Shown: positions 1 through 64,000 of the stretch, in pieces
Position numbering within the stretch: position 1 is the first letter of the stretch
How the letters are laid out: every line of letters begins with the position of its first letter
Assembly: GCF_001427285.1 (NCBI RefSeq)
Contig: NZ_LMFV01000061.1
Location: 128,104 to 192,103, forward strand
Origin: Mesorhizobium sp. Root552
Lineage (GTDB): Bacteria; Pseudomonadota; Alphaproteobacteria; Rhizobiales; Rhizobiaceae
Length of the DNA: 64,000 nucleotides
Direction: 5' to 3'
The notes under the pieces: generated by a model
Told to the model about the DNA's origin: nothing
Database searches by the model: none
The model's input: only the letters and a program-made list of their open reading frames with translations
Position numbers and translations under genes: made by a program

Positions 1-1
1 T

Positions 2-697
2 CTTGTCACAACCGGCAAGCCGGATGCACAAGGCAAGCTGCAAGGCGCACTGGAGATCGCGCTCAAGCCAGGTTGGAAAACCTATTGGCGCGACCCCGGC
101 GACAGCGGTGTCCCTCCGCAGATCGGCGTCGGGCGCAGCAGTAATATCTCGACGGCCGTACTGGCCTATCCTGCTCCACAACGCCACGACGACGGCTACA
201 GCAAGTGGGCAGGCTACGACTACCCCGTCACCTTGCCCGTCGTATTCAAAGTTTCCTCTCCCAGTGAACCGGTGAAGATCGAGGCCGATGTTCTGCTTGG
301 CATCTGCGAAACGATCTGCATTCCAGTTCAGGCCAAATTTACCGTCGATCCGGACACCGACCCCGATAGTCAGGCGGACGCCGCAGTCGTCATGGCGGCG
401 CAAGCTGCGCTGCCGGCGCCGGCTCAGGCCGATTTCGGCATCGATGTGTTGCCGGGTGATCGGGAAACATTGGTTGTCGAGGCCAAAACTCCGGGCGACG
501 GTAAAGAAACAGACTTCTTCGTTGCTGGCGAACAGGGCTACATGTTCGGTACGCCGGTCAAAAGCGTGAAATCCGGCAAGACGGTGTTTTCCGTGACGAT
601 CCTCGACAGGCCGTCTGAAGCCCCGGTAGGCGAAGGACTGTTCTACACGCTGACGGATGACGGCGCTTCGGTCTCCGGCGTGCTGCCCTACCCATGA
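2..697 (+). CDS. DsbD-like protein-disulfide reductase domain protein (5' end missing)
   Basis: The gene enters from the left edge in frame 2 and ends at a TGA at 695-697, so about 231 C-terminal residues are visible. The visible part reads like the periplasmic N-terminal domain of DsbD-type proteins: a GWKTYWRDPGDSG stretch near the edge, then SKWAGYDYPVTLPV, then a CETICIPV segment with a Cys-x3-Cys pair that fits a redox-active site. No membrane segment follows, so this looks like the stand-alone periplasmic form rather than full-length DsbD with its transmembrane and thioredoxin domains. The family passes electrons to periplasmic thiol proteins, for example in cytochrome c maturation. The start and signal peptide lie outside the window. 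Confidence 0.75.
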   Translation, partial: LVTTGKPDAQGKLQGALEIALKPGWKTYWRDPGDSGVPPQIGVGRSSNISTAVLAYPAPQRHDDGYSKWAGYDYPVTLPVVFKVSSPSEPVKIEADVLLGICETICIPVQAKFTVDPDTDPDSQADAAVVMAAQAALPAPAQADFGIDVLPGDRETLVVEAKTPGDGKETDFFVAGEQGYMFGTPVKSVKSGKTVFSVTILDRPSEAPVGEGLFYTLTDDGASVSGVLPYP

Positions 698-819
698 TAG
701 ATTTGACGATTGCTGCCCTGTAACCAACGGGCTACAGCGTTTCATATCTGGATTAGAACACTCAATTTCTAAGGCGCCGAACCGCCCCCCTCTGAATTTC
801 CTGACAAGCGAGGACTGCA

Positions 820-1305
820 ATGACGATTTCCGTTGGCGACAAGCTGCCCGAAGCAACCTTCAAGACTATGACTGAGGACGGCGCAAAAAGCCTGACGACA
901 GCGGACATCTTCGCCGGCAAGAAAGTCGTGCTTTTCGGCGTCCCCGGCGCGTTCACGCCAACTTGCAGCAACAACCATCTTCCCGGTTATCTCGAGAACC
1001 ACGATGCCATCCTCGCGCGCGGCGCGGACACAATCGCCGTTGTTGCAGTCAACGACCATCATGTCATGGGTGCGTGGGCCCGCTTCACTGGCGGCGAAGG
1101 CAAGATCCTTTATCTTGCCGACGGAAATGCCCAGTTCATAAAGTCACTCGGCCTCGATGCCGACATGTCTGGCGGCGGCATGGGTCTGCGCTCGAAGCGG
1201 TTTTCGATGATCGTCGATGACGAACGGGTCACGACGATCAACCTCGAGGGAACGCCCGGTCAGGCGGTGGAATCGGGCGCAGCCCGGATTCTCGAACAGC
1301 TCTGA
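820..1305 (+). CDS. Peroxiredoxin, Prx5/AhpC-TSA type
   Basis: This 161-residue protein is a thiol peroxidase that reduces H2O2 and organic hydroperoxides. The peroxidatic cysteine sits in GAFTPTCSNNHLPGY (about residue 49), the PxxxTxxC signature of the Prx5 family, and the usual length is about 160 residues. The ATG at 820 follows AGCGAGGACTGCA, which contains a usable GAGG ribosome site. It is transcribed away from the DsbD-like gene and converges on rnhA; the two stops are only about 30 bases apart. A cytoplasmic location is likely because no signal peptide is seen. The reductant (glutaredoxin or thioredoxin) cannot be told from the sequence. Confidence 0.93.
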   Translation: MTISVGDKLPEATFKTMTEDGAKSLTTADIFAGKKVVLFGVPGAFTPTCSNNHLPGYLENHDAILARGADTIAVVAVNDHHVMGAWARFTGGEGKILYLADGNAQFIKSLGLDADMSGGGMGLRSKRFSMIVDDERVTTINLEGTPGQAVESGAARILEQL

Positions 1306-1334
1306 AGAATTGGACCCGTTTTGCTGCGGTCAGA

Positions 1335-1862
1335 TCAATAGCTCTGTGACGAGCGTTTCGGTTTCCTGGACGTCGAAGCGGTTGCCTTGCCGCTCGGTGT
1401 CGGCGTGGCCGCAGGTTTCATCGGCCCCTTCTTGAAGGGCGCCATGCCGGCCCGGGCGAGTTCGTCCGCGCGTTCGTTCTCCGGGTGGCCGGCGTGGCCC
1501 TTCACCCAGTGCCAAGTGACCTTGTGGCGCCTGCGGGCTTCATCCAGCGCCTGCCAAAGTTCGACATTCTTGACCGGCTTGTTATCGGCTGTCTTCCAGC
1601 CCCGCCGCTTCCAGCCTTCTATCCAGCTTGAAATGCCATCCTTGACGTAGCTGGAATCCGTATGAAGATCGACGGTGCAAGGCTCCTTCAACGCATTCAA
1701 CGCCGAGATCGCCGCCATCAATTCCATGCGGTTGTTGGTGGTCAGTTGCTCGCCACCCGACAGTTCACGGGTAGCGCCGTTGAAGCGCAGGATCGCACCC
1801 CATCCGCCAGGTCCCGGATTTCCGGAGCATGCTCCATCAGTGAAAATCTCGACGTTCTTCAC
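1335..1862 (-). CDS. rnhA: Ribonuclease HI
   Basis: RNase HI cuts the RNA strand of RNA-DNA hybrids, removing primers and R-loops. The acidic active site is intact: the first Asp in [14 protein letters not shown], the Glu in [10 protein letters not shown], the Asp in [11 protein letters not shown], and the Asp in [10 protein letters not shown] with the preceding HWVKGHAGH. The catalytic domain fills about residues 1-145. A basic, Thr/Ser/Pro-rich tail of about 25 residues follows and is probably disordered. The start is a GTG overlapping the thrB stop by 4 bases (GTGA), so translation is probably coupled to thrB. It is the last gene of the long minus-strand run that begins with the cytochrome oxidase genes. 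Confidence 0.96.
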
Positions 1863-2827
1863 GACGCCCTCAGCCCGTATTCGGCCGCCGAAGCGACATG
1901 GCGATGGAACCGCATGCGGCGCAGATATTCCAACGGGTCCTTCTTCACCACGAGGCTGCCTTCCGGCGTGTTCAGCCAGTCGTACAACCTTGTCAGCATG
2001 AAACGCAGCGCTGAACCTCGAGCCAGCATCGGCAGTGCTGCGGCCTCTTCCTGCGACAATGGCCGAACAGCCGTATATCCTCCGAGCAAAGCCATGCCCT
2101 TGGTGAGATTGAAGGAATTGTCCTTTTCAAAACACCACGCGTTGAGGCAGACGGCGACGTCATACGCCAACAGGTCGGTGCAGGCGAAATAGAAATCGAT
2201 CAACCCCGATAGCCGCTTGCCGAGAAAGAAGACGTTATCCGGGAAAAGATCGGCATGGATGACGCCGACCGGCAGGCTGGACGGCCAGTTGGTCTCGAAT
2301 TCGGCGAGATCGGCCTCGACTTCCGTGGCCAGGCCGGGTTCGACTTCATCGGCGCGGTCGCGCGCCTTTTCCCACAAGGGCCGCCAGCCGTCGATGGTAA
2401 GACCGTTCTTGCGCCGGAGTGGGAAATCCCGGCCGGCCAGATGCATCGCGGCAAGGGCGGCTCCCACCTCGCGGCAGTGCTCGACGTTTGGCCGACGCAT
2501 CCACATGCCTTCAAGGAAGGTCACGATAGCCGCCGGGCGCTCGGCCAGTTCCCCGATGATTTCGCCGTCGCTGCGCTTGACCGGCAATGGGCAGCGAATG
2601 CCCTTGTCGGAAAGATGCTGCATCAGCCCAAGGAAGAACGGCAGGTCGTCCCGGTTCACACGCTTCTCATAGAGCGTCAGGATGTATGCCGCGCTGGTGG
2701 CGTGCAGCAGGAAGTTCGAGTTCTCGACGCCCTCGGCAATACCCTTGTAAGACAGCAATTCGCCGATGTCGTATTTGGCGATGAACGCCGTCAGTTCGAC
2801 TTCGGAAATGTCGGTATAGACCGCCAT
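1859..2827 (-). CDS. thrB: Homoserine kinase (type II, APH-like)
   Basis: This 322-residue enzyme phosphorylates L-homoserine to O-phosphohomoserine in threonine synthesis. It belongs to the aminoglycoside-phosphotransferase fold, not the GHMP fold of E. coli ThrB. The marks are [15 protein letters not shown] near the N terminus, the catalytic [13 protein letters not shown] loop (about residues 190-202), and [10 protein letters not shown], the metal-binding Asp motif. Its length matches the usual 320 or so. It starts 3 bases after the ispH stop and overlaps rnhA by 4 bases, so the three genes are probably cotranscribed. Confidence 0.95.
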
Positions 2828-2830
2828 CGG

Positions 2831-3895
2831 CTAGCGTGTCCCGTTGACGAAAGCCATGTCGGCCTTGGTCAATTCGACATCGCGCAGAACGCGCATCACC
2901 GGGAAATCCTCCGTCTCCGTTGCCGTTACCGCGAGTTCGACGGATACCTCGAAACGCGCGCGAAACGCATCGATAATCTCATCGACGATGATCTCCGGAG
3001 CCGAAGCACCGGCTGAAAGCCCGATCGTAGAAATGCCTTCGATCTCTTGCCACGGAATATCCGTCGCGCGCTGGACCAGAAGCGACATGCGCGCGCCGGC
3101 CCGTTCCGCGACCTCGACCAGGCGACGCGAGTTGGACGAATTGGGAGCACCAACCACAAGATAAAGATCGGCACCCGAAGCCGTCTCTTTCACCGCCTCC
3201 TGCCGGTTCGTGGTGGCGTAGCAGATCGATTCCGCCGCAGGCGCCTGCAAAGCGGGAAAACGCTCCTGCAACGCCTCGATAACATGAGCCGTGTCCTCGA
3301 CCGACAACGTGGTCTGCGTGACGAAACCAAGCGCGTCGGGATCAGCCGGCTCGAAACTTCGCGCGTCGTCCGCCGTTTCGACCAGGGTAACCGCCCCGTC
3401 CGGCAACTGGCCCATCGTGCCGATCACTTCCGGATGTCCGGCATGGCCGATCAAAAGCACATGGCGGCCGAGGCGCTGGTGGCGCATGGCCTGCTTGTGG
3501 ACCTTCGAAACCAGAGGACAGGTGGCGTCGAGATAAAACAGGTTTCGCGCCACCGCATCGGCCGGAACAGACTTCGGCACACCATGGGCGGAGAACACCA
3601 CAGGGCAATGATGATGCTCGTCGGGGATTTCGGAAAGCTCTTCGATGAAGACCGCGCCGAGGTTCTGAAGCCCTTCGACCACGTAGCGGTTGTGCACGAT
3701 CTCGTGGCGCACATAGACGGGCGCGCCGTATTTCTTCAGGGCAAGCACCACGATCTGAATCGCCCGATCGACGCCAGCGCAAAACCCGCGCGGCTGGCAA
3801 AGCCTTATCGTCAACAGTGGCTTGGTCTCGGTCACGTCGGTCTCGGCCAGTCTCGTGTGCTGCATGAATTCCACATCATGTGTGAGGCCCGACAT
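2831..3895 (-). CDS. ispH: 4-hydroxy-3-methylbut-2-enyl diphosphate reductase
   Basis: IspH (LytB) makes isopentenyl and dimethylallyl diphosphate from HMBPP, the last step of the MEP pathway. The three cysteines that hold its iron-sulfur cluster are present: C39 in PRGFCAGV, C126 in [10 protein letters not shown], and C225 in ESICYATTN. The protein is 354 residues, with an N-terminal extension of about 28 residues before the conserved [10 protein letters not shown]; an internal start cannot be excluded. It sits between surf1 and thrB in the minus-strand run. dxs (15.9 kb) and ispE (54.0 kb) of the same pathway are also in the window. Confidence 0.97.
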
Positions 3896-3932
3896 GGGGC
3901 GTGCATGCCTGCCCTGTCAAGGTCGGTGGGTT

Positions 3933-4688
3933 TCACTCCACCTGTTTCGGCCGTCGCAGCGAAAAGAGCAGGACGCCAGCAAGCGCTGCCGCGAGGCCAT
4001 ACCAGGTGATGGCATATTGCAGATGGTTGTTGGGCAGGTCGATGAGAGTGACGCCGCCCATCGGCAGATGGCCGGGGTTGGGTGTCGCATCGGCATCGAT
4101 GAAGATCGGCACCAGTTGATAGTCTGCCGGAAGGCCGGCGCTCGCAGCCATGGCGTCGCGGTCTTTCCAATAGAAGATATTCTTCGCCGGATCGTTGTCC
4201 GGCAACATTCCCGACGGCTTCGCCGCAAGCGGGTTCCGGGCAAGACCGGTCACGGTCACAGCGCCCGCCATCTGGCCCTCGGGACGCTTGGCCGGGTCTT
4301 TCATGTCGTAAGGAACGAAACCGCGATTGATGAAAACAAAACGGCCATCGCCCAGCTTCAGGGGCGTAAAGACATCGAAGCCCGATTGGCCCTGCCAAGT
4401 GGTGAAGAAGTGGCGTTCAGCCTCATGCAGGAAGGTTCCGGTCACCGTGACCGGGACATAGTCAACGTCGCCATCCGCGGCGAACTTCCTCTCGACATCC
4501 GCCAGGGGCTGCGCCGGGGCGTGCATCCGCTGGTCGATGGTCTGAAGAATGGCTTCCTTCCAGTGCAGGCGCTGCACCTGCCAGGTTCCCAGCGCAAGAA
4601 GGATGGCGATGCCGGCCAAGCCCAGCACGAGCGCGGCAATGGTGCGGCGGCGCGAAGGTGCGCCAACCGATACTGGCTGACTTGTCAT
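3933..4688 (-). CDS. SURF1-family cytochrome oxidase biogenesis protein
   Basis: SURF1/Shy1 proteins help insert heme a into subunit I of aa3-type oxidase. The 251-residue product has the family's two membrane helices, one at about residues 17-36 (ALVLGLAGIAILLALGTWQV) and one near the C terminus (YAITWYGLAAALAGVLLFSL), enclosing a large periplasmic domain. The signature HLQYAITWYGLA is at the second helix. Its ATG overlaps the stop of the upstream DUF983 gene by 4 bases. The neighbours are oxidase subunit III and the CtaG and CtaB assembly genes, which agrees with the assignment. Confidence 0.94.
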   Translation of the reverse strand: MTSQPVSVGAPSRRRTIAALVLGLAGIAILLALGTWQVQRLHWKEAILQTIDQRMHAPAQPLADVERKFAADGDVDYVPVTVTGTFLHEAERHFFTTWQGQSGFDVFTPLKLGDGRFVFINRGFVPYDMKDPAKRPEGQMAGAVTVTGLARNPLAAKPSGMLPDNDPAKNIFYWKDRDAMAASAGLPADYQLVPIFIDADATPNPGHLPMGGVTLIDLPNNHLQYAITWYGLAAALAGVLLFSLRRPKQVE

Positions 4689-5080
4689 TGGCTTTTGTCC
4701 AGCCTGCCTTCAGCAGCCTTGTTGCGGTATTGCAGCGTCAGGAGCACGCCCTTGATCAATCTGAGGGCAGTCAGGCACAGGACAATAAGCAGCGGCACCC
4801 AGAGACTGAAGTGCAGCCACAGTGGCGGACTGTAGGATACTTCCACCCACAGCGCCAATCCGACCACAACAAAACCGATGATGAGAATGACGAACACCGC
4901 GGGACCGTCGCCAGCGTCCGCATATGAATAGTCCAGTCCGCAATTGCCGCAACCCGTGCCCACCGAAAGAAAGCCGGAAAACAGCCGCCCTTCACCGCAG
5001 CGCGGGCACCTGCCGGCAAGACCGGCCTGGATCGGATCGACGGGCGGCCAGATGGCCTTGTCCTCATTCATGGATGCCAT
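4685..5080 (-). CDS. DUF983 zinc-ribbon membrane protein
   Basis: This small membrane protein (131 residues from the ATG at 5080; another ATG lies at 5071 and a TTG at 5101) belongs to DUF983. An N-terminal CPRCGEG...CGNCG zinc ribbon is followed by two hydrophobic helices (VFVILIIGFVVVGLALWVEV and LWVPLLIVLCLTALRLI). The family is regularly found between oxidase subunit III and SURF1 in alphaproteobacteria, as here, which suggests a role in oxidase assembly. No biochemical function is established that I know of. Its stop overlaps the surf1 start. Confidence 0.88.
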   Translation of the reverse strand: MASMNEDKAIWPPVDPIQAGLAGRCPRCGEGRLFSGFLSVGTGCGNCGLDYSYADAGDGPAVFVILIIGFVVVGLALWVEVSYSPPLWLHFSLWVPLLIVLCLTALRLIKGVLLTLQYRNKAAEGRLDKSQ

Positions 5081-5155
5081 TCTACCAGCAAGCAGGCCCA
5101 AAAGATAAGGCGGCCACGTTGCCGCAGCCGCCTCATTTTACAATCGAAATCCGGA

Positions 5156-6040
5156 TCAGTGGCCGGCTGCGATAGTCGCTCCCGAAGATGCCCAGACATA
5201 GATCGAGGCAAATAGGAACAGCCAGACCACGTCAACGAAGTGCCAGTACCAGGCGGCGGCTTCGAAACCGAAATGCTGCTTGGGCGTGAAGTCGCCACGG
5301 ACCGCGCGGATCAGGCAGACGATCAGGAAGATCGTGCCGATCAGGACGTGGAAACCATGGAAGCCGGTGGCCATGAAGAAGGTCGCGCCGTAGATGGATT
5401 CCTTGAACGCAAACGGAGCGTGCATGTACTCGTATGCCTGCACGAAGCTGAACAGGACGCCGAGACCGACTGTCAGGGCGAGGCCGTTGATGAGGCCCTT
5501 GCGGTCGCCATGGATCAGCGCATGGTGCGCCCAGGTCACCGTCGTGCCGGAAAGCAGCAGGATGATGGTGTTGTAGAGCGGCAGGTGGAAGGGGTCGAGG
5601 ACTTCGATGCCCTTCGGCGGCCACACGCCACCGGTGAACTCGGTGCGGGCATACTGGTGCACCTCGTTGGGGAACAGGCTGGCGTCGAAGAAAGCCCAGA
5701 ACCACGCAACGAAGAACATCACCTCGGAGGCGATGAACATGATCATGCCGTAGCGCAGGTGCAGCGACACCACGCGCGTGTGGTGGCCCTCATGTGCTTC
5801 CTTGATGGTATCCGACCACCAGGAGAACATCGTGTAGAGAACGATCAGCAGGCCTATGAAGAATATCCACGGGGTCGCCATGTTCACACCGAACAGGTGG
5901 AACTCGTTACCCTTGAGGTACTGCATCCAGCCCACGCCACCAATCGCCATCACCAGCGCGCCGACCGAACCGATGAACGGCCACGGACTGGGATCGATGA
6001 TGTGGTAGTCGTGTTGCGGTTTAGCGTGCGCGTCTGCCAT
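5156..6040 (-). CDS. ctaE: Cytochrome c oxidase subunit III
   Basis: Subunit III of the aa3-type terminal oxidase, 294 residues with seven predicted membrane helices. Family signatures include [13 protein letters not shown] at the start, [19 protein letters not shown], the [17 protein letters not shown] loop, and the C-terminal [21 protein letters not shown] with the conserved HFVDVVW. It lies one base after the ctaG stop on the same strand, so it belongs to the oxidase operon. It acts in the cytoplasmic membrane and stabilises proton delivery to subunit I. Confidence 0.97.
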
Positions 6041-6041
6041 G

Positions 6042-6668
6042 TCAGCCCCCGAGTTTCCCTTCGGTATTCGAAACTGTCTTGCCGTCGTCCTCGACCGGTG
6101 CCGAGGCCACCGGCTTGTCTCCCTCAGTGGGGAACATCGTATAAGACAGCGTGATCGTCTTTACATCCTTCATTTCCGGCAAATCGACAATGTCGGGATC
6201 GACATAGAAGACCACCGGCATATCCAGCGTCTCGCCGGGCTTCAGCGTCGTATCGGTGAAGCAGAAGCATTCAACCTTGTTGAAATAGGCTCCGGCAAGA
6301 TCTGGCGTCACGTTGAACGTCGCACGGCCGGTCACCGGCTTGTCCGACAGATTTGTCGCGGTGTAGTGCGCCTGCGTCGTCTCACCGATCTTGATCGTGA
6401 CGGACCGCGCCACAGGCTCGAACTTCCACGGGATGCCGGCCGTGTTGGCGTCGAAACGGATGGTGATGTCCCGGTCCAGAATCCGGTCGGCATACTGCGT
6501 CGTGCGCTGCGTGGTGCCGCCGTAACCCGTTACCTGACAGAACAGCGAATAGAGCGGCACAGCCGCATAGGCCATTCCGACCATGCCGCCAAAAAATGCA
6601 ACGCAAACAGCAGCGACAACGCGATTGTTGTTTTGTTTTGCCCTGTCCATGTTCGGTTCGACGCTCAT
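6042..6668 (-). CDS. ctaG: Cytochrome c oxidase assembly protein CtaG (Cox11 family)
   Basis: CtaG/Cox11 delivers copper to the CuB site of oxidase subunit I. The start is the ATG at 6668 ([12 protein letters not shown]), preceded by GAGGAAGCG; the longer open frame back to 6770 overlaps the coxF-like gene and is not used here. The 208-residue product has a single N-terminal helix ([19 protein letters not shown]) and a periplasmic domain with the copper-binding CFC motif in [18 protein letters not shown] and the family motif MPVVFYVDP. It sits between the coxF-like gene and subunit III. Confidence 0.96.
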
Positions 6669-6675
6669 CGCTTCC

Positions 6676-6834
6676 TCACATTGGCCGGTTGAGGATGGCG
6701 GGACCAAACTTCGCAATGGTCGCAACGTAGAAAATAACGACAAGCGCGGCCAGTGCCAGTCCGATCGCAATGGAACGGTTGCGCCGGGCCTTCTTCTGGC
6801 GTTCGGTAAGGGCTACGTACTCGATCTCACCCAT
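6676..6834 (-). CDS. coxF: CoxF-like small membrane protein
   Basis: This 52-codon gene starts with an ATG at 6834, 6 bases below the ctaB stop, and ends 7 bases before ctaG. The product begins [20 protein letters not shown], a charged head, followed by one hydrophobic helix ([20 protein letters not shown]) and a short GPAILNRPM tail. Small proteins with a [18 protein letters not shown] core are found at this position in rhizobial oxidase operons and are usually called CoxF. A GGCGGAG lies upstream of the start. Function is unproven; position and single-helix topology suggest an assembly or structural role for the oxidase. Confidence 0.85.
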
Positions 6835-6839
6835 CGCCG

Positions 6840-7784
6840 TCACACTCCGCCAAGGTTCAAGGCGTGTTCAACGAGACGATCACCGAGATAGACGGCAAAG
6901 ATCGCGAACAGATAGAGAAGCGAATAACCGAACAACGCCTTGGCTGGCTTCATTGTGCGGTCGGCGTCACCCATGCGCAGCACCTTCCAGGAATACCAGA
7001 CGAAGCCTGCTCCGAGCAGCAACGCGACGATACCGTAGACTGCAGTCGTATAGCCAAGGCCCCAGGGCAACACGCCTATCGGCGCCAGCACCAGCGCATA
7101 AGCGAATATCTGCCGGCGTGTCGATGCCTCGCCAGCGACGTTCGGCATCATCGGGACGCCGGCGCGCTGGTAGTCGTCGGATTTGAACAGGGCGAGCGCC
7201 CAGAAGTGCGGCGGCGTCCACAGGAAGATGATCAGGAACAGGATCACGCTTTCGAGACTGATCGAACCCGTCGCAGCAGCCCAGCCGATCATGGGCGGGA
7301 AAGCGCCGGCCGCGCCGCCGATGACGATGTTCTGCGGGGTCCAGCGCTTCAGCCACATCGTGTAGATGACGGCGTAGAAGAAAATGGTGAAGGCCAGCAG
7401 CGATGCGGAGAGCCAGTTGACCAGCACGCCGAGCGTCATCACGGAGAGCGCCGACAGGACAAGGCCGAAACTCAGCGCCTCGCCGGGCGTGACCCTGCCC
7501 GACGGCACCGGCCGGGTGGCGGTGCGGGTCATGACGGCATCGATATCGGCGTCATACCACATGTTGAGCGCACCCGAGGCGCCCGCACCGATGGCTATGG
7601 CAAGAATAGCGATCATGGCGATGAACGGATTGATCGCCACAGGCGCCGAAGCAAGGCCCACGAAGGCGGTGAACACCACCAGGGACATGACCCTCGGCTT
7701 CAAGAGTGCAAAGAAGTCGCCGGCCGTCGCTTCCGACATGCGGAAGGCCGTCTCCTCCATATGTGTTTCTTCAACCAGGGCCAT
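6840..7784 (-). CDS. ctaB: Protoheme IX farnesyltransferase (heme O synthase)
   Basis: CtaB/Cox10 attaches a farnesyl group to heme b, making heme O, the precursor of heme A for this oxidase. The 314-residue protein has the UbiA-superfamily architecture of about nine helices. The first prenyl-diphosphate site is [19 protein letters not shown] (about residues 73-91), and the second region is [13 protein letters not shown]. It sits between subunit I and coxF/ctaG. The ATG at 7784 is followed by another in-frame ATG at 7760, and either could start the protein. Confidence 0.97.
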
Positions 7785-7862
7785 TCGTACTCAAAAGTCC
7801 AATCATTCCGTTTGGCCAAAACCGCCGGCGACCGCCGGCGATTTCGATCTCGATAACCCGCC

Positions 7863-9551
<1,689 letters not shown>

Positions 9552-9567
9552 TTAGGCCTGTGACGAA

Positions 9568-10449
9568 TTAGTTTCCGGCTGCCGCCACGTTCCGCTCGGC
9601 AGTGATTTCGGCGGTCAACGCCTTGTTCGCGCCGGGCAGGTCGCTCTTCGCGGCCGCGAGCCAGGTGTTGTACTGGTCCTCGGACACGACGCGAATGGCG
9701 ATCGGCATGAAGGCATGGTCCTTGCCGCACAGTTCGGAGCACTGGCCGTAGTAGAAGCCTTCCTTCTCGACCTTGAACCAAACCTCGTTGATGCGGCCGG
9801 GAACGGCGTCGGTCTTGATGCCGAAAGACGGCATCGCGAATGCATGGATGACATCTGCGGCGGTTACGAGAACGCGGACCATCGTGTTGGCAGGCACCAC
9901 CATCTCGTTGTCGACAGCGAGCAGGCGCGGGTAGACGACCCTGTCTTCCTTGCCGAGACCAGCCCGGTCCGCGTCGGCCAGAATGGCCGAGTTGAACGAA
10001 AGCGGATCTTCGGTCTGGTACTCGTAGTCCCAGTTCCACTGGTTGGCGGTAGCCTTGATCGTCAGCTTCGCTTCTTCAGGCGGGGTATACTGGTTGGTAA
10101 GCAGCTGGAACGAAGGAACGGCGATGAACAGCAGGATCAGGACCGGGCCGACGGTCCAGATCACCTCGATCAGCGTGTTGTGGCTGGTGCGCGAAGGGTT
10201 CGGGTTCACGCTCGCGCGGAACTTCACGATGCAATAGGCCAGAAGGAACAGGACCAGCAGAGTGATCGGGATAATGAACCAGAGCGTGTATTCCTCGAAC
10301 CACGTTATCTGGTGCATGATGTCGGTCGCGGCAGGCTGGAACCGCATTTCCCATTCCGCCGGCTGCGCCGCCTGGGCGGATGCCCCGGCAAGCAAAGTAG
10401 CGAAAGCGCTCAAGCCCCCTGCAACGATCTTTCTCATCGCCCTTATCAT
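9568..10449 (-). CDS. ctaC: Cytochrome c oxidase subunit II
   Basis: Subunit II receives electrons from cytochrome c at its CuA centre. The CuA ligands are all present near the C terminus in GQCSELCGKDHAFMPI, with the earlier His in IHAFAMPSFG. From the ATG at 10449 the product has 293 residues: a signal peptide (about MRKIVAGGLSAFATLLAGASAQA), two membrane helices, then the cupredoxin domain. The ATG is preceded by GAGGCAGGGGAG; a second ATG at 10437 is possible, and the longer frame to 10530 has no homology-like content. It is the first gene of the oxidase operon, so the promoter should lie between 10450 and about 10780. Confidence 0.96.
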   Translation of the reverse strand: MIRAMRKIVAGGLSAFATLLAGASAQAAQPAEWEMRFQPAATDIMHQITWFEEYTLWFIIPITLLVLFLLAYCIVKFRASVNPNPSRTSHNTLIEVIWTVGPVLILLFIAVPSFQLLTNQYTPPEEAKLTIKATANQWNWDYEYQTEDPLSFNSAILADADRAGLGKEDRVVYPRLLAVDNEMVVPANTMVRVLVTAADVIHAFAMPSFGIKTDAVPGRINEVWFKVEKEGFYYGQCSELCGKDHAFMPIAIRVVSEDQYNTWLAAAKSDLPGANKALTAEITAERNVAAAGN

Positions 10450-10781
10450 CTCCCCTGCCTCGCAGCGCGGCTGCGAGAATATCCAATGCGCGCCGGGACG
10501 GGAATCCCGGACACTCCGTTGCTGGTTCAAACCATACTCTTTGTTCTACCGCAAGGAAGGAGGTCCGCCAATCATGCGGCATTTTTGCGCGCAACCGGAT
10601 CGGGTCGCGGGCAGGAACCACCATGGCAAAATGAAGCCCGCGGGCCTGAGCGGCGGGTCGGCAGGCAAATTTCACTTGAAAAACCCCATTATCGCCGCAG
10701 TCAAAAGCAATTGAACGCGCTGGCGTCCTTTTCCTTGGCTTCGGCGCAGCTTAAAGTGCCGTGATTCGTAGTGGAGCCGTC

Positions 10782-11297
10782 ATGAACTCTTGGGTTTCGA
10801 GAACCTTGGCAAAGGTCATTTTTCTCGCCGCCTTGTTGTGCGCCGGCTCAAGCCTTGCCGCACAGCCGAGCGGCAGCGTTAAGTCCACCCACGGTGCGTG
10901 GTCGATCATCTGCGACACGCCTGCGGGTGCCAGCGCCGAACAATGCGTGATGATGCAGAACGTCGTCGCCGAGGATCGCCCCGAAATGGGGCTGTCGGTC
11001 GTCGTCTTGCGCACCGCCGACAACAAGGCGGAAATCCTGCGCGTCCTGGCGCCGCTAGGCGTCCTGCTCCCGAACGGCCTCGGTCTCAACGTAGACGGCA
11101 AGGATATCGGCCGCGCCTATTTCGTGCGCTGTTTCCAGGACGGCTGCTATGCCGAGGTCATCCTCGAAAAATCGTTGCTCGACACGCTGAAAACGGGCAC
11201 CGCGGCCACCTTCATCATCTTCCAGACGCCGGAAGAAGGCATCGGCATTCCAGTCGATCTCAAGGGTTTTGCAGACGGCTTCGCCGCCCTGCCCTGA
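10782..11297 (+). CDS. Invasion-associated locus B (IalB) family protein
   Basis: The 171-residue product starts at the ATG at 10782, with GGAG six bases upstream, and carries a Sec signal peptide (SRTLAKVIFLAALLCAGSSLAAQ). The mature part shows the IalB pattern: HGAWSIICDTPAGA, a cysteine in EQCVMMQ, then LPNGLGLNVDGKDIGRAYFVRCFQDGCYAEV with paired cysteines and an FQTPEEGIGIPVDLKGF ending. The family was named from Bartonella invasion work but is general in Hyphomicrobiales; the molecular function is unknown and a periplasmic location is expected. It is divergent from ctaC. Confidence 0.9.
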   Translation: MNSWVSRTLAKVIFLAALLCAGSSLAAQPSGSVKSTHGAWSIICDTPAGASAEQCVMMQNVVAEDRPEMGLSVVVLRTADNKAEILRVLAPLGVLLPNGLGLNVDGKDIGRAYFVRCFQDGCYAEVILEKSLLDTLKTGTAATFIIFQTPEEGIGIPVDLKGFADGFAALP

Positions 11298-11381
11298 CCG
11301 TCGTTTTATGCAAGGTGATTGCCGAGCGGCCCTTGCGCGCCTACATCGGGTGCAAAGATTTGCCTCGAAGGTAGCCGCGTC

Positions 11382-12794
11382 ATGACCAGCCTCATCAGCC
11401 AGTTCGATATTTCCGACGACCGCATCAAGAAGATCGTCGCCGACACGCTGCAAGGTGCCGACGACGGCGAGCTTTATCTCGAATACAGCGAGAGCGAAGC
11501 CCTGATGTTCGACAATGGCCGGCTGAAAACGGCGAACTTCAACACCGATCAGGGTTTTGGGCTGCGCGCCGTGGCCGGCGAAGCGACCGGCTATGCCCAT
11601 TCCAGCGAATTGTCCGAGACGGCGCTCTTGCGCGCCTCGGATGCCGTCTCGGCGGTGAAGGGCGGCTATTCGGGAACGCTGGCTGCGGCCCCCCAGCGCA
11701 CCAACCGCCATCTCTACAGCGACGAGAACCCGATCCCCTCGCCGTCGTTCGAAGCCAAGTCCAAGCTTCTGCAGGAAATCGACGCATGGCTGCGCGCGCA
11801 AGACCCGCGTGTGCGCCAGGTCACCGCCTCGCTGGCATCGTCCTGGCAGCATGTCGAAATCCTGCGCGGCGACGGCCAGACGGTGCGCGACATCCGCCCG
11901 CTGGTCAGGATCAACGTCGCCGTCGTTGTCGGCGATGGCGACCGCCAGGAAAGCGGTTCCTTCGGTATGGGCGGCCGCAAGGGCTTCGGCGAGTTCCTGA
12001 TCGAGGACAGCTGGAAGCAGGCTGCCGGGGAAGCGTTGCGACAGGCGCTGGTAAACCTTGAGGCCATCCCCGCCCCTGCCGGCACCTTCGACATTGTTTT
12101 GTCCAGCGGCTGGCCGGGCGTCATGCTGCACGAAGCGGTCGGCCACGGACTGGAAGGCGACTTCAACCGCAAGAAGACCTCCGCCTTCGCCGGGCTGATG
12201 GGCCAGCAGGTCGCGGCCAAGGGCGTAACCGTGGTCGATGACGGTACCATTGCCGAGCGGCGCGGCTCGCTCACCGTGGACGATGAAGGCACGCCTTCGG
12301 CCCGCAACGTTCTGATCGAGGACGGCAAGCTGGTCGGCTACATGCAGGACCGGCTCAACGCCCGCCTGATGGGCATGGCCGCCACCGGCAACGGGCGGCG
12401 CGAAAGCTATGCGCACCAGCCGATGCCGCGCATGACCAACACCTACATGACCGCCGGCGACATGGAGCCAGACGAGATCATCGCCTCGGTGAAGAAGGGC
12501 GTCTACGCCGTCTCCTTCGGCGGCGGCCAGGTCGACATCACCTCCGGCAAGTTCGTGTTCGGCTGCACCGAGGCCTACCTGATCGAGGACGGCAAGGTGA
12601 CCCAGCCGATCAAGGGCGCCATGCTGATCGGCAACGGGCCGGACGCCATGCACCGTGTGACGATGGTCGGCAACGACATGAAGCTCGACACAGGCATCGG
12701 CATGTGCGGCAAGGCAGGCCAGGGCGTGCCCGTCGGCGTCGGACAGCCGCACCTGCGCATGAACCAGATGACGGTCGGCGGCACGCAGGTCTGA
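11382..12794 (+). CDS. tldD: TldD metalloprotease family protein
   Basis: TldD forms a heterodimeric zinc protease with TldE/PmbA that degrades unfolded peptides, including microcin leader and CcdA-type substrates in E. coli. The ATG at 11382 gives 470 residues; the open frame extends upstream to 11319 without support. The zinc site is the HExxxH in MLHEAVGHGLEGDFNR (about residue 250), and the C-terminal zinc-ligand region includes GKFVFGCTEAYLIEDGKV. Other family stretches are QGFGLRAVAGEATGYAHSS and GGTQV at the end. No pmbA partner is next to it, which is normal. Confidence 0.95.
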   Translation: MTSLISQFDISDDRIKKIVADTLQGADDGELYLEYSESEALMFDNGRLKTANFNTDQGFGLRAVAGEATGYAHSSELSETALLRASDAVSAVKGGYSGTLAAAPQRTNRHLYSDENPIPSPSFEAKSKLLQEIDAWLRAQDPRVRQVTASLASSWQHVEILRGDGQTVRDIRPLVRINVAVVVGDGDRQESGSFGMGGRKGFGEFLIEDSWKQAAGEALRQALVNLEAIPAPAGTFDIVLSSGWPGVMLHEAVGHGLEGDFNRKKTSAFAGLMGQQVAAKGVTVVDDGTIAERRGSLTVDDEGTPSARNVLIEDGKLVGYMQDRLNARLMGMAATGNGRRESYAHQPMPRMTNTYMTAGDMEPDEIIASVKKGVYAVSFGGGQVDITSGKFVFGCTEAYLIEDGKVTQPIKGAMLIGNGPDAMHRVTMVGNDMKLDTGIGMCGKAGQGVPVGVGQPHLRMNQMTVGGTQV

Positions 12795-12832
12795 CCGGAA
12801 ACGGCGTGCGAAACCGATTCACCGGATAGAGC

Positions 12833-12862
12833 CAACCGATTGTTTTCACAAATAATCGGTTG
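12833..12862. terminator. Inverted repeat between convergent tldD and RES toxin genes
   Basis: CAACCGATT at 12833-12841 pairs perfectly with AATCGGTTG at 12854-12862 across a 12-base loop. It lies between the tldD stop and the RES-toxin stop, so it could end transcription from both sides. There is no long T run after the stem, so it is a weak intrinsic terminator at best. Confidence 0.45.
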
Positions 12863-12869
12863 CGTGCTC

Positions 12870-13382
12870 CTAGACCCACGAAGCGGGCGACTTCGGCAGC
12901 CTGTGATCGGGATCGATGACATCGAGGCGCGGGCCGTCCTTGCCGTTCCAGCGCCATAGCGCAACGCAGGTGCCGCCCGGCGACATGAAGGACGGATAGA
13001 CGACGCCGTGCCATCCGTCCTTCAACAACCGCTTGCGCAGCTTATGGGTTTGCGGAACTTCCTTGCGGTCGAGCGTATCGCGCCACTCGCATTTGTGGAT
13101 CGCCTCGCTGGCACCCAATCCGGCAAGCACCGCTTCGTCGGTCAGGTCGGCCAGCCGCGCGCCCGACAGCTCCAGTTGCGCTATCAGTGCGGGATGCTGG
13201 ACGAAGCCCTGATTGTATTCCGCCCACGCCGTGGATAGCTCGCGGGCGGCATAGATCGTCGGCACACCAACCGGATTCCAGCGCCCGCCGAAACGGGCCG
13301 CACCTTCGCCCGACAGAGGCAGATGCGCCCATTGCGGCACGAAGGCGCGCCACAGGGTCAGCTTCGGCGAAGCGTCAGGCAT
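12870..13382 (-). CDS. RES-domain toxin (NAD+ phosphorylase type)
   Basis: This 170-residue protein fits the RES family, whose characterised members deplete NAD+ and arrest growth. The conserved pattern is visible: LWRAF with an early Arg, then GEGAARFGGRWNPVGVPTIYAA with Arg and Tyr active-site candidates, followed by STAWAEYNQ with a Glu. A C-terminal DGWHGVVYPS and a Ser/Trp-containing CVALWRW complete the fold. Its ATG overlaps the end of the upstream antitoxin gene by 8 bases, the usual order and coupling for RES-Xre pairs. Activity on NAD+ is inferred from the family. Confidence 0.92.
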   Translation of the reverse strand: MPDASPKLTLWRAFVPQWAHLPLSGEGAARFGGRWNPVGVPTIYAARELSTAWAEYNQGFVQHPALIAQLELSGARLADLTDEAVLAGLGASEAIHKCEWRDTLDRKEVPQTHKLRKRLLKDGWHGVVYPSFMSPGGTCVALWRWNGKDGPRLDVIDPDHRLPKSPASWV

Positions 13383-13746
13383 AGACGCCGGAACGCACTG
13401 CCTCCAGATAGGCCAGAACCTTGTCGGCCTTGCCCTCGCCTACGAGATCGTAGGCAGTCTTGCCAGCCCAGCCGGGGATAGGCTGATGCTTGAACCAGAT
13501 CGCGGCGCGCTGCTCGTCGCCGGCCATTTCGCCGGCCATCGCCAGAATTCGGACCACGGGGCTAAGTGCCGCATCCACCTTGCGCGCGCCAGCCTTCGCC
13601 GCCAGCGTGTTGCGGGCGACGCCGATCAGGCCGGCCAGTTCGCTGAGGTTCACGCCAAGCAACTCGGCCACGCGCCGCGCCGACAAGAATGGCGACTTGC
13701 CTTCACCAAAGCGCGAGGCCGGGATTTCGAGGACCGCGGAGGTCAT
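13375..13746 (-). CDS. Xre/MbcA/ParS-type antitoxin
   Basis: The likely start is the ATG at 13746 (MTSAVLEIPASRFG), with GGAGA 8 bases upstream, giving 123 residues. It has a helix-turn-helix-like region (VAELLGVNLSELAGLIGVARNTLAAK, about 28-53) and a C-terminal toxin-binding domain (WFKHQPIPGWAGKTAYDLVGEGK). The GKTAYDLV pattern is typical of MbcA/ParS antitoxins. It should neutralise the RES toxin by direct binding and repress its own promoter. A palindrome upstream at 13768-13785 is a good operator candidate. Confidence 0.92.
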   Translation of the reverse strand: MTSAVLEIPASRFGEGKSPFLSARRVAELLGVNLSELAGLIGVARNTLAAKAGARKVDAALSPVVRILAMAGEMAGDEQRAAIWFKHQPIPGWAGKTAYDLVGEGKADKVLAYLEAVRSGVYA

Positions 13747-13767
13747 GATGACTTCTCCATGCATAAA

Positions 13768-13785
13768 TTGACAATGTAGTGTCAA
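13768..13785. promoter_or_regulatory. Putative toxin-antitoxin operator palindrome
   Basis: TTGACA (13768-13773), a 6-base spacer, and TGTCAA (13780-13785) form a perfect inverted repeat 22 bases upstream of the antitoxin ATG. On the minus strand the first arm also reads TTGACA, a consensus -35 hexamer, so a bound repressor would block RNA polymerase. The antitoxin's helix-turn-helix makes autoregulation plausible. No experiment supports this directly. Confidence 0.5.
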
Positions 13786-13822
13786 AATAAGCGCAAAGCC
13801 CGCGCAATTCAAGCACGGGGCC

Positions 13823-15064
13823 TTATCTGCGCTTCCTCGGCTTCTCCAACAGCGCCACCGCCTCGACATGCGGCGACCACAGGAACTGGTCGATCGGCGT
13901 CACGCTTTTCAACTGGTAACCGCCAGCGACAAGTATGGCGAGATCGCGGGCAAGCGTTACCGGATTGCACGATACGGCGGCAACAAAGGGCACGTCCGAG
14001 CGCGCAAGCTGCTTCGACTGGTCTTCCGCACCGGCGCGCGGCGGATCGAAGACGACACCATCGAAGGCGTTCAATTCCTTGAAGGTCAGCGGCCGCCGGA
14101 ACAGGTCGCGGCGCTCCCCCGTCACGCGCTTCAATCCAGAGGCGAACCGAAACGCCTTGTCGAGCGCGGAAAGAGCGGCCGCATCGCCTTCCACCGCGTG
14201 CACCTCCGACTTCGCGGCAAGCCGCAGCGCGAAGCTGCCGCAACCGGCAAAGAGGTCGGCGACCTTCTTGGCCCGCGAAAGATGCGCGCCGACAAGGCCA
14301 ATCATTGCCTGCTCCGCTGGTTCCGTGGCCTGCAGAAACGAGCCGGGCGGAACGGCAACGGCAACCGCGCCGAACATCACCACCGGCTTCTTCGGCTCGA
14401 CGATGATTTCGCCATCCACGGAGAGCCGGGCCAGCCCGTGACGCAGAACGAAGTCGGATGCCGACCTGCGCTGGCGATCTTCCATCTTGCCGGACCCGGC
14501 AGCCGCCACATCGAGCCCGGAGGCCGTCGCCGTGACAGACATGTGGAACGAGCGCGGCGTGGCGCAGATTTCACCCGCCAGCTTGCGCAGCGTATCGAAC
14601 GCGTCAACGATCCCGGGCAGCGTCACCGGGCATTCGTCCAGCGGAACGATCTCCGCCGACAGATGCCGATTGAAGCCAAGCAGCATGCCCTTTTCGGTGC
14701 GGCGCGCGCTCAGCGTCACCCTGCGGCGCGTATGCGGGGCGCACGGCACAAGCTCGCCAACCTCGCAGCCGATCCTGACCGCCTTCAGCGCCTGAACGAC
14801 CTTTTCGCGCTTCCATGCGCGATAGGCGCCGTCTTCCAGATGCTGGACGGCACAGCCGCCGCATTCGCCGAAATGACGGCAGGCTGGCTCGACCCTCAGC
14901 GGCGACGGTTCAAGCAGCGCCATCAGCGTTGCGCGATCCCGTTCGCGCGCGGCCGTCACCATCTCACCCGGCAAGGTGAAGGGAATGAAGACGTGACCGC
15001 CCTCAACGCTGGCGACACCGTCGCCCTGCGCGCCAAGCCTCTCGATGGTGAAGCGCGTGCTCAT
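13823..15064 (-). CDS. Class I SAM-dependent 23S rRNA (uracil-5) methyltransferase, RlmD/TrmA family
   Basis: The product is a TRAM-less or short-TRAM RNA m5U methyltransferase of 413 residues when started at the ATG at 15064, which overlaps the tlyA stop by 4 bases. Iron-sulfur cluster cysteines appear in CRHFGECGGCAVQHLE (about residues 63-78). Motif I is KKVADLFAGCGSFALRL, the substrate motif is VVFDPPRAGAEDQ, and the nucleophile Cys is in FVAAVSCNPVTLARD. Family members methylate U747/U1939 of 23S rRNA or U54 of tRNA; which one cannot be assigned from sequence alone. It is probably cotranscribed with tlyA. Confidence 0.93.
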   Translation of the reverse strand: MSTRFTIERLGAQGDGVASVEGGHVFIPFTLPGEMVTAARERDRATLMALLEPSPLRVEPACRHFGECGGCAVQHLEDGAYRAWKREKVVQALKAVRIGCEVGELVPCAPHTRRRVTLSARRTEKGMLLGFNRHLSAEIVPLDECPVTLPGIVDAFDTLRKLAGEICATPRSFHMSVTATASGLDVAAAGSGKMEDRQRRSASDFVLRHGLARLSVDGEIIVEPKKPVVMFGAVAVAVPPGSFLQATEPAEQAMIGLVGAHLSRAKKVADLFAGCGSFALRLAAKSEVHAVEGDAAALSALDKAFRFASGLKRVTGERRDLFRRPLTFKELNAFDGVVFDPPRAGAEDQSKQLARSDVPFVAAVSCNPVTLARDLAILVAGGYQLKSVTPIDQFLWSPHVEAVALLEKPRKRR

Positions 15065-15825
15065 CTGTCCTTGACGCCCCCAAGCAGGAATTCGCGGTTG
15101 CCGTCGCCGCCTTCGATAGGTGAGGGGCAAAGCCCAAGCGCGCGCCAGGCCGGCTGAGCGCCCAGCCACGCCTGCAAATCCGCAGCCACCCGCCCGGCAT
15201 CCGCCGCATCCTTCAACAATCCGCCCTTGCCGATTGCGTCCTTGCCGGCTTCGAACTGCGGCTTGACCAGAAGCAGCGCCCGCGCGCCGGCTTTGGCCAA
15301 CATCAGCGCCGGCGGCAGCGCCAGTTTCAACGAAATGAAGCTGACATCGGAGACGATGAAATCGGGTGTCCGGCCGCCAAGGTCAGCAGACGACAGGTTG
15401 CGGGCGTTCAGGCCCTCTACGGACGTCACGCGCGGATCGTTGGCGATGCCGTCATGCATCTGGCCATGGCCGACATCTATCGCCGTCACATGCGCCGCGC
15501 CACGTTCCAGCAGCACCTGCGTGAAACCACCGGTCGAAGCGCCGACATCAAGCGCCTCGCAACCCGAAACATCGAACCGGAAATGGTCGAGGCCGGCGAT
15601 CAGCTTCAGCGCCGCCCGAGATACATAGGCCTGGGCGGGATCGTCCACGGAGATAGACGCATCTGGCAAAACAGCTTGGCCCGCCTTGCGCACCACCGCG
15701 CCATCCACACTCACCGTGCCCCGCTCGACCGCATCGCGGGCACGCGAACGGCTGGCGAACAGCCCACGATTGACGAGCAGTTCGTCAAGCCGCTGGCGCG
15801 CACTGGCTGGCTGGAAAGGCTTCAT
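15061..15825 (-). CDS. tlyA: TlyA family rRNA (cytidine-2'-O)-methyltransferase
   Basis: The 254-residue protein has an S4 RNA-binding domain at the start (QRLDELLVNRGLFASRSRARDAVERG) followed by an FtsJ-like methyltransferase domain. The SAM motif is CEALDVGASTGGFTQVLLERGA (about 89-110), and the later VKPQFEAGKDAIGKGG is a TlyA signature. Family members methylate 2'-O positions of 16S or 23S rRNA; the haemolysin name is historical. It follows dxs on the minus strand after about 120 bases, a gene order common in alphaproteobacteria. Confidence 0.93.
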   Translation of the reverse strand: MKPFQPASARQRLDELLVNRGLFASRSRARDAVERGTVSVDGAVVRKAGQAVLPDASISVDDPAQAYVSRAALKLIAGLDHFRFDVSGCEALDVGASTGGFTQVLLERGAAHVTAIDVGHGQMHDGIANDPRVTSVEGLNARNLSSADLGGRTPDFIVSDVSFISLKLALPPALMLAKAGARALLLVKPQFEAGKDAIGKGGLLKDAADAGRVAADLQAWLGAQPAWRALGLCPSPIEGGDGNREFLLGGVKDR

Positions 15826-15947
15826 CGGCCTTCATTGGCGAAAGCCGAGGGCGAAGGCAAGCGCCATCTCAATCGAACAAAATCGATTCGAACCAGAGAC
15901 TTATGTTGCCATGCTTGCAAACCGATTCACCGGCCTAATCCAGTAAA

Positions 15948-17861
15948 TCAGGCGCGCTGCGCGCCAACCGAACGCCCAAGCGTGGCAAAGACGGCATGCA
16001 CGATGCCCGCCGCATCAAGGCCGGCAGCGGCGTACATCTTTTCCGGCTTGCCGTGGTCGGTGAACTCATCGGGCAGCACCAGCGGGCGCACCTTGAGGCC
16101 GCTTTCGAGCAGCCCTTCATGCGCGAGGAAATGCAGCACATGGCTGGCGAAGCCGCCAATCGCGCCCTCCTCCACGGTCACCAGCACGTCGTGCGAGCGG
16201 GCAAGCCGGCGCACCAGACCCTCATCCAGCGGCTTGGCGAAACGTGCGTCGGCAACGGTGGTCGAAAGCCCTGCCGCGCCCAGTTCCTCGGCTGCCAGCA
16301 GGCAGTCGGCAAGGCGCGTTCCAAACGATAGCAGCGCAACCTTGGTGCCTTCCTTCACGATACGGCCCTTGCCGATTTCCAGCACCGAACCGCGTTCGGG
16401 CATCTCGACGCCGACACCATTGCCGCGCGGATAGCGGAAGGAAATCGGACCTTCGTCATAGCTCGCGGCGGTGCGCACCATATGGCGCAACTCGGCTTCA
16501 TCCGCCGCCGCCATGACGACGAAGCCCGGCAAGGAAGCAAGGAAAGTCGTGTCGAACGCGCCGCAATGCGTCGCGCCATCAGCACCGACATAGCCGGCAC
16601 GGTCGATAGGAAAACGCACCGGCAGTTTCTGGATCGCCACGTCGTGCACGACCTGGTCGTAGGCGCGTTGCAGGAAGGTCGAATAGATCGCGGCGAACGG
16701 CTTATAGCCCTCCGTCGCCAATCCGGCGGCAAAGGTCACCCCATGCTGTTCGGCGATGCCGACATCGAAGGTACGACCAGGGAAGGCCTCGCCAAACAGG
16801 TCGAGGCCGGTGCCGCCCGGCATGGCGGCGGTCACGGCAACGATCCGCTCATCCTCGCGCGCTTCCTGGATCAGGCTTTGGGCAAACACCTTGGTGTAGC
16901 TCGGCGCATTGGCTGGAGCCTTCGCCTGCGCGCCGGTGATGACGTCGAAGCGGTTGACGCCGTGATACTTGTCGGCGGCGGCTTCGGCCGGCGCATAGCC
17001 CTTGCCCTTCTGCGTCACGACATGGATCAGCACAGGGCCCGTGCCGTGGTCGCGCACGTTCTTCAGGACGGGTACGAGGTGTTCCAGATTGTGCCCGTCT
17101 ATGGGACCGATATGGAAGAAGCCCATTTCCTCGAACAGCGTGCCGCCGGTGACATAGCCGCGCGCATGTTCCACGGCGCGGGTGATCGCCCGGTCGGCCC
17201 GCTCGCCGAGATAGCCCGTCAGCTTCTTGCCGAATTCGCGAAAGCCTTGATAGGTCCGGCCGGAAGCAAGGCGCGCCAGATAGGCGCTCATCGCACCCAC
17301 GGGCGGTGCAATCGACATATCGTTGTCGTTCAGGATGACGATCAGCCGCGAGCCCAATGCGCCCGCATTGTTCAAGGCCTCATAGGCCATGCCCGCCGAC
17401 AGCGCGCCATCACCGATGACGGCAATGACGTTGTTCTTTCCGCCGGAAAGGTCGCGCGCCACCGCCATGCCGAGGCCGGCGGAGATCGAGGTGGAAGAAT
17501 GCGCCGCGCCAAACGGATCGTAGGCGCTCTCGTCGCGCTTGGTGAAGCCGGACAGCCCGCCCTCTTGCCTCAGCGTGCGGATGCGGTCGCGACGGCCGCT
17601 CAAGATCTTGTGCGGATAGGCCTGGTGGCCGACATCCCAGATGACGCGATCCTGCGGTGTGTTGAAGACGTAGTGCAGCGCCACCGTCAGTTCGACGACA
17701 CCCAATCCCGCGCCGAGATGGCCGCCGGTCTGGGAGACCGCGTCGATCATTTCCGTACGCAACTCGGCTGCCAGTTGCGGCAGTGCGGTTTCAGGCAAAC
17801 CGCGCAAATCCGCCGGAACGGTCACCTTGTCCAGAAGCGGGGTGTCGGGTCTAGGGTTCAC
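15948..17861 (-). CDS. dxs: 1-deoxy-D-xylulose-5-phosphate synthase
   Basis: DXS is the thiamine diphosphate enzyme that opens the MEP isoprenoid pathway and also feeds thiamine and pyridoxal synthesis. The start is placed at a GTG at 17861 ([13 protein letters not shown]), which gives the usual 637 residues; a longer frame to 18128 runs into the pirin gene and is spurious. Motifs include [18 protein letters not shown], the cofactor-binding [20 protein letters not shown], and the transketolase region [23 protein letters not shown] lies about 8 bases before the GTG. It is followed by tlyA and the RlmD-like gene. Confidence 0.97.
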
Positions 17862-17952
17862 GTCGGCAGCCCATCCATATTCCTGTCGGTGACAAGCGGG
17901 ATATGCCGTACAAGCTACAATGTAAATGCGCCGTGACGTCCCGTAGCGCGCC

Positions 17953-18873
17953 TCAGCCTTCCGGCAACGGGATGAACTCCTCCTCGTCGCCCGGCACGAT
18001 GTCGAAGCGGCCGGTTTTCCATTCTTCCTTGGCCTGTTCGATGCGCTCTTTCGACGACGACACGAAATTCCACCAGATGTAGCGCTTGGAACCGAGCGAA
18101 GCGCCGCCGAACAGCATGAAGTGCGCACCGTGTTCCGAAGATATCACGATCTCGTCACCCGGCTTGAACACCAGCAACCGTTCGGCCGGAAAGCGGTCGC
18201 CAGAGATCGAAACCTCGCCTTCCAGCGTGTAGATTGCGCGCTCCTCGGCATCGGCTGGAATCTGCACCTTGGCGCCCGGCGCAAGCCTGATATCGGCATA
18301 GAGCGTTTCGGATGCTGCATGCACGGGCGATTTCAGGCCGGAAAAGCCGCCGATGACGATGCGGCCGCTCACCCCGTCAGCGTCGAATTGCGGCAGGGCC
18401 GCGCTGGCCGTGTTTTCAAACAGCGGCGCAACCTCTTCCTTGCCGTCCGGCAGCGCAAGCCACGTCTGCAAGCCGGACACCGACATCGGCGCGCCGCGCA
18501 ATTCTTCCGGCGTGCGCTCGGAATGGACGATGCCACGGCCAGCCGTCATCAAATTCACATCGCCCGGCTGGATGACCATCTCGGTGCCGAGTGAATCGCG
18601 GTGCCTTATCTTGCCGTCGAACAGGTAGGTCACCGTCGAAAGACCGATATGCGGATGCGGGCGCACGTCCAGCGCCTGCCCTGCCCTCAGGATCGCCGGC
18701 CCCATGCGGTCGAAAGAGATGAACGGGCCCACCAGCCGCCGCTTTGCCGTCGGCAAGGCGCGCCGCACCTGGAAGCCGTCAATGTCTCGGGCGTTGGGGA
18801 TCACCATCAGTTCGATGGCGTCGCAGGCGAAGGCATCGCCGATATTCGGATCGTTTCCGGGAAAGAAGCTCAT
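17953..18873 (-). CDS. Pirin family protein (bicupin)
   Basis: The 306-residue product shows the pirin pattern: [28 protein letters not shown], then the metal-binding [15 protein letters not shown] with its cupin His residues, then [18 protein letters not shown]-terminal cupin half ends in [21 protein letters not shown]. Bacterial pirins bind iron and some act as quercetinases; the substrate here is unknown. The ATG at 18873, directly after a GTG, has GGGAG seven bases upstream. It sits between xseB and dxs on the same strand. Confidence 0.94.
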
Positions 18874-18986
18874 CACGCGGCTCCCTGTTTCAGCACATGC
18901 GATGCACTCTATGCGCCATGCGCAAACCGGGAAAGCCGCAAAGCCGCGACGGACTGTTTACCCGCCGCGGCTTGCAAAAAGCAGAT

Positions 18987-19238
18987 CTACTCGCCGTCCA
19001 GTGGCTCGGTGCCGACAGCCTTGCCGTCGCGCGACAGCCGGATCTTCTCGACCTTGTCCTCGGCAGCTTTGAGCAAGCGGTCGCAATGCGCCTTCAGCGC
19101 CTCGCCCCGCTCATAGATGCGGATCGACTGGTCGAGCGCCACGTCGCCGCGCTCCAGATCGACTACGATCTTCTCCAGCGCATCGAGCGCCTGCTCGAAG
19201 CTCATCGCCTTGACGTCCTCGTTCGCCTCGCCGGCCAT
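18987..19238 (-). CDS. xseB: Exodeoxyribonuclease VII small subunit
   Basis: XseB is the small subunit of exonuclease VII, which degrades single-stranded DNA to oligonucleotides. The 83-residue sequence has the family core [42 protein letters not shown] split over residues 14-55 and the usual length of about 80. The gene lies 3 bases below the deacetylase-like gene, so the pair is probably cotranscribed. The large-subunit gene xseA is not in the window. Confidence 0.95.
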
Positions 19239-19241
19239 GTC

Positions 19242-20168
19242 CTATCCCTTCATCATGCGCGCGACATGGGCCGCGACCGAAAATGCCAGTCCCTGCAGAT
19301 CGTAGCCGCCTTCCAGCAGGCTGACGAGACGGTTGCCGCTATGGCGTCCCGCACGATCCATCAACTGGCCGGTTGCCCAGTCGAAATCATCCTCGTCCAG
19401 GTTGATCTCGGCCAGCGGATCACGGTGATGCGCGTCGAAACCGGCGGAAACGATGATCAGGTCGGGCGCAAACTTGTCCAGCGCCGGCAATACGCGCGTC
19501 TCGAACGCCTCGCGGAAGGTTTCCGAACCGGTTTGCGGAGCCAGCGGTGCGTTGACGATATTGCCGGCACCCGTCTCGTTCTTCGCGCCGGTGCCCGGAT
19601 AAAGCGGCATCTGGTGGGTCGAACAATAGAGCACGCTCGGATCGTCCCAGAAGATGTCCTGCGTGCCATTGCCGTGATGCACGTCCCAATCGACGATGGC
19701 GACGCGTTCCGCACCATGTTTCTTCTGGGCATGGCGGGCGGCAATGGCGGCATAGTTGAAGAAGCAAAAGCCCATCGCCGTGGTCTTTTCGGCATGGTGT
19801 CCGGGCGGCCTTGCCGCAACGAAGACATTGGTCGCCCTGCCCTCGAACACATCGTCGACGGCAGCGTTTGCCGCGCCAATCGCCGTCAGCGCGGCCTGCC
19901 AGCTTTTTGGACTCGCCGTGGTATCGGCATCGATGCGCGCAATGCCGGTGTCCGGAATGGCGGCCCGCACCCGGTCCACGAAAGCGGCCGGATGAGCATA
20001 GAGAATGGTCGCCTCGTCGCCTTCCGGGGCCTGCACGCGGTCGAGCGCGGCAAACGCCTCGTCGTCCAGCGCACGCTCGATGGCGCGCAGCCGGTCGGGA
20101 CGCTCCGGGTGACCGGGCGGCGTTATATGCTCAAGATAGATCGGATGGGTATAAAGGCGCGTGACCAT
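19242..20168 (-). CDS. Histone deacetylase/acetoin utilisation family hydrolase
   Basis: This 308-residue zinc hydrolase has the arginase-deacetylase fold. The zinc and catalytic residues are in place: ARPPGHHAEKTTAMGFC, IVDWDVHHGNGTQDIFW, and SAGFDAHHRDPLAEI. Bacterial members deacetylate acylated amines such as polyamines or acetyl-lysine; the physiological substrate cannot be named. It is immediately upstream of xseB, an arrangement common in rhizobia. The ATG at 20168 lies far from the next gene upstream, so a promoter is likely in the 20169-20238 gap. Confidence 0.93.
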   Translation of the reverse strand: MVTRLYTHPIYLEHITPPGHPERPDRLRAIERALDDEAFAALDRVQAPEGDEATILYAHPAAFVDRVRAAIPDTGIARIDADTTASPKSWQAALTAIGAANAAVDDVFEGRATNVFVAARPPGHHAEKTTAMGFCFFNYAAIAARHAQKKHGAERVAIVDWDVHHGNGTQDIFWDDPSVLYCSTHQMPLYPGTGAKNETGAGNIVNAPLAPQTGSETFREAFETRVLPALDKFAPDLIIVSAGFDAHHRDPLAEINLDEDDFDWATGQLMDRAGRHSGNRLVSLLEGGYDLQGLAFSVAAHVARMMKG

Positions 20169-20238
20169 GCCCCGATATAGGCGCGAGGGCGGCTCTTGGC
20201 CATGATTTCACGCTTCGAAGGCGCAACGATCAACAGAA

Positions 20239-21222
20239 TCAGGTGCGCTCCGCCGGTCTGGCCGTAGCGGCGCTTCCGAACGAACCCATCGCCTTGTCTT
20301 TCAGTTCGCGGAACTTCGAGGAAGCTTCCGCCAATTTGCGATCCCATTCAGGATTGGGCACTTGGCCCTCTATCGTGCGGAAATAGACCTGCATCAACGA
20401 AGCAATGGCAAACGGCTCGATCAGAGCGGCCTTGAATGCCCAGGCAAATACGATGGCGAAGACGAAAGCCCAGCCGCCGAGCTGGCCCGGCATGAAGTAG
20501 AGCAGCGCTCCAGCCGGCGCGATCATGAACAGGAAGACCAGGAACGACACCACCCACATGATCACCGCCAGCCAGATGGCGTTCTTCAGCATCACCTTGC
20601 CGTTCTGCGCGTAAAGCACGACGCCTCGGCGGGCGCTCTCGAAGGGCGATGAAGAGTTCACCCGGATGTTGTAGCCAAGGATTATTTCGTCGACATAGGT
20701 CAGCGAAATGCGCACCACCGTGTTGGCGAAACGCACAAGCCCGTCGAGGCCGGGGATCGGCAGGAAGGCCGCGACGCCGCCGATCAACCCGGTGATTGCC
20801 CGGATCGCTCCCTTCACCAACTGGTCCACGACGAAAAGCACGTTCGCCTCGGCGAAGCGCTGCGTAACCACTTCCCTCGCATAGCTGATCTGGTTCTGGC
20901 CGCCCGGAACCTCGCGCCCGTCGACCAGATGCACCATGACGGCGATATGCCCTGCCTTGACGATGTAGAGGATATATTCCCGGATCCAGTAGACGGCTAT
21001 CGACACAAGGCCGAAGCCGACGATGCCGCCCCATACGGCAAACGAAGCCGGCCCGTCAGGGTCGGAAGATATGTGGCCAACCCCATAGCCGACGCCGGCC
21101 CCCGATCCCGTTGCAAGGATATAGGCCAGCGTAATGCCGAAATAGACGACCATGCGCAGCAGGATGAACGGCCACGTCCGCGCCATCATGGACAGTGAGG
21201 TACCGACGCTGAAATCCCACAT
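20239..21222 (-). CDS. Conserved multi-pass membrane protein of unknown function
   Basis: I do not recognise a family function. From the ATG at 21222 (MWDFSVGTSLSMM), with GGAGAG 8 bases upstream, the product is 327 residues. Hydrophobic helices are visible at about 19-39 (FILLRMVVYFGITLAYILATG), 62-82 (FAVWGGIVGFGLVSIAVYWI), 210-240 (LAVIMWVVSFLVFLFMIAPAG) and 250-275 (GWAFVFAIVFAWAFKAALIEP). The C-terminal 45 residues are charged and cytoplasmic-looking. It lies between the deacetylase-like gene and ribB on the minus strand with no overlap, so it may have its own promoter. Confidence 0.8.
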   Translation of the reverse strand: MWDFSVGTSLSMMARTWPFILLRMVVYFGITLAYILATGSGAGVGYGVGHISSDPDGPASFAVWGGIVGFGLVSIAVYWIREYILYIVKAGHIAVMVHLVDGREVPGGQNQISYAREVVTQRFAEANVLFVVDQLVKGAIRAITGLIGGVAAFLPIPGLDGLVRFANTVVRISLTYVDEIILGYNIRVNSSSPFESARRGVVLYAQNGKVMLKNAIWLAVIMWVVSFLVFLFMIAPAGALLYFMPGQLGGWAFVFAIVFAWAFKAALIEPFAIASLMQVYFRTIEGQVPNPEWDRKLAEASSKFRELKDKAMGSFGSAATARPAERT

Positions 21223-21303
21223 CGCCCGATTCTCTCCTCGCCAGCGGCGGGAGGATGAAGACAATGCCTCGGTGGGTCAACAGGGCGGCAGCGGCGTGGC
21301 CCG

Positions 21304-22401
21304 CTACGCGATCTCGGTGCTGGCGATGTGAATGCCGAAGCCTTCCAGCCCGACATAGTGCCGTTCGCGCGACGCGATCAGGTTGATCGAGGAAATGCCG
21401 AGATCCTTGAGGATCTGCGCGCCAAGCCCGATTTCGCGCCATTCGTTCTCGCGGCGGCGGGCTTCCTCATGATCCTCATGGTCAGCCGAAGGCCGCTTGC
21501 GGTCCTGATGCGCCACGCCGACCGATCCCTCGCGCAGATAGACGATGACGCCCCGCTTCTGCTCGCCCATCGAACGCATGATGTCGTCAAGCCGATGGCG
21601 GGTGCCGAAAACATCGGCCACCACATCTTCAGGATGCAGGCGAACCGGCACCTCGACGCCGTCGCGGATATCGCCGAAGACAATGGCCAGATGCTGCATC
21701 GGGTCCCACGGCAGGGTGTAGGCATAGAGCTTGGCCTTGCCGCCGGTCGTGTCGATATCGGTGCAGGCAACGCGCTCGACCAGCGTTTCCTGGCGCTGGC
21801 GATAGGCGATCAGATCGGCCACAGATACCTGCTTCAATCCATGCTGTTCGGCAAACGCCGCCACCTGCGGGCCGCGCTTGACCGTGCCGTCGTCATTGAC
21901 CAGTTCGGAAATCACGCCCACCGGCGGCAGGCCGGCCAGTTTGCAAAGGTCGACCGCAGCTTCCGTATGGCCCGAACGCATCAACACCCCGCCTTCGCGG
22001 GCGATCAGCGGGAATATGTGGCCGGGGCGCACGAAATCTGCGCCGCCGACATTGCCATTGGCCAGATTGCGCACGGTCAGCGTGCGGTCGTCCGCCGAAA
22101 TGCCGGTCGTGGTACCGTGCTTGAAGTCGACGCTGACCGTAAACGCGGTGGTGTGGGCGGAATCGTTGTCCGCCACCATCGGCGCAAGGTTCAGCCGCTT
22201 GGCGTCTTCGCGCAGCATCGGCGCGCAAACAATGCCGGAGGTATGGCGCACGATGAAGGCCATCTTTTCCGGCGTGCAGTGAACGGCCGCCACGATCAGG
22301 TCGCCTTCGTTCTCGCGCCCGTCGTCGTCCATCACCACGACGATTTCGCCGCGCTCGAAAGAGCGCAAGGCTTCAACGATTTTCTTCTGGTCGTAAGGCA
22401 T
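21304..22401 (-). CDS. ribB: 3,4-dihydroxy-2-butanone-4-phosphate synthase fused to a degenerate GTP cyclohydrolase II-like domain (RibBX)
   Basis: The N-terminal half makes 3,4-dihydroxy-2-butanone 4-phosphate from ribulose 5-phosphate for riboflavin. Its active-site motifs are intact: VVMDDDGRENEGDLI, FIVRHTSGIVCAPM and RSGHTEAAVDLCKLAG. The C-terminal half resembles GTP cyclohydrolase II but lacks the zinc cysteines: where the active enzyme has a HSECLTGD...RCDCG segment, this one reads VRLHPEDVVADVFGTRHRLDD. It is therefore unlikely to hydrolyse GTP. Such RibBX fusions are known in Proteobacteria that carry a separate ribA. Length is 365 residues. The gene lies downstream of aroC, across an octamer repeat array. 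Confidence 0.93.
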   Translation of the reverse strand: MPYDQKKIVEALRSFERGEIVVVMDDDGRENEGDLIVAAVHCTPEKMAFIVRHTSGIVCAPMLREDAKRLNLAPMVADNDSAHTTAFTVSVDFKHGTTTGISADDRTLTVRNLANGNVGGADFVRPGHIFPLIAREGGVLMRSGHTEAAVDLCKLAGLPPVGVISELVNDDGTVKRGPQVAAFAEQHGLKQVSVADLIAYRQRQETLVERVACTDIDTTGGKAKLYAYTLPWDPMQHLAIVFGDIRDGVEVPVRLHPEDVVADVFGTRHRLDDIMRSMGEQKRGVIVYLREGSVGVAHQDRKRPSADHEDHEEARRRENEWREIGLGAQILKDLGISSINLIASRERHYVGLEGFGIHIASTEIA

Positions 22402-22421
22402 GGGATTCTCGCTTCGCTAGC

Positions 22422-22532
22422 AAGGCAATAAGGCAGTACGGCAATAGGGCAATAGGGCAATAGGGAACCAAGAGGAAGTGGCAAGTGGCGGTCCGCCCCC
22501 ACTGCCGTACTGCCCTATTCCCCTACTCCCTT
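22422..22532. repeat. Octamer tandem repeat with a facing inverted copy
   Basis: Five direct units stand in a row on the plus strand: AAGGCAAT, AAGGCAGT, ACGGCAAT, AGGGCAAT, AGGGCAAT (22422-22461). About 39 bases on, four units of the same kind occur in the opposite direction at 22501-22532, reading on the minus strand AAGGGAGT, AGGGGAAT, AGGGCAGT, ACGGCAGT. The two arms can pair to a long imperfect hairpin. The array fills the gap between the aroC stop and the ribB start, and its last bases touch the aroC stop codon. It may act as a terminator or mRNA stabiliser for aroC. Confidence 0.8.
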
Positions 22533-23628
22533 ATCTTCCCGTCTGCCCGCGATGGCGCAGATAGTGATCGGCAATAGCGCAGGCAACCATCGCCTCGCCA
22601 ATAGGCACAGCCCTGATGCCGACGCACGGATCATGCCTGCCCTTGGTCATGACATCGACGTCGTTGCCGTCCTTGTCGATCGACTTGCGCGGCGTCAGGA
22701 TCGACGAAGTAGGCTTGACCGCAAAGCGGGCTATGACAGGCTGGCCGGTCGAGATGCCGCCAAGAATACCGCCGGCGTGGTTCGACAGGAACACAGGCTT
22801 GCCGTCATTGCCCATGCGCATCTCGTCGGCGTTCTGTTCGCCGGTGATGGTCGCTGCCTCGAAGCCATTGCCGATCTCGACGCCCTTCACGGCATTGATC
22901 GACATCAGGTTGGACGCAATATCCTGGTCGAGCTTGGCATAGATCGGCGCACCCAGGCCTGCGGGCACGCCGTCAGCGACAATCTCGATCACAGCGCCGA
23001 CCGAGGAGCCGGCCTTGCGGATGCCGTCGAGATAGGCCGTGAACACCGGTACCGAGGCGGGGTCCGGCGTGAAGAACGGATTTTCGGCATCGCCGATGAA
23101 ATTCCAGTTCCAGTTCGCGCGGTCGATCTTCTTCTCACCCATCGAAACAAGCGCGCCGCGCACCACAAGGCCGGGCACGACCTTGCGCGCCAAGGCACCC
23201 GCCGCCACTCGCGCCGCCGTCTCGCGCGCCGAGGAGCGGCCGCCGCCACGATGGTCGCGCAGTCCGTATTTCACATCATAGGTGTAGTCGGCATGGCCCG
23301 GGCGGTACTGGCGTGCGATCTCGCCATAGTCCTTGGAGCGCTGGTCGACGTTTTCGATCATCATCGAAACTGGCGTGCCGGTGGTGATCATGGTCACGCC
23401 GTCCTCGTCGAACACGAAACCGGATAGCACCTTCACCTCGTCCGGCTCGCGCCGCTGCGTCACGAAACGCGACTGGCCCGGACGCCTGCGGTCGAGTTCG
23501 GCCTGGATGTCGGCAAGCGTGAAGCGGATGCCGGGCGGGCAGCCGTCGACCACGCAGCCCAGGGCCGCGCCATGGCTCTCGCCCCAGGTGGTCACGCGAA
23601 AAAGATGACCGAAAGTGTTGTGAGACAT
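22531..23628 (-). CDS. aroC: Chorismate synthase
   Basis: AroC removes phosphate from EPSP to give chorismate, the branch point to aromatic amino acids, folate and quinones; it needs reduced FMN. The 365-residue sequence begins [20 protein letters not shown] with the signature motif, and contains the FMN-binding [18 protein letters not shown] and the [19 protein letters not shown] region. Length and ends match the family. It is transcribed toward ribB. Upstream, a 185-base gap separates it from the divergent DUF1344 gene. Confidence 0.98.
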
Positions 23629-23813
23629 GGAAACTGGCCCTGCCCGGCGTCTGATCGGTTCGTCTGCGCCTTCTATTGGCGTTTTTTGCAGTGGTCAAAC
23701 TGTGATCAGCGCTGTCCAAGCTTTGACACATTGGGCTGGTTTCTGCACTCTTCGCTGAGCCCCAAATCGCCTGCCGCCAAATCGGCCGGGCGCAAGAAAC
23801 CAAGAGGACGACA

Positions 23814-24077
23814 ATGCTTACCCGGATCGGGCGTACGCTCCTTGGCGCCATTGCCGCTGTGCTTTTCATTTCCACCGCCGCCTTTGCAGGGCAGACGGAA
23901 GGCGTGATCAAGAAAGTCGACAAGGAAGCGATGACGCTGACGCTGGATGACGGCAAGGCCTACAAGCTGAACGCCGAAATGGATGTCGATTCGCTTCAGC
24001 CCGGAATGGATATCGTCATCGCCTTCGACGTAACCGACGCCGGCAACGTCATCACCGATATGCAGTTGCCGGAATAG
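23814..24077 (+). CDS. DUF1344 periplasmic protein
   Basis: The 87-residue product has a clear signal peptide (RTLLGAIAAVLFISTAAFAG) and a small beta-rich mature part, GVIKKVDKEAMTLTLDDGKAYKL followed by the LQPGMDIVIAFDV segment. This is the DUF1344 pattern, common in rhizobia and Brucella, with no known function. GAGG stands 8 bases before the ATG. It converges on the histidine-phosphatase gene, with only 12 bases between the stops. Confidence 0.88.
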   Translation: MLTRIGRTLLGAIAAVLFISTAAFAGQTEGVIKKVDKEAMTLTLDDGKAYKLNAEMDVDSLQPGMDIVIAFDVTDAGNVITDMQLPE

Positions 24078-24089
24078 GCCGCGCTCAGA

Positions 24090-24677
24090 TCAAAGCCATT
24101 CGAGATGGCCGTCCTGCCAGCGCAGGATGCGGTCCTGCGGGGTGTCGAGCGATCCGGCCTTGGCCTTCGACACCTTCTCCACGAGCCGGAACAGCGCCCG
24201 TATAACCCCGCCATGGGTTACGCACACTGTCTGACGATCCAGCGCCTCGAATAGCGGACGCACGCGCTCCAAAAGCATCTGGTAGCTCTCGGCTGCATCG
24301 CCCGGCGGCCTGAAGTCCCACTTGTCCAGCACACGTCCCCGCGTCGAGCCCGGATAGCGCTCCTCCACCTCGGCAATCGTATAGCCTTGCCAATCGCCGA
24401 AATTCATCTCCATCAGGCGCGGATCAGTGCTGTAGCCCTGGGCAGGCAGCCCCATCGCCTGCCGCACCAGTTCCATCGTATGGCGGGTGCGGATCATCGG
24501 GCTGGCGACAAAATCGAAATCCTGCGGGTCGGCAATCAGTTCGGCCAACCTCTTGCCATTTCCCGTTGCCTCGCTGCGGCCCCGTGAGTTGAGATCGATA
24601 TCCGCCTGCCCTTGCAGACGTTCTTCCACGTTCCAGTCGGTCTGGCCGTGGCGCACGATATAGACAAGCGGAGACAT
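24090..24677 (-). CDS. Histidine phosphatase family protein (phosphoglycerate mutase-like)
   Basis: The catalytic RHG motif is near the start in YIVRHGQTDWNVEERLQGQ, the second Arg is in SPMIRTRHTME, and the second catalytic His is in TVCVTHGGVIRALF. The protein is about 195 residues, short for a true cofactor-dependent phosphoglycerate mutase, so a broad phosphatase role is more likely. An in-frame GTG four codons upstream (about 24689) is an alternative start. It follows fabI on the minus strand with a gap of about 40 bases. Confidence 0.9.
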   Translation of the reverse strand: MSPLVYIVRHGQTDWNVEERLQGQADIDLNSRGRSEATGNGKRLAELIADPQDFDFVASPMIRTRHTMELVRQAMGLPAQGYSTDPRLMEMNFGDWQGYTIAEVEERYPGSTRGRVLDKWDFRPPGDAAESYQMLLERVRPLFEALDRQTVCVTHGGVIRALFRLVEKVSKAKAGSLDTPQDRILRWQDGHLEWL

Positions 24678-24725
24678 GGCGTCTGGCACTCGTTCGCGTA
24701 GCGGGACAGAGCCCGGAATTGGGAT

Positions 24726-25544
24726 TTAGTCTTTTACCGTCGAAATATCCGGCGCATCCACCGCCTTCATGCCGACGACATGATAGCCGGAATCGACGTG
24801 ATGAACCTCGCCGGTGACGCCGCGCGACAGGTCGGACAACAGGTAGAGCCCCGAATCGCCGACTTCTTCCGGTGTCACCGTGCGCTTCAGCGGCGAGTTG
24901 TATTCGTTCCACTTCAAGATGTAGCGGAAATCGCCGATGCCGGAGGCAGCCAGCGTCTTGATCGGGCCGGCTGAGATGGCGTTGACGCGGATGCCGCGCC
25001 CGCCGAGATCCACGGCCAGATAACGCACGCTCGCCTCCAGCGCCGCCTTGGCAACGCCCATGACGTTGTAGTGCGGCATGACCTTCTCCGCGCCGTAGTA
25101 GGTCAAGGTCAAAAGCGAACCGCCGTCGTTCATGATCGCCTCGGCACGCTTGGCGATGTCGGTGAAGGAAAACACCGAGATTTCCATCGTGCGATTGAAA
25201 TTGGCGCGCGTGGTTTCGACATAGCGGCCATCAAGCTCCTCCTTGTCGGAAAAAGCGATGGCATGGACGAGGAAGTCGATCTTGCCGAAATGGCCGGCGA
25301 CATCGGCGAACACCGCATCGAGGCTTGCCGGATCGGTGACGTCGCAATGGCCGCTGACATGAGCGCCCAGTTCCGCCGCCAAAGGCTCGACGCGCTTCTT
25401 GAACGCCTCGCCCTGATAGGTCAGCGCAATCTCGGCGCCTTGGTCGACGCAGGCCTTGGCGATGCCGAAAGCGATAGAGCGATTGTTGGCGACGCCCAAA
25501 ATAAGGCCGCGCTTGCCGGCCATAAGGCCCTGTCCACCCGCCAT
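24726..25544 (-). CDS. fabI: Enoyl-[acyl-carrier-protein] reductase (NADH)
   Basis: FabI reduces the trans-2 double bond in the last step of the fatty acid elongation cycle and is the target of triclosan-type inhibitors. The ATG at 25544 gives 272 residues, the usual length. The nucleotide-binding start is GKRGLILGVANNRSIAFGIAKA. The catalytic Tyr-x6-Lys is in PHYNVMGVAKAALEASVRYLA, and the ISAGPIKTLAASGI stretch is typical. The frame extends upstream to 25631 without homologous content. It lies 100 bases below a J-domain gene and above the phosphatase gene. Confidence 0.96.
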   Translation of the reverse strand: MAGGQGLMAGKRGLILGVANNRSIAFGIAKACVDQGAEIALTYQGEAFKKRVEPLAAELGAHVSGHCDVTDPASLDAVFADVAGHFGKIDFLVHAIAFSDKEELDGRYVETTRANFNRTMEISVFSFTDIAKRAEAIMNDGGSLLTLTYYGAEKVMPHYNVMGVAKAALEASVRYLAVDLGGRGIRVNAISAGPIKTLAASGIGDFRYILKWNEYNSPLKRTVTPEEVGDSGLYLLSDLSRGVTGEVHHVDSGYHVVGMKAVDAPDISTVKD

Positions 25545-25643
25545 TTCAGCGTTCTCCGCACGTTTTTGCTTGGGAGGTGCCCTATCGCACAGCCTTACAG
25601 CGGCTTCAAGCACCCAAACGCCTGCCGACAACGTGAAGTCGCA

Positions 25644-26576
25644 TCACTTGTTCCGCATCAGGGCTTCCAGGTCCTTGTCGCCACCTTCCGGCAGCATGAT
25701 GCGCACATGGACGTAGAGATCGCCATGACCGCCGGCCTTTTCCGGCAATCCCCTGCCCTTGAGGCGCAGCACCTTGTCGGAACTCGACCATTCCGGCACG
25801 TTAAGCGCCAGCTTGCCGGCCGGGGTCTCGACCGGCAGCTTCGCACCAAGCACGGCCTCCTTCAGCGACACCGGCAAGTCAGCGTGCAGGTCGCGCCCTT
25901 CGATCCGGTAGCGTGGATGACGGCGGAACCTGATCTTCACCAGCGCATCGCCGGCGCCGCCCGGTCCCTGCTCGCCCTGTCCCTTGAGCCGGATCGTCTG
26001 GCCATCCTCGACATAGGTCGGCAATTTGACCGCAATCTTGCGGCCATCGGGAAACTGTGCCGTCACCTTTGGCGCGGTGGCGGCTTCCTCGATCGTAACG
26101 TCCAGCACCACGTTCAAGTCGGCGCCCTGCGCGGCCGCGCGCCTGCGGTCGCCGCCGGGCCACTGCTCCTGGCCGCGCGCCTGCTGCTGGCCGAACGCGC
26201 CACCGAATATCTGGCTGAAAATGTCGCTGTCGAAACCTTGCGGCCCGGCACCGCCGCTGCGGAATTCGAAATTGGAGCCACCGGGGCCTTGCTGGCGACG
26301 GAACCCGGCAAACGGATCACCCCCGGCAGCCCTTTCGAAGCCCTGGAAGCGCGGCTTGCCATCGGCATCGATCTCGCCACGGTCGAACGCGGCGCGCGCC
26401 TTCTCGTCGCCGAGGATCTCGTAAGCCTGGTTGGCGGCGGCAAAGCGATCCTTCGCCTTGGGATCGTTCGGATTCTGGTCCGGATGATCCTTCTTGGCGA
26501 GCTTGCGGTAAGCCGATTTTATTTCCTTGGCCGAAGCGTTCTTTGCAACGCCCAGCACCTCATAGGGGTCGCGCAT
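25644..26576 (-). CDS. DnaJ C-terminal domain protein (CbpA-like Hsp40 cochaperone)
   Basis: This 310-residue class B Hsp40 has an N-terminal J domain with the HPD motif ([20 protein letters not shown]), a Gly/Phe/Gln-rich linker ([21 protein letters not shown], about 85-130), and C-terminal substrate domains ending in [14 protein letters not shown]. The four-fold CxxCxGxG zinc finger of DnaJ is absent. It should stimulate a DnaK-type chaperone. The ATG at 26576 has AGGCAGG seven bases upstream; a TTG directly before it is unlikely to be used. Confidence 0.95.
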
Positions 26577-26700
26577 CAATCCTGCCTGCTAGCGAGAGGG
26601 GTTAGGGTCTGACGTTATATGCGCTTCAATAGGAAGAAATTCCAGTGCTGCACGAAAACAGGCTAGGATCAGGACCGGTCAAATACGCCCTGATCCCGGA

Positions 26701-27102
26701 TTACGCCGCCTTGAAGTCATCGATACGCCAGACGCCGGCACCGACCATACAGATGCGCCCGTTATAGAGGGCAATGCCGTCGAAGCTCTCCCGCGTCGCG
26801 GCGAACTCGCGGCACAACTCGCCCTTGTTGCGGCTTTCCGTCAGCCCCGTGATCGAACCGCGCGAGCCGGTATCGGCATTTGCCCATGACAGCGAGCGGC
26901 CGGCACTTTCCTCAAGGTCGGCGGAGGATACCGCATTGCGGATCGTCAACTGGTCGGCGACCATGCCGCCGTCCGTCACCGTCGCGCTCGCCTGCACGTT
27001 GCTGGTGATGATCGCACGATCGACCTCGGCCTTTTCCAGGCTGAAACCGCCCACACCGCAACCGGCCAGCGCGGCAACACAAGCAAGGGTGACGATCTTC
27101 AC
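26701..27102 (-). CDS. Small lipoprotein, RT0821/Lpp0805-like surface antigen type
   Basis: The product carries a short signal and lipobox (KIVTLACVAALAGCG), then a domain with GRSLSWANADTGSRGSITGL and CREFAATRE, which matches the small rickettsial/rhizobial surface-antigen domain. About 133 residues are predicted from a GTG at 27102, chosen because it places the signal sequence at the N terminus. No good ribosome site precedes it, and the frame is open up to 27285, so the start is uncertain. An outer-membrane lipoprotein is expected; function unknown. Confidence 0.75.
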   Translation of the reverse strand: MKIVTLACVAALAGCGVGGFSLEKAEVDRAIITSNVQASATVTDGGMVADQLTIRNAVSSADLEESAGRSLSWANADTGSRGSITGLTESRNKGELCREFAATRESFDGIALYNGRICMVGAGVWRIDDFKAA

Positions 27103-27439
27103 GCCGAACGACGCGATATTGGGATATTGCCAACTGTCAAAAGGCTGCGCGCTACGCGACAATCGGCAGTCTCCCGGCCCGGAAATAAAGTTTGAATAAA
27201 CTATGAACGACTGCGGGTTAACAGAAGATTGCCGCACGAGGCCATGTGCAGGATCACGAGGAAAAACAGCCCGTTTTCGAGCCATTCAAGCACTTGTGAA
27301 CCTTGCTTCGGCTAAACGGCCCCAACGGCAACGGGGACTCAAACAAACTTGTTGTAAAAGAGATGCTTTAGAGTGTAGCACTAATCTAGATTAATTTTGG
27401 GAGGCGCACTAGGCAAAAAGTGCCTTTTGCAGGCGTGAA

Positions 27440-27802
27440 ATGCTTAAATATGCGGTGCTGGCCGCCGCAGTGCTCGCCTCGGGCACGGCAGATGCCAGAG
27501 CCAAGCCCTAGGCCTACAAGGCAGGGGTCCTGGTGAGCAATGCGGGCAGCGGCCCGTACTCGATCTGTGACACGATCGCAGACCTCGACCGGTTTCTCGG
27601 ATTGGCGAAACTGCGCGCCGTGGAGGCCATGGCGCAGTACTCGAACTGCATCATCAGCACCCGGCCGCTGACTGCGGTCGTGCTGGAAAGCAGCGGCGAC
27701 TATGTGCGCGCCATGTCCACCACCGATGACGGCTCAACGCGCGAGTTCTGGTTCTACCGGGGCCACCTGCGTTCGAGGAAAGACTATCAGGCGGAAGCCT
27801 GA
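27440..27802 (+). pseudogene. Secreted small protein gene interrupted by an amber codon
   Basis: The reading frame starts at an ATG at 27440 and encodes a signal peptide (MLKYAVLAAAVLASGTADARA), then reaches TAG at 27509-27511 at codon 24. The same frame continues past the stop for 96 codons with normal coding composition: AYKAGVLVSNAGSGPYSICD, FLGLAKLRAVEAMAQ, REFWFYRGHLRS. The stop sits just after the predicted signal-peptide cleavage region. Either the gene is a recent pseudogene, or the codon is suppressed, or it is a sequencing error. The protein family is not recognised. Confidence 0.6.
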
Positions 27803-27870
27803 CGTCTCGCCGCCGTCGACAAGGGCGCGCTTGGCCAACAATGTTATCCCGACAGGGAAAGCTGGACCGA

Positions 27871-28056
27871 ATGAAGATGCCGACATCCGTCATCGTCACC
27901 TTGAGGATTTGCGTCGAGATCGATGACGAATATCTGGCTTCGGACCACATCGAAAACATCGTTGAAGTGGCCCAGAGAACCTTCCCGGTGGCCAACGTCG
28001 AAATGCTCGGATCTGACATTGCCGGCGGCACCGAGCGCGACTGCGAGCCTGTCTAG
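27871..28056 (+). CDS. Small hypothetical protein
   Basis: A 61-codon frame, MKMPTSVIVTLRICVEIDDE to IAGGTERDCEPV, which looks like a small alpha/beta protein. The ribosome site is weak (GGGAAAG about 11 bases upstream). It follows the interrupted secreted-protein gene on the same strand by about 70 bases. I do not recognise it, and an overlapping minus-strand frame of similar length exists, so the call is tentative. Confidence 0.35.
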   Translation: MKMPTSVIVTLRICVEIDDEYLASDHIENIVEVAQRTFPVANVEMLGSDIAGGTERDCEPV

Positions 28057-28260
28057 CCGCAACAGCCGACAGCGGCAGGCAACTGTCGGCAATCGCGATG
28101 AAACAACAATGAAGAGCTATAGGTCCAGACAGCGAATCCGGTTTGCCTGACGGCAACGCGTAAGGCTAGGGTATCCTGGCCTGACCGGTGTCATTAGCAC
28201 GCGGAAAGCTGCAACCAGTTCCGCCCGACTTACCGGGCCCTCTTCAAAGGCAATGCAAAA

Positions 28261-28866
28261 TTGACGTCGCAACCAGATTTCACCGAAGCCGCCGAACCCT
28301 ATCGCCTGTTCGGGCAATGGCTGGACGACGCCACCAAGTCCGAACCCAATGATCCAAACGGCGTCGCGCTGGCCACGGTGGACGCCGACGGCCTGCCCGA
28401 CGTGCGCATGGTGCTGCTCAAGGGGTTCGACGAGCGCGGCTTCACTTTCTACACCAATTTCGAAAGCGCCAAGGGCCGCGAAATCCTCGGCAACATGAAG
28501 GCGGCGATGTGCTTCCACTGGAAATCGCTGCGGCGGCAGGTGCGCGTGCGCGGTCCGGTCGAGATCGCCAGCGACGCAGAAGCCGATGCCTACTACGCAT
28601 CCCGTCCGCGCGGCAGCCGCATCGGCGCCTGGGCCTCGAAGCAGTCAAGGCCGCTCGAAAGCCGTTTCGCGCTGGAAAAGGCGGTGGCCGAATACACCGC
28701 CCGCTACGCCATCGGCGAAATCCCGCGTCCGAAACACTGGTCAGGCTTCCGCATCATGCCGCAAACCATCGAGTTCTGGCACGACCGGCCGTTCCGCCTG
28801 CACGACCGCATCGTGTTCACCCGTCAACCCGACGGCGGATGGGGCAAGACCCGGCTTTATCCGTAA
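28261..28866 (+). CDS. pdxH: Pyridoxamine/pyridoxine 5'-phosphate oxidase
   Basis: PdxH oxidises pyridoxine or pyridoxamine phosphate to pyridoxal phosphate using FMN. The 201-residue sequence shows [29 protein letters not shown] near the N terminus in two blocks, the FMN-binding [13 protein letters not shown], then [23 protein letters not shown], and the C-terminal [12 protein letters not shown] and WGKTRLYP. The start is a TTG with AAAGG 10 bases upstream; no in-frame ATG lies nearby. It converges with the crotonase gene across a strong terminator hairpin. Confidence 0.95.
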
Positions 28867-28917
28867 CGCTTGGCGCCGTCTCCCCGGCCCTCCGCCAGCG
28901 GCCCAGAGGTTCGTCAC

Positions 28918-28945
28918 CCGAAAAGCCAAATCGCTGGCTTTTCGG
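28918..28945. terminator. Bidirectional intrinsic terminator between pdxH and crotonase genes
   Basis: CCGAAAAGCCA (28918-28928) pairs perfectly with TGGCTTTTCGG (28935-28945) around the loop AATCGC. The A/T-rich part of the stem supplies a T run on either strand, so it can terminate both convergent genes. Confidence 0.8.
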
Positions 28946-28964
28946 CCACTTCGCGGACCGCTCC

Positions 28965-29720
28965 TTACCCTGCCTTCTTCCGGCTCATGAAGGCCGACAG
29001 GGCCGCGTGCGCCTCGCTTGACTTCAGCCGCTGGCGAAAATGCTCGGCCTCTTCCCGGATACGGGCCACCAGTTCGTCGCGCGGACCGCGCATCAGGTCG
29101 CGCGCGATTTTCAACGCCTCGGGTGGCTTGGCGGCAATATCTTCCGCGGCGGCCAGCACCGCGCCTTCAAGGCCGTCTTCCTCGACCACGTCGTAGATCA
29201 ACCCCACCCGCCTGGCATGCTCGGCCGAAATCCCCTCGCCCAGCCCCAGCAGCGCAAACGACCCTTGCCGGCCGAGAATCTGCGGCGCAAGCAGGCTCGA
29301 GCCAGCCTCCGGCACAAGGCCCAGATCGACGAAGGGTGTGCGGAACACCGTGCGCGGCGTGGCGAAGGTCAGATCGCAATGCAGGTTGAGCGTCGTGCCG
29401 ATACCCACCGCAATGCCGTCGACGCCCGAAACCATGGGCTTTTGCGAATTGGCAAGCGCCATCAGGAAATCCCAGACCTCGTTGCCGCCTTCCGCGCCAG
29501 TCGCGACAGCGAGAAAGTCGGCAAGGTCGTTGCCCGCGGAAAACGCACCCGGCACGCCAAGGAAGACATTGACGCGGACCGACGGGTCGGCGTCACCCTG
29601 GCTAAGCGCCGCCGACATCGCGGCATACATGGCGCGGGTCAGCGCATTCTTCTTCTCCGGCCGGTTCATGCGGATGATCTGCACCGCGCCGCGCCGTTCG
29701 ATTAGGATATGGTCTGTCAA
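28965..29720 (-). CDS. Enoyl-CoA hydratase/isomerase (crotonase) family protein
   Basis: A 251-residue crotonase with the oxyanion-hole region GAFSAGNDLADF (about 59-70) and MVSGVDGIAVGIGTTLNLHCD, and the acidic residue in LGLVPEAGSSLLAPQILG. It should hydrate or isomerise an enoyl-CoA ester. The start appears to be a TTG at 29720. It follows an acyl-CoA dehydrogenase on the same strand by 28 bases, so the two probably work in one beta-oxidation-like route. The substrate cannot be named. Confidence 0.92.
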   Translation of the reverse strand: MTDHILIERRGAVQIIRMNRPEKKNALTRAMYAAMSAALSQGDADPSVRVNVFLGVPGAFSAGNDLADFLAVATGAEGGNEVWDFLMALANSQKPMVSGVDGIAVGIGTTLNLHCDLTFATPRTVFRTPFVDLGLVPEAGSSLLAPQILGRQGSFALLGLGEGISAEHARRVGLIYDVVEEDGLEGAVLAAAEDIAAKPPEALKIARDLMRGPRDELVARIREEAEHFRQRLKSSEAHAALSAFMSRKKAG

Positions 29721-29748
29721 AATCTTTGTGCCTCTGGATGGAACGGTT

Positions 29749-31524
29749 TCAGACTGAAATCAGCGTCTTGCCCGCCTGGATAAGGCTCGAAGCCCCTTCG
29801 ATGACCCGGTCCTTGAGCGCAGCCACCTCGGCCAGCATATTTTCGGCAAAGAAGCGGCAGAGCGCAAGGCGCGGTTCGGACGGGTCGGCAATCGCCGCAC
29901 GCGCCAGATAGGCGCTGCCGGCGGCAAGCGAAAACAGCCTGAGATAGGGCGTCGCCCCCGCGAGAGCCTCCTCGACCTGCCCATTTTCGAGCTGGTACTG
30001 CAGGAACCGCGTGGCCTCGGAAAGATCGTCCAGCGCCTGGTCGAGAAGGTCTGCCGTCTGGCCGAAACCGCCCTGCCCGGACGTGCGCACCGCACTTGCG
30101 ATTGCTACAAGGTCGTCGATGTAGCTGTGCACTTCCTCGCCTTCGCGCAGCGGCAGCTTGCGCGCGACAAGATCGATCGCCTGGATGCCGTTGGTGCCTT
30201 CGTAGATCGGCGCAATGCGCGCATCGCGGTAGAGTGCTGCCGCGCCCGTCTCCTCGATGAAGCCCATGCCGCCATGCACCTGGATGCCGAGCGAAGCGAC
30301 ATCGACACCGGCGTCGGTCGAGAACGCCTTGGCCAACGGCGTCAGCAGATTGGCGCGGTCGAGCCACTTTGCGCGAGCTGCGCCTTCCGACACCCGCGCC
30401 ATATCGATGGCATGGGCACAGCTATAGCTGATGGCGCGCGAAATCTGCGTCAGCGCCTTCATGGTCAGCAGGTTGCGCTGCACGTCCGGATGATAGACGA
30501 TCGGGGCCATGCCGTTGCCGGAATATCCGGCGGCCTTGCCCTGCCTGCGCTCGTTGGCATAGGCGAGCGCCTTCTGGAATGCCATCTCGGCAATGCCGAC
30601 GCCCTGCATGCCGACATTGAGCCGGGCGTTGTTCATCATCGTGAACATGCAGGCCAGCCCCTTGTTCTCCTCGCCGATCAGCCAGCCGACAGCGCCCGGC
30701 TTGTCGCCGGCAAAGCCGTCGCCATAGATCATGGTGCAGGTCGGCGAGCCGTGAATGCCGAGCTTTTCTTCCAATCCCGAGCAGAACAAGTCGTTGCGAG
30801 CACCCAGCGAACCATCCTCGTTGACGAGGAATTTCGGCACCAGGAACAACGAAATGCCGCGTGTTCCGGCAGGCGCATCCGGCAGGCGCGCCAGCACCAT
30901 ATGCACGATGTTGTCGGTGAAATCGTGCTCGCCATAGGTGATGAATATCTTCTGGCCGAAAATGCGATAGGTGCCGTCGCCGGCAGGCTCGGCGCGGGTG
31001 CGCAGGGCCGCCAGATCGGAACCGGCCTGCGGTTCGGTCAGGTTCATGGTTCCCATCCACTCGCCGGAAACCAGCTTGGCGAGGTAGGTCTGCTTGAGCT
31101 CTTCGGTCGCGTGCTTGTCCAGCGCCTCGACCGCGCCCATCGTCAGCATCGGGCCGAGGCAAAAGGCAACCGATGCCGAATTCCACATTTCGAGTACGGC
31201 AACCGAAAGCATCATCGGCAGGCCTTGCCCGCCATATTCCTCCGGTGCCGCCACCGCATTCCAGCCGCCTTCGGCCCAGTTCTTATACAGGTTTCGCCAG
31301 CCCGCAGGCGTGGTCACCGCACTGTCTTTCAGCACCGCGCCCTTCTCATCGCCTGCCTTGTAAAGCGGCGCGATTTCTTCCGAGGCGAACCGTCCCGCTT
31401 CATGAAGCACGGCGTCGATCAGGTCTTCGCTGAGGTCGCCGAATGTACCTGCCGCCAAAGCTTCCCTCAGGCCGGCCACGTGTTTCAATGTGAAGGCTAT
31501 TTCCTCGACGGGTGCGCGATACAT
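29749..31524 (-). CDS. Acyl-CoA dehydrogenase with C-terminal extension (DmdC-like)
   Basis: This 591-residue flavoprotein has an N-terminal MYRAPVEEIAFTLKHVAGL block, the core FAD domains with MGTMNLTEPQAGSDL and IFGQKIFITYGEHDF, the catalytic Glu region APIYEGTNGIQAIDLVARKL, and the extra C-terminal domain seen in long acyl-CoA dehydrogenases. The same layout occurs in 3-methylmercaptopropionyl-CoA dehydrogenases (DmdC), but many members act on fatty acyl-CoAs. With the crotonase behind it, oxidation of an acyl-CoA to a hydroxyacyl-CoA is expected. The gene starts at an ATG at 31524. Confidence 0.93.
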   Translation of the reverse strand: MYRAPVEEIAFTLKHVAGLREALAAGTFGDLSEDLIDAVLHEAGRFASEEIAPLYKAGDEKGAVLKDSAVTTPAGWRNLYKNWAEGGWNAVAAPEEYGGQGLPMMLSVAVLEMWNSASVAFCLGPMLTMGAVEALDKHATEELKQTYLAKLVSGEWMGTMNLTEPQAGSDLAALRTRAEPAGDGTYRIFGQKIFITYGEHDFTDNIVHMVLARLPDAPAGTRGISLFLVPKFLVNEDGSLGARNDLFCSGLEEKLGIHGSPTCTMIYGDGFAGDKPGAVGWLIGEENKGLACMFTMMNNARLNVGMQGVGIAEMAFQKALAYANERRQGKAAGYSGNGMAPIVYHPDVQRNLLTMKALTQISRAISYSCAHAIDMARVSEGAARAKWLDRANLLTPLAKAFSTDAGVDVASLGIQVHGGMGFIEETGAAALYRDARIAPIYEGTNGIQAIDLVARKLPLREGEEVHSYIDDLVAIASAVRTSGQGGFGQTADLLDQALDDLSEATRFLQYQLENGQVEEALAGATPYLRLFSLAAGSAYLARAAIADPSEPRLALCRFFAENMLAEVAALKDRVIEGASSLIQAGKTLISV

Positions 31525-31687
31525 CCGCTTTAGCTCCTGTGACTGCCATCATTTTCAGGCACCAGCCGATCAAAACGCTACGGCCAGCCTTGTTGGACTG
31601 CACTTTACGTAAACGTCAATAATTGTCACGCTGATTTTATAAATCCGCCTCTTGTGCGATACATACAGGATTGCGAAAGACATCGCC

Positions 31688-31912
31688 ATGCTCGCTCGAT
31701 CAGACCATTGTATTGAATGCGGCCGCCCCTTCAGGGCCGAGGGATTTGCATATTGCGAAGGCAAGCCCGAAAACGGCCCGGCCTACTGGTCGGATCGCGG
31801 CCTGCTCTGCTCGCCCAAATGTTCACTGGTCCATCACAACAAGCGGATCGCTGAAGGCAGCGTACAGCAGCAGCCAGCGCCCGAACCGTTCATGCCCGCA
31901 GGCAAGCGCTAG
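31688..31912 (+). CDS. Small conserved zinc-ribbon-like protein
   Basis: Started at the ATG at 31688 the product has 74 residues: MLARSDHCIECGRPFRAEGF, then YWSDRGLLCSPKCSLVHH. The Cys-x2-Cys and later Cys-x3-Cys pairs look like a metal-binding ribbon. An upstream in-frame TTG at 31652 would add 12 residues. Short proteins of this type occur in rhizobia, but no function is known to me. It stands alone between the acyl-CoA dehydrogenase and the lysozyme genes. Confidence 0.65.
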   Translation: MLARSDHCIECGRPFRAEGFAYCEGKPENGPAYWSDRGLLCSPKCSLVHHNKRIAEGSVQQQPAPEPFMPAGKR

Positions 31913-31992
31913 CCATTTCATGGGTGGCTGCCGGTTTGATTAGCCCTGCAAGCAATTCGTTAACCATAAATCTCCAGTATTTGCGGCAAATC

Positions 31993-33183
31993 ATGAGGGA
32001 ATCAGGCTTGGGATTTCCGGGGCGACCTTTCTTGCGGGCAGCACTGATGGCGGCAGCGACAACGCTTGCCGCTCTTTTGCCTGCCCAGGCGTCCGATTTC
32101 TCCGAACCGTGGAAGAAGCCCAACCGGGCGCTGGTCATAGACGCCTACGAGTACAACTCCATCGACTGGAACGCGCTCGCCTCCGACAAGCGCATCGTCG
32201 GCTTCATCAACAAGGCCTCCGACGGCCTACCGCCGCCCTACGCCTGTTCCGGCGACGAAGAAGCCATCAAGCTTTGCAAGGCATTGTGGAAACGCCATGC
32301 GGTGGCGCGCGAGTTGTTCCACACCCGCCGCACCGTGGCGAAGGCGCTCGGCCTTGAATGGGGCGCTTATCATCTCGCCCGCCCCGGCAATCCGGTCGAT
32401 CAGGCCAACAACTTCATCGACTTCGCCGAACCGGCGCCGGAGGACCTGCTTGCCCTCGACATCGAGGACAACGATCCCGGACAGTGGATGTCGCTGGACG
32501 ACGCCGAAGAGTTCGTGCGTCAGGTCCATCGCCGCATCGGGCGCTTCCCCATTCTCTACACCAACGGCTCGACCGCCAAGCACATTGCCGACAACCGCTT
32601 TCGCTACCGTCTCCTATCGCGGCTGCCGCTCTGGTATGCCCGCTACAAGCCCGACATCGACATGCATTTCCCGAAGGGCAACTGGGATGGCTACGCGCTG
32701 TGGCAGTTTTCGGCGCAAGCCAACTGCAACAGCCGCCGTTGCCCCTACCGCCCGCCCGGCACCCCGCTGGACATCGATGTGAACGTCGCCCCGATGGCCG
32801 CCGATGAATTGCGCGCCCAATGGCCGTTCGGCCATCTCATCGACGTGCCGACCGACTATCTGGCCAGTGTCCCGGTCCCCATCGCGCGTAGCGAAGGGCT
32901 CAAGGGCAAGGTCGAGATCACCTATGCTGCGGTTGCCACGCCGCCCACCGTCGGAGAGCTTGTCGCCGCAGTCAGCAGCGGCTGGGCCAAATTCCGAGCT
33001 GCCTGGACACTGCCTCCGGTGGCGGCGAAACTAGCTGGGGACGATCCCTATCGGTACGGCATGGTGGAATACGCCTTCGTCAGGCTGGAGGGCCGGGCGG
33101 CGCTTGTCGCCAAAGCCGATCCCGGTATCGACCCGATCGCGACCGGATCGATCAAGAAAGACGCGCGACCTTACTGGCCCTGA
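31993..33183 (+). CDS. GH25 family lysozyme (muramidase), secreted
   Basis: The protein (396 residues from the ATG at 31993) has a signal peptide (FLRAALMAAATTLAALLPAQAS) and a GH25 N-acetylmuramidase domain over about residues 40-270. Key features are ALVIDAYEYNSIDW, WGAYHLARPGNPVDQANNFI, the acidic pair in LLALDIEDNDPGQW, and YALWQFSAQANCNSR. The last 110 residues are not part of the catalytic domain and are not recognised. It probably cuts peptidoglycan in the periplasm. Its 3' end overlaps the end of the convergent arsC-like gene by 13 bases. Confidence 0.88.
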   Translation: MRESGLGFPGRPFLRAALMAAATTLAALLPAQASDFSEPWKKPNRALVIDAYEYNSIDWNALASDKRIVGFINKASDGLPPPYACSGDEEAIKLCKALWKRHAVARELFHTRRTVAKALGLEWGAYHLARPGNPVDQANNFIDFAEPAPEDLLALDIEDNDPGQWMSLDDAEEFVRQVHRRIGRFPILYTNGSTAKHIADNRFRYRLLSRLPLWYARYKPDIDMHFPKGNWDGYALWQFSAQANCNSRRCPYRPPGTPLDIDVNVAPMAADELRAQWPFGHLIDVPTDYLASVPVPIARSEGLKGKVEITYAAVATPPTVGELVAAVSSGWAKFRAAWTLPPVAAKLAGDDPYRYGMVEYAFVRLEGRAALVAKADPGIDPIATGSIKKDARPYWP

Positions 33184-33593
33184 GCGGCCTGTCGCGCCTT
33201 GACGATCTCGCCGTCTTCCTTGGTGAAATCACCGATATCGGGATTGGCAAGCAGGTCGAGAACCGTTTCCGACGGCCGCGTCAGCGCAACGCCTTTTTCC
33301 GTTATGACGATCGGGCGTTCGATCAGGATCGGATGCTCCATCATGAAATCGACGATCTCATCGTCGCTCCATTTCGGATCGTCCAGCCCAAGTTCCGCAT
33401 AGGGCGTGGCCTTCTTGCGCAACAGTTCGCGCGGCTTCATGCCCAACAGCCTGAGCAATTCAACCAGTCTTTGCCGCGTCGGCGGCGCTTTCAGATATTC
33501 GATGATCTCCGGCTCTTCGCCCGAGGCACGGATCATCGCCAGTGTGTTGCGCGAAGTCCCGCAGGCGGGATTGTGGTAGATGGTCACGCTCAT
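33171..33593 (-). CDS. arsC: ArsC-family arsenate reductase (glutaredoxin type)
   Basis: A 140-residue ArsC-fold protein with the catalytic Cys in [17 protein letters not shown] (about residue 12) and the downstream [16 protein letters not shown] and [15 protein letters not shown] blocks. The Arg after ILIE corresponds to the arsenate-binding arginine region. The ATG at 33593 overlaps the purD stop by 4 bases (ATGA), so it is probably cotranscribed with purD. No arsenite pump or ArsR is nearby, so arsenate resistance is possible but not shown; YffB/Spx-like relatives share the fold. Confidence 0.9.
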
Positions 33594-34870
33594 TTCACGA
33601 ATTCCCTGTCGACCGCGCGCCAGCCGATGTCGCGGCGGCAGAAACCCTGCGGCCAATCGATGAGGTCAACAGCGGCATAGGCCTTCGTCTGCGCTTCGCC
33701 GGCAGTCAGGCCGGTCGCCGTCACGTTGAGCACGCGTCCGCCATTGGCAATAAGTTCGCCATCCCGCAAAGCGGTGCCGGCATGGAATATCTCCACGCCC
33801 TTGCCCGCTGCGGCCTCGGTATTTCGAATGACGGAACCCTTTTCCGGTGAGGCCGGATAGCCCTTCGCCGCCATCACCACCGTCAGCGCCGTCTCGTCGC
33901 GCCAGCGCGCCGACATATGCGAAAGCTGGCCATCCACCGCTGCGTTCAGCAGCGTCAGCAGATCTTCCTTCAGGCGCATCATCAGCACCTGGCATTCGGG
34001 ATCGCCGAAACGGGCATTGAACTCGATCAGTTTCGGCGCGCCCTTGCCGTCGATCATCAGGCCGGCGAACAGCACGCCGGAAAACGGCATGCCTTTTTCG
34101 GCCATGCCGCGCATAGTCGGCTCGACGATCTCGCGCATGGTGCGTTCGACCACTTCCGGCGTCATCACCGGTGCCGGCGAATAGGCGCCCATGCCGCCGG
34201 TGTTCGGCCCGGTATCACCCTCGCCGACGCGCTTGTGATCCTGCGCTGTACCGAACGGCAGCGCCGTGGCGCCATCGCAAAGGCAGAAAAAGCTCGCCTC
34301 CTCGCCGGTCAGGAATTCCTCCACCACAACCTCGGCGCCCGCGCTGCCGAACGAGCCGTCGAAGCAGGCTTCCAGCGCGCCAAGCGCCTCGGCAAGCGTC
34401 ATCGCAACGGTCACGCCCTTGCCGGCCGCAAGCCCGTCCGCCTTGATGACGATCGGCGCGCCCTTTTCCTCGACATAGGCCCGGGCCGCCGCCAGACTGT
34501 CGAAGCGGCCATAGGCTCCGGTCGGAATGCCGTAGCGCGCGCACAAATCCTTGGTGAAGCCCTTCGATCCCTCAAGCTGCGCCGCAGCCTTCGATGGGCC
34601 AAAGACGCGGATGCCCTTGGCGCGCAGGTCGTCGGCAATACCGGCAACAAGCGGCGCTTCCGGCCCGACGACGACGAGGTCGATGTTGTTGCCCAGGCAA
34701 AACCGCGCCACCGCCGCATGGTCGGTTATGTCAACCGCAACCAGCTCCGCTTCCTTCGCGATGCCGGGATTGCCCGGCGCGGCATAGAGCTTGGTCAACA
34801 TTGGCGAAGCGGCGAGCCTCCACGCCAGCGCATGCTCGCGGCCGCCCGAGCCGAGAAGAAGAACGTTCAT
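33590..34870 (-). CDS. purD: Phosphoribosylamine-glycine ligase
   Basis: PurD (GARS) joins glycine to phosphoribosylamine with ATP, the second step of purine synthesis. The 426-residue protein starts [20 protein letters not shown], the standard N terminus, followed by [20 protein letters not shown], the ATP-grasp region with [20 protein letters not shown], and [30 protein letters not shown] split across the active site. The arsC-like gene overlaps its stop. Confidence 0.97.
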
Positions 34871-35008
34871 GCTGGCTGTACCTCGCTGTCCAATCCGATG
34901 GCGAAACTTCCGGTATGTGTCCCCAGCCGCCCGGTCAAGCTTTGCCTCGACTTATCAAGGGCAATTCGTCGTCTTGACTGCACCGCCCGGCGCTGCCACT
35001 CCAGCGTC

Positions 35009-35992
35009 ATGGAAACCATTCAGTCGAAAGCCGCCCAGGGGCGTGTCGCCGATGCGCCAAGCGGGCACTGGGTCTACCGGGTGCTGCCGCGGTGGCTGTG
35101 GCCTTATGCGCAGCTTGCGCGCTGGGATAGGCCTATCGGCTGGCAGTTGCTGCTTTGGCCATGCTGGTGGTCGGCAGCGCTCGCCGCCACGGCCTATGCC
35201 CGCCCGACAGATCCGATCCTGACGCTTCTGCCGCAGCCCTACACGCTTGTGCTGTTCCTCATCGGCGCCATCGCCATGCGCGGCGCAGGCTGCACCTACA
35301 ACGACATCGTCGATGAAGACATCGACGTCGCCGTCGAGCGCACGCGCTCGCGCCCGCTGCCATCGGGAAAAGTCAGCCGCCGCCAGGCGTGGACCTTCCT
35401 CGTCATCCAGGCTTTGATCGGCCTTGCCGTCCTGTTGCAGCTCAACAGCTTTGCCGTCGGGCTCGGCATCTCGTCCTTGGTGATCGTCGCCATCTACCCA
35501 TTCATGAAGCGATTCACCGACTGGCCGCAACTCGTTCTCGGCCTTGCCTTTTCCTGGGGCGCGCTGATGGGCTGGGCAAACGAGTTCGGCGACATCGATG
35601 CACCGGCCATCATGCTCTATATCGGCTCGATCCTGTGGGTGATCGGCTACGACACCATCTATGCGCATCAGGACAAGGAGGACGATGCCATCGTCGGCGT
35701 GCGCTCCACCGCGCGGCTGTTCGGCGACAACACCAAGGCTTGGCTGGCCGGCCTCTATGCGGGTGCGCTGATGTGCTTTGCGGTGGCCTTCGCCAATGCG
35801 CAGGCGCCCGTTCCGGTAATGGCCGGGCTGATCGCAGCCGGCGCGCACATGGCGCGCCAGATCTCCACCCTCGACATCGACAATCCCGACCAGTGCCTGC
35901 GCCTGTTCAAATCGAACAACCAGGTCGGCTGGCTGGTCTTCCTCGGCATTGTCGGCGGCGCGGCATGGGCAGCGCTCAAGCCGCTGTTGTAG
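35009..35992 (+). CDS. ubiA: 4-hydroxybenzoate polyprenyltransferase
   Basis: UbiA attaches the polyprenyl tail to 4-hydroxybenzoate in ubiquinone synthesis; the tail comes from the polyprenyl synthase at 48.9 kb. The start is the ATG at 35009 (METIQSKAAQG), giving 327 residues; a much longer open frame upstream is antisense to purD and spurious. The two Asp-rich sites are present: CTYNDIVDEDIDVAVERTRSR and GYDTIYAHQDKEDDAIVG. About eight or nine membrane helices can be drawn. It is divergent from purD with about 140 bases between the starts. Confidence 0.96.
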   Translation: METIQSKAAQGRVADAPSGHWVYRVLPRWLWPYAQLARWDRPIGWQLLLWPCWWSAALAATAYARPTDPILTLLPQPYTLVLFLIGAIAMRGAGCTYNDIVDEDIDVAVERTRSRPLPSGKVSRRQAWTFLVIQALIGLAVLLQLNSFAVGLGISSLVIVAIYPFMKRFTDWPQLVLGLAFSWGALMGWANEFGDIDAPAIMLYIGSILWVIGYDTIYAHQDKEDDAIVGVRSTARLFGDNTKAWLAGLYAGALMCFAVAFANAQAPVPVMAGLIAAGAHMARQISTLDIDNPDQCLRLFKSNNQVGWLVFLGIVGGAAWAALKPLL

Positions 35993-36021
35993 CGGCCCGC
36001 AATTGACCTAGGCTGGGCCCC

Positions 36022-36143
36022 AGATTCAGGTCAGGGCGAGCCGAGAATGGTGATTTTCGAGAACCGGAGCGGAATGTACGTTTGGTACATGAGCACCGGA
36101 AGCGCAGGAAAGCGCCATTAGCAGGCCGCCATCACCTGAATCT
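36022..36143. repeat. Palindromic intergenic element with 10-bp terminal inverted repeats
   Basis: The element is bounded by AGATTCAGGT (36022-36031) and its exact inverse ACCTGAATCT (36134-36143). Internal palindromes include GTAC-GTTTG-GTAC near 36080 and an AATGG...CCATT pair, so the whole 122 bases can fold into one branched hairpin. No open frame is present. It lies between ubiA and DUF6101 and its right end runs into the DUF6101 stop codon. It resembles the intergenic mosaic elements of rhizobia from memory; copy number elsewhere cannot be seen here. Confidence 0.7.
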
Positions 36144-36708
36144 ATTCGGCGGCGATGATTTCCTCGCCATCGACCACCAGCCTGAGGCCAAGGTCACCAG
36201 CGCGGCGGCGGGCAAGGAAGCGCGGCCGCCTCTGGTTGGAAACGCGACCCTTGCGGCGTTCCTGCGGCGGCAGCGTCTTCAGCGCCGCGCCAAGGGATTC
36301 CTCCAGCGTGCGCGCCTCGCCATCGGCCTCGATCAGAAGCATGGGCAGCCTGTAGGCGTCGGCCCATGCGCGCCAGTCGGCAGCGACGTCATCGAGATCG
36401 TCAGCCACCAGAAGCGGCACCGAAAGCATCGGGTCGTTGTGCAACAATTCCAGCGTCACGGTGACGTTGCCGTCCTCGTCTTCCATGGCGCGCGCGGCCA
36501 CACCCCGGAAGGCATTGGCCGGCAGCGCGATAATGGCGGGAAGGCCACTCATCTCGAGCGTGCGGCGGATGACAGCGCCACGATGATCGATCGTGGAGGT
36601 CACGTCACCGTGGTCGTCGCGGGTCGCGTAGCTCACCACTTGCGGCAAGCGGAACGGGTCGAGGCGCATGTTGCGTCCCGCCCAGACTGGCTTCAGTCCA
36701 GATTTCAT
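36142..36708 (-). CDS. DUF6101 family protein
   Basis: A 188-residue soluble protein starting MKSGLKPVWAGRNMRLDPFR, with MSGLPAIIALPANAFRGVAA and a C-terminal basic block RRKGRVSNQRRPRFLARRR. This matches DUF6101, found in Hyphomicrobiales, of unknown function. The ATG is preceded by AGGAAGG. The tail of the gene coincides with the end of the palindromic element at 36022-36143, which supplies its stop codon, so the element may have altered the natural C terminus. Confidence 0.82.
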   Translation of the reverse strand: MKSGLKPVWAGRNMRLDPFRLPQVVSYATRDDHGDVTSTIDHRGAVIRRTLEMSGLPAIIALPANAFRGVAARAMEDEDGNVTVTLELLHNDPMLSVPLLVADDLDDVAADWRAWADAYRLPMLLIEADGEARTLEESLGAALKTLPPQERRKGRVSNQRRPRFLARRRAGDLGLRLVVDGEEIIAAE

Positions 36709-36728
36709 CAGTGCCTTCCTGTCTCTCC

Positions 36729-36752
36729 TGAGAGCCGGTTTTCCGGTTCTCC
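36729..36752 (-). other. Hairpin in the DUF6101 leader
   Basis: GAGAGCCGG and CCGGTTCTC flank a 4-6 base T-rich loop, forming a stem with one mismatch 20-40 bases upstream of the DUF6101 ATG. It could be a leader structure or a terminator for an upstream transcript. No known riboswitch class is recognised. Confidence 0.3.
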
Positions 36753-36889
36753 CCGGGCCGTTTTCCAGCCTCGTTATGGATCAGACGGTAGCGTGCCCAC
36801 CTTACCGGCGGGCTTAAAAAAGTCGGTTAAATTTTGCTGATCTGCCAAATGGTTAGCGGAATCCGACCGGCCCCGAGAATTGGAAAGGA

Positions 36890-38320
36890 TCAGATAACCT
36901 TACCGGGATTCATGATGCCTGCCGGATCGAAGGCGCGCTTCACCCGCCGCATCAGGTCGATCGCCATCGGCGGGGCTGTCGCGATCAGTTCGTCGCGCTT
37001 CAACTGGCCGATGCCGTGCTCAGCCGAGATCGACCCGTCGAGCGCCCGCACCACGTCATGCACAGCCTTGTTCATGGCGTGATAGAGGTCGAGGAAGGCA
37101 TGGTCGTCGCCGCCCTCCGGGCGCGAGATATTATAATGCAGGTTGCCGTCGCCCATATGGCCGAAGCAGACGACACGCGCGCCGGGACTCACCGAGGCCA
37201 CGGCCTTTTCCGCCCGCTCGATGAAAGCCGGTATGGAGGAAATCGGCACGGAAATGTCGTGCTTGATCGATGCGCCCTCCGGCTTCTGCGCTTCCGGCAA
37301 CAGTTCGCGGAAATTCCAGAACGCAGAACTTTGCGCAAGGCTTGAGGCGATCACCGCATCGCCGATGATTTCCGCATCGAATGCTGCCGACAATATGTCT
37401 TCGATGAGCGCGCGCGCGTCCTCTGCCGAGCGGCCCGAGGAAATCTCCGTCAACACATACCAGGGCCAGTCGCCTTCCAGCGGGCGCACCACGCCGCTCG
37501 CATGCGCAAGCGTGAAATCGTAAGGCCGCTTGCCGATCAGCTCGAACGCCGTCAGCGCGCTGCCCGCCCGTGCGCCAGCCGCTCCAAACAGGGCAAGGGC
37601 GGCCTCAGCCGACGGCAGGCCGACAAAGGCCACCTCGCGGCCCTTCGGCTTCGGGAACAGCTTCAGCACCGCAGCCGTGATCACGCCCAGCGTGCCCTCT
37701 GCCCCGACGAACAGGTTCTTCAAATCGTAGCCGGTATTGTCCTTCTTCAGCTTGCGCAAATCGTCGAACACCTCGCCCGTCGGCAGAACGACTTCCACGC
37801 CAAGGCACAGTTCGCGCGCATTGCCATAGGCCAGCACATTGGTGCCGCCGGCATTGGAGGAAAGGTTGCCGCCGATCTGGCACGAGCCTTGTGCGCCCAG
37901 CGAAAGCGGGAATAGCCGGTCAACGCCGTCCGCCGCCTGCTGAAGTGTCTGCAAAATGACGCCCGCCTCCGCCGTCACCGTATTGGACTGGACGTCGATC
38001 TCTCGGATGCGGTTCAGCCTCGACAGCGACAGCACCACTTGCCTGCCGCTCGCATCCGGCACCTGCGCGCCAACCAGCCCGGTATTGCCGCTTTGCGGCA
38101 CCACCGGCGTGCGCGTCTCGGTGGCAAGCCGCAGGATGCGGCTCACTTCCTCCACGCTGCCCGGCCTCAGCACGAGCTGGCTGCGGCCATGCCACAGGCC
38201 GCGCGGCTCTATCAGATAGGGCGCGATGTCGTCCGGCGCGTGCAATGCATACCTGTCGCCGACAATGTCGGCAAAGCGCTGGACAAGGGCGGGATCGAGG
38301 TGAGAAACGGCATCGTTCAT
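36890..38320 (-). CDS. FAD-linked oxidase, GlcD/D-2-hydroxyacid dehydrogenase type
   Basis: This 476-residue flavoprotein has the FAD-binding type 4 domain (RTPVVPQSGNTGLVGAQVPD, and LSLGAQGSCQIGGNLSSNAGGTN in two halves around residues 140-165) and the FAD-oxidase C-terminal domain, with VVCFGHMGDGNLHYNISRP and the closing SISAEHGIGQLKRDEL. Relatives oxidise D-lactate, glycolate or D-2-hydroxyglutarate and pass electrons to the quinone pool or ETF. The substrate cannot be decided here. It is followed downstream by a 180-base gap before DUF6101, and upstream is tsaC. Confidence 0.93.
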   Translation of the reverse strand: MNDAVSHLDPALVQRFADIVGDRYALHAPDDIAPYLIEPRGLWHGRSQLVLRPGSVEEVSRILRLATETRTPVVPQSGNTGLVGAQVPDASGRQVVLSLSRLNRIREIDVQSNTVTAEAGVILQTLQQAADGVDRLFPLSLGAQGSCQIGGNLSSNAGGTNVLAYGNARELCLGVEVVLPTGEVFDDLRKLKKDNTGYDLKNLFVGAEGTLGVITAAVLKLFPKPKGREVAFVGLPSAEAALALFGAAGARAGSALTAFELIGKRPYDFTLAHASGVVRPLEGDWPWYVLTEISSGRSAEDARALIEDILSAAFDAEIIGDAVIASSLAQSSAFWNFRELLPEAQKPEGASIKHDISVPISSIPAFIERAEKAVASVSPGARVVCFGHMGDGNLHYNISRPEGGDDHAFLDLYHAMNKAVHDVVRALDGSISAEHGIGQLKRDELIATAPPMAIDLMRRVKRAFDPAGIMNPGKVI

Positions 38321-38329
38321 TCTGAAAGC

Positions 38330-39301
38330 CTATGCTCCAGCCTCGGCCATGTCACGCGGGGCAGCGGCCCGCGCCAACCGGTCGTTGATCGCTTCGCCCA
38401 GACCCTGCATCGGAACCGGCTCTACGGCGATGACGCCCGCGCCGCTGCCGTCGAGTTCGCGCATGAAGGAAAACAGGTTCGTCGCCGCTTCACGCAAATC
38501 GCCGGTCGGCGAGAGATTGAGCGTCATTGCCGCGCGCTCGGCACCCTTGGCGCGCGTTGGCCCGAAGGCGAGCAGCGCCTCGCCTTGGCCTACGCTCATG
38601 GCATTCAGCCGCATCGCCGCATTCGGCGCATAGTGCGAAGCCATCATGCCAGGTGCCTGGATGCCCTTTGCGCCGCGTTCCAGCTTCATGCCAGTGGCGG
38701 CCTCGATCTCTTCGGCGGCGATGCCACCCGGCCGCAACAATTTCAGCTTTCCGTCCTCGCCCCTGACGATCGTCGATTCCACACCGACCGGCGTTGCGCC
38801 GCCATCGACCACCAGCTTGATGCGCCTGCCGAGATCGGCCGCCACCGCTTCCGCCGAGGTCGAGCTGATGTGGCCCGAACTGTTGGCGCTGGGCGCCGAG
38901 AGCGGCCTGCCGAGTGCCGCGATCAGCCTGTTGCCGAAGCCGCGCGGCATGCGCAGCGCGATCGTGTCCAGACCGGCAGTCGCCAGCGGATGGATGCCCG
39001 CATCCGGCTGGAGCGGCACCACAAGCGTCAGCGGTCCGGGCCAGAACAGTTCGGCCAGCTTGCGCGACAAGGGATCGAACACGCCGATGCGTTCGGCCAT
39101 TTCCAGGTCGCAGACATGCGCGATCAGCGGGTTGAAGCGCGGACGGCCCTTGGCTTCATAAATGCGCGCGACCGCCTCGCCATTGGTGGCGTCACCGGCA
39201 AGGCCATAGACCGTCTCGGTCGGTATGGCGACGACCTCGCCCGCCTGAAGCAGCGCCAGCGCACGGTCCAGTGCCTTGTCGGCGGGAAGTATCTCAGCCA
39301 C
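38330..39301 (-). CDS. L-threonylcarbamoyladenylate synthase (Sua5 type)
   Basis: The enzyme makes threonylcarbamoyl-AMP from threonine, bicarbonate and ATP for the universal t6A37 modification of tRNA. The YrdC domain fills about residues 8-205, with VVAIPTETVYGLAGDATN, EAKGRPRFNPLIAHV, and APSANSSGHISSTSAEAV. A separate Sua5 C-terminal domain follows (GIQAPGMMASHYAPNA), so at 323 residues this is the Sua5, not the short TsaC, form. The start is a GTG at 39301. The stop lies about 9 bases above the oxidase gene on the same strand, suggesting cotranscription. Confidence 0.95.
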   Translation of the reverse strand: MAEILPADKALDRALALLQAGEVVAIPTETVYGLAGDATNGEAVARIYEAKGRPRFNPLIAHVCDLEMAERIGVFDPLSRKLAELFWPGPLTLVVPLQPDAGIHPLATAGLDTIALRMPRGFGNRLIAALGRPLSAPSANSSGHISSTSAEAVAADLGRRIKLVVDGGATPVGVESTIVRGEDGKLKLLRPGGIAAEEIEAATGMKLERGAKGIQAPGMMASHYAPNAAMRLNAMSVGQGEALLAFGPTRAKGAERAAMTLNLSPTGDLREAATNLFSFMRELDGSGAGVIAVEPVPMQGLGEAINDRLARAAAPRDMAEAGA

Positions 39302-39454
39302 GAGCCAAACCTTTCTGGCGCCTGCCTACAGCGGTGGGCAGGATGCGGCAAGCGTCGTCGGCAAAAGCCAATTCATTAAAATGCGAACTGTGCTCACAAG
39401 CGGATATCAACGCTCCTTCGCTATGTTGGCGGTGAAAGCTGGGGGAACAAGCTC

Positions 39455-39997
39455 TTGTCCTTGCGTATCATCACAATTGGAATGATTTCGCTTGCAGCCA
39501 TGACGGGCAGCGCGGCAGCCTCGTCTTTCGTCACGTTCGGCGAGCCTGCACCGGCCTCGACCCCGTCCATCGTGGTCATGGGCGCGCCCGACCCGATCGT
39601 GGTTGCCGCAACGGAATCCGCCAAGCCAGAGACCCCCACCGACCCGTCTCAGAAGGCGCTCAGCCAGATGACGCCGGGCAGTTGGCAGCAACTGCCTGCC
39701 ACGGCCGCCGTCGAGCCGGAAGTCGTCAGCCCTTCCATCGTCGCCTATGGCATGCCGTGGCCGCCTGTCACCTATGAGAAGGTCGCGGCCATTCCGAAGA
39801 AAACTTCATCCAAGGCCCACTTCGCGCCGATGGTCATCCGCGGCGGCATCGTCGGCGACGTCTTTGCGCCGGCAACGGCCAGCGCTCAGCCTCAGCAGGC
39901 TTCTGCTGAAAGCGGCGCCACTGCGCCTACCGAAGCGCCAGCGACTTCGGCGCAACCAATGGCGGCGAACCGCAACCCTACGCCACAAGCGCGCTAG
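39455..39997 (+). CDS. Secreted Ala/Pro-rich hypothetical protein
   Basis: A 180-residue protein with a signal peptide (IITIGMISLAAMTGSAAASS) and a mature part rich in Ala, Pro, Thr and Ser with two VxPSIV repeats (TPSIVVMGAPDP at about 36-47 and SPSIVAYGMPWPP at about 92-104). The last 40 residues are low-complexity Ala/Gln/Pro. The likely start is a TTG at 39455 with GGGGGAA upstream; an ATG at 39482 would shorten the signal. I do not recognise the family. It is followed on the same strand by another unknown secreted protein. Confidence 0.7.
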   Translation: MSLRIITIGMISLAAMTGSAAASSFVTFGEPAPASTPSIVVMGAPDPIVVAATESAKPETPTDPSQKALSQMTPGSWQQLPATAAVEPEVVSPSIVAYGMPWPPVTYEKVAAIPKKTSSKAHFAPMVIRGGIVGDVFAPATASAQPQQASAESGATAPTEAPATSAQPMAANRNPTPQAR

Positions 39998-40087
39998 CTC
40001 CACCCACGTCCTTTTGCATGAGTTGCAATCGGCTGCTCCGCAAGGCAGCCTGCCTCACAGTTGCCAGAACGTGAGTGGGGGGAGTTC

Positions 40088-40471
40088 ATGCACTGGATGT
40101 TGAAGCCGCTTGCGGCCAACGTCGCGCTTGGTTTTCTGACGCTGCCTGCAATGGCCGACATGCTTCTCGGCAGCTATGTCGCCCGCATCTCGCAGGACGA
40201 CCATTTCGCCAGCGACGGCTACCCGCTCGACAGCGCGGCGCAGATGGTGAGGCAAGATCGCGCCAACTGGCATCGCTTCGGGCAGGTTGACCGCGAGGAC
40301 GAAAACGACCGCTGGTTCAAGACCAACCAGCAACGTTCGAGGCTCCAGAGGATGCTCGAACAGCGCGGTGCAATGGACGCCGCCACACGCCGCGCCATCA
40401 CCAATGGCCGGCCTCTCATCCAGGTCGATGTCTACAGCAGCAGCGTGCAGGTCATCATTCTGGAGCGCTGA
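40088..40471 (+). CDS. Small secreted hypothetical protein
   Basis: Started at the ATG at 40088, which follows GGGGGGAG, the product has 127 residues with an N-terminal hydrophobic signal (MLKPLAANVALGFLTLPAMA). The mature part is charged and hydrophilic, including QDDHFASDGYPLDSAAQMV and RWFKTNQQRSRLQRMLEQRG, and ends QVDVYSSSVQVIILER. The family is not recognised. It lies 90 bases after the Ala/Pro-rich secreted protein and converges on glyS. Confidence 0.7.
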   Translation: MHWMLKPLAANVALGFLTLPAMADMLLGSYVARISQDDHFASDGYPLDSAAQMVRQDRANWHRFGQVDREDENDRWFKTNQQRSRLQRMLEQRGAMDAATRRAITNGRPLIQVDVYSSSVQVIILER

Positions 40472-40493
40472 TCTCCCACCGCTCCCGGCCCGG

Positions 40494-42836
40494 CTACCCG
40501 GCAATCTTCGAGAAATCCGCCACCTGATCGGTCGCGGCGCGGATGCGCGTCAGCAACGCAAGGCGATTGGCCCGCACCGCCAGGTCGTCGTCGTTGACCA
40601 GCACCTGTTCAAAAAATGAATCAACCGGTTCACGCAAAACGCTAAGCGCCAGCATAGCGCCGGAAAAGTCTTCCTTTTGAATCGCTTCGCCAGCTTTCTT
40701 CTCGGCCTGATTCACCGCGTCGAACAGCTTTTTCTCCGCATCTTCCTTGAACAGCGAAGGCTCGACGGCAGCCGCAACGGCGGTGCCCTTCTTCTCCTCG
40801 GCAGCGAGTATGTTGGCCGCGCGCTTGGTGCCGGCGAGCAGGTTCTTGCCGTCATCGGTTTCAAGGAATTCGCCCAGCGCCTCGACGCGACGGACGATCA
40901 TGAGAAGATCATCGGACTCAGGTGTGATCACCGCATCGATCAGATCGTGCCTTGCGCCTTGATCGCGCAGATAGACCTTTAGACGGTCGTGGAGGAATGA
41001 GAGGAGGTCGTAGTTGATCCTTGCTACCATCTCACGCGCTGCACTTATTGCAGCAGACAGGCTAGGCGAGCCCAGTAGCTGTTGAAAGACCTCGTTAGAT
41101 AGAGATTCATCAACAAGCCCGACCGAAGTCAACTTTCTTGCAGCATCTATGTAAGGCCAAGAGTCCTCTTTCTGAAATTTCTGAAAGTAACTCACGGCTG
41201 AGAGGCTAGTGATTTTGACAAGTTGCAGTCTAAGCTCTCTCTCCAGAACGATGCGGATCACCCCCAGTGCCGCTCTGCGCAATGCAAACGGGTCCTTGCT
41301 GCCTGTTGGCTTCTCATCAATCGCCCAGAAGCCGACCAGCGTATCAAGCTTGTCGGCCAGCGCCACGGCGACCGAAACCGGATCGGTCGGCACACGATCC
41401 GACGGACCTTGCGGCTTATAATGATCTTCGATTGCCGCCGCGACCGAGGCATCCTCTCCCTGCAGCAGCGCGTATTTGCGGCCCATCGCGCCTTGCAATT
41501 CAGGGAACTCTCCGACGATCTCGGTGGTCAGATCAGCCTTCGCCAACACCGCCGCGCGGCGGGCCAGAGCAGGCTCGAACCTGGTCAACATCGCCAGTCT
41601 TTCAGCTAACCTGCGAATGCGCGCCACCCGTTCGCCTTGTGTGCCCAGTTTGGCGTGGAAGGTCACGCCGAGATGATCGAGGCGCGCCATGCGCTGGTCG
41701 AGCGGCTTTGCCAGATCCAGCTCGAACTTTTCCGCCGAGCCCTTCAACTGGTCGATGTCAGGCACATTTGCCTGGTCGGTCTTCCAGAAATGCACCGCAT
41801 CGGAAAGCCGTGCCCGCACCACCTTGCCGTTGCCGTGGGCAATTTCCTTGCCGCCGTCCTTCGCCTCGATGTTGGCGACGAGCAGGAAGCGGTTGGCAAG
41901 CGCCTCGCCTTCGCCCTGCGGGCGCGAGACAAAGCACTTCTGGTTGGCGCGGATGGTCAGCCGGATCACTTCCGGCGGGATGGCGAGGAAGTCCTGTTCG
42001 AACTCGCCAAGCAGCACCACCGGCCACTCCACCAGCCCGGACACCTCTTCCAGCAGGCCCTCGTCCTCGACCAGTTCCAGCCCATTGGCAAAGGCAAGGT
42101 TCTTCGCATCCGACAGGATGATTTCCTTGCGCCGGTCAGCGTCGAGCACGACCTTTGCCGCTTCCAGCTTGGTCACATAGTCATCGAAGCGCTTGGCGGT
42201 GATGGCGTCAGGCGCGTGAAAACGATGGCCATAGGTCACGTTGCCGGAACGGATGCCGTCGACCTCGAAGTCGACCACCACCGGCTCTTCCGTTTCCGGG
42301 CCGAAGGTGCACAGGATCGATTGCAAAGGCCGCACCCAGCGCAGCGCATCGCCGCCGCGCCCTTCGACGCCGCGATAGCTCATCCCCTTCGGGCCGGACG
42401 CCGCGCCCCAGCGCATCGATTTCGGCCACGGGAATGCCTTGATGATGCCCGGCATCAAATCGGCGATGATCTCTTCCGCCGCCCTGCCCGGCTTCGAGAT
42501 ATGGGCAACGTAGAAATCGCCCTTCTTCGGATCGGTATGGACGTGCGCCTCGCTGATCGAGCTCAGTCCCGCCGACCGCAGAAAACCCGTGATCGCCTGT
42601 TCGGGCGCCTTCGTGCTCGGCCCCTTGCGTTCCTCGTGAATGTCCTTGGAGCGCGCCGTCAGCCCGCGAATGTCCAGCGTCAGCCGGCGCGGCGTCCAGT
42701 ATTCGCGCGCCGCCTCATAGGTCAGGCCGGCTTCCACCAGCCCGTCCGTCACCAGTTTCTTCAGGTCGCCCGCCGCCTTGCGCTGCATGCGGGCCGGAAT
42801 TTCTTCGGAACGAAGTTCAAGCAGAAGGTCGGGCAT
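40494..42836 (-). CDS. glyS: Glycine-tRNA ligase beta subunit
   Basis: GlyS pairs with GlyQ in the bacterial alpha2-beta2 glycyl-tRNA synthetase and carries the tRNA-binding and C-terminal anticodon parts. The sequence starts [20 protein letters not shown] and shows [20 protein letters not shown], the [17 protein letters not shown] block, and the C-terminal [21 protein letters not shown] anticodon-binding segment. At 780 residues it is longer than the roughly 690 of E. coli. The extra length is at least partly an AT-rich stretch around 41040-41220. The start overlaps the stop of a 39-codon ORF that separates it from glyQ. Confidence 0.96.
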
Positions 42837-42955
42837 CAGAGTTTTTCCACCCGCATGCTATTTTCTTGTTTGCACGTCCTCGCGCCTGCGGCGCTGCGGT
42901 CGTGCGGCTGGGCGGGAATTTCCTCGGAGCGAAGTTCAAGCAGCAGATCAGGCAT
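42836..42955 (-). CDS. 39-codon ORF between glyQ and glyS repeating the glyS N terminus
   Basis: The ATG at 42955 is directly next to the glyQ TAA, and the TGA shares its last base with the ATG of glyS, so it fits exactly between them. The first 15 residues, [15 protein letters not shown], are identical to GlyS residues 1-15. At the DNA level the two copies differ at six third codon positions, all silent. After codon 15 it diverges to [20 protein letters not shown]. It is either a remnant of a second glyS allele left by recombination or a translated coupling peptide; there is no known function. Confidence 0.55.
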
Positions 42956-43909
<954 letters not shown>

Positions 43910-44080
43910 GGGAATGGCCTCGGCGGCAATGGCAGGATGCGGCCTTCCCTAGTGCCCCTGCCCGGAAGCGTCAAGGCAGACTGCCGGAGCGCGCCATGCG
44001 ACAATGGTCGCTTCGGCGCAATCCAACCTCGAACTTCGCCGTTCCGGCCGGTTCCCGCCGCCTGCGGGAAGTCCCGGCTC

Positions 44081-45856
44081 TTACCCCTTCGGCGCCGGCG
44101 CCGGCTTGGGCTTTGCCGGCGGCGTGTCCTGCGCGGTGTTGGCCTCGATCGGCGGCAGGCCCTTGGCGAGCTTTTCCTGCACCGAGGCAAGCACGTCCGG
44201 GTCGGGCTTCAGGTCGCGGGCGTAGCTCCACTGGAAGGTCGCTTCCAACCTGCGGCCAACCCGCCAATAGGCGTCGCCGAGGTGGTCGTTCAACACCGGG
44301 TCTTCCGGCTTCAGCGAAACGGCGCGCTCCAGTTCGCGCACCGCGTCCTCGAAGCGGCCGAGCTTGTAATAGGCCCAGCCCAGCGAATCGACGATGTAGC
44401 CATCGCTTGGCCGCAGGTCGACGGCCTTCTGGATCATCTCCAGCGCTTCCTTGAGGTTCATGTTCTTGTCGACCCAGGAATAGCCCAGGTAGTTCATCAC
44501 CTGCGGCTGCTCCGGATTGAGTTCCAGCGCCTTGCGGAAATTCGGCTCGGCCTTCGGCCAATCCTTCAGCCGCTCATAGGCGATGCCGCGCTGGTAGAAG
44601 ATGTTCCAGTTCTCCGGCTGCGGGTTGGCCAGGCGCTCCACCGCCTTGTCGTAGAGGTCGGCGGCGGCGCGGAAATCCTCCTTGGAGGCATAGACCCCGC
44701 CCAGAGCGATATACCCGCGCATTTCGTCGGGGCGCGCCTCGACCAGCTTCCTCAGGTGCGCGATCGCCTCGTCGTTGCGGTTGAGGTCGGCAAGGTTGAG
44801 GCCAAGCTGGAGCTCGGCCACTTCCTTCAACGGCGAGGTTTCAGGAATGCGCTTGTAGAAACTGATCGCGCGCTCGCCGTCCCGCTGCTGCTCGGCCACC
44901 GCCGCAAGCTGCACCAGCGCGGTATCGCTGTTCGGCTTCAGCGCCAGCGCGTATTCAAGGTAAAGCCGCACGAACGGCTCGCCGCCGCCCCGGTTCAGCG
45001 CGGTCGCCAGGTTGATCAGTATTTCGGCAACGCCCTCGGCAGGGTCAGCCACCAGCGGCTCGATCTTGTCGCCCTTGCTGATCTGCTCGCGCAGGGCCGT
45101 GATCTCGATCTTGCCGGAAACGAACGTCTCGGCCTGGTCGAGCGCTTCGAGCGCCTTGTCCTTTTCGCCATTGCGGGCAAGGAAGCGGGCATAGGATTCG
45201 ACGCAGCGCAGCCACGTCTCGGGCGCCGCACCCGCCGCCGCCGAATTCTTCACCGTCGCTTCATAGGCCTCGCGCGCCTTGTCTTTCAGCCCGGTGGCGT
45301 CGGCGATCAGGGCGCGATGATACGACTTGAACAGGTCGAACCATTCCGGCCCCTGCAGCTTGTCGACATAGGCCATGGCGTCCGTGCCGTCGCCGGCGCC
45401 GGCACGCGCCCAGCCGGTCATCACGCCGGCAATGAGACGGTCGAGATCAGCCTGCAGCGAGAGCTTCAGCCAATACTCGGCCTTGGCGTAGTCCTTCTTG
45501 CGGAACGTATCGACCGCCAGCGCCAGGCGCGAGAAGCGCTCGACGTCCGGCACCTCCTTCAGCTTGTCGGCATAGGGCAGCGATTCGTCGAAACGGCCCT
45601 GCGCTATCAGCGACAGCATCAGGCTTTGCTGTAGCGTCGTATCGTCGGGCGCGAAGGCCAGCGCCTGCTTGTAATAGGTGATCGCGTTATCGAGGTCGTT
45701 GTCGCCTTCAGCTACGCGGGCAGCCAGGAAAGCGCCGGAAAACGAAGTGATTTCAATAGGCTTTTCCGCTTCCTGGGCGATAGCGGCCTGCCCCGGAAAC
45801 ACCAGGCCCGTCATCATAGCCAGGCCCGCGAGCCAGCGAACGCGTCTTTGCCGCAT
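44081..45856 (-). CDS. Tetratricopeptide repeat protein, exported
   Basis: From the ATG at 45856, with AAGGAATACG before it, the product is 591 residues. It has a signal peptide (WLAGLAMMTGLVFPGQAAIA) and at least eight TPR units spread from about residue 40 to 560; clear ones are DLDNAITYYKQALAFAPDD, EAIAHLRKLVEARPDEMRG and DAVRELERAVSLKPEDPVL. A Pro/Lys-rich tail (PPAKPKPAPAPKG) closes it. Such proteins scaffold periplasmic complexes; the partner is unknown. It is divergent from the BBE oxidoreductase. Confidence 0.88.
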   Translation of the reverse strand: MRQRRVRWLAGLAMMTGLVFPGQAAIAQEAEKPIEITSFSGAFLAARVAEGDNDLDNAITYYKQALAFAPDDTTLQQSLMLSLIAQGRFDESLPYADKLKEVPDVERFSRLALAVDTFRKKDYAKAEYWLKLSLQADLDRLIAGVMTGWARAGAGDGTDAMAYVDKLQGPEWFDLFKSYHRALIADATGLKDKAREAYEATVKNSAAAGAAPETWLRCVESYARFLARNGEKDKALEALDQAETFVSGKIEITALREQISKGDKIEPLVADPAEGVAEILINLATALNRGGGEPFVRLYLEYALALKPNSDTALVQLAAVAEQQRDGERAISFYKRIPETSPLKEVAELQLGLNLADLNRNDEAIAHLRKLVEARPDEMRGYIALGGVYASKEDFRAAADLYDKAVERLANPQPENWNIFYQRGIAYERLKDWPKAEPNFRKALELNPEQPQVMNYLGYSWVDKNMNLKEALEMIQKAVDLRPSDGYIVDSLGWAYYKLGRFEDAVRELERAVSLKPEDPVLNDHLGDAYWRVGRRLEATFQWSYARDLKPDPDVLASVQEKLAKGLPPIEANTAQDTPPAKPKPAPAPKG

Positions 45857-46141
45857 CGTATTCCTTTCAGCCGAAAGCGCCCCGGCAACCTGCCGGGACC
45901 CGCCGCAATCCCTCATGTCGCGGCAAAGCATGGCCTTTTTGCGATGCAGCTTCAATCCGCCAGCGCGTCACAATCAGGTCACTCGCAATTCCACCGCCAT
46001 TTCGATCCGGTTTTCGAGCCCACGGCGCGATGCCGTTCCCGCCGGAAGACACAGTGATTTACTTGTACGGCTGCTAATATAGGCGCACAATCCGCTGGGC
46101 AACAAAAGGGGGGCATTCCGCAGTCAAATCGGGAGGAACCC

Positions 46142-47581
46142 ATGAAAGATTTGACCCTCACAACACTTGAGTTCGGAAAGACAAGCATAAAGGCCGCGGC
46201 TCTCGAAGCGCTCTCGACGCAACTGCGCGGCACTCTTTTACGCAAGGAAGATGCAGCCTACGACGAGGCTCGCTCGATCTGGAACGCCATGATCGACCGC
46301 AAGCCGGGGCTGATCGTGCGCTGCATCGGCGCATCCGATGTCATCAGCGCCGTTCGCTTCGCCCACGACAACCACCTGCTCGTTTCGGTGCGGGGCGGCG
46401 GCCACAACATTGCCGGAACCGCGGTCTGCGAAGGCGGCATGATGATCGACCTGTCGCCGATGAAATCCGTGCGCGTCGACGTGGCCGGCAGGCGCGCCAC
46501 CGTCGAGCCGGGCGCGACGCTTGCCGATGTCGACAAGGAAACACAGGCCTTCGGGCTGGTCGTGCCGACCGGCATCAACTCCACCACCGGTATTTCCGGC
46601 CTCACCCTCGGCGGCGGCTTCGGCTGGACGACGCGCAAGTTCGGCCTCACGCTGGACAACCTTCATTCCGCCGATGTGGTCACGGCCAAGGGCGAGCTTG
46701 TGCGCGCCAGCGTGGCGGAAAATCCGGATCTGTTCTGGGCGTTGCGCGGCGGCGGCGGCAATTTCGGCATCGTCACGGCATTCGACTTCCAGCTCCATAA
46801 ATTCGGCCCGCAAGTCCTGTCCGGTCTCGTTGTCCATCCGTTCGCCGACGTCGAAAACGTCATGCGCGAATATCGCGCGGCCCTGGAAAAGGCCCCTGAT
46901 GAGCTCACCTGCTGGGTGGTCATGCGGCAAGCGCCGCCGCTGCCATTCCTGCCTGCCGAATGGCACGGCAAGGAGGTGGTGGTTCTGGCCATGTGCTATG
47001 GCGGCGATATCAAGGAGGGCGAAAAGGCGATGGCGCGCCTGCGCGGTATCGGCAAGCCGATCGCCGATGTCGTCGGCCCGAATCCTTTCACCGGCTGGCA
47101 ACAGGCGTTCGACCCGCTGCTCACACCAGGTGCCCGCAACTACTGGAAGAGCCACGATTTCATCGAACTGCCGGATTCGGCGGTGGGTGTGCTCGCCTCG
47201 GCCATCCGCAAGCTTCCGGGTCCCGAATGCGAGATATTCGTCGGCCATGTCGGCGGTGCGGCAGGCCGCGTGCCTCCGCATGCCACGGCATTCCCGCAGC
47301 GAAGCTCGCATTTCGTCATGAACGTCCATGCGCGTTGGCGCGAGGCCAGCATGGACAAGACCTGCATCGGCTGGGCTCGCGGCATCTATGAAGCGGCCAA
47401 GCCGTTCGCAGCCGGCACCGCCTACATCAACTTCATGCCGGAAGACGAAGTCGATCGTGTCGAAGCGGCCTATGGTGCGAATTACAGGCGGCTGGTCGAG
47501 ATCAAGCGCCGCTATGATCCGATGAACATGTTCCGGATGAACCAGAATGTGAAACCGATGGAAGGCAAGCGCGCAGCCTGA
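46142..47581 (+). CDS. FAD-binding oxidoreductase with BBE domain
   Basis: The 479-residue protein belongs to the PCMH/BBE flavoproteins, relatives of 6-hydroxynicotine oxidase and berberine bridge enzyme. The FAD site is RGGGHNIAGTAVCEGGMMID, whose His is the usual covalent FAD attachment residue, with GLTLGGGFGWTTRKFGLTLD after it. The C-terminal BBE segment reads AAYGANYRRLVEIKRRYDP. These enzymes oxidise small amines, sugars or alcohols with O2. No signal peptide is seen, and the substrate is unknown. The ATG has GGGAGGA upstream. Confidence 0.92.
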   Translation: MKDLTLTTLEFGKTSIKAAALEALSTQLRGTLLRKEDAAYDEARSIWNAMIDRKPGLIVRCIGASDVISAVRFAHDNHLLVSVRGGGHNIAGTAVCEGGMMIDLSPMKSVRVDVAGRRATVEPGATLADVDKETQAFGLVVPTGINSTTGISGLTLGGGFGWTTRKFGLTLDNLHSADVVTAKGELVRASVAENPDLFWALRGGGGNFGIVTAFDFQLHKFGPQVLSGLVVHPFADVENVMREYRAALEKAPDELTCWVVMRQAPPLPFLPAEWHGKEVVVLAMCYGGDIKEGEKAMARLRGIGKPIADVVGPNPFTGWQQAFDPLLTPGARNYWKSHDFIELPDSAVGVLASAIRKLPGPECEIFVGHVGGAAGRVPPHATAFPQRSSHFVMNVHARWREASMDKTCIGWARGIYEAAKPFAAGTAYINFMPEDEVDRVEAAYGANYRRLVEIKRRYDPMNMFRMNQNVKPMEGKRAA

Positions 47582-47589
47582 TCGGTCAG

Positions 47590-47624
47590 GCAACCGGCGG
47601 ACAGATCGTCTCCCCGCCGGTTGC
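47590..47624. terminator. Bidirectional terminator between BBE oxidoreductase and cation transporter
   Basis: GCAACCGGCGG (47590-47600) pairs perfectly with CCGCCGGTTGC (47614-47624) across a 13-base loop, directly between the two convergent stop codons. There is no strong T run, but the 11-bp GC-rich stem is stable. Confidence 0.7.
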
Positions 47625-47628
47625 AACC

Positions 47629-48429
47629 TTATTCGGCGGGCAGCGCCGAATGTTGACCTTCAACCCGATATTCGGCCCATGCCTGGCGCAGAATCTGCAC
47701 CGAAGACGTCAGGAAAATACCGGCCATAAGTGCTGCGACCGCAAGGTCGGGCCATGCCGACGAGGTTCCCCAGACGCCAAGCGCCGCCGCCATGACCACG
47801 ACATTGCCGATAGCGTCGTTGCGCGAGCATAGCCAGACCGAGCGCACGTTGGCGTCGCCGTCCTTGTAGGGCAAAAGGAACACCACCGAGGCCACGTTGG
47901 CAGCCAGCGCCAAAAGGCCGATGACGCCCATCACCTCGGCGCTCGGCAAGCCGAGTATCAGCGTCTGGTAGACGGTCGAGCCGAACACCCACACCGCCAT
48001 CAGGCTGAGCGACAGGCCCTTGAACAGCGCAGCGGTCGCCCGTGTACGCAGGCTGGCTCCGATCACGGCAAGGCTCAGGCCGTAAGTTACGGTGTCGGCG
48101 AGGAAGTCCAGCGCGTCGGCCTTCAGCGCCTGCGAGCCGGCAAGCTGGCCTGCCGTCATCTCGGTCAGGAACATCGCGCCGTTGATCGCGATGACCGCCC
48201 ACAAGACGCGCTTGTAGCGAACGTCCATGCCGTCGAAAACAGGCACGCCGCCGGAGCAACAAGTATGGCCCGAATCCGCCGCTGCAGGGGCCTGCCCCGA
48301 ATGCGAGTGCTCATGATCGTGCTTGCATGAATGGCCGTCTTCGTGGGCATGGTCGTGATCGGGGGCATTGGCGTGGGAATGCTGCTCCTTCCCCTCCGCT
48401 TGGCCATGGCCGCAACACTGTTCGCTCAT
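47629..48429 (-). CDS. Cation diffusion facilitator-like metal transporter
   Basis: The 266-residue protein (ATG at 48429, GGAG nine bases upstream) starts with a His/Cys/Asp-rich cytoplasmic tail (HSHANAPDHDHAHEDGHSCK, plus a CC pair) that should bind metal, followed by six membrane helices. Acidic residues in helix two (LKADALDFLADTVTYG) and helix five (CSRNDAIGNVVVMAA) take the place of the usual transport motifs. It ends just after the last helix, without the CDF C-terminal domain. Export of a divalent metal such as Zn, Cd, Co or Ni is likely, supported by the divergent MerR gene. Confidence 0.88.
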   Translation of the reverse strand: MSEQCCGHGQAEGKEQHSHANAPDHDHAHEDGHSCKHDHEHSHSGQAPAAADSGHTCCSGGVPVFDGMDVRYKRVLWAVIAINGAMFLTEMTAGQLAGSQALKADALDFLADTVTYGLSLAVIGASLRTRATAALFKGLSLSLMAVWVFGSTVYQTLILGLPSAEVMGVIGLLALAANVASVVFLLPYKDGDANVRSVWLCSRNDAIGNVVVMAAALGVWGTSSAWPDLAVAALMAGIFLTSSVQILRQAWAEYRVEGQHSALPAE

Positions 48430-48463
48430 CTTTGATGACTCCATTTGAAAATCACCGTAATCT

Positions 48464-48478
48464 CTCTAGTGACTAGAG
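48464..48478. promoter_or_regulatory. MerR-type operator in the divergent transporter/regulator promoter
   Basis: CTCTAGT-G-ACTAGAG is a perfect 15-base palindrome. On the minus strand it lies between TTGATC and TACGGT, which could be a -35 and -10 separated by 19 bases. A stretched 19-20 base spacer with a dyad inside it is the hallmark of MerR-activated promoters, so the divergent MerR protein probably activates the transporter here. Confidence 0.65.
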
Positions 48479-48495
48479 GATCAAGAGGATTTTTC

Positions 48496-48927
48496 ATGGC
48501 CTTTTCAATTGGCGAGTTGGCGCGGCGCGCGGACGTGAAAATACCGACCATCCGCTATTACGAGCAGATTGGCCTGATGCCGGAGACGCTGCGCACCGAA
48601 GGCCAGCAGCGCCGCTACGGACAGCCGGCAGTAGCCCGGCTCGCCTTCATCCGCCATGCGCGCGAACTCGGCTTCGAAGTCGATGCGATCCGCACGCTGC
48701 TTTCGCTTCAGGATAAGCCCGATCATTCCTGCGCACAGGCAGACCACATCGCCAAGGAACGGCTCAGGGAAGTGGACCAGCGCATCGCCAGCCTCAAGGC
48801 GCTGCGCAAGGAACTCAAGAAAATGGTCGAGGAATGCGCCCAAGGGCGCATCGGCGACTGCCGCGTCATCGAAACGCTGGCCGACCGCTCCCATTCCCAC
48901 AAGGATTGGAAAGAGGCCGTCGGCTAA
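48496..48927 (+). CDS. MerR family metal-responsive regulator
   Basis: This 143-residue regulator has the N-terminal winged helix (FSIGELARRADVKIPTIRYY), a coiled dimer helix (RLREVDQRIASLKALRKELK) and metal-binding cysteines typical of ZntR/CadR/PbrR: one in DHSCAQADHI and two in EECAQGRIGDCRVIE, followed by a HSHKDW tail. The ATG at 48496 has AGAGGA upstream; the longer frame to 48445 crosses the operator and is not used. It faces the cation transporter gene and probably induces it on metal stress. Confidence 0.92.
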   Translation: MAFSIGELARRADVKIPTIRYYEQIGLMPETLRTEGQQRRYGQPAVARLAFIRHARELGFEVDAIRTLLSLQDKPDHSCAQADHIAKERLREVDQRIASLKALRKELKKMVEECAQGRIGDCRVIETLADRSHSHKDWKEAVG

Positions 48928-48935
48928 GGAGCTTC

Positions 48936-49952
48936 TTAGTTCACGCGGCTGATGCAGAAATCGATGACATCGATCAGCGCCGATTTCTGCGGCGTCGCTT
49001 CCAGCGGCGCCAGCGCGTCGCGGGCGATTTCGCCGAAGTGCCGTGCCCTGCCGATGGTGTCGGCGATCGCGCCGTGGCGCGCCATCAGGCCGATCGCCTT
49101 TTCCAGGCCGGCATCGTCGGCAACATTTTCCTCGATTGCCTTCTTCCAGAAGGCACGCTCGGAAGCCGAACCGCGCCGGTAGGCGAGGATCACCGGCAGC
49201 GTCACCTTGCCCTCGCGGAAATCGTCGCCGACATTCTTGCCGAGATCCTGGCTCGACCCGCCGTAGTCCAGCGCATCGTCGATCAGCTGGAAGGCGAGGC
49301 CGAGATTCATGCCGTAGGAGCGCAGCGCGGCGCGGTCCGTGCGCGACGCATTGGCGATCACCGGCCCGACTTCGGCGGCGGCTGAAAACAGCGCTGCGGT
49401 CTTGGCCTTGATCACCGCGAAATGTTCGTCCTCGGTGGTCTCGAGGTTCTTGGCCGCCGCCAGCTGCATGACCTCGCCCTCGGCGATGATCGATGCGGCC
49501 GAGGAGAGGATATCCAGCGCGTCCAGCGATCCGACATCGACCATCATGCGAAACGCCTGCCCGAGCAGGAAGTCTCCGACCAGCACGCTTGCCTGGTTGC
49601 CCCAGATCATGCGCGCGGTCTTCTTGCCGCGCCGCATGCCGCTTTCATCCACAACGTCGTCATGGAGAAGCGTTGCGGTGTGCATGAACTCGACGCTGGT
49701 CGCGAGCTTGATATGGCTGTCGCCGGAATAGCCGAACATCTGCGCCGCAGCCAGCGTCAGCATCGGCCTCAGGCGCTTGCCGCCCGAGGAAATCAGGTGG
49801 TTGGCAACCTCGGGGATCATCTGCACGTCCGAGCCGGCCTTGGACAATATCAGTTCGTTGACACGCCCCATGTCCGAAGCGGTCAGATCGATCAGATCCT
49901 TGATTGAAGCGGCTTCGCGCTTGCCGCCCTCGAGATTGACAACAATACCCAA
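48936..49952 (-). CDS. ispB: Polyprenyl (octa/decaprenyl) diphosphate synthase
   Basis: A trans-isoprenyl diphosphate synthase of 338 residues that makes the quinone side chain used by UbiA. The first Asp-rich motif is LLHDDVVDESGMRRGKK (about 109-125) and the second is FQLIDDALDYGGSSQDLGKN. GGKRLRPMLTLAAAQ is also typical. Chain length cannot be read from the sequence; decaprenyl is usual in rhizobia. The start is probably a TTG at 49952 with GGAG upstream. Its stop is 8 bases from the end of the merR gene, so the two are convergent. Confidence 0.94.
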   Translation of the reverse strand: MGIVVNLEGGKREAASIKDLIDLTASDMGRVNELILSKAGSDVQMIPEVANHLISSGGKRLRPMLTLAAAQMFGYSGDSHIKLATSVEFMHTATLLHDDVVDESGMRRGKKTARMIWGNQASVLVGDFLLGQAFRMMVDVGSLDALDILSSAASIIAEGEVMQLAAAKNLETTEDEHFAVIKAKTAALFSAAAEVGPVIANASRTDRAALRSYGMNLGLAFQLIDDALDYGGSSQDLGKNVGDDFREGKVTLPVILAYRRGSASERAFWKKAIEENVADDAGLEKAIGLMARHGAIADTIGRARHFGEIARDALAPLEATPQKSALIDVIDFCISRVN

Positions 49953-50136
49953 CCAGAACTCCCGTCTGAAAAAAGCCTGCGACGGCGCCTACCCACCGCG
50001 CCAGACTCTAGGGAGATGGCACAGCTACGGCAAGTGGCGAATTGGCGCGGCGTCCGGCGCCAAGGGTTTCCCTTTGCACGATGCACCATTAGGTTGGTGA
50101 CGTAGCAGCCCCCTCCCGGATCGCGAGAGCCGCAGC

Positions 50137-51783
50137 ATGATCAAGAACCTCGCTTCACGGCTCTGGCTGTCGTTTTCGACGACTGGCCTGCTTTTGGGCA
50201 CGCTGTTCTTCGCAGCCTCCTTCACCCCGTCGCTGATCCCGCGCGCCTATCTCGTGCAAGGCGTCCTTTCAGGGTTCGCATTCGGCGCGGGCTACGGCAT
50301 CGGCGTCTTTGCCTCGTGGCTGTGGTCTTATCTGGAACTGCCGCAACCCAGGGGCAGCGTCGGCACATGGATCAAGCAAGGCGCTTCGGCAATCTGCGCC
50401 CTCGTGGCGTTCGTGTTCCTGTGGAAGGCGACGGGCTGGCAGAACTCGATCCGCGACCTCATGGGGATGGAGCCGGTCGACAGCGTGTATCCGCTCAGGA
50501 TTGCGCTGATCGCGCTTGTCACCTTTGCGCTGCTTCTTGTCGTCGCCCGCCTGTTCGAACTCACCCTTCGCCTCATCGCCGGACGCCTGCGCCGTTATGT
50601 GCCGCGCCGCGTCGCCAACGTCATCGGTGTCGCTGCGGCACTCGCCATCTTCACCAGCCTCGCCAACGGCGTGCTGCTCAGATACGCCCTGCACGTCGCC
50701 GACAGTTCCTACCGCGCCTTCGACGAATTGATCGAGACGGACGCGGTTCAGCCGACCGACCCGGCCAAGACCGGAAGTTCGGCCTCGCTGCTGGACTGGA
50801 ACGACCTTGGCCGTGCGGGCCGCGAATTCATCGCCTCCGGCCCGTTCGCCAAGGATATCGGCGCATTTCTTGGACACGAAGCGCGCGAGCCGATCCGCGT
50901 CTATGCCGGCCTCAACTCCGCCGAAACGCCCGAGGCCCGTGCCCGGCTGGCGCTGGACGAGTTGAAGCGCGTCGGCGGCTTCGACCGCTCCGTCCTCGTC
51001 ATCGTCACGCCGACCGGCACCGGCTGGGTCGATGCCGCGGCAATGGATACGCTCGAATATCTGCACGGCGGCGATGTCGCCAGCGCCGCGATCCAGTACT
51101 CCTACCTCGCAAGCTGGCTCTCTTTGCTTGTCGAGCCGGGCTATGGCGGCGAAGCCTCGCGCGCGCTTTTCCACGAGATCTACGGCTACTGGACCACGCT
51201 GCCCAAGGACCACCGGCCCAAGCTCTACCTCTACGGACTCAGCCTGGGGGCCATGAACACCGAGCGCTCCAACGAGTTGTTCGAGGTCCTGGCCGACCCC
51301 TACCAGGGAGCATTGCTGAGCGGCCCGCCCTTCTCCAGCAGCATATGGCGCTCGATCACCAACCGGCGCAACGAAGGCTCGCCATTCTGGCTGCCGCGCT
51401 TCCGCGACGGCTCCTACGTGCGCTTCACCAGCCAGCAAAACGCGCTCGCCATTGCCGGCGCGCATTGGGGGCCGATGCGCGTCGTCTATCTCCAGTACGC
51501 CAGCGATTCCGTCACCTTCTTCGACCCGCTGTCCTTTTACCGCGCGCCTGAATGGATGAGCGAGCCGCGCGGCCCGGACGTCTCGCCGTCGCTGCGCTGG
51601 TATCCCGTCGTCAGCTTCCTGCAATTGCTGGTCGACATGGCGACCGCCACCACCGCCCCGATGGGCCACGGCCATGTCTACGCGCCGCAGCACTATATCG
51701 ATGCATGGATCGAGGTCACCGACGTCAAGGGCTGGCCGGCTCAGGATATCGACCGGCTGAAGGCGCATTTCCGGCAGAAATGA
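50137..51783 (+). CDS. Membrane-anchored alpha/beta hydrolase family protein (Abhydrolase_9 type)
   Basis: The 548-residue product has about five membrane helices in the first 190 residues (TTGLLLGTLFFAASFTPSLI, ASAICALVAFVFLWKAT, IALIALVTFALLLVVARLFEL, and others), then a cytoplasmic or periplasmic hydrolase domain with the nucleophile elbow LYLYGLSLGAMNTE and a C-terminal MGHGHVYAPQHY carrying the likely catalytic His. Its substrate is unknown. It is divergent from the polyprenyl synthase gene by about 185 bases and precedes the DUF2007 gene. Confidence 0.87.
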   Translation: MIKNLASRLWLSFSTTGLLLGTLFFAASFTPSLIPRAYLVQGVLSGFAFGAGYGIGVFASWLWSYLELPQPRGSVGTWIKQGASAICALVAFVFLWKATGWQNSIRDLMGMEPVDSVYPLRIALIALVTFALLLVVARLFELTLRLIAGRLRRYVPRRVANVIGVAAALAIFTSLANGVLLRYALHVADSSYRAFDELIETDAVQPTDPAKTGSSASLLDWNDLGRAGREFIASGPFAKDIGAFLGHEAREPIRVYAGLNSAETPEARARLALDELKRVGGFDRSVLVIVTPTGTGWVDAAAMDTLEYLHGGDVASAAIQYSYLASWLSLLVEPGYGGEASRALFHEIYGYWTTLPKDHRPKLYLYGLSLGAMNTERSNELFEVLADPYQGALLSGPPFSSSIWRSITNRRNEGSPFWLPRFRDGSYVRFTSQQNALAIAGAHWGPMRVVYLQYASDSVTFFDPLSFYRAPEWMSEPRGPDVSPSLRWYPVVSFLQLLVDMATATTAPMGHGHVYAPQHYIDAWIEVTDVKGWPAQDIDRLKAHFRQK

Positions 51784-51852
51784 CCGACGCCCGGCACTGG
51801 CGCTCGGCCCCGCTTGCGTTTACATCAGCGCGGCAACCTGCGAACCTGCGCC

Positions 51853-52077
51853 ATGATTGAACTTGTCCGCACCAACGATGCCGTCATCATCTCCTTCGTG
51901 GAGTCGCTGATGCGCGACGCCGGCATTGCCTTTCTCGTCGCCGACCAGAACATGAGCGTGCTCGACGGCTCGCTCGGCATCCTGCCGCGCCGCATCCTGG
52001 TCGATGCCGAAAAGGCCGATGCCGCGCGCAAGATCCTCACCGATGCCGGCATCGCCAACGAAATCCGCGAACCATGA
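51853..52077 (+). CDS. DUF2007 small protein
   Basis: A 74-residue protein starting MIELVRTNDAVIISFVESLM, with the VADQNMSVLDGSLGILPRRI core of DUF2007, sometimes called a putative signal-transducing protein. The gene's TGA overlaps the ATG of the methyltransferase gene by 4 bases, so the pair is translationally coupled. Function is unknown; the pairing with a tRNA methyltransferase-like gene is common in rhizobia. Confidence 0.88.
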   Translation: MIELVRTNDAVIISFVESLMRDAGIAFLVADQNMSVLDGSLGILPRRILVDAEKADAARKILTDAGIANEIREP

Positions 52078-52868
52078 GCACCGAGGCCGATCTTGACGTA
52101 ATGCCGGCCCACACCGTGGATGCCTTCCACCGCGGGCGCTTCTGGCTGGTGCAGCCGGCCAAAAGCGGCCACCGCGCCGGCATGGACGCCATGATGCTGG
52201 CCGCCGCAGTCCCCTCCGCTTTCGCCGGCCGGCTGGCCGATTTCGGTGCAGGCGCGGGCGCCGCCGGCCTTGCCGCGCTCACCCGCTGCTCCAGCGCCAG
52301 CGCCGTCCTCGTCGAGCGCGCGGAGGAGATGGCGGCCTTTGCCGACGCCACGCTCGCCCACCCCGCCAATGCCCATCTCGGCCATCGCGCGTCGGTGCTG
52401 CGCGCCGATGTTACGCTCGTGGGCACGGCTCGCAACGCCGCCGGCCTTGCCGACAATTCGTTCGATTTCGTCATCATGAACCCGCCCTTCAACGCCGCCT
52501 GGGACAGGGCCACGCCCGACGATCTCAAGCGGCAGGCGCATGTCATGGAAGACGGCCTGTTCGAAAGCTGGGTGCGAAGTGCGGCCGCCGTCACCCGCCC
52601 GCGCGGCGGCATCGCCATCATCGCGCGGCCGGAATCGCTGCGACCCATCCTCGATGCGCTTTCGGGCCGCTTCGGCGACACCGAAATCCTGGCCGTGCAC
52701 CCGCGCGCCGATGCCGCCGCCATCCGCATCGTCGTCCGGGCCATCCGCGGCGCGCGCGGCAAGCTTTCGCTACAGCCGCCGCTTGTCCTGCACGACACGC
52801 ATGGCGACCGCTTTTCCCAGCATACCGACATGATCAACAACGGACTTGCGTCGCTTTTCGGCGATTGA
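52074..52868 (+). CDS. tRNA1(Val)-type N6-adenine methyltransferase (TrmN6-like)
   Basis: This 264-residue SAM-dependent enzyme has motif I at RLADFGAGAGAAGLAAL (about 53-69) and the N6-adenine motif NPPFN in FDFVIMNPPFNAAWDR. The GRFWLVQPAKSGHRAGMDAMML N-terminal block matches the TrmN6/YfiC group. Its role in tRNA A37 methylation is inferred from family similarity; other substrates are possible. It overlaps the DUF2007 stop and lies 60 bases before the S49 peptidase. Confidence 0.88.
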   Translation: MSTEADLDVMPAHTVDAFHRGRFWLVQPAKSGHRAGMDAMMLAAAVPSAFAGRLADFGAGAGAAGLAALTRCSSASAVLVERAEEMAAFADATLAHPANAHLGHRASVLRADVTLVGTARNAAGLADNSFDFVIMNPPFNAAWDRATPDDLKRQAHVMEDGLFESWVRSAAAVTRPRGGIAIIARPESLRPILDALSGRFGDTEILAVHPRADAAAIRIVVRAIRGARGKLSLQPPLVLHDTHGDRFSQHTDMINNGLASLFGD

Positions 52869-52928
52869 CGGCATTGCGGTAGCCGCCCGAATGCCTACAT
52901 GCCCCGCACGACCACGGAGACCTTTGCC

Positions 52929-53783
52929 TTGAAACGCCTCATCAATCGCATGCTGCCGAAGTCATGGCGTTCAAGCGTTGTCACCATTCCCGTCGTGCGC
53001 CTGCACGGAGCCATCATGACCGGCGGCGGCCAGTTTCGGCCCTCGCTTTCGCTGGCCACGACCGCCGGGCTGATCGAGAAAGCCTTCGCCTTCGAAGCGC
53101 CTGCGGTCGCGTTTTCGATCAATTCGCCGGGCGGTTCGCCGGTGCAGTCGCGCCTCATCTTCAAGCGCATCCGCGACCTTGCCGTCGAGAAGAACAGGAA
53201 AGTGCTGGTCTTCGTGGAAGACGTCGCAGCTTCCGGCGGCTACATGATTGCGGTTGCGGGCGACGAGATCATCGCCGACCCCTCCTCCATCGTCGGCTCA
53301 ATCGGCGTCGTTTCCGCCTCATTCGGCTTTCCCGAACTGATGAAGAAGATCGGCGTCGAGCGCCGCGTCCACACCGCCGGCAAGAACAAATCCGTTCTCG
53401 ATCCCTTCAAGCCGGAAAAGAAGGAAGACGTGGATCGGCTCAAAGCCCTCCAGCTCGAAATCCACGACACCTTCATCGATCTGGTCCGCAGCCGGCGCGG
53501 CGCAAAGCTCAGGGACGATCCCGACATGTTCACCGGCCTGTTCTGGACCGGCAAGAAGGGCCTGGAGCTCGGCCTCGTCGACGGACTCGGCGACATGCGT
53601 TCGGTGCTGAAGGAGCGCTATGGACCCAAGACCCAGCTCAAGCTCATCAGCGCCCAGCGCGGGCTGCTGTCGCGTTTCTCGCCCTTTGGGTCCCGCATTT
53701 CGTCCGATATCGCGGCCAGCGCTGCCGATGGTTTCATCGATGCGGCACAAGAACGCGCGCTTTGGGCGCGGTTCGGCCTTTGA
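52929..53783 (+). CDS. S49 family serine peptidase (SppA/SohB-like)
   Basis: A signal-peptide-peptidase-like protease of about 284 residues. The active-site Ser is in VEDVAASGGYMIAVAGDEI and the catalytic Lys is probably in AGKNKSVLDPFKPEKK; IVGSIGVVSASFGFPELMKK is also typical. The start is taken as a TTG at 52929 with GGAGA nine bases upstream; the ATG at 52899 would add ten residues. A single N-terminal hydrophobic stretch is weak, so the protein may be cytoplasmic or membrane-attached. It lies in the plus-strand run before the small membrane protein. Confidence 0.92.
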   Translation: MKRLINRMLPKSWRSSVVTIPVVRLHGAIMTGGGQFRPSLSLATTAGLIEKAFAFEAPAVAFSINSPGGSPVQSRLIFKRIRDLAVEKNRKVLVFVEDVAASGGYMIAVAGDEIIADPSSIVGSIGVVSASFGFPELMKKIGVERRVHTAGKNKSVLDPFKPEKKEDVDRLKALQLEIHDTFIDLVRSRRGAKLRDDPDMFTGLFWTGKKGLELGLVDGLGDMRSVLKERYGPKTQLKLISAQRGLLSRFSPFGSRISSDIAASAADGFIDAAQERALWARFGL

Positions 53784-53866
53784 CACGGGGCCGCAACCGG
53801 GTACGATGATGCACCACCCGACCCATCGATCCATCGGGATCGACGCAGAGTTGGAGGAGTTTTGAC

Positions 53867-54052
53867 ATGCCGCAGATCATTTTCTTCGCCATCATCGGCG
53901 TCGTTGCCTATGTCGGCTATCGCACCTTCGTCAGGGAGGCCGAGCGCGTCACCGCAAAGATCCGCCGTGCGGAGAAACAGGCCGCCAACGGTGCCCACGG
54001 CACGCTGGTCAAGGATCCTGAAACGGGTGAATACCGGCTGTCCAAGGATTGA
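53867..54052 (+). CDS. Small single-helix membrane protein
   Basis: The 61-residue product begins with one hydrophobic helix (MPQIIFFAIIGVVAYVGYRTF) and continues with a charged coiled segment (EAERVTAKIRRAEKQAA) and TLVKDPETGEYRLSKD. TTGGAGGAG is an excellent ribosome site. Its TGA overlaps the TTG start of ispE by three bases. It is a conserved-looking unknown in an essential-gene neighbourhood. Confidence 0.8.
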   Translation: MPQIIFFAIIGVVAYVGYRTFVREAERVTAKIRRAEKQAANGAHGTLVKDPETGEYRLSKD

Positions 54053-54972
54053 GCGCGCTTCAGCCTATGATGACGCCGGCTGAGCCGCTGGCCGAGGCTG
54101 TGCTTGCGCCTGCCAAGGTCAACCTTGCATTGCACGTCACAGGCCGACGCCCTGACGGCTACCACACCCTCGAAAGCCTGGCGGTGTTCACCCGCTTTGG
54201 CGACCGGCTCCATCTCGAACCGGCGGCTGCGGATGCGTTCTCGATCACCGGCCCGTTCGGCCCCGGCCTGCCTGACGACGGCAGCAATCTTGTCCTTCGC
54301 GCCCGCGATGCCTTGAGGCAGGCTTGCGCTTCCAACTTGCCCCCGATCTCGATCCGCCTCGAAAAGAACCTGCCCGTCGCCTCGGGCGTCGGCGGCGGGT
54401 CAAGCGACGCGGCCGCCGTCCTCAAGGCCCTGAACCAGATATGGGCCTGTGGTCTCGGGCAGCAGGAGCTGGCCGAAATCGCCCGAACGCTGGGTGCCGA
54501 CGTGCCGATGTGCCTGACTGCCCGCCCGTTGGTCGCAACAGGCATCGGCGAGGAACTCGAGCCCGTTTCGGGCTTTCCCGCACTGGCGCTGGTCCTCGTC
54601 AATCCGGGCGTTGCGGTATCAACCCCCGACATTTTCCAGCGGCTTGAGCAGCGCGACAACGCAAGCCTGCCCGCCCTTCCATCGAAAGTGGATTTCCATT
54701 CACTTCGAAACTGGCTTGAAACCACGCATAATCACCTTGAACCGGCGGCGTTTGCAGTCCAGCCCGTAATCGGACAGGTCCTCAAGGCTCTCGACAAGGC
54801 GGGATCGGGATTTTCGCGCATGTCGGGTTCCGGCGCGACCTGCTTCGGCCTGTTCGAAACCGGCAACGTCGCCAAGCGCGCCGCCGTTGCCCTAAGAGCC
54901 AGGCACCCCGGCTGGTTCGTCGCCGCGACGCGCAGCATGGCATGGGAGAACGATGGCAATGGCGACAGCTAG
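54049..54972 (+). CDS. ispE: 4-(cytidine-5'-diphospho)-2-C-methyl-D-erythritol kinase
   Basis: IspE phosphorylates CDP-methylerythritol in the MEP pathway. The GHMP kinase motif is LPVASGVGGGSSDAAAVLKAL (about 109-129 with its flank), the N terminus has APAKVNLALHVTGRRPDGYH, and a late block SGFSRMSGSGATCFGLF closes the active site. The annotated start is a TTG overlapping the previous stop; ATG codons at 54067 and 54070 are alternatives. The gene overlaps moaB by 20 bases. Confidence 0.96.
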   Translation: MSALQPMMTPAEPLAEAVLAPAKVNLALHVTGRRPDGYHTLESLAVFTRFGDRLHLEPAAADAFSITGPFGPGLPDDGSNLVLRARDALRQACASNLPPISIRLEKNLPVASGVGGGSSDAAAVLKALNQIWACGLGQQELAEIARTLGADVPMCLTARPLVATGIGEELEPVSGFPALALVLVNPGVAVSTPDIFQRLEQRDNASLPALPSKVDFHSLRNWLETTHNHLEPAAFAVQPVIGQVLKALDKAGSGFSRMSGSGATCFGLFETGNVAKRAAVALRARHPGWFVAATRSMAWENDGNGDS

Positions 54973-55507
54973 CGAAGGCCGCGCATTCATTCCCGTCGGC
55001 ATCGCGGTGCTGACCGTCTCCGACACCCGCACGCTTGCCGACGACAAATCGGGGCAGACACTTGCCGACAGGATCGTGGAGGCTGGCCACACACTGGCTG
55101 CCCGCGACATCGTCACCGACGACAAGGACAAGATTCGCGACAAGGTTCTGGCGTGGTCGAAGGATGACGGCATCGATGTCGTCATCACCACCGGCGGCAC
55201 CGGCTTCACAGGCCGCGACGTCACGCCGGAATCGCTGGAACCCATCTTCGAAAAGCGCATGGACGGCTTCTCGGAAGTCTTCCACCGCCTCTCCTACGAC
55301 AAGATCGGCACCTCCACGATCCAGTCGCGCGCCACCGGCGGCGTCGTCAACGCAACCTTCGTCTTCGTGCTGCCCGGCTCGCCAGGAGCCTGCAAGGATG
55401 CCTGGGACGGCATCCTGAAAGCGCAGCTCGACTACCGCCACATGCCCTGCAATTTCGTGGAAATCATGCCGCGCCTCGACGAACACCTGCGCCGCAGCGG
55501 CAAGTGA
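54953..55507 (+). CDS. moaB: Molybdenum cofactor biosynthesis protein B (MoaB/Mog-like)
   Basis: The 184-residue protein has the MoaB fold signatures GIAVLTVSDTRTLADDKSGQ, the GG-TG loop VVITTGGTGFTGRDVTPESL, and the VLPGSPGACKDAWDGIL ending. MoaB/Mog proteins adenylylate molybdopterin before molybdenum insertion. It starts inside the ispE gene and ends a plus-strand run; the 900-base gap after it has no gene. Confidence 0.93.
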   Translation: MAMATASEGRAFIPVGIAVLTVSDTRTLADDKSGQTLADRIVEAGHTLAARDIVTDDKDKIRDKVLAWSKDDGIDVVITTGGTGFTGRDVTPESLEPIFEKRMDGFSEVFHRLSYDKIGTSTIQSRATGGVVNATFVFVLPGSPGACKDAWDGILKAQLDYRHMPCNFVEIMPRLDEHLRRSGK

Positions 55508-55663
55508 CATTTCCGCGTCGTCAAGATTCACCCCTCATCCTACCGAGCGCTGCGAGAACGGAATGTTCGGGATATCCATTGCGCGATAGGCGGCAGTGCC
55601 GCCTCTTGCCCTCCCCAACGTAGAGAGGGTGGATCCGGTTGCCGATCGGGATGCATAGCCAAG

Positions 55664-55819
55664 CACCCCCCTCTGGCCTGCCGGCCATCTCCCCCTCAAG
55701 GGGGGGATCACTCGATTGCCATGCTTTCATCCGGTACTGAGGTCACAGAGGCGGCTGCAAGCTTGAAGCTGCCGATCTCCCCCCTTGAGGGGAGATGGCC
55801 GGCAGGCCAGAGGGGGGTA
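55664..55819. repeat. Inverted pair of about 46-bp palindrome-rich repeats
   Basis: Copy A (about 55664-55709) reads CACCCCCCTCTGGCCTGCCG at its left end and ends in a CCCCCTCAAGGGGGG palindrome. Copy B (55774-55819) is its inverse, beginning GATCTCCCCCCTTGAGGGGA and ending AGGCCAGAGGGGGGT. Each copy also has an internal GGCC-based dyad (CTGCCGGCC). The copies can pair over almost their whole length. This type of unit recurs in rhizobial intergenic regions from memory. Confidence 0.8.
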
Positions 55820-56193
55820 CAATTCCTGTGGCGCTTCTGCTCGAATAGTGGACAAATCCATCCACACCACCCAGCCAAACTTTTGATTTGCCTCGCCTCC
55901 GCAAAAAACTCTCACCCCACTTATCCCCACCCTCGCCGTTTCCGACATACCCATGCCATCGCCCTTGCGGGAGACCTGGTGCGCACCGGGTATCAGGGAA
56001 GGGCGTCGGTGCCGGATTGGTCGCATGACGGTGTGCGGCTGGGTGATGAACGGGCGGCCGCAAGGCCGCACTACTTAACTAAACGAGCGACCGAACGGCC
56101 GCCCGTCCTCCCGACCTCTCAGATGAGGTCAGTTCTTTGACAATGGCTAGGGCCGAAAGGCAGCGTGGCGATGAATAAGCACACCCATCTCTT

Positions 56194-56378
56194 CGTCATC
56201 CTAGGGCGGAGCAGGCCGAAGGCCGTCGCGCAGACCCTAAGATCCATGCCGTGAGATCCCGGCAGCACGCAAATGGCGCAAAAGAAGGCCCCTCATTCGG
56301 AACCACCCAACCCGACCCTCACGACATGGATCCTCGGGTCGCGCCTGTCGCTACGCTCAGGCTTGCCCGAGGATGACG
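56194..56378. repeat. Inverted pair of about 60-bp repeats
   Basis: The left copy (56194-56254) runs CGTCATCCTAGGGCGGAGCA to GATCCATGCCGTGA. The right copy (56319-56378) in reverse complement runs CGTCATCCTCGGGCAAGCCT to GATCCATGTCGTGA. Ends are nearly identical and the middle has drifted. The 64-base space between them holds no gene. They look like two copies of one mobile-type intergenic unit, inserted in opposite directions. Confidence 0.8.
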
Positions 56379-56416
56379 AAGGAGAGGAAGCGGGCGTGGC
56401 GATGAACAAATATGCC

Positions 56417-57277
56417 CTACGGCCTTCTGAACCCGGTCGGGCCGCCATAGAGGTAGCCGATACGGTCAATGGCCTCGCGCAGGCCCTCCCGCGACACCAG
56501 CATGGTATGGCCGTTGGCGTGGATCATGTTTTCGCCATCGGTCATGATGGCGACGTGGCCCTTCCAGAACACGAGGTCGCCACGGCGCAGGCCGGAAAAA
56601 TCCACGCCCGGATCGAGTGGCACTCCAAGTGCCGCCGCCTGCATGTCGGAATCGCGCAGCACGTCACGGCCGGCCATGCGCATGGAAAGCTGGACAAGGC
56701 CGGAGCAATCGATGCCGAAGCCGGAAACGCCGCCCCAAAGATAGGGCGTGCCAAGGAAGGTCTCGGCCACCGCAACGTAGTCGGCGGCGCGGTCCGCCAC
56801 CGGCATCAGATGGTTGGCGATCACCGCCTGGCCGCCCTCCAGCACCGCATATTGGGTGCCGCGCGTCTCGGCGCCGCCCGTCACCGTCACCGCCGAGCCC
56901 ATCGACAGTTCACCTGCCCTCGGGAAACGCAGGTCCGGTCCGGGATAAAGAAACGTCCGCGGCACAGATACGATATGCGTCGGTCCTCCGCTCCGTTCCG
57001 CGATATCGTCTTTCCTGACATAGCCGACATAGCCGTCACGCTCCGCCTGAACCCAGGCAAAGCCGCCGGCGGCCTCGAAGACGAGCACATCGTCGCCGAA
57101 CAGGAATTGCGTGTTGATGCCGGCACCCTCGGCCGGCTCCTTCAAGACATCGGCAACCGGCGCCGAAACCCTCGCAGGCGTCCCCGCGACGAAGCGCTCG
57201 GCAACGACCTCGCCTTCGAGGCGGGCATCGGCAAGATCGGGACGGAAGGCGTGCAGGCGGGTATCGCGGACGGTCAA
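56417..57277 (-). CDS. NlpC/P60 (C40) peptidase with SH3-like domains
   Basis: The 286-residue protein has bacterial SH3-type segments (about residues 40-95 and 103-155) and a C-terminal NlpC/P60 domain with the catalytic Cys in GFGIDCSGLVQLSMRM (about 195) and the His in WKGHVAIMTDGENMIHANG. Such enzymes cleave peptidoglycan stem peptides. No signal peptide is seen from the TTG start at 57277, so either it is exported another way or acts on muropeptides in the cytoplasm, as for recycling enzymes. It sits between the MarR gene and the repeat block. Confidence 0.9.
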   Translation of the reverse strand: MTVRDTRLHAFRPDLADARLEGEVVAERFVAGTPARVSAPVADVLKEPAEGAGINTQFLFGDDVLVFEAAGGFAWVQAERDGYVGYVRKDDIAERSGGPTHIVSVPRTFLYPGPDLRFPRAGELSMGSAVTVTGGAETRGTQYAVLEGGQAVIANHLMPVADRAADYVAVAETFLGTPYLWGGVSGFGIDCSGLVQLSMRMAGRDVLRDSDMQAAALGVPLDPGVDFSGLRRGDLVFWKGHVAIMTDGENMIHANGHTMLVSREGLREAIDRIGYLYGGPTGFRRP

Positions 57278-57315
57278 GGCAAGCTGCTTTCACAAAGGAC
57301 GATCACAGGGGACGA

Positions 57316-57666
57316 TCACAGGGGAAGGTCGAGGGCCTTGGCGATGATATCATCGCCGAAGCGCTCGACATAGAGCGCACCTTCCACGGTGCGGCGGATC
57401 AGGACGTTGCGCTTGTCCTTCTCGTCGCGATGGCGCGACACCAGCTTCATCGCTCCCATCGTGTCGAGAGCGCGCGTAATCACCGGCTTGGTGACGTTGA
57501 GCTTGGCGGCCAGTCCGCGCACCGTGTGCGGCGGCGGGTCGAGATAGATCGTGAACAGGATCGCCATCTGGCGCATGGTCAGGTCTGGCGCATCGTCCTT
57601 GACCGCGTGCAGCGCCACCTGCTGCCACAGCCGCAATGCCTGGATCGGACGCATGGTAATCGACAT
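57316..57666 (-). CDS. MarR family winged-helix regulator
   Basis: A 116-residue regulator with the winged helix in TMRQMAILFTIYLDPPPHTVRGLAAKLNV (split over about 30-58), the recognition helix TKPVITRALDTMGAMKLVS, and the wing RHRDEKDKRNVLIRRTV. It lies upstream of the NlpC/P60 gene with 38 bases between them and could control it. The ligand is unknown. Confidence 0.88.
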   Translation of the reverse strand: MSITMRPIQALRLWQQVALHAVKDDAPDLTMRQMAILFTIYLDPPPHTVRGLAAKLNVTKPVITRALDTMGAMKLVSRHRDEKDKRNVLIRRTVEGALYVERFGDDIIAKALDLPL

Positions 57667-57754
57667 CCGTCCACTATCGCGGCAAATTGTTTCGGTTCCG
57701 TTTCATTCAAAGGAGCGCTGGGGTTGAATGTCCGCAGGCCGTCCTTACCTGAAT

Positions 57755-59119
57755 TCACCCGAAGCGATCGACGATCACCTTTTCCAGCGCCCTTATGCCT
57801 TGCGCCTCGCCGCCGGCAGGTCCATGCGGGCGATCGACCGGGTTCCAGGCAAAGATGTCGAAATGCACCCAGGCGTGCGTCTTTTCGACAAAGCGTTTCA
57901 GGAACAGCGCCGCCGTGATCGAACCGGCAAAACCGTCGCTGGTGACGTTGTTCATGTCGGCGATCTTCGACGACAGCTTGGCATCATAGGCACGCCACAA
58001 CGGCATGCGCCACAACGGGTCCTCCACCGCCACGGAAGCGCTGCAAATATCCGAGGCCAGCTTTTCGTCGTCCGTATAGAAAGGCGGCAGGTCCGGCCCG
58101 AGCGCCACCCGCGCGGCTCCCGTCAGGGTCGCCATGTCGACCAGCATCTGCGGCTCGTCCTCGTCGGCCAGCGTCAGCGCATCGGCAAGGACCAGGCGGC
58201 CCTCGGCGTCTGTGTTGCCGACCTCAACCGTGGTGCCCTTGCGGCTCATCAAAACGTCGCCGGGACGGAAGGAGTTGGCGGAAATGGAATTCTCCACCGC
58301 AGGGATAAGAACGCGCAGCCGGACCTTCAGCTTGGCCGCCATGACCATCGATGCCAGCCCCAGCACGTTGGCTGCGCCGCCCATGTCCTTCTTCATCAAT
58401 AGCATGCCGGCGGCAGGCTTGATGTCGAGGCCGCCGGTGTCGAAGCACACGCCCTTGCCGATCAAGGTCACCTTGGGGGCGGACTTGGACCCCCAGCGCA
58501 TATCGATGAGGCGCGGCGCCTGCGAAGAGGCGCGCCCCACCGCGTGGATCATCGGGAAATTCTTGCGCAGGAGATATTCGCCGGCCGTCACCCGGACGTC
58601 GGCGTCATGGATGGTTGCGAGGTCACGCACCGCCTTTTCAAGCGCATCGGGACCCATGTCGTTTGTCGGCGTATTGACGAGGTCACGCGCGAGGAAAACG
58701 CCGTCGGCAACGCGGCGCACCCTTGCCGCATCGGCGCCGGCCGGCAATCCGAAGCGCAGGGCACGGCTCGGTTTCTTGCCGTAGCGCGTAAAAACATAGC
58801 CGCCGAGGACGACCGCCAGTGCGGCCAGTTCGGGATTGTGCGGCACCGTGGCGAATTGCCAGTCTCCTTCCGGCAGAGCCTTTGCCAAGGCGCCGACTGT
58901 CAGCGCCCCCTCGCCCTTGCCGACGCCGAACAGCGCGCCGCTTACACCGCCACCCTCCCCCGGAAGGACGAGAACCTTGCCCGCTTCGCCAGAAAATCCG
59001 TTGGCCTTGGCCCAAACCACGGTGGAAAGAGAGAGCCCCGCCGTCTCCAAACTGTCCTTGGCCACAAGGTGAACCGGCAAGGCCTTGGCAAATTTGTTCG
59101 GCGCAAGCTCGACCGCCAT
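57755..59119 (-). CDS. Leucyl aminopeptidase family protein (M17)
   Basis: The 454-residue enzyme is a dinuclear metal aminopeptidase. The M17 signature NTDAEGRLVLADALTLA is present, as are GKGVCFDTGGLDIKPAAGM with the metal-binding Lys/Asp and MKKDMGGAANVLG. Length is shorter than the 500 or so of E. coli PepA but usual for the alphaproteobacterial type. It removes N-terminal residues from peptides in the cytoplasm. The gene is preceded by a 125-base gap before divergent tadD. Confidence 0.95.
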   Translation of the reverse strand: MAVELAPNKFAKALPVHLVAKDSLETAGLSLSTVVWAKANGFSGEAGKVLVLPGEGGGVSGALFGVGKGEGALTVGALAKALPEGDWQFATVPHNPELAALAVVLGGYVFTRYGKKPSRALRFGLPAGADAARVRRVADGVFLARDLVNTPTNDMGPDALEKAVRDLATIHDADVRVTAGEYLLRKNFPMIHAVGRASSQAPRLIDMRWGSKSAPKVTLIGKGVCFDTGGLDIKPAAGMLLMKKDMGGAANVLGLASMVMAAKLKVRLRVLIPAVENSISANSFRPGDVLMSRKGTTVEVGNTDAEGRLVLADALTLADEDEPQMLVDMATLTGAARVALGPDLPPFYTDDEKLASDICSASVAVEDPLWRMPLWRAYDAKLSSKIADMNNVTSDGFAGSITAALFLKRFVEKTHAWVHFDIFAWNPVDRPHGPAGGEAQGIRALEKVIVDRFG

Positions 59120-59246
59120 TTTTCCCCCTCCGACCCAAGCCCCGAGTCGGCCTCGTTAACCAACAATTAGGGTTAACAGAATATTTCTCACCAAGGGAAG
59201 TCGGCCATTCGAATGGCCGCAGCCACGAACGGAAGGTCTAGCTCCC

Positions 59247-60071
59247 ATGCCGCTCACGCGCACAAATACCGCGACATACAGGCGTTTGCTTGCAACGACA
59301 TTCGCAGTTGCCTTGATGGCTGGTGTTGCCGGGTGCGCATCGACCAGCAAGATGACCACAGGCTCGATTTCGCGATCCAGCGGCCAGCCCATCGAGACGA
59401 TGTCGACCGACCAGTTGCGCGATGCCGCGGCAAAGCTAGGAAATTCCTACGCTGCCAACCCCAACGATAAATCCACTGCGATCAAGTTCGCGACCGTGCT
59501 GCAGATGGACGGCAACGCCGACCAGTCGCTGGCGGTCATGCGCAAGCTTGCCATCGCCTATCCGAAAGACCGGGACGTCCTTGCAGCCTACGGCAAGGCT
59601 CTGGCCGCCAACGGCCAGCTTGAGCCGGCACTTGACGCCGTGCGCCGTGCGCAGACACCGGAATATCCCGATTGGCGGCTGATGTCGGCCGAAGGCGCGA
59701 TCCTCGATCAGATCGGGCAGAAGGAAGATGCGCGCCAGATCTACCGCAAGGCCCTCGACCTCAAGCCGAACGAGCCATCCATCCTGTCCAATCTCGGCAT
59801 GTCCTACGTGCTGAGCGGCGACCTCAAGACCGCCGAGACCTATCTGCGGTCAGCAACCCAGCAGCCGAATTCTGACAGCCGGGTGCGCCAGAACCTTGCG
59901 CTGGTGGTCGGATTGCAGGGCCGTTTCGAAGAGGCCGAGCAGATAGCTTCGCAGGAACTGGCGCCCGAGCAGGCGCAAGCCAACGTAACCTACCTGCGTT
60001 CGATGCTGTCGCAGCAGAACGCCTGGAGCCAGTTGAAGGCGCAGGACGGCGAAAAGCCCACCACCAACTGA
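59247..60071 (+). CDS. tadD: TadD-like tetratricopeptide lipoprotein
   Basis: This 274-residue lipoprotein has a signal and lipobox (LLATTFAVALMAGVAGCAST) and TPR units from about residue 95 to 240, such as REDAR-type EDARQIYRKALDLKPNEPSI and SGDLKTAETYLRSATQQPNS. TadD proteins help assemble the outer-membrane secretin of tight-adherence pili. It converges with tadC across a strong terminator, which supports the assignment. Whether more tad genes lie beyond cpaE cannot be seen. Confidence 0.9.
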   Translation: MPLTRTNTATYRRLLATTFAVALMAGVAGCASTSKMTTGSISRSSGQPIETMSTDQLRDAAAKLGNSYAANPNDKSTAIKFATVLQMDGNADQSLAVMRKLAIAYPKDRDVLAAYGKALAANGQLEPALDAVRRAQTPEYPDWRLMSAEGAILDQIGQKEDARQIYRKALDLKPNEPSILSNLGMSYVLSGDLKTAETYLRSATQQPNSDSRVRQNLALVVGLQGRFEEAEQIASQELAPEQAQANVTYLRSMLSQQNAWSQLKAQDGEKPTTN

Positions 60072-60130
60072 CCTTTCGACTCGGGCCTGAACAAGGCCCG
60101 GAAGCCTGCAAGCGACCAGTGAGACAAATC

Positions 60131-60168
60131 AAAAGGCCGTTCCCCGATGTCGCGGAACGGCCTTTTTG
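60131..60168. terminator. Strong bidirectional intrinsic terminator, tadD/tadC
   Basis: AAAAGGCCGTTCC (60131-60143) and GGAACGGCCTTTT (60154-60166) form a perfect 13-bp stem around a 10-base loop, followed by TTG. The A/T ends give a T run on both strands, so it can stop both convergent transcripts. Confidence 0.92.
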
Positions 60169-60188
60169 TTGTCTGGATACGCTTTCGA

Positions 60189-61226
60189 CTATTGCGGCGT
60201 GTTCGTATCAGACGATGTATTCTGCTTGTCGCCGAATACGCCGCGCTGGCTGATCTGGATGCCGGCCGGGCCGAGGATGATGGCAAAGAGAACCGGCAGG
60301 AAGAACAGGATCATCGGCACCGTAAGCTTGGGCGGAAGGGCCGCGGCCTTCTTCTCAGCCTCGTTCAGCCGCATGTCGCGACTTTCGCTGGCAAGCACGC
60401 GCAAGGCATGCGCTACCGGCGTGCCGTAGCGCTCCGCCTGGATCAGGGCCTGCGCCACCGACTTGACTGAGTCCAGACCCGTGCGCGTGGCGAGGTTTTC
60501 ATACGCCTGGCGGCGCTCTTGCAGGAACGACAGTTCCGCGTTCGTCAGCACGAACTCCTCGGCAAGCTCTACCGACTGTACGCCGATTTCGTCGGCCACC
60601 TTGCGCATGGCGGCCTCGACCGACATGCCGGATTCCACGCAGATAAGCATCAGGTCGAGCGCATCCGGCCAAGCCATCTGGATCGACTGCCTGCGTTTGG
60701 TCGCCCTGTTCGAAACGTAGAGGATCGGCGCGTAGAAACCAGCATAAGCAGAAACCACGCAAACCAGCACTTTTATCATTGTCGGCTTGTCGGCCAGGTA
60801 GCCGAGGCCAAAGATGATCAAGACAGCCAGCGCCAACCCCACGAAAGGCAGGACAAGGCGGAAGAACAGGAACTTGGTCAGCGGATTCTGCCCGCGAAAA
60901 CCCGCCACTCTGAGTTGGCGCATTGTGTTCTCGTCAGCCAGCAGGCGTCTCAGGTCGAGTTTCTCGACGATGTTGCGCATACCGACCGACTGCTCTTCGC
61001 GCAGCCCACCTCCCCTGCTGCGCTTCTCGGCATTTGCGGCCAGCCAAGCGCGCTGCTTGGCGCGCAGTTCATCGCGCTCGAGCGCTACGGATTTCATGCG
61101 AGCCTTCAGCTGATTGCCGCCGAAAGCCGGAAGCACCGTGAAAACGGTGGCGAACACGGCAATGCCGACGAGCAGGGCGATCAGGAAGGTCGGATCGGTC
61201 AGGGTCTTGATGACTTGGTCGGTCAT
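60189..61226 (-). CDS. tadC: TadC, type II secretion F-domain protein of the Flp pilus
   Basis: A 345-residue inner-membrane protein with the T2SSF domain in the C-terminal half (DALDLMLICVESGMSVEAAMRKVADEIGV) and three to four helices including VFATVFTVLPAFGGNQ at the start and the end segment PMILFFLPVLFAIILGPAGI. TadB and TadC form the platform on which the pilus ATPase works. It follows tadB by about 50 bases on the minus strand and is the last gene of this tad run. Confidence 0.93.
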   Translation of the reverse strand: MTDQVIKTLTDPTFLIALLVGIAVFATVFTVLPAFGGNQLKARMKSVALERDELRAKQRAWLAANAEKRSRGGGLREEQSVGMRNIVEKLDLRRLLADENTMRQLRVAGFRGQNPLTKFLFFRLVLPFVGLALAVLIIFGLGYLADKPTMIKVLVCVVSAYAGFYAPILYVSNRATKRRQSIQMAWPDALDLMLICVESGMSVEAAMRKVADEIGVQSVELAEEFVLTNAELSFLQERRQAYENLATRTGLDSVKSVAQALIQAERYGTPVAHALRVLASESRDMRLNEAEKKAAALPPKLTVPMILFFLPVLFAIILGPAGIQISQRGVFGDKQNTSSDTNTPQ

Positions 61227-61275
61227 GGGTGGCTGCTCATCAATTGGCTCGATATGCCAGGGTCAGGACCTGACC

Positions 61276-62289
61276 CTAGACTTCGAAGTTCATCATCTTG
61301 CGCATCACGAAAATGCCGATCGACATCCAGAAGGCCGACACACCGAGAATGAGGTGTCCCGTGCTGGTTGTGAACAACGGCATGATGTAGGTCGGGCTGC
61401 TTAAGTACACGAGTAGACCGACGATGAACGGCAGCGCGCCGATGATTGCGGCCGAAGCCTTCGCTTCCATCGACAGGGCCTGAACCTTGGCCTTCATCTT
61501 TTTCCGGTCGCGCAGCACGCGGGAAAGATTGCCCAGCGCTTCAGAAAGATTGCCGCCGGCTTGCGACTGGATCTGGATGACGATGCCGAAGAAACTTGCC
61601 TCCGTGCAGGGCATCGTTTCGGGCATGCGCAACGTCGCTTCGGGAATAGAAAGCCCCATCTGCTGGGAATCGACGATGCGCCGGAACTCGGTCTTTACCG
61701 GCTCAGGCGATTCGTTGGCAATCAGGCGAATCCCGTCGTTCAGCGGCAAGCCTGATTTCACGGCGCGAACAATGACGTCCAGCGCGTTTGGAAACTCCTT
61801 GAGAAACGCCTTCACGCGGCGGCCACGCCGAAACGAGACGAACCAGCGCGGCAAACCGAACGCGCTGACAACAAGGACGCCCGGCAGAACGATCAGCGGC
61901 AGCCCGGCCACGAAGGCGAGCAAGGTCACAACCAGGCCGCACACAACCGAATAGAGATAGAACCGCTCGATCGTCACATTCATGCCGGCCTGGCGGATCT
62001 GGACCTTGAGGGGCGGCTTCTTGACATTGACGTTCTGGGCGCGCTGCTTGTCGTCCAGTTCCTTCAACGAATCCTGCACGGACTTGCGCCGCCTCGCAGC
62101 CTCGGCCACGCGGTCGCGCGAAGCCTTAACAACCGCACGGTCTGTTTCTGCTGCCTTGATCGATTGCAGACGCTTGTCGACGTTTTTCTCGTCGCTGATC
62201 CTGCTGAACAGGAACGCATAAGCGATGGCGCCGGCGCTAAGGCCGGCAAGCAAGACGAATGCCAATACGGTACTGTCAATTCCGAACAT
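61276..62289 (-). CDS. tadB: TadB, type II secretion F-domain protein of the Flp pilus
   Basis: The 337-residue protein has an N-terminal helix (STVLAFVLLAGLSAGAIAYA), two central helices (VVCGLVVTLLAFVAGLPLIV and nearby), and the T2SSF domain with FPNALDVIVRAVKSGLPLND, a Gly/Leu-rich loop, and a closing GHLILGVSAFWMSIGIFVMR helix. It is the partner of TadC in the pilus inner-membrane platform. It starts 30 bases after cpaF. Confidence 0.93.
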   Translation of the reverse strand: MFGIDSTVLAFVLLAGLSAGAIAYAFLFSRISDEKNVDKRLQSIKAAETDRAVVKASRDRVAEAARRRKSVQDSLKELDDKQRAQNVNVKKPPLKVQIRQAGMNVTIERFYLYSVVCGLVVTLLAFVAGLPLIVLPGVLVVSAFGLPRWFVSFRRGRRVKAFLKEFPNALDVIVRAVKSGLPLNDGIRLIANESPEPVKTEFRRIVDSQQMGLSIPEATLRMPETMPCTEASFFGIVIQIQSQAGGNLSEALGNLSRVLRDRKKMKAKVQALSMEAKASAAIIGALPFIVGLLVYLSSPTYIMPLFTTSTGHLILGVSAFWMSIGIFVMRKMMNFEV

Positions 62290-62318
62290 GAATGTCAGGC
62301 CCCAGCTGCCGGGTTCGT

Positions 62319-63806
62319 TCAGTCAGCGCGCTTCTCCATCGCTTCAAGAGCGTTGGCGAGGCGCTGCTCCTCGCCGTAGTAGCGGGCGCGATCCCAGAAG
62401 TGCGGCCGGCCGATGCCGGTCGACACATGCTCGCCGACCAGACGCCCGCTCGCGTCTTCGCCCTTGATATTGTAGACGACCAGATCCTGCGTGATGATGA
62501 CATCGCCTTCGAGACCGATCACCTCGGTGATGTGCGTGATGCGGCGCGAACCGTCGCGCAGGCGGGCAGCCTGGACGATCACATCGATGGAGCCGACAAT
62601 GATCTCGCGCACCGTTTTCTGCGGCAGCGAATAACCGCCCATGGCGATCATCGATTCCATGCGGTTCAGGCATTCGCGCGGACTGTTGGAGTGGATCGTT
62701 CCCATCGAGCCGTCATGGCCCGTGTTCATCGCTTGCAAAAGATCGAACACTTCCGGTCCGCGCACTTCGCCGACGATGATGCGCTCGGGACGCATACGCA
62801 AGCAGTTCTTGACCAGGTCGCGCATCGTCACTTCGCCCTCGCCCTCAAGGTTGGGCGGGCGTGTTTCAAGGCGCACGACGTGTGGCTGCTGCAATTGCAA
62901 TTCGGCAGAGTCTTCGCAGGTGATGACACGTTCGTCGCGGTCGACATAGTTGGTCAGGCAGTTGAGCAGCGTCGTCTTGCCGGAACCCGTACCGCCAGAA
63001 ATCACGACGTTGCAGCGCACGCGGCCAATGATCTTCAGGACCTCAGCGCCCTGCGGGGAGATGGCGCCGAACTTGACCAGCTGATCAAGCGTCAGCTTGT
63101 CCTTCTTGAACTTACGAATGGTGAGCGCGGTGCCGTCAATAGCCAGCGGCGGTGCAATAACGTTGACGCGAGAGCCGTCGGGAAGACGCGCGTCGCAGAT
63201 CGGCGAGGATTCATCGACACGACGGCCAACCTGGCTGACGATGCGCTGGCAGATGTTGAGAAGCTGCTGGTTGTCGCGAAAGCGGATGCCGGTCTGCTCA
63301 ACCTTGCCGTTGACTTCGATGTAGACGTTGCGCGAGCCGTTGACCATGATATCGGCAATGTCGTCGCGCGCCAGAAGCGGCTCCAGCGGACCGTAACCCA
63401 GGACGTCGTTGCAGATATCTTCGAGCAGTTCCTCCTGCTCGGCGATCGACATCGCGAAGTTCTTGATCGCAATGATGTCGTTGACGATATCACGAATTTC
63501 TTCGCGCGCGCTTTCGGGGTCGAGCTTGGCAAGCTGCGACAGGTCGATCGTGTCGATCAGCGCCGCAAAGACCTGGCTCTTCGTATCGTAGTAGCTTTCG
63601 TTGCGCTCGCGCTGGGCAGACCTTGGCTCCGGGGCCATCGGCGGGGCTTCCACGGTGCGGCGCGGCGCTGCCGATGCGCTCGCCTCCACCGGCTTGGCTG
63701 CAACCAGCGCGGCCGCCCCGTCATTCGTCTTTTGCGGCGGAGATGCAGGAGCCGGCCGCGGTGTCACCGGCCTGCCGGCATCGTCGTTGCCTCTTTTGCC
63801 AAACAT
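62319..63806 (-). CDS. cpaF: CpaF/TadA pilus assembly ATPase
   Basis: The 495-residue secretion ATPase powers Flp pilus assembly. The Walker A motif is [17 protein letters not shown] (about 270-286), the Asp box and Walker B region includes [20 protein letters not shown], and the His box is [20 protein letters not shown]. The first 85 residues are Ala/Pro-rich and probably flexible. The motif [17 protein letters not shown] belongs to the N-terminal domain. It is followed by tadB and tadC. Confidence 0.96.
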
Positions 63807-63835
63807 GATCGACTACCCGTCCCGCCCAGCGACCG

Positions 63836-64000
63836 TTACTTGCCGCGTTTCAACTTGCCCAGAATGTTGCCCAGCCCGGCTCGCTTCTTGACCTTGATCT
63901 CGCTGCGCCCCGTCAGCACGTGAGCGATTTCGTTGATCGTGGCGACCACCGGGCTCTTTGTGTCCATCTCGCCAAGCATGCGCCCGTTGTTGGAGGCGTT
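63836..64000 (-). CDS. cpaE: CpaE-like pilus localisation protein (C-terminal fragment)
   Basis: The last 54 codons of a gene running off the right edge. The sequence NASNNGRMLGEMDTKSPVVA and INEIAHVLTGRSEIKVKKR, ending in a basic tail, fits the C terminus of CpaE/TadZ. The stop at 63836 is 30 bases before the cpaF start. CpaE-type proteins place the pilus machinery in the cell. Its position next to cpaF agrees with the usual cpaE-cpaF-tadB-tadC order. Confidence 0.8.
   Translation of the reverse strand, partial: NASNNGRMLGEMDTKSPVVATINEIAHVLTGRSEIKVKKRAGLGNILGKLKRGK

What the first reader, a model, noticed from the sequence alone, without database searches (positions are those of the whole stretch)
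42836..42955. A 39-codon ORF fitted between glyQ and glyS repeats the first 15 codons of glyS with silent changes only
The ORF's ATG abuts the glyQ stop and its stop overlaps the glyS ATG by one base. Residues 1-15 ([15 protein letters not shown]) equal GlyS 1-15, while six third codon positions differ. Purely synonymous drift means the repeat came from a functional glyS and not from a local copy error. Either an incoming glyS allele replaced the old one and left its start behind, or the duplicated ORF is kept as a translational coupler. The downstream 24 codons are unrelated to GlyS.
Basis: partly seen in the sequence, partly recalled or inferred. Interest (0 to 1): 0.6.

Follow-up and report, generated by a model that had tools for sequence, protein, structure and literature searches.

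The report
Guide-bearing gene-end replacement mini-element
The short reading frame before glyS is the visible part of a 119-base insertion that carries its own copy of the gene's first 15 codons; inserts of the same kind, with one conserved hairpin and a short sequence antisense to their own insertion point, sit at the ends of about a dozen other genes in related bacteria, which looks like an undescribed, self-repairing class of mobile DNA.

Summary
The ORF is a native glyS start (orphan T) fused to a 119-nt insert after codon 15: a hairpin scaffold, a 9-mer antisense to the insertion junction, and a second copy of codons 1-15 (T') that now starts glyS. The scaffold recurs in the order at the ends of 13 genes (14 sites; one weak) as orphan end-scaffold-guide-restored end-gene. 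In 141 repeat-flanked loci the guide matches its own junction by at least 7 nt in 107, against 0-7 of 141 in controls; at mmsA and ilvC it covaries with the junction allele. At glyS, T' is further from native alleles than T in 24 of 27 loci (window itself only 4 against 3 nt). At mmsA, T and T' differ mostly synonymously although the orphan lies past the stop. E presence at glyS is scattered on the gene tree (14 changes, 10 forced). At glyS and hisF the orphan frame ends at the gene start in 63 of 64 parsed loci, suggesting translational coupling; rnhA differs. Best reading: non-autonomous, guide-targeted elements that repair the gene they enter. No mobilising enzyme was found. No family tested fits.

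The parts
42956..43909 (-). glyQ (glycine--tRNA ligase alpha), upstream neighbour
   Evidence: TIGR00388, PRK09348
42911..42955 (-). T: orphaned glyS start (codons 1-15), now the beginning of the 39-codon ORF
42792..42910 (-). inserted unit of 119 nt: scaffold + linker + guide + spacer + restored start T'
   Evidence: the same 119-nt period recurs in tandem in G022, G078, G097, G102
42860..42908 (-). scaffold hairpin E (outer stem GCACG/CGTGC, CC/GG, inner stem GCGCC/GGCGC, A-rich tail)
   Evidence: CM R1 68.8 bits, E 9.6e-20 (this sequence is among those the model was built from); RNA fold equals the consensus structure, z -3.26
42850..42858 (-). guide GCATGCGGG, antisense to the insertion junction
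   Evidence: rule tested on 141 loci
42837..42849 (-). spacer TGGAAAAACTCTG; RBS-like (GTGGAG in many relatives)
   Evidence: RBS role inferred
42836..42955 (-). 39-codon ORF (T fused to scaffold and guide), stop overlaps glyS ATG
42792..42836 (-). T': restored glyS codons 1-15 carried by the insert
42785..42793 (-). J: junction CCCGCATGC spanning T' and the gene body, complementary to the guide
   Evidence: guide:J stem with T' in the loop in the DNA fold
40494..42836 (-). glyS (glycine--tRNA ligase beta), intact because T' restores its start
   Evidence: TIGR00211

Best explanation
The ORF marks a non-autonomous mobile element about 119 nt long. SHOWN by comparison: the element is [hairpin scaffold E]-[8-11 nt A-rich linker]-[guide of about 7-13 nt antisense to the insertion junction J]-[spacer]-[copy T' of the target gene's end]. 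It sits between T and J of a gene, and T' stands in for the displaced end T. The same scaffold occurs at 13 genes (14 sites) in many genera of the order. The guide matches its own junction and, where the junction varies, covaries with it. INFERRED: base pairing between guide and J (as single-stranded DNA, or as RNA) chooses the target. A recombinase supplied in trans, not identified here, cuts within J and inserts the unit. T' makes the insertion harmless. J is regenerated, so further units can insert in tandem. At glyS, hisF and cimA the displaced start is kept as a short ORF whose ribosomes reach and re-initiate at the gene start (translational coupling). The nearest mechanical model is the DNA guide of IS200/IS605 elements, but no Y1 transposase accounts for E in this genus.
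For: (1) One scaffold, many targets; target genes checked. In 135 of 135 classified single-unit loci with enough flank, the gene lies on the guide side of the scaffold. (2) Structure: in 42 scaffolds 97.2% of cells are paired and 41 cells have both sides changed, against 87.9% and 13.5 in shuffles, 0/500 each. (3) Guide: longest complement to own junction at least 7 nt in 107 of 141 loci, against 0, 2, 7 and 4 of 141 in four shifted windows and 4 of 141 in a reversed window; usual offset 8-11 nt after the core. Cross-target control: 163 of 2820, with 106 of 141 for own junctions at a fixed zone. Own allele fits better than the mean of other alleles in 37 of 42 mmsA and 27 of 29 ilvC loci. (4) T' travels with E: at glyS orphan T lies on average 2.3 nt from the nearest of 20 native E-less starts, T' 5.3 nt; three orphans equal a native start in 45/45. 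At mmsA, where the orphan lies past the stop codon and is presumably untranslated, T/T' differences are 58 synonymous to 14 nonsynonymous. (5) E presence at glyS needs 14 changes on the glyS body tree (10 forced by starred branches), as scattered as shuffled labels (127 of 500 as low). (6) E-less sites exist: 20 glyS loci and 13 of 30 mmsA loci. (7) Coupling: orphan stop within -7..+5 of the gene start in 47 of 48 glyS and 16 of 16 parsed hisF loci. (8) In G277 the middle of three tandem units has another scaffold and a guide fitting a second sdhB site, read by eye.
Against: No mobilising gene was found; Y1 transposase PF01797 is in only 25 of 146 genus genomes and not in G000; other enzyme families were not searched. 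No autonomous long version was seen, but repeats were looked for only within 140-190 nt of the scaffold. Movement is inferred; no strain-level before/after pair was available. In the window the T/T' contrast with native alleles is weak (3 against 4 nt). For glyS the guide fits its own allele no better than others (25 of 41; means 7.93 and 7.99), and for hisF worse (4 of 17; 6.24 and 6.90). ilvC T/T' differences are 22 synonymous to 19 nonsynonymous. rnhA orphans are mostly not coupled (1 of 14 intervals). In the pair count one measure, pairs with a change on both sides, does not exceed shuffles (4 against 3.0, 98/500). Loci share ancestry, so counts overstate independence. One array has scaffolds only, without gene ends (L420); four loci read lack T.
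Confidence: 0.6

Rival explanations
1. Footprints of ordinary integrative elements (tyrosine-integrase islands): T and T' are attL/attR blocks, and the scaffold is what remains of an internally deleted island or of its attP.
For: Gene-end and tRNA targets and silent differences between the two copies are the classic signature of integrases that restore the gene end (recalled). Tandem accretion at one site is seen.
Against: The same hairpin with compensatory changes and a site-matched guide recurs at 13 unrelated genes, which remnants of different islands would not share. Insert size is mostly constant per target (119 nt in 38 of 48 glyS, 104 or 107 in 14 of 16 hisF intervals). In four loci lacking T, the ORF lists of the 1.5-kb flanks, read by eye only, showed no integrase that I recognised.
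Confidence: 0.15
2. Target-site duplication model: a hairpin element inserts with a long staggered cut, duplicating the gene end and generating the antisense copy of J by template switching; the copies drift apart afterwards.
For: In several loci T and T' are identical (L135 38/38, L084 39/39, L132 62/62). An inverted copy next to a direct copy is what template switching leaves (general knowledge).
Against: In several glyS backgrounds T' is not derived from that strain's own T. mmsA orphans differ from T' mainly synonymously. At mmsA T' often starts at the stop codon without the native spacer (by eye).
Confidence: 0.2
3. The feature is a cis-regulatory leader (leader peptide or RNA switch) of glyS, not a mobile element.
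For: The orphan frame ends at the gene start at glyS and hisF; the hairpin is conserved.
Against: The same scaffold lies beyond the stop of mmsA, ilvC, sdhB and groL and beside tRNA genes. At glyS it was found in 27 of 146 genus genomes by the searches made and is scattered on the tree.
Confidence: 0.06
4. An incoming glyS allele recombined in and left the old start behind.
For: T' is mostly foreign to the recipient's native allele (24 of 27 loci).
Against: The gene body after codon 15 remains like E-less relatives. It does not explain the scaffold, the guide or the other targets.
Confidence: 0.04

Closest known systems
IS200/IS605 elements (IS608) and their DNA guide sequences
   Same: Hairpin with a nearby guide that base-pairs with the cleavage/target site; retargetable by changing the guide (PMC5934647, passages read). 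On the opposite strand of E the order target-linker-guide-hairpin is the same.
   Different: IS608 has two hairpins, 4-nt guides and its own tnpA, and carries no host gene end. E has one hairpin, a longer guide, no enzyme gene and a gene-end copy.
REP palindromes (GTAG / CGTC super-families) and RAYT transposases
   Same: Short non-autonomous imperfect palindromes in bacteria; CGTC types predominate in alphaproteobacteria and apparently lack a dedicated transposase (PMC3733652, passages; PMC8266576, passages).
   Different: E is low-copy and tied to gene ends, carries a site-specific guide plus a gene-end copy, has an asymmetric internal loop, and has no unpaired GTAG or CGTC tag.
Fungal mitochondrial mobile ORFs with C-terminal duplications (Allomyces, Glomus atp6/atp9/cox2/nad3)
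   Same: The insertion carries a foreign copy of the host gene end that replaces the native one, which stays behind as an orphan; protein far more conserved than DNA between the copies (atp6: 91% amino acids, 63.5% nucleotides) (PMC3630166, passages).
   Different: Those encode a homing endonuclease of about 400-1000 bp; E is about 120 nt without an enzyme gene, bacterial, has the guide, and also works at 5' ends and tRNAs.
Prophages and islands that restore a gene end at their att site (e.g. icd/e14; recalled)
   Same: Element-borne gene end with silent changes.
   Different: They carry integrase genes and kilobases of cargo; E has neither.
IS110 bridge RNA and TnpB/omegaRNA systems (search listing only)
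   Same: A structured scaffold next to a guide that matches target DNA (recalled).
   Different: No enzyme found, different architecture; an RNA form of E is not shown.

Membership tests
IS200/IS605 | Y1 (HUH) transposase TnpA encoded by the element or present to act in trans | tested here: not met
   no room for it in E; PF01797 in 25 of 146 genus genomes and not in G000
IS200/IS605 | guide next to hairpin complementary to the cleavage/target site | tested here: met
   (longer than 4 nt, and 3' of the hairpin on the strand modelled)
IS200/IS605 | hairpins at both ends | tested here: not met
   one scaffold per unit
REP (GTAG/CGTC) | unpaired GTAG or CGTC tag at one end of a simple stem, many copies per genome | tested here: not met
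   no such tag in the consensus; 3 copies in G000 and 1-7 matches per genome with a match in the order
Integrative element (ICE/IME/prophage) | identity block restoring the target gene end | tested here: met
   T/T' repeats in 167 loci, 162 of them at seven recognised genes
Integrative element (ICE/IME/prophage) | integrase gene within the element | tested here: not met
   units mostly of about 95-140 nt without room for such a gene
Gene-end-replacing mobile ORF (fungal mitochondria) | foreign gene end plus displaced native end | tested here: met
   weak for the window's own copy and for ilvC
Gene-end-replacing mobile ORF (fungal mitochondria) | homing endonuclease ORF | tested here: not met
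   no room for such an ORF in the unit
Known RNA family (Rfam 15) | covariance-model match at the scaffold | tested here: not met
   12 loci searched; nothing above a gathering score at the scaffold (one PrrB_RsmZ match of 28.2 bits, cut-off 44, overlaps the scaffold region of L074)
Group I/II introns | self-splicing activity and core structure | not testable with these tools
   no Rfam intron match in 12 loci; the gene is restored in DNA, so no splicing is needed

The most novel reading that the evidence does not exclude
A new class of programmable mini-elements: a conserved structured scaffold with a short guide directs insertion of itself plus a replacement gene end into chosen sites of important genes, using a trans-acting enzyme not yet recognised, so that any gene end with a suitable junction can be invaded without loss of function. 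If RNA-guided, it would be among the smallest guide-directed insertion systems known.
Probability: 0.4. Interest if true: 0.95.

Novelty: categorically new. Interest (0 to 1): 0.86.

Why it matters
It would add a kind of mobile DNA that carries its own repair patch and its own target address in about 120 nt. It explains odd short ORFs and duplicated gene ends in rhizobia and relatives. It makes a testable prediction: change the guide and the insertion site changes. Finding the helper enzyme could give a small guide-directed insertion tool, and would show how elements can settle in important genes without harming the host.

Tried and rejected
A pattern scan of viral contigs gave 47 stretches; none had a gene-end repeat by my filter. 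A Planctomycetota MAG has a similar-looking hairpin at three places without a gene-end repeat (L301, L330, L344); left aside. Y1 transposase as a common helper: not supported in this genus. Kink-turn, attC and REP readings of the hairpin were considered and dropped by inspection (motifs recalled). A regulatory-leader reading was disfavoured because of 3' and tRNA targets. Coupling as a universal feature was dropped for rnhA. The count 91 of 146 was not used as prevalence, because the reversed-pattern control also hits. Low-scoring CM hits on L442-L446 were treated as false by eye; L439, a CM hit, was judged false on inspection and not passed. L346 is probably false and stayed in the 141 as a miss. 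Literature: searches listed no paper that I recognised as describing this element (PMC library only); passages of PMC5082802 (Bradyrhizobium REPs) did not match it.

Full report
Observation. On the minus strand the order is glyQ, orphan start T (42955-42911), then a 119-nt unit (42910-42792), then the body of glyS. The unit consists of a scaffold hairpin, the 9-mer GCATGCGGG, a 13-nt RBS-like spacer, and a second copy T' of codons 1-15, which is the start used by glyS.

The window is one of many cases. A search of 146 genomes of the genus with the 74-nt unique part found it in 33. At least 27 of the 146 carry it in front of glyS, four of them as two or three tandem units with a 119-nt period (G022, G078, G097, G102). 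The same scaffold was also found at other genes beside duplicated gene ends. A looser pattern and then a covariance model (R1, 49 positions, 12 pairs) extended this: 54 of 394 genomes of the family by exact pattern, in 35 of 109 genera, and 54 of 397 genomes of the order by model, in 25 of 141 genera. These counts include some chance hits; the reversed-pattern control gave 14 hits by my count of its table. Named records with the scaffold and a flanking repeat include Mesorhizobium prunaredense, M. xinjiangense, Aminobacter, Hoeflea, Aquibium, Paramesorhizobium, Tianweitania, Rhizobium lemnae, Devosia and Rhodomicrobium. The window's own genome has two more units, in tandem at hisF (L424). Its genus is probably Mesorhizobium: the M. 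prunaredense ilvC locus shows the same repeat as G020; this is inference.

Targets. 5' ends: glyS, hisF, hisA, cimA, rnhA and one CoA-transferase III (the last weak: 6-nt guide match). 3' ends: mmsA, ilvC, sdhB (two sites, the second read by eye), groL, one histidine kinase and tRNA-Gln. 5' end of tRNA-Met. That is 13 genes and 14 sites. Gene identities were checked by Pfam/NCBIfam and ARAGORN. Of 167 repeat-flanked loci, 162 fall at seven genes: mmsA 53, glyS 48, ilvC 33, hisF 19, sdhB 4, cimA 3, hisA 2. In the classified single-unit loci with enough flank, the gene lies on the guide side in 135 of 135.

Scaffold. The inner stem varies in sequence but stays paired: mean 3.9 bp against 0.7 after shuffling, in 67 variants. 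In 42 scaffolds the full structure has 97.2% of cells paired and 41 cells changed on both sides, against 87.9% and 13.5 in shuffles; the number of pairs with any such change (4) does not exceed shuffles (3.0). The sample was one per distinct inner stem, which favours diversity. The window's copy folds as RNA exactly into this structure (z -3.26). No Rfam family reached its cut-off at the scaffold in 12 loci.

Guide. The bases 8-11 nt after the scaffold core are antisense to the point where the restored end meets the gene. Of 167 loci with a flanking repeat, 26 followed by a further unit were set aside. In the remaining 141 the longest perfect complement averages 7.9 nt against 4.4-4.5 in windows shifted into the gene and 4.6 for a reversed window; at least 7 nt in 107 of 141, against 0, 2, 7 and 4 of 141 shifted and 4 of 141 reversed. 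Against junctions of other targets it is 163 of 2820. Where the junction varies between species the guide varies with it: own allele better than the mean of others in 37 of 42 mmsA and 27 of 29 ilvC loci. For glyS there is no such signal (25 of 41), and for hisF it is reversed (4 of 17; means 6.24 and 6.90). The DNA fold of the window unit pairs guide with junction and leaves T' in the loop (weaker support, 4 of 200 shuffles fold as well). In G277 the middle one of three units at sdhB has another scaffold and a guide fitting a second site about 105 nt from the gene end with one G-T pair (read by eye).

Where T' comes from. In 27 E-bearing and 20 E-less glyS loci, orphan T lies 2.3 nt on average from the nearest native start and T' 5.3 nt; T' is further in 24 of 27, tied in 1, closer in 2; in the window the figures are 3 and 4, so there the contrast is weak. 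Three orphans are identical to a native start. T and T' differ without amino-acid change in 23 of 27. The 60 nt just after T' are 83-98% identical to the nearest E-less relative held. At mmsA the orphan lies past the stop codon, yet T/T' differences are 58 synonymous and 14 nonsynonymous in 34 gapless pairs (8 gapped pairs left out, 6 nt next to J trimmed), so they look like two functional alleles; at glyS 183 and 6, hisF 19 and 3, ilvC 22 and 19, so the argument is weak at ilvC. Some pairs are identical, compatible with recent local origin. On the glyS body tree presence of E needs 14 changes (10 forced by starred branches), as scattered as shuffled labels (127 of 500 as low). Of 30 mmsA loci, 13 have no complete scaffold in the 190 nt examined. 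A guide-like sequence abuts the stop in some of these (e.g. L467, L484, L487), and L463 keeps only a partial scaffold; this looks like scars of lost elements (by eye).

Expression. In 47 of 48 glyS loci and 16 of 16 parsed hisF loci (19 hisF loci in all) the orphan reading frame stops between -7 and +5 of the gene start. Four cimA intervals and one hisA interval behave likewise; rnhA mostly does not (1 of 14 intervals).

Mechanism. Most likely a non-autonomous element inserted by guide-junction pairing with an enzyme acting in trans. The guide logic resembles IS608 (PMC5934647, passages). The gene-end replacement resembles the fungal mitochondrial mobile ORFs (PMC3630166, passages). The unit itself meets the definition of neither. 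CGTC-type REPs also lack a known transposase (PMC3733652, passages) but differ in structure and copy number. PF01797 does not supply the missing enzyme in this genus; other enzyme families were not searched.

Limits. Loci were gathered with patterns and models derived from the element itself and share ancestry. Repeats were sought only within 140-190 nt. No strain-level pair was available. No helper gene was found. The paper searches cover only the PMC library.

Noticed in passing
L420:5670-6090 (G571:C10): Tandem array of about nine scaffold hairpins at 46-48 nt spacing without gene-end copies, next to a PadR/MarR-like gene and a mechanosensitive-channel-like gene (labels by eye).
   Followed up: partly
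L025, L029, L030 near position 1340-1500: glyS of several relatives carries in-frame insertions of about 50 codons around GlyS residue 418-422 that look like a different dispersed palindromic repeat (AATCTCCCCC..GGGGGAGAT..), with the frame kept open.
   Followed up: no
L012, L013, L019, L027, L028 upstream of glyS: A REP-like repeat (of the form GGCGCTAACGCGCCGACCCTCCCCATCAAGGGGAGGGTG) sits just upstream of the glyS start in several relatives.
   Followed up: no
L463, L467, L484, L487 (mmsA 3' end): Loci without a complete scaffold that still have a guide-like sequence abutting the stop codon; they look like scars of lost elements.
   Followed up: partly
L301, L330, L344 (Planctomycetota MAG): Three places with a hairpin sharing CCGCAG..GAGGACGCGCAA with the scaffold but with a longer inner stem and no gene-end repeat.
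   Followed up: no
L424:1941-2097 (G000:C45): Two further units in tandem at hisF in the window's own genome, outside the window.
   Followed up: yes
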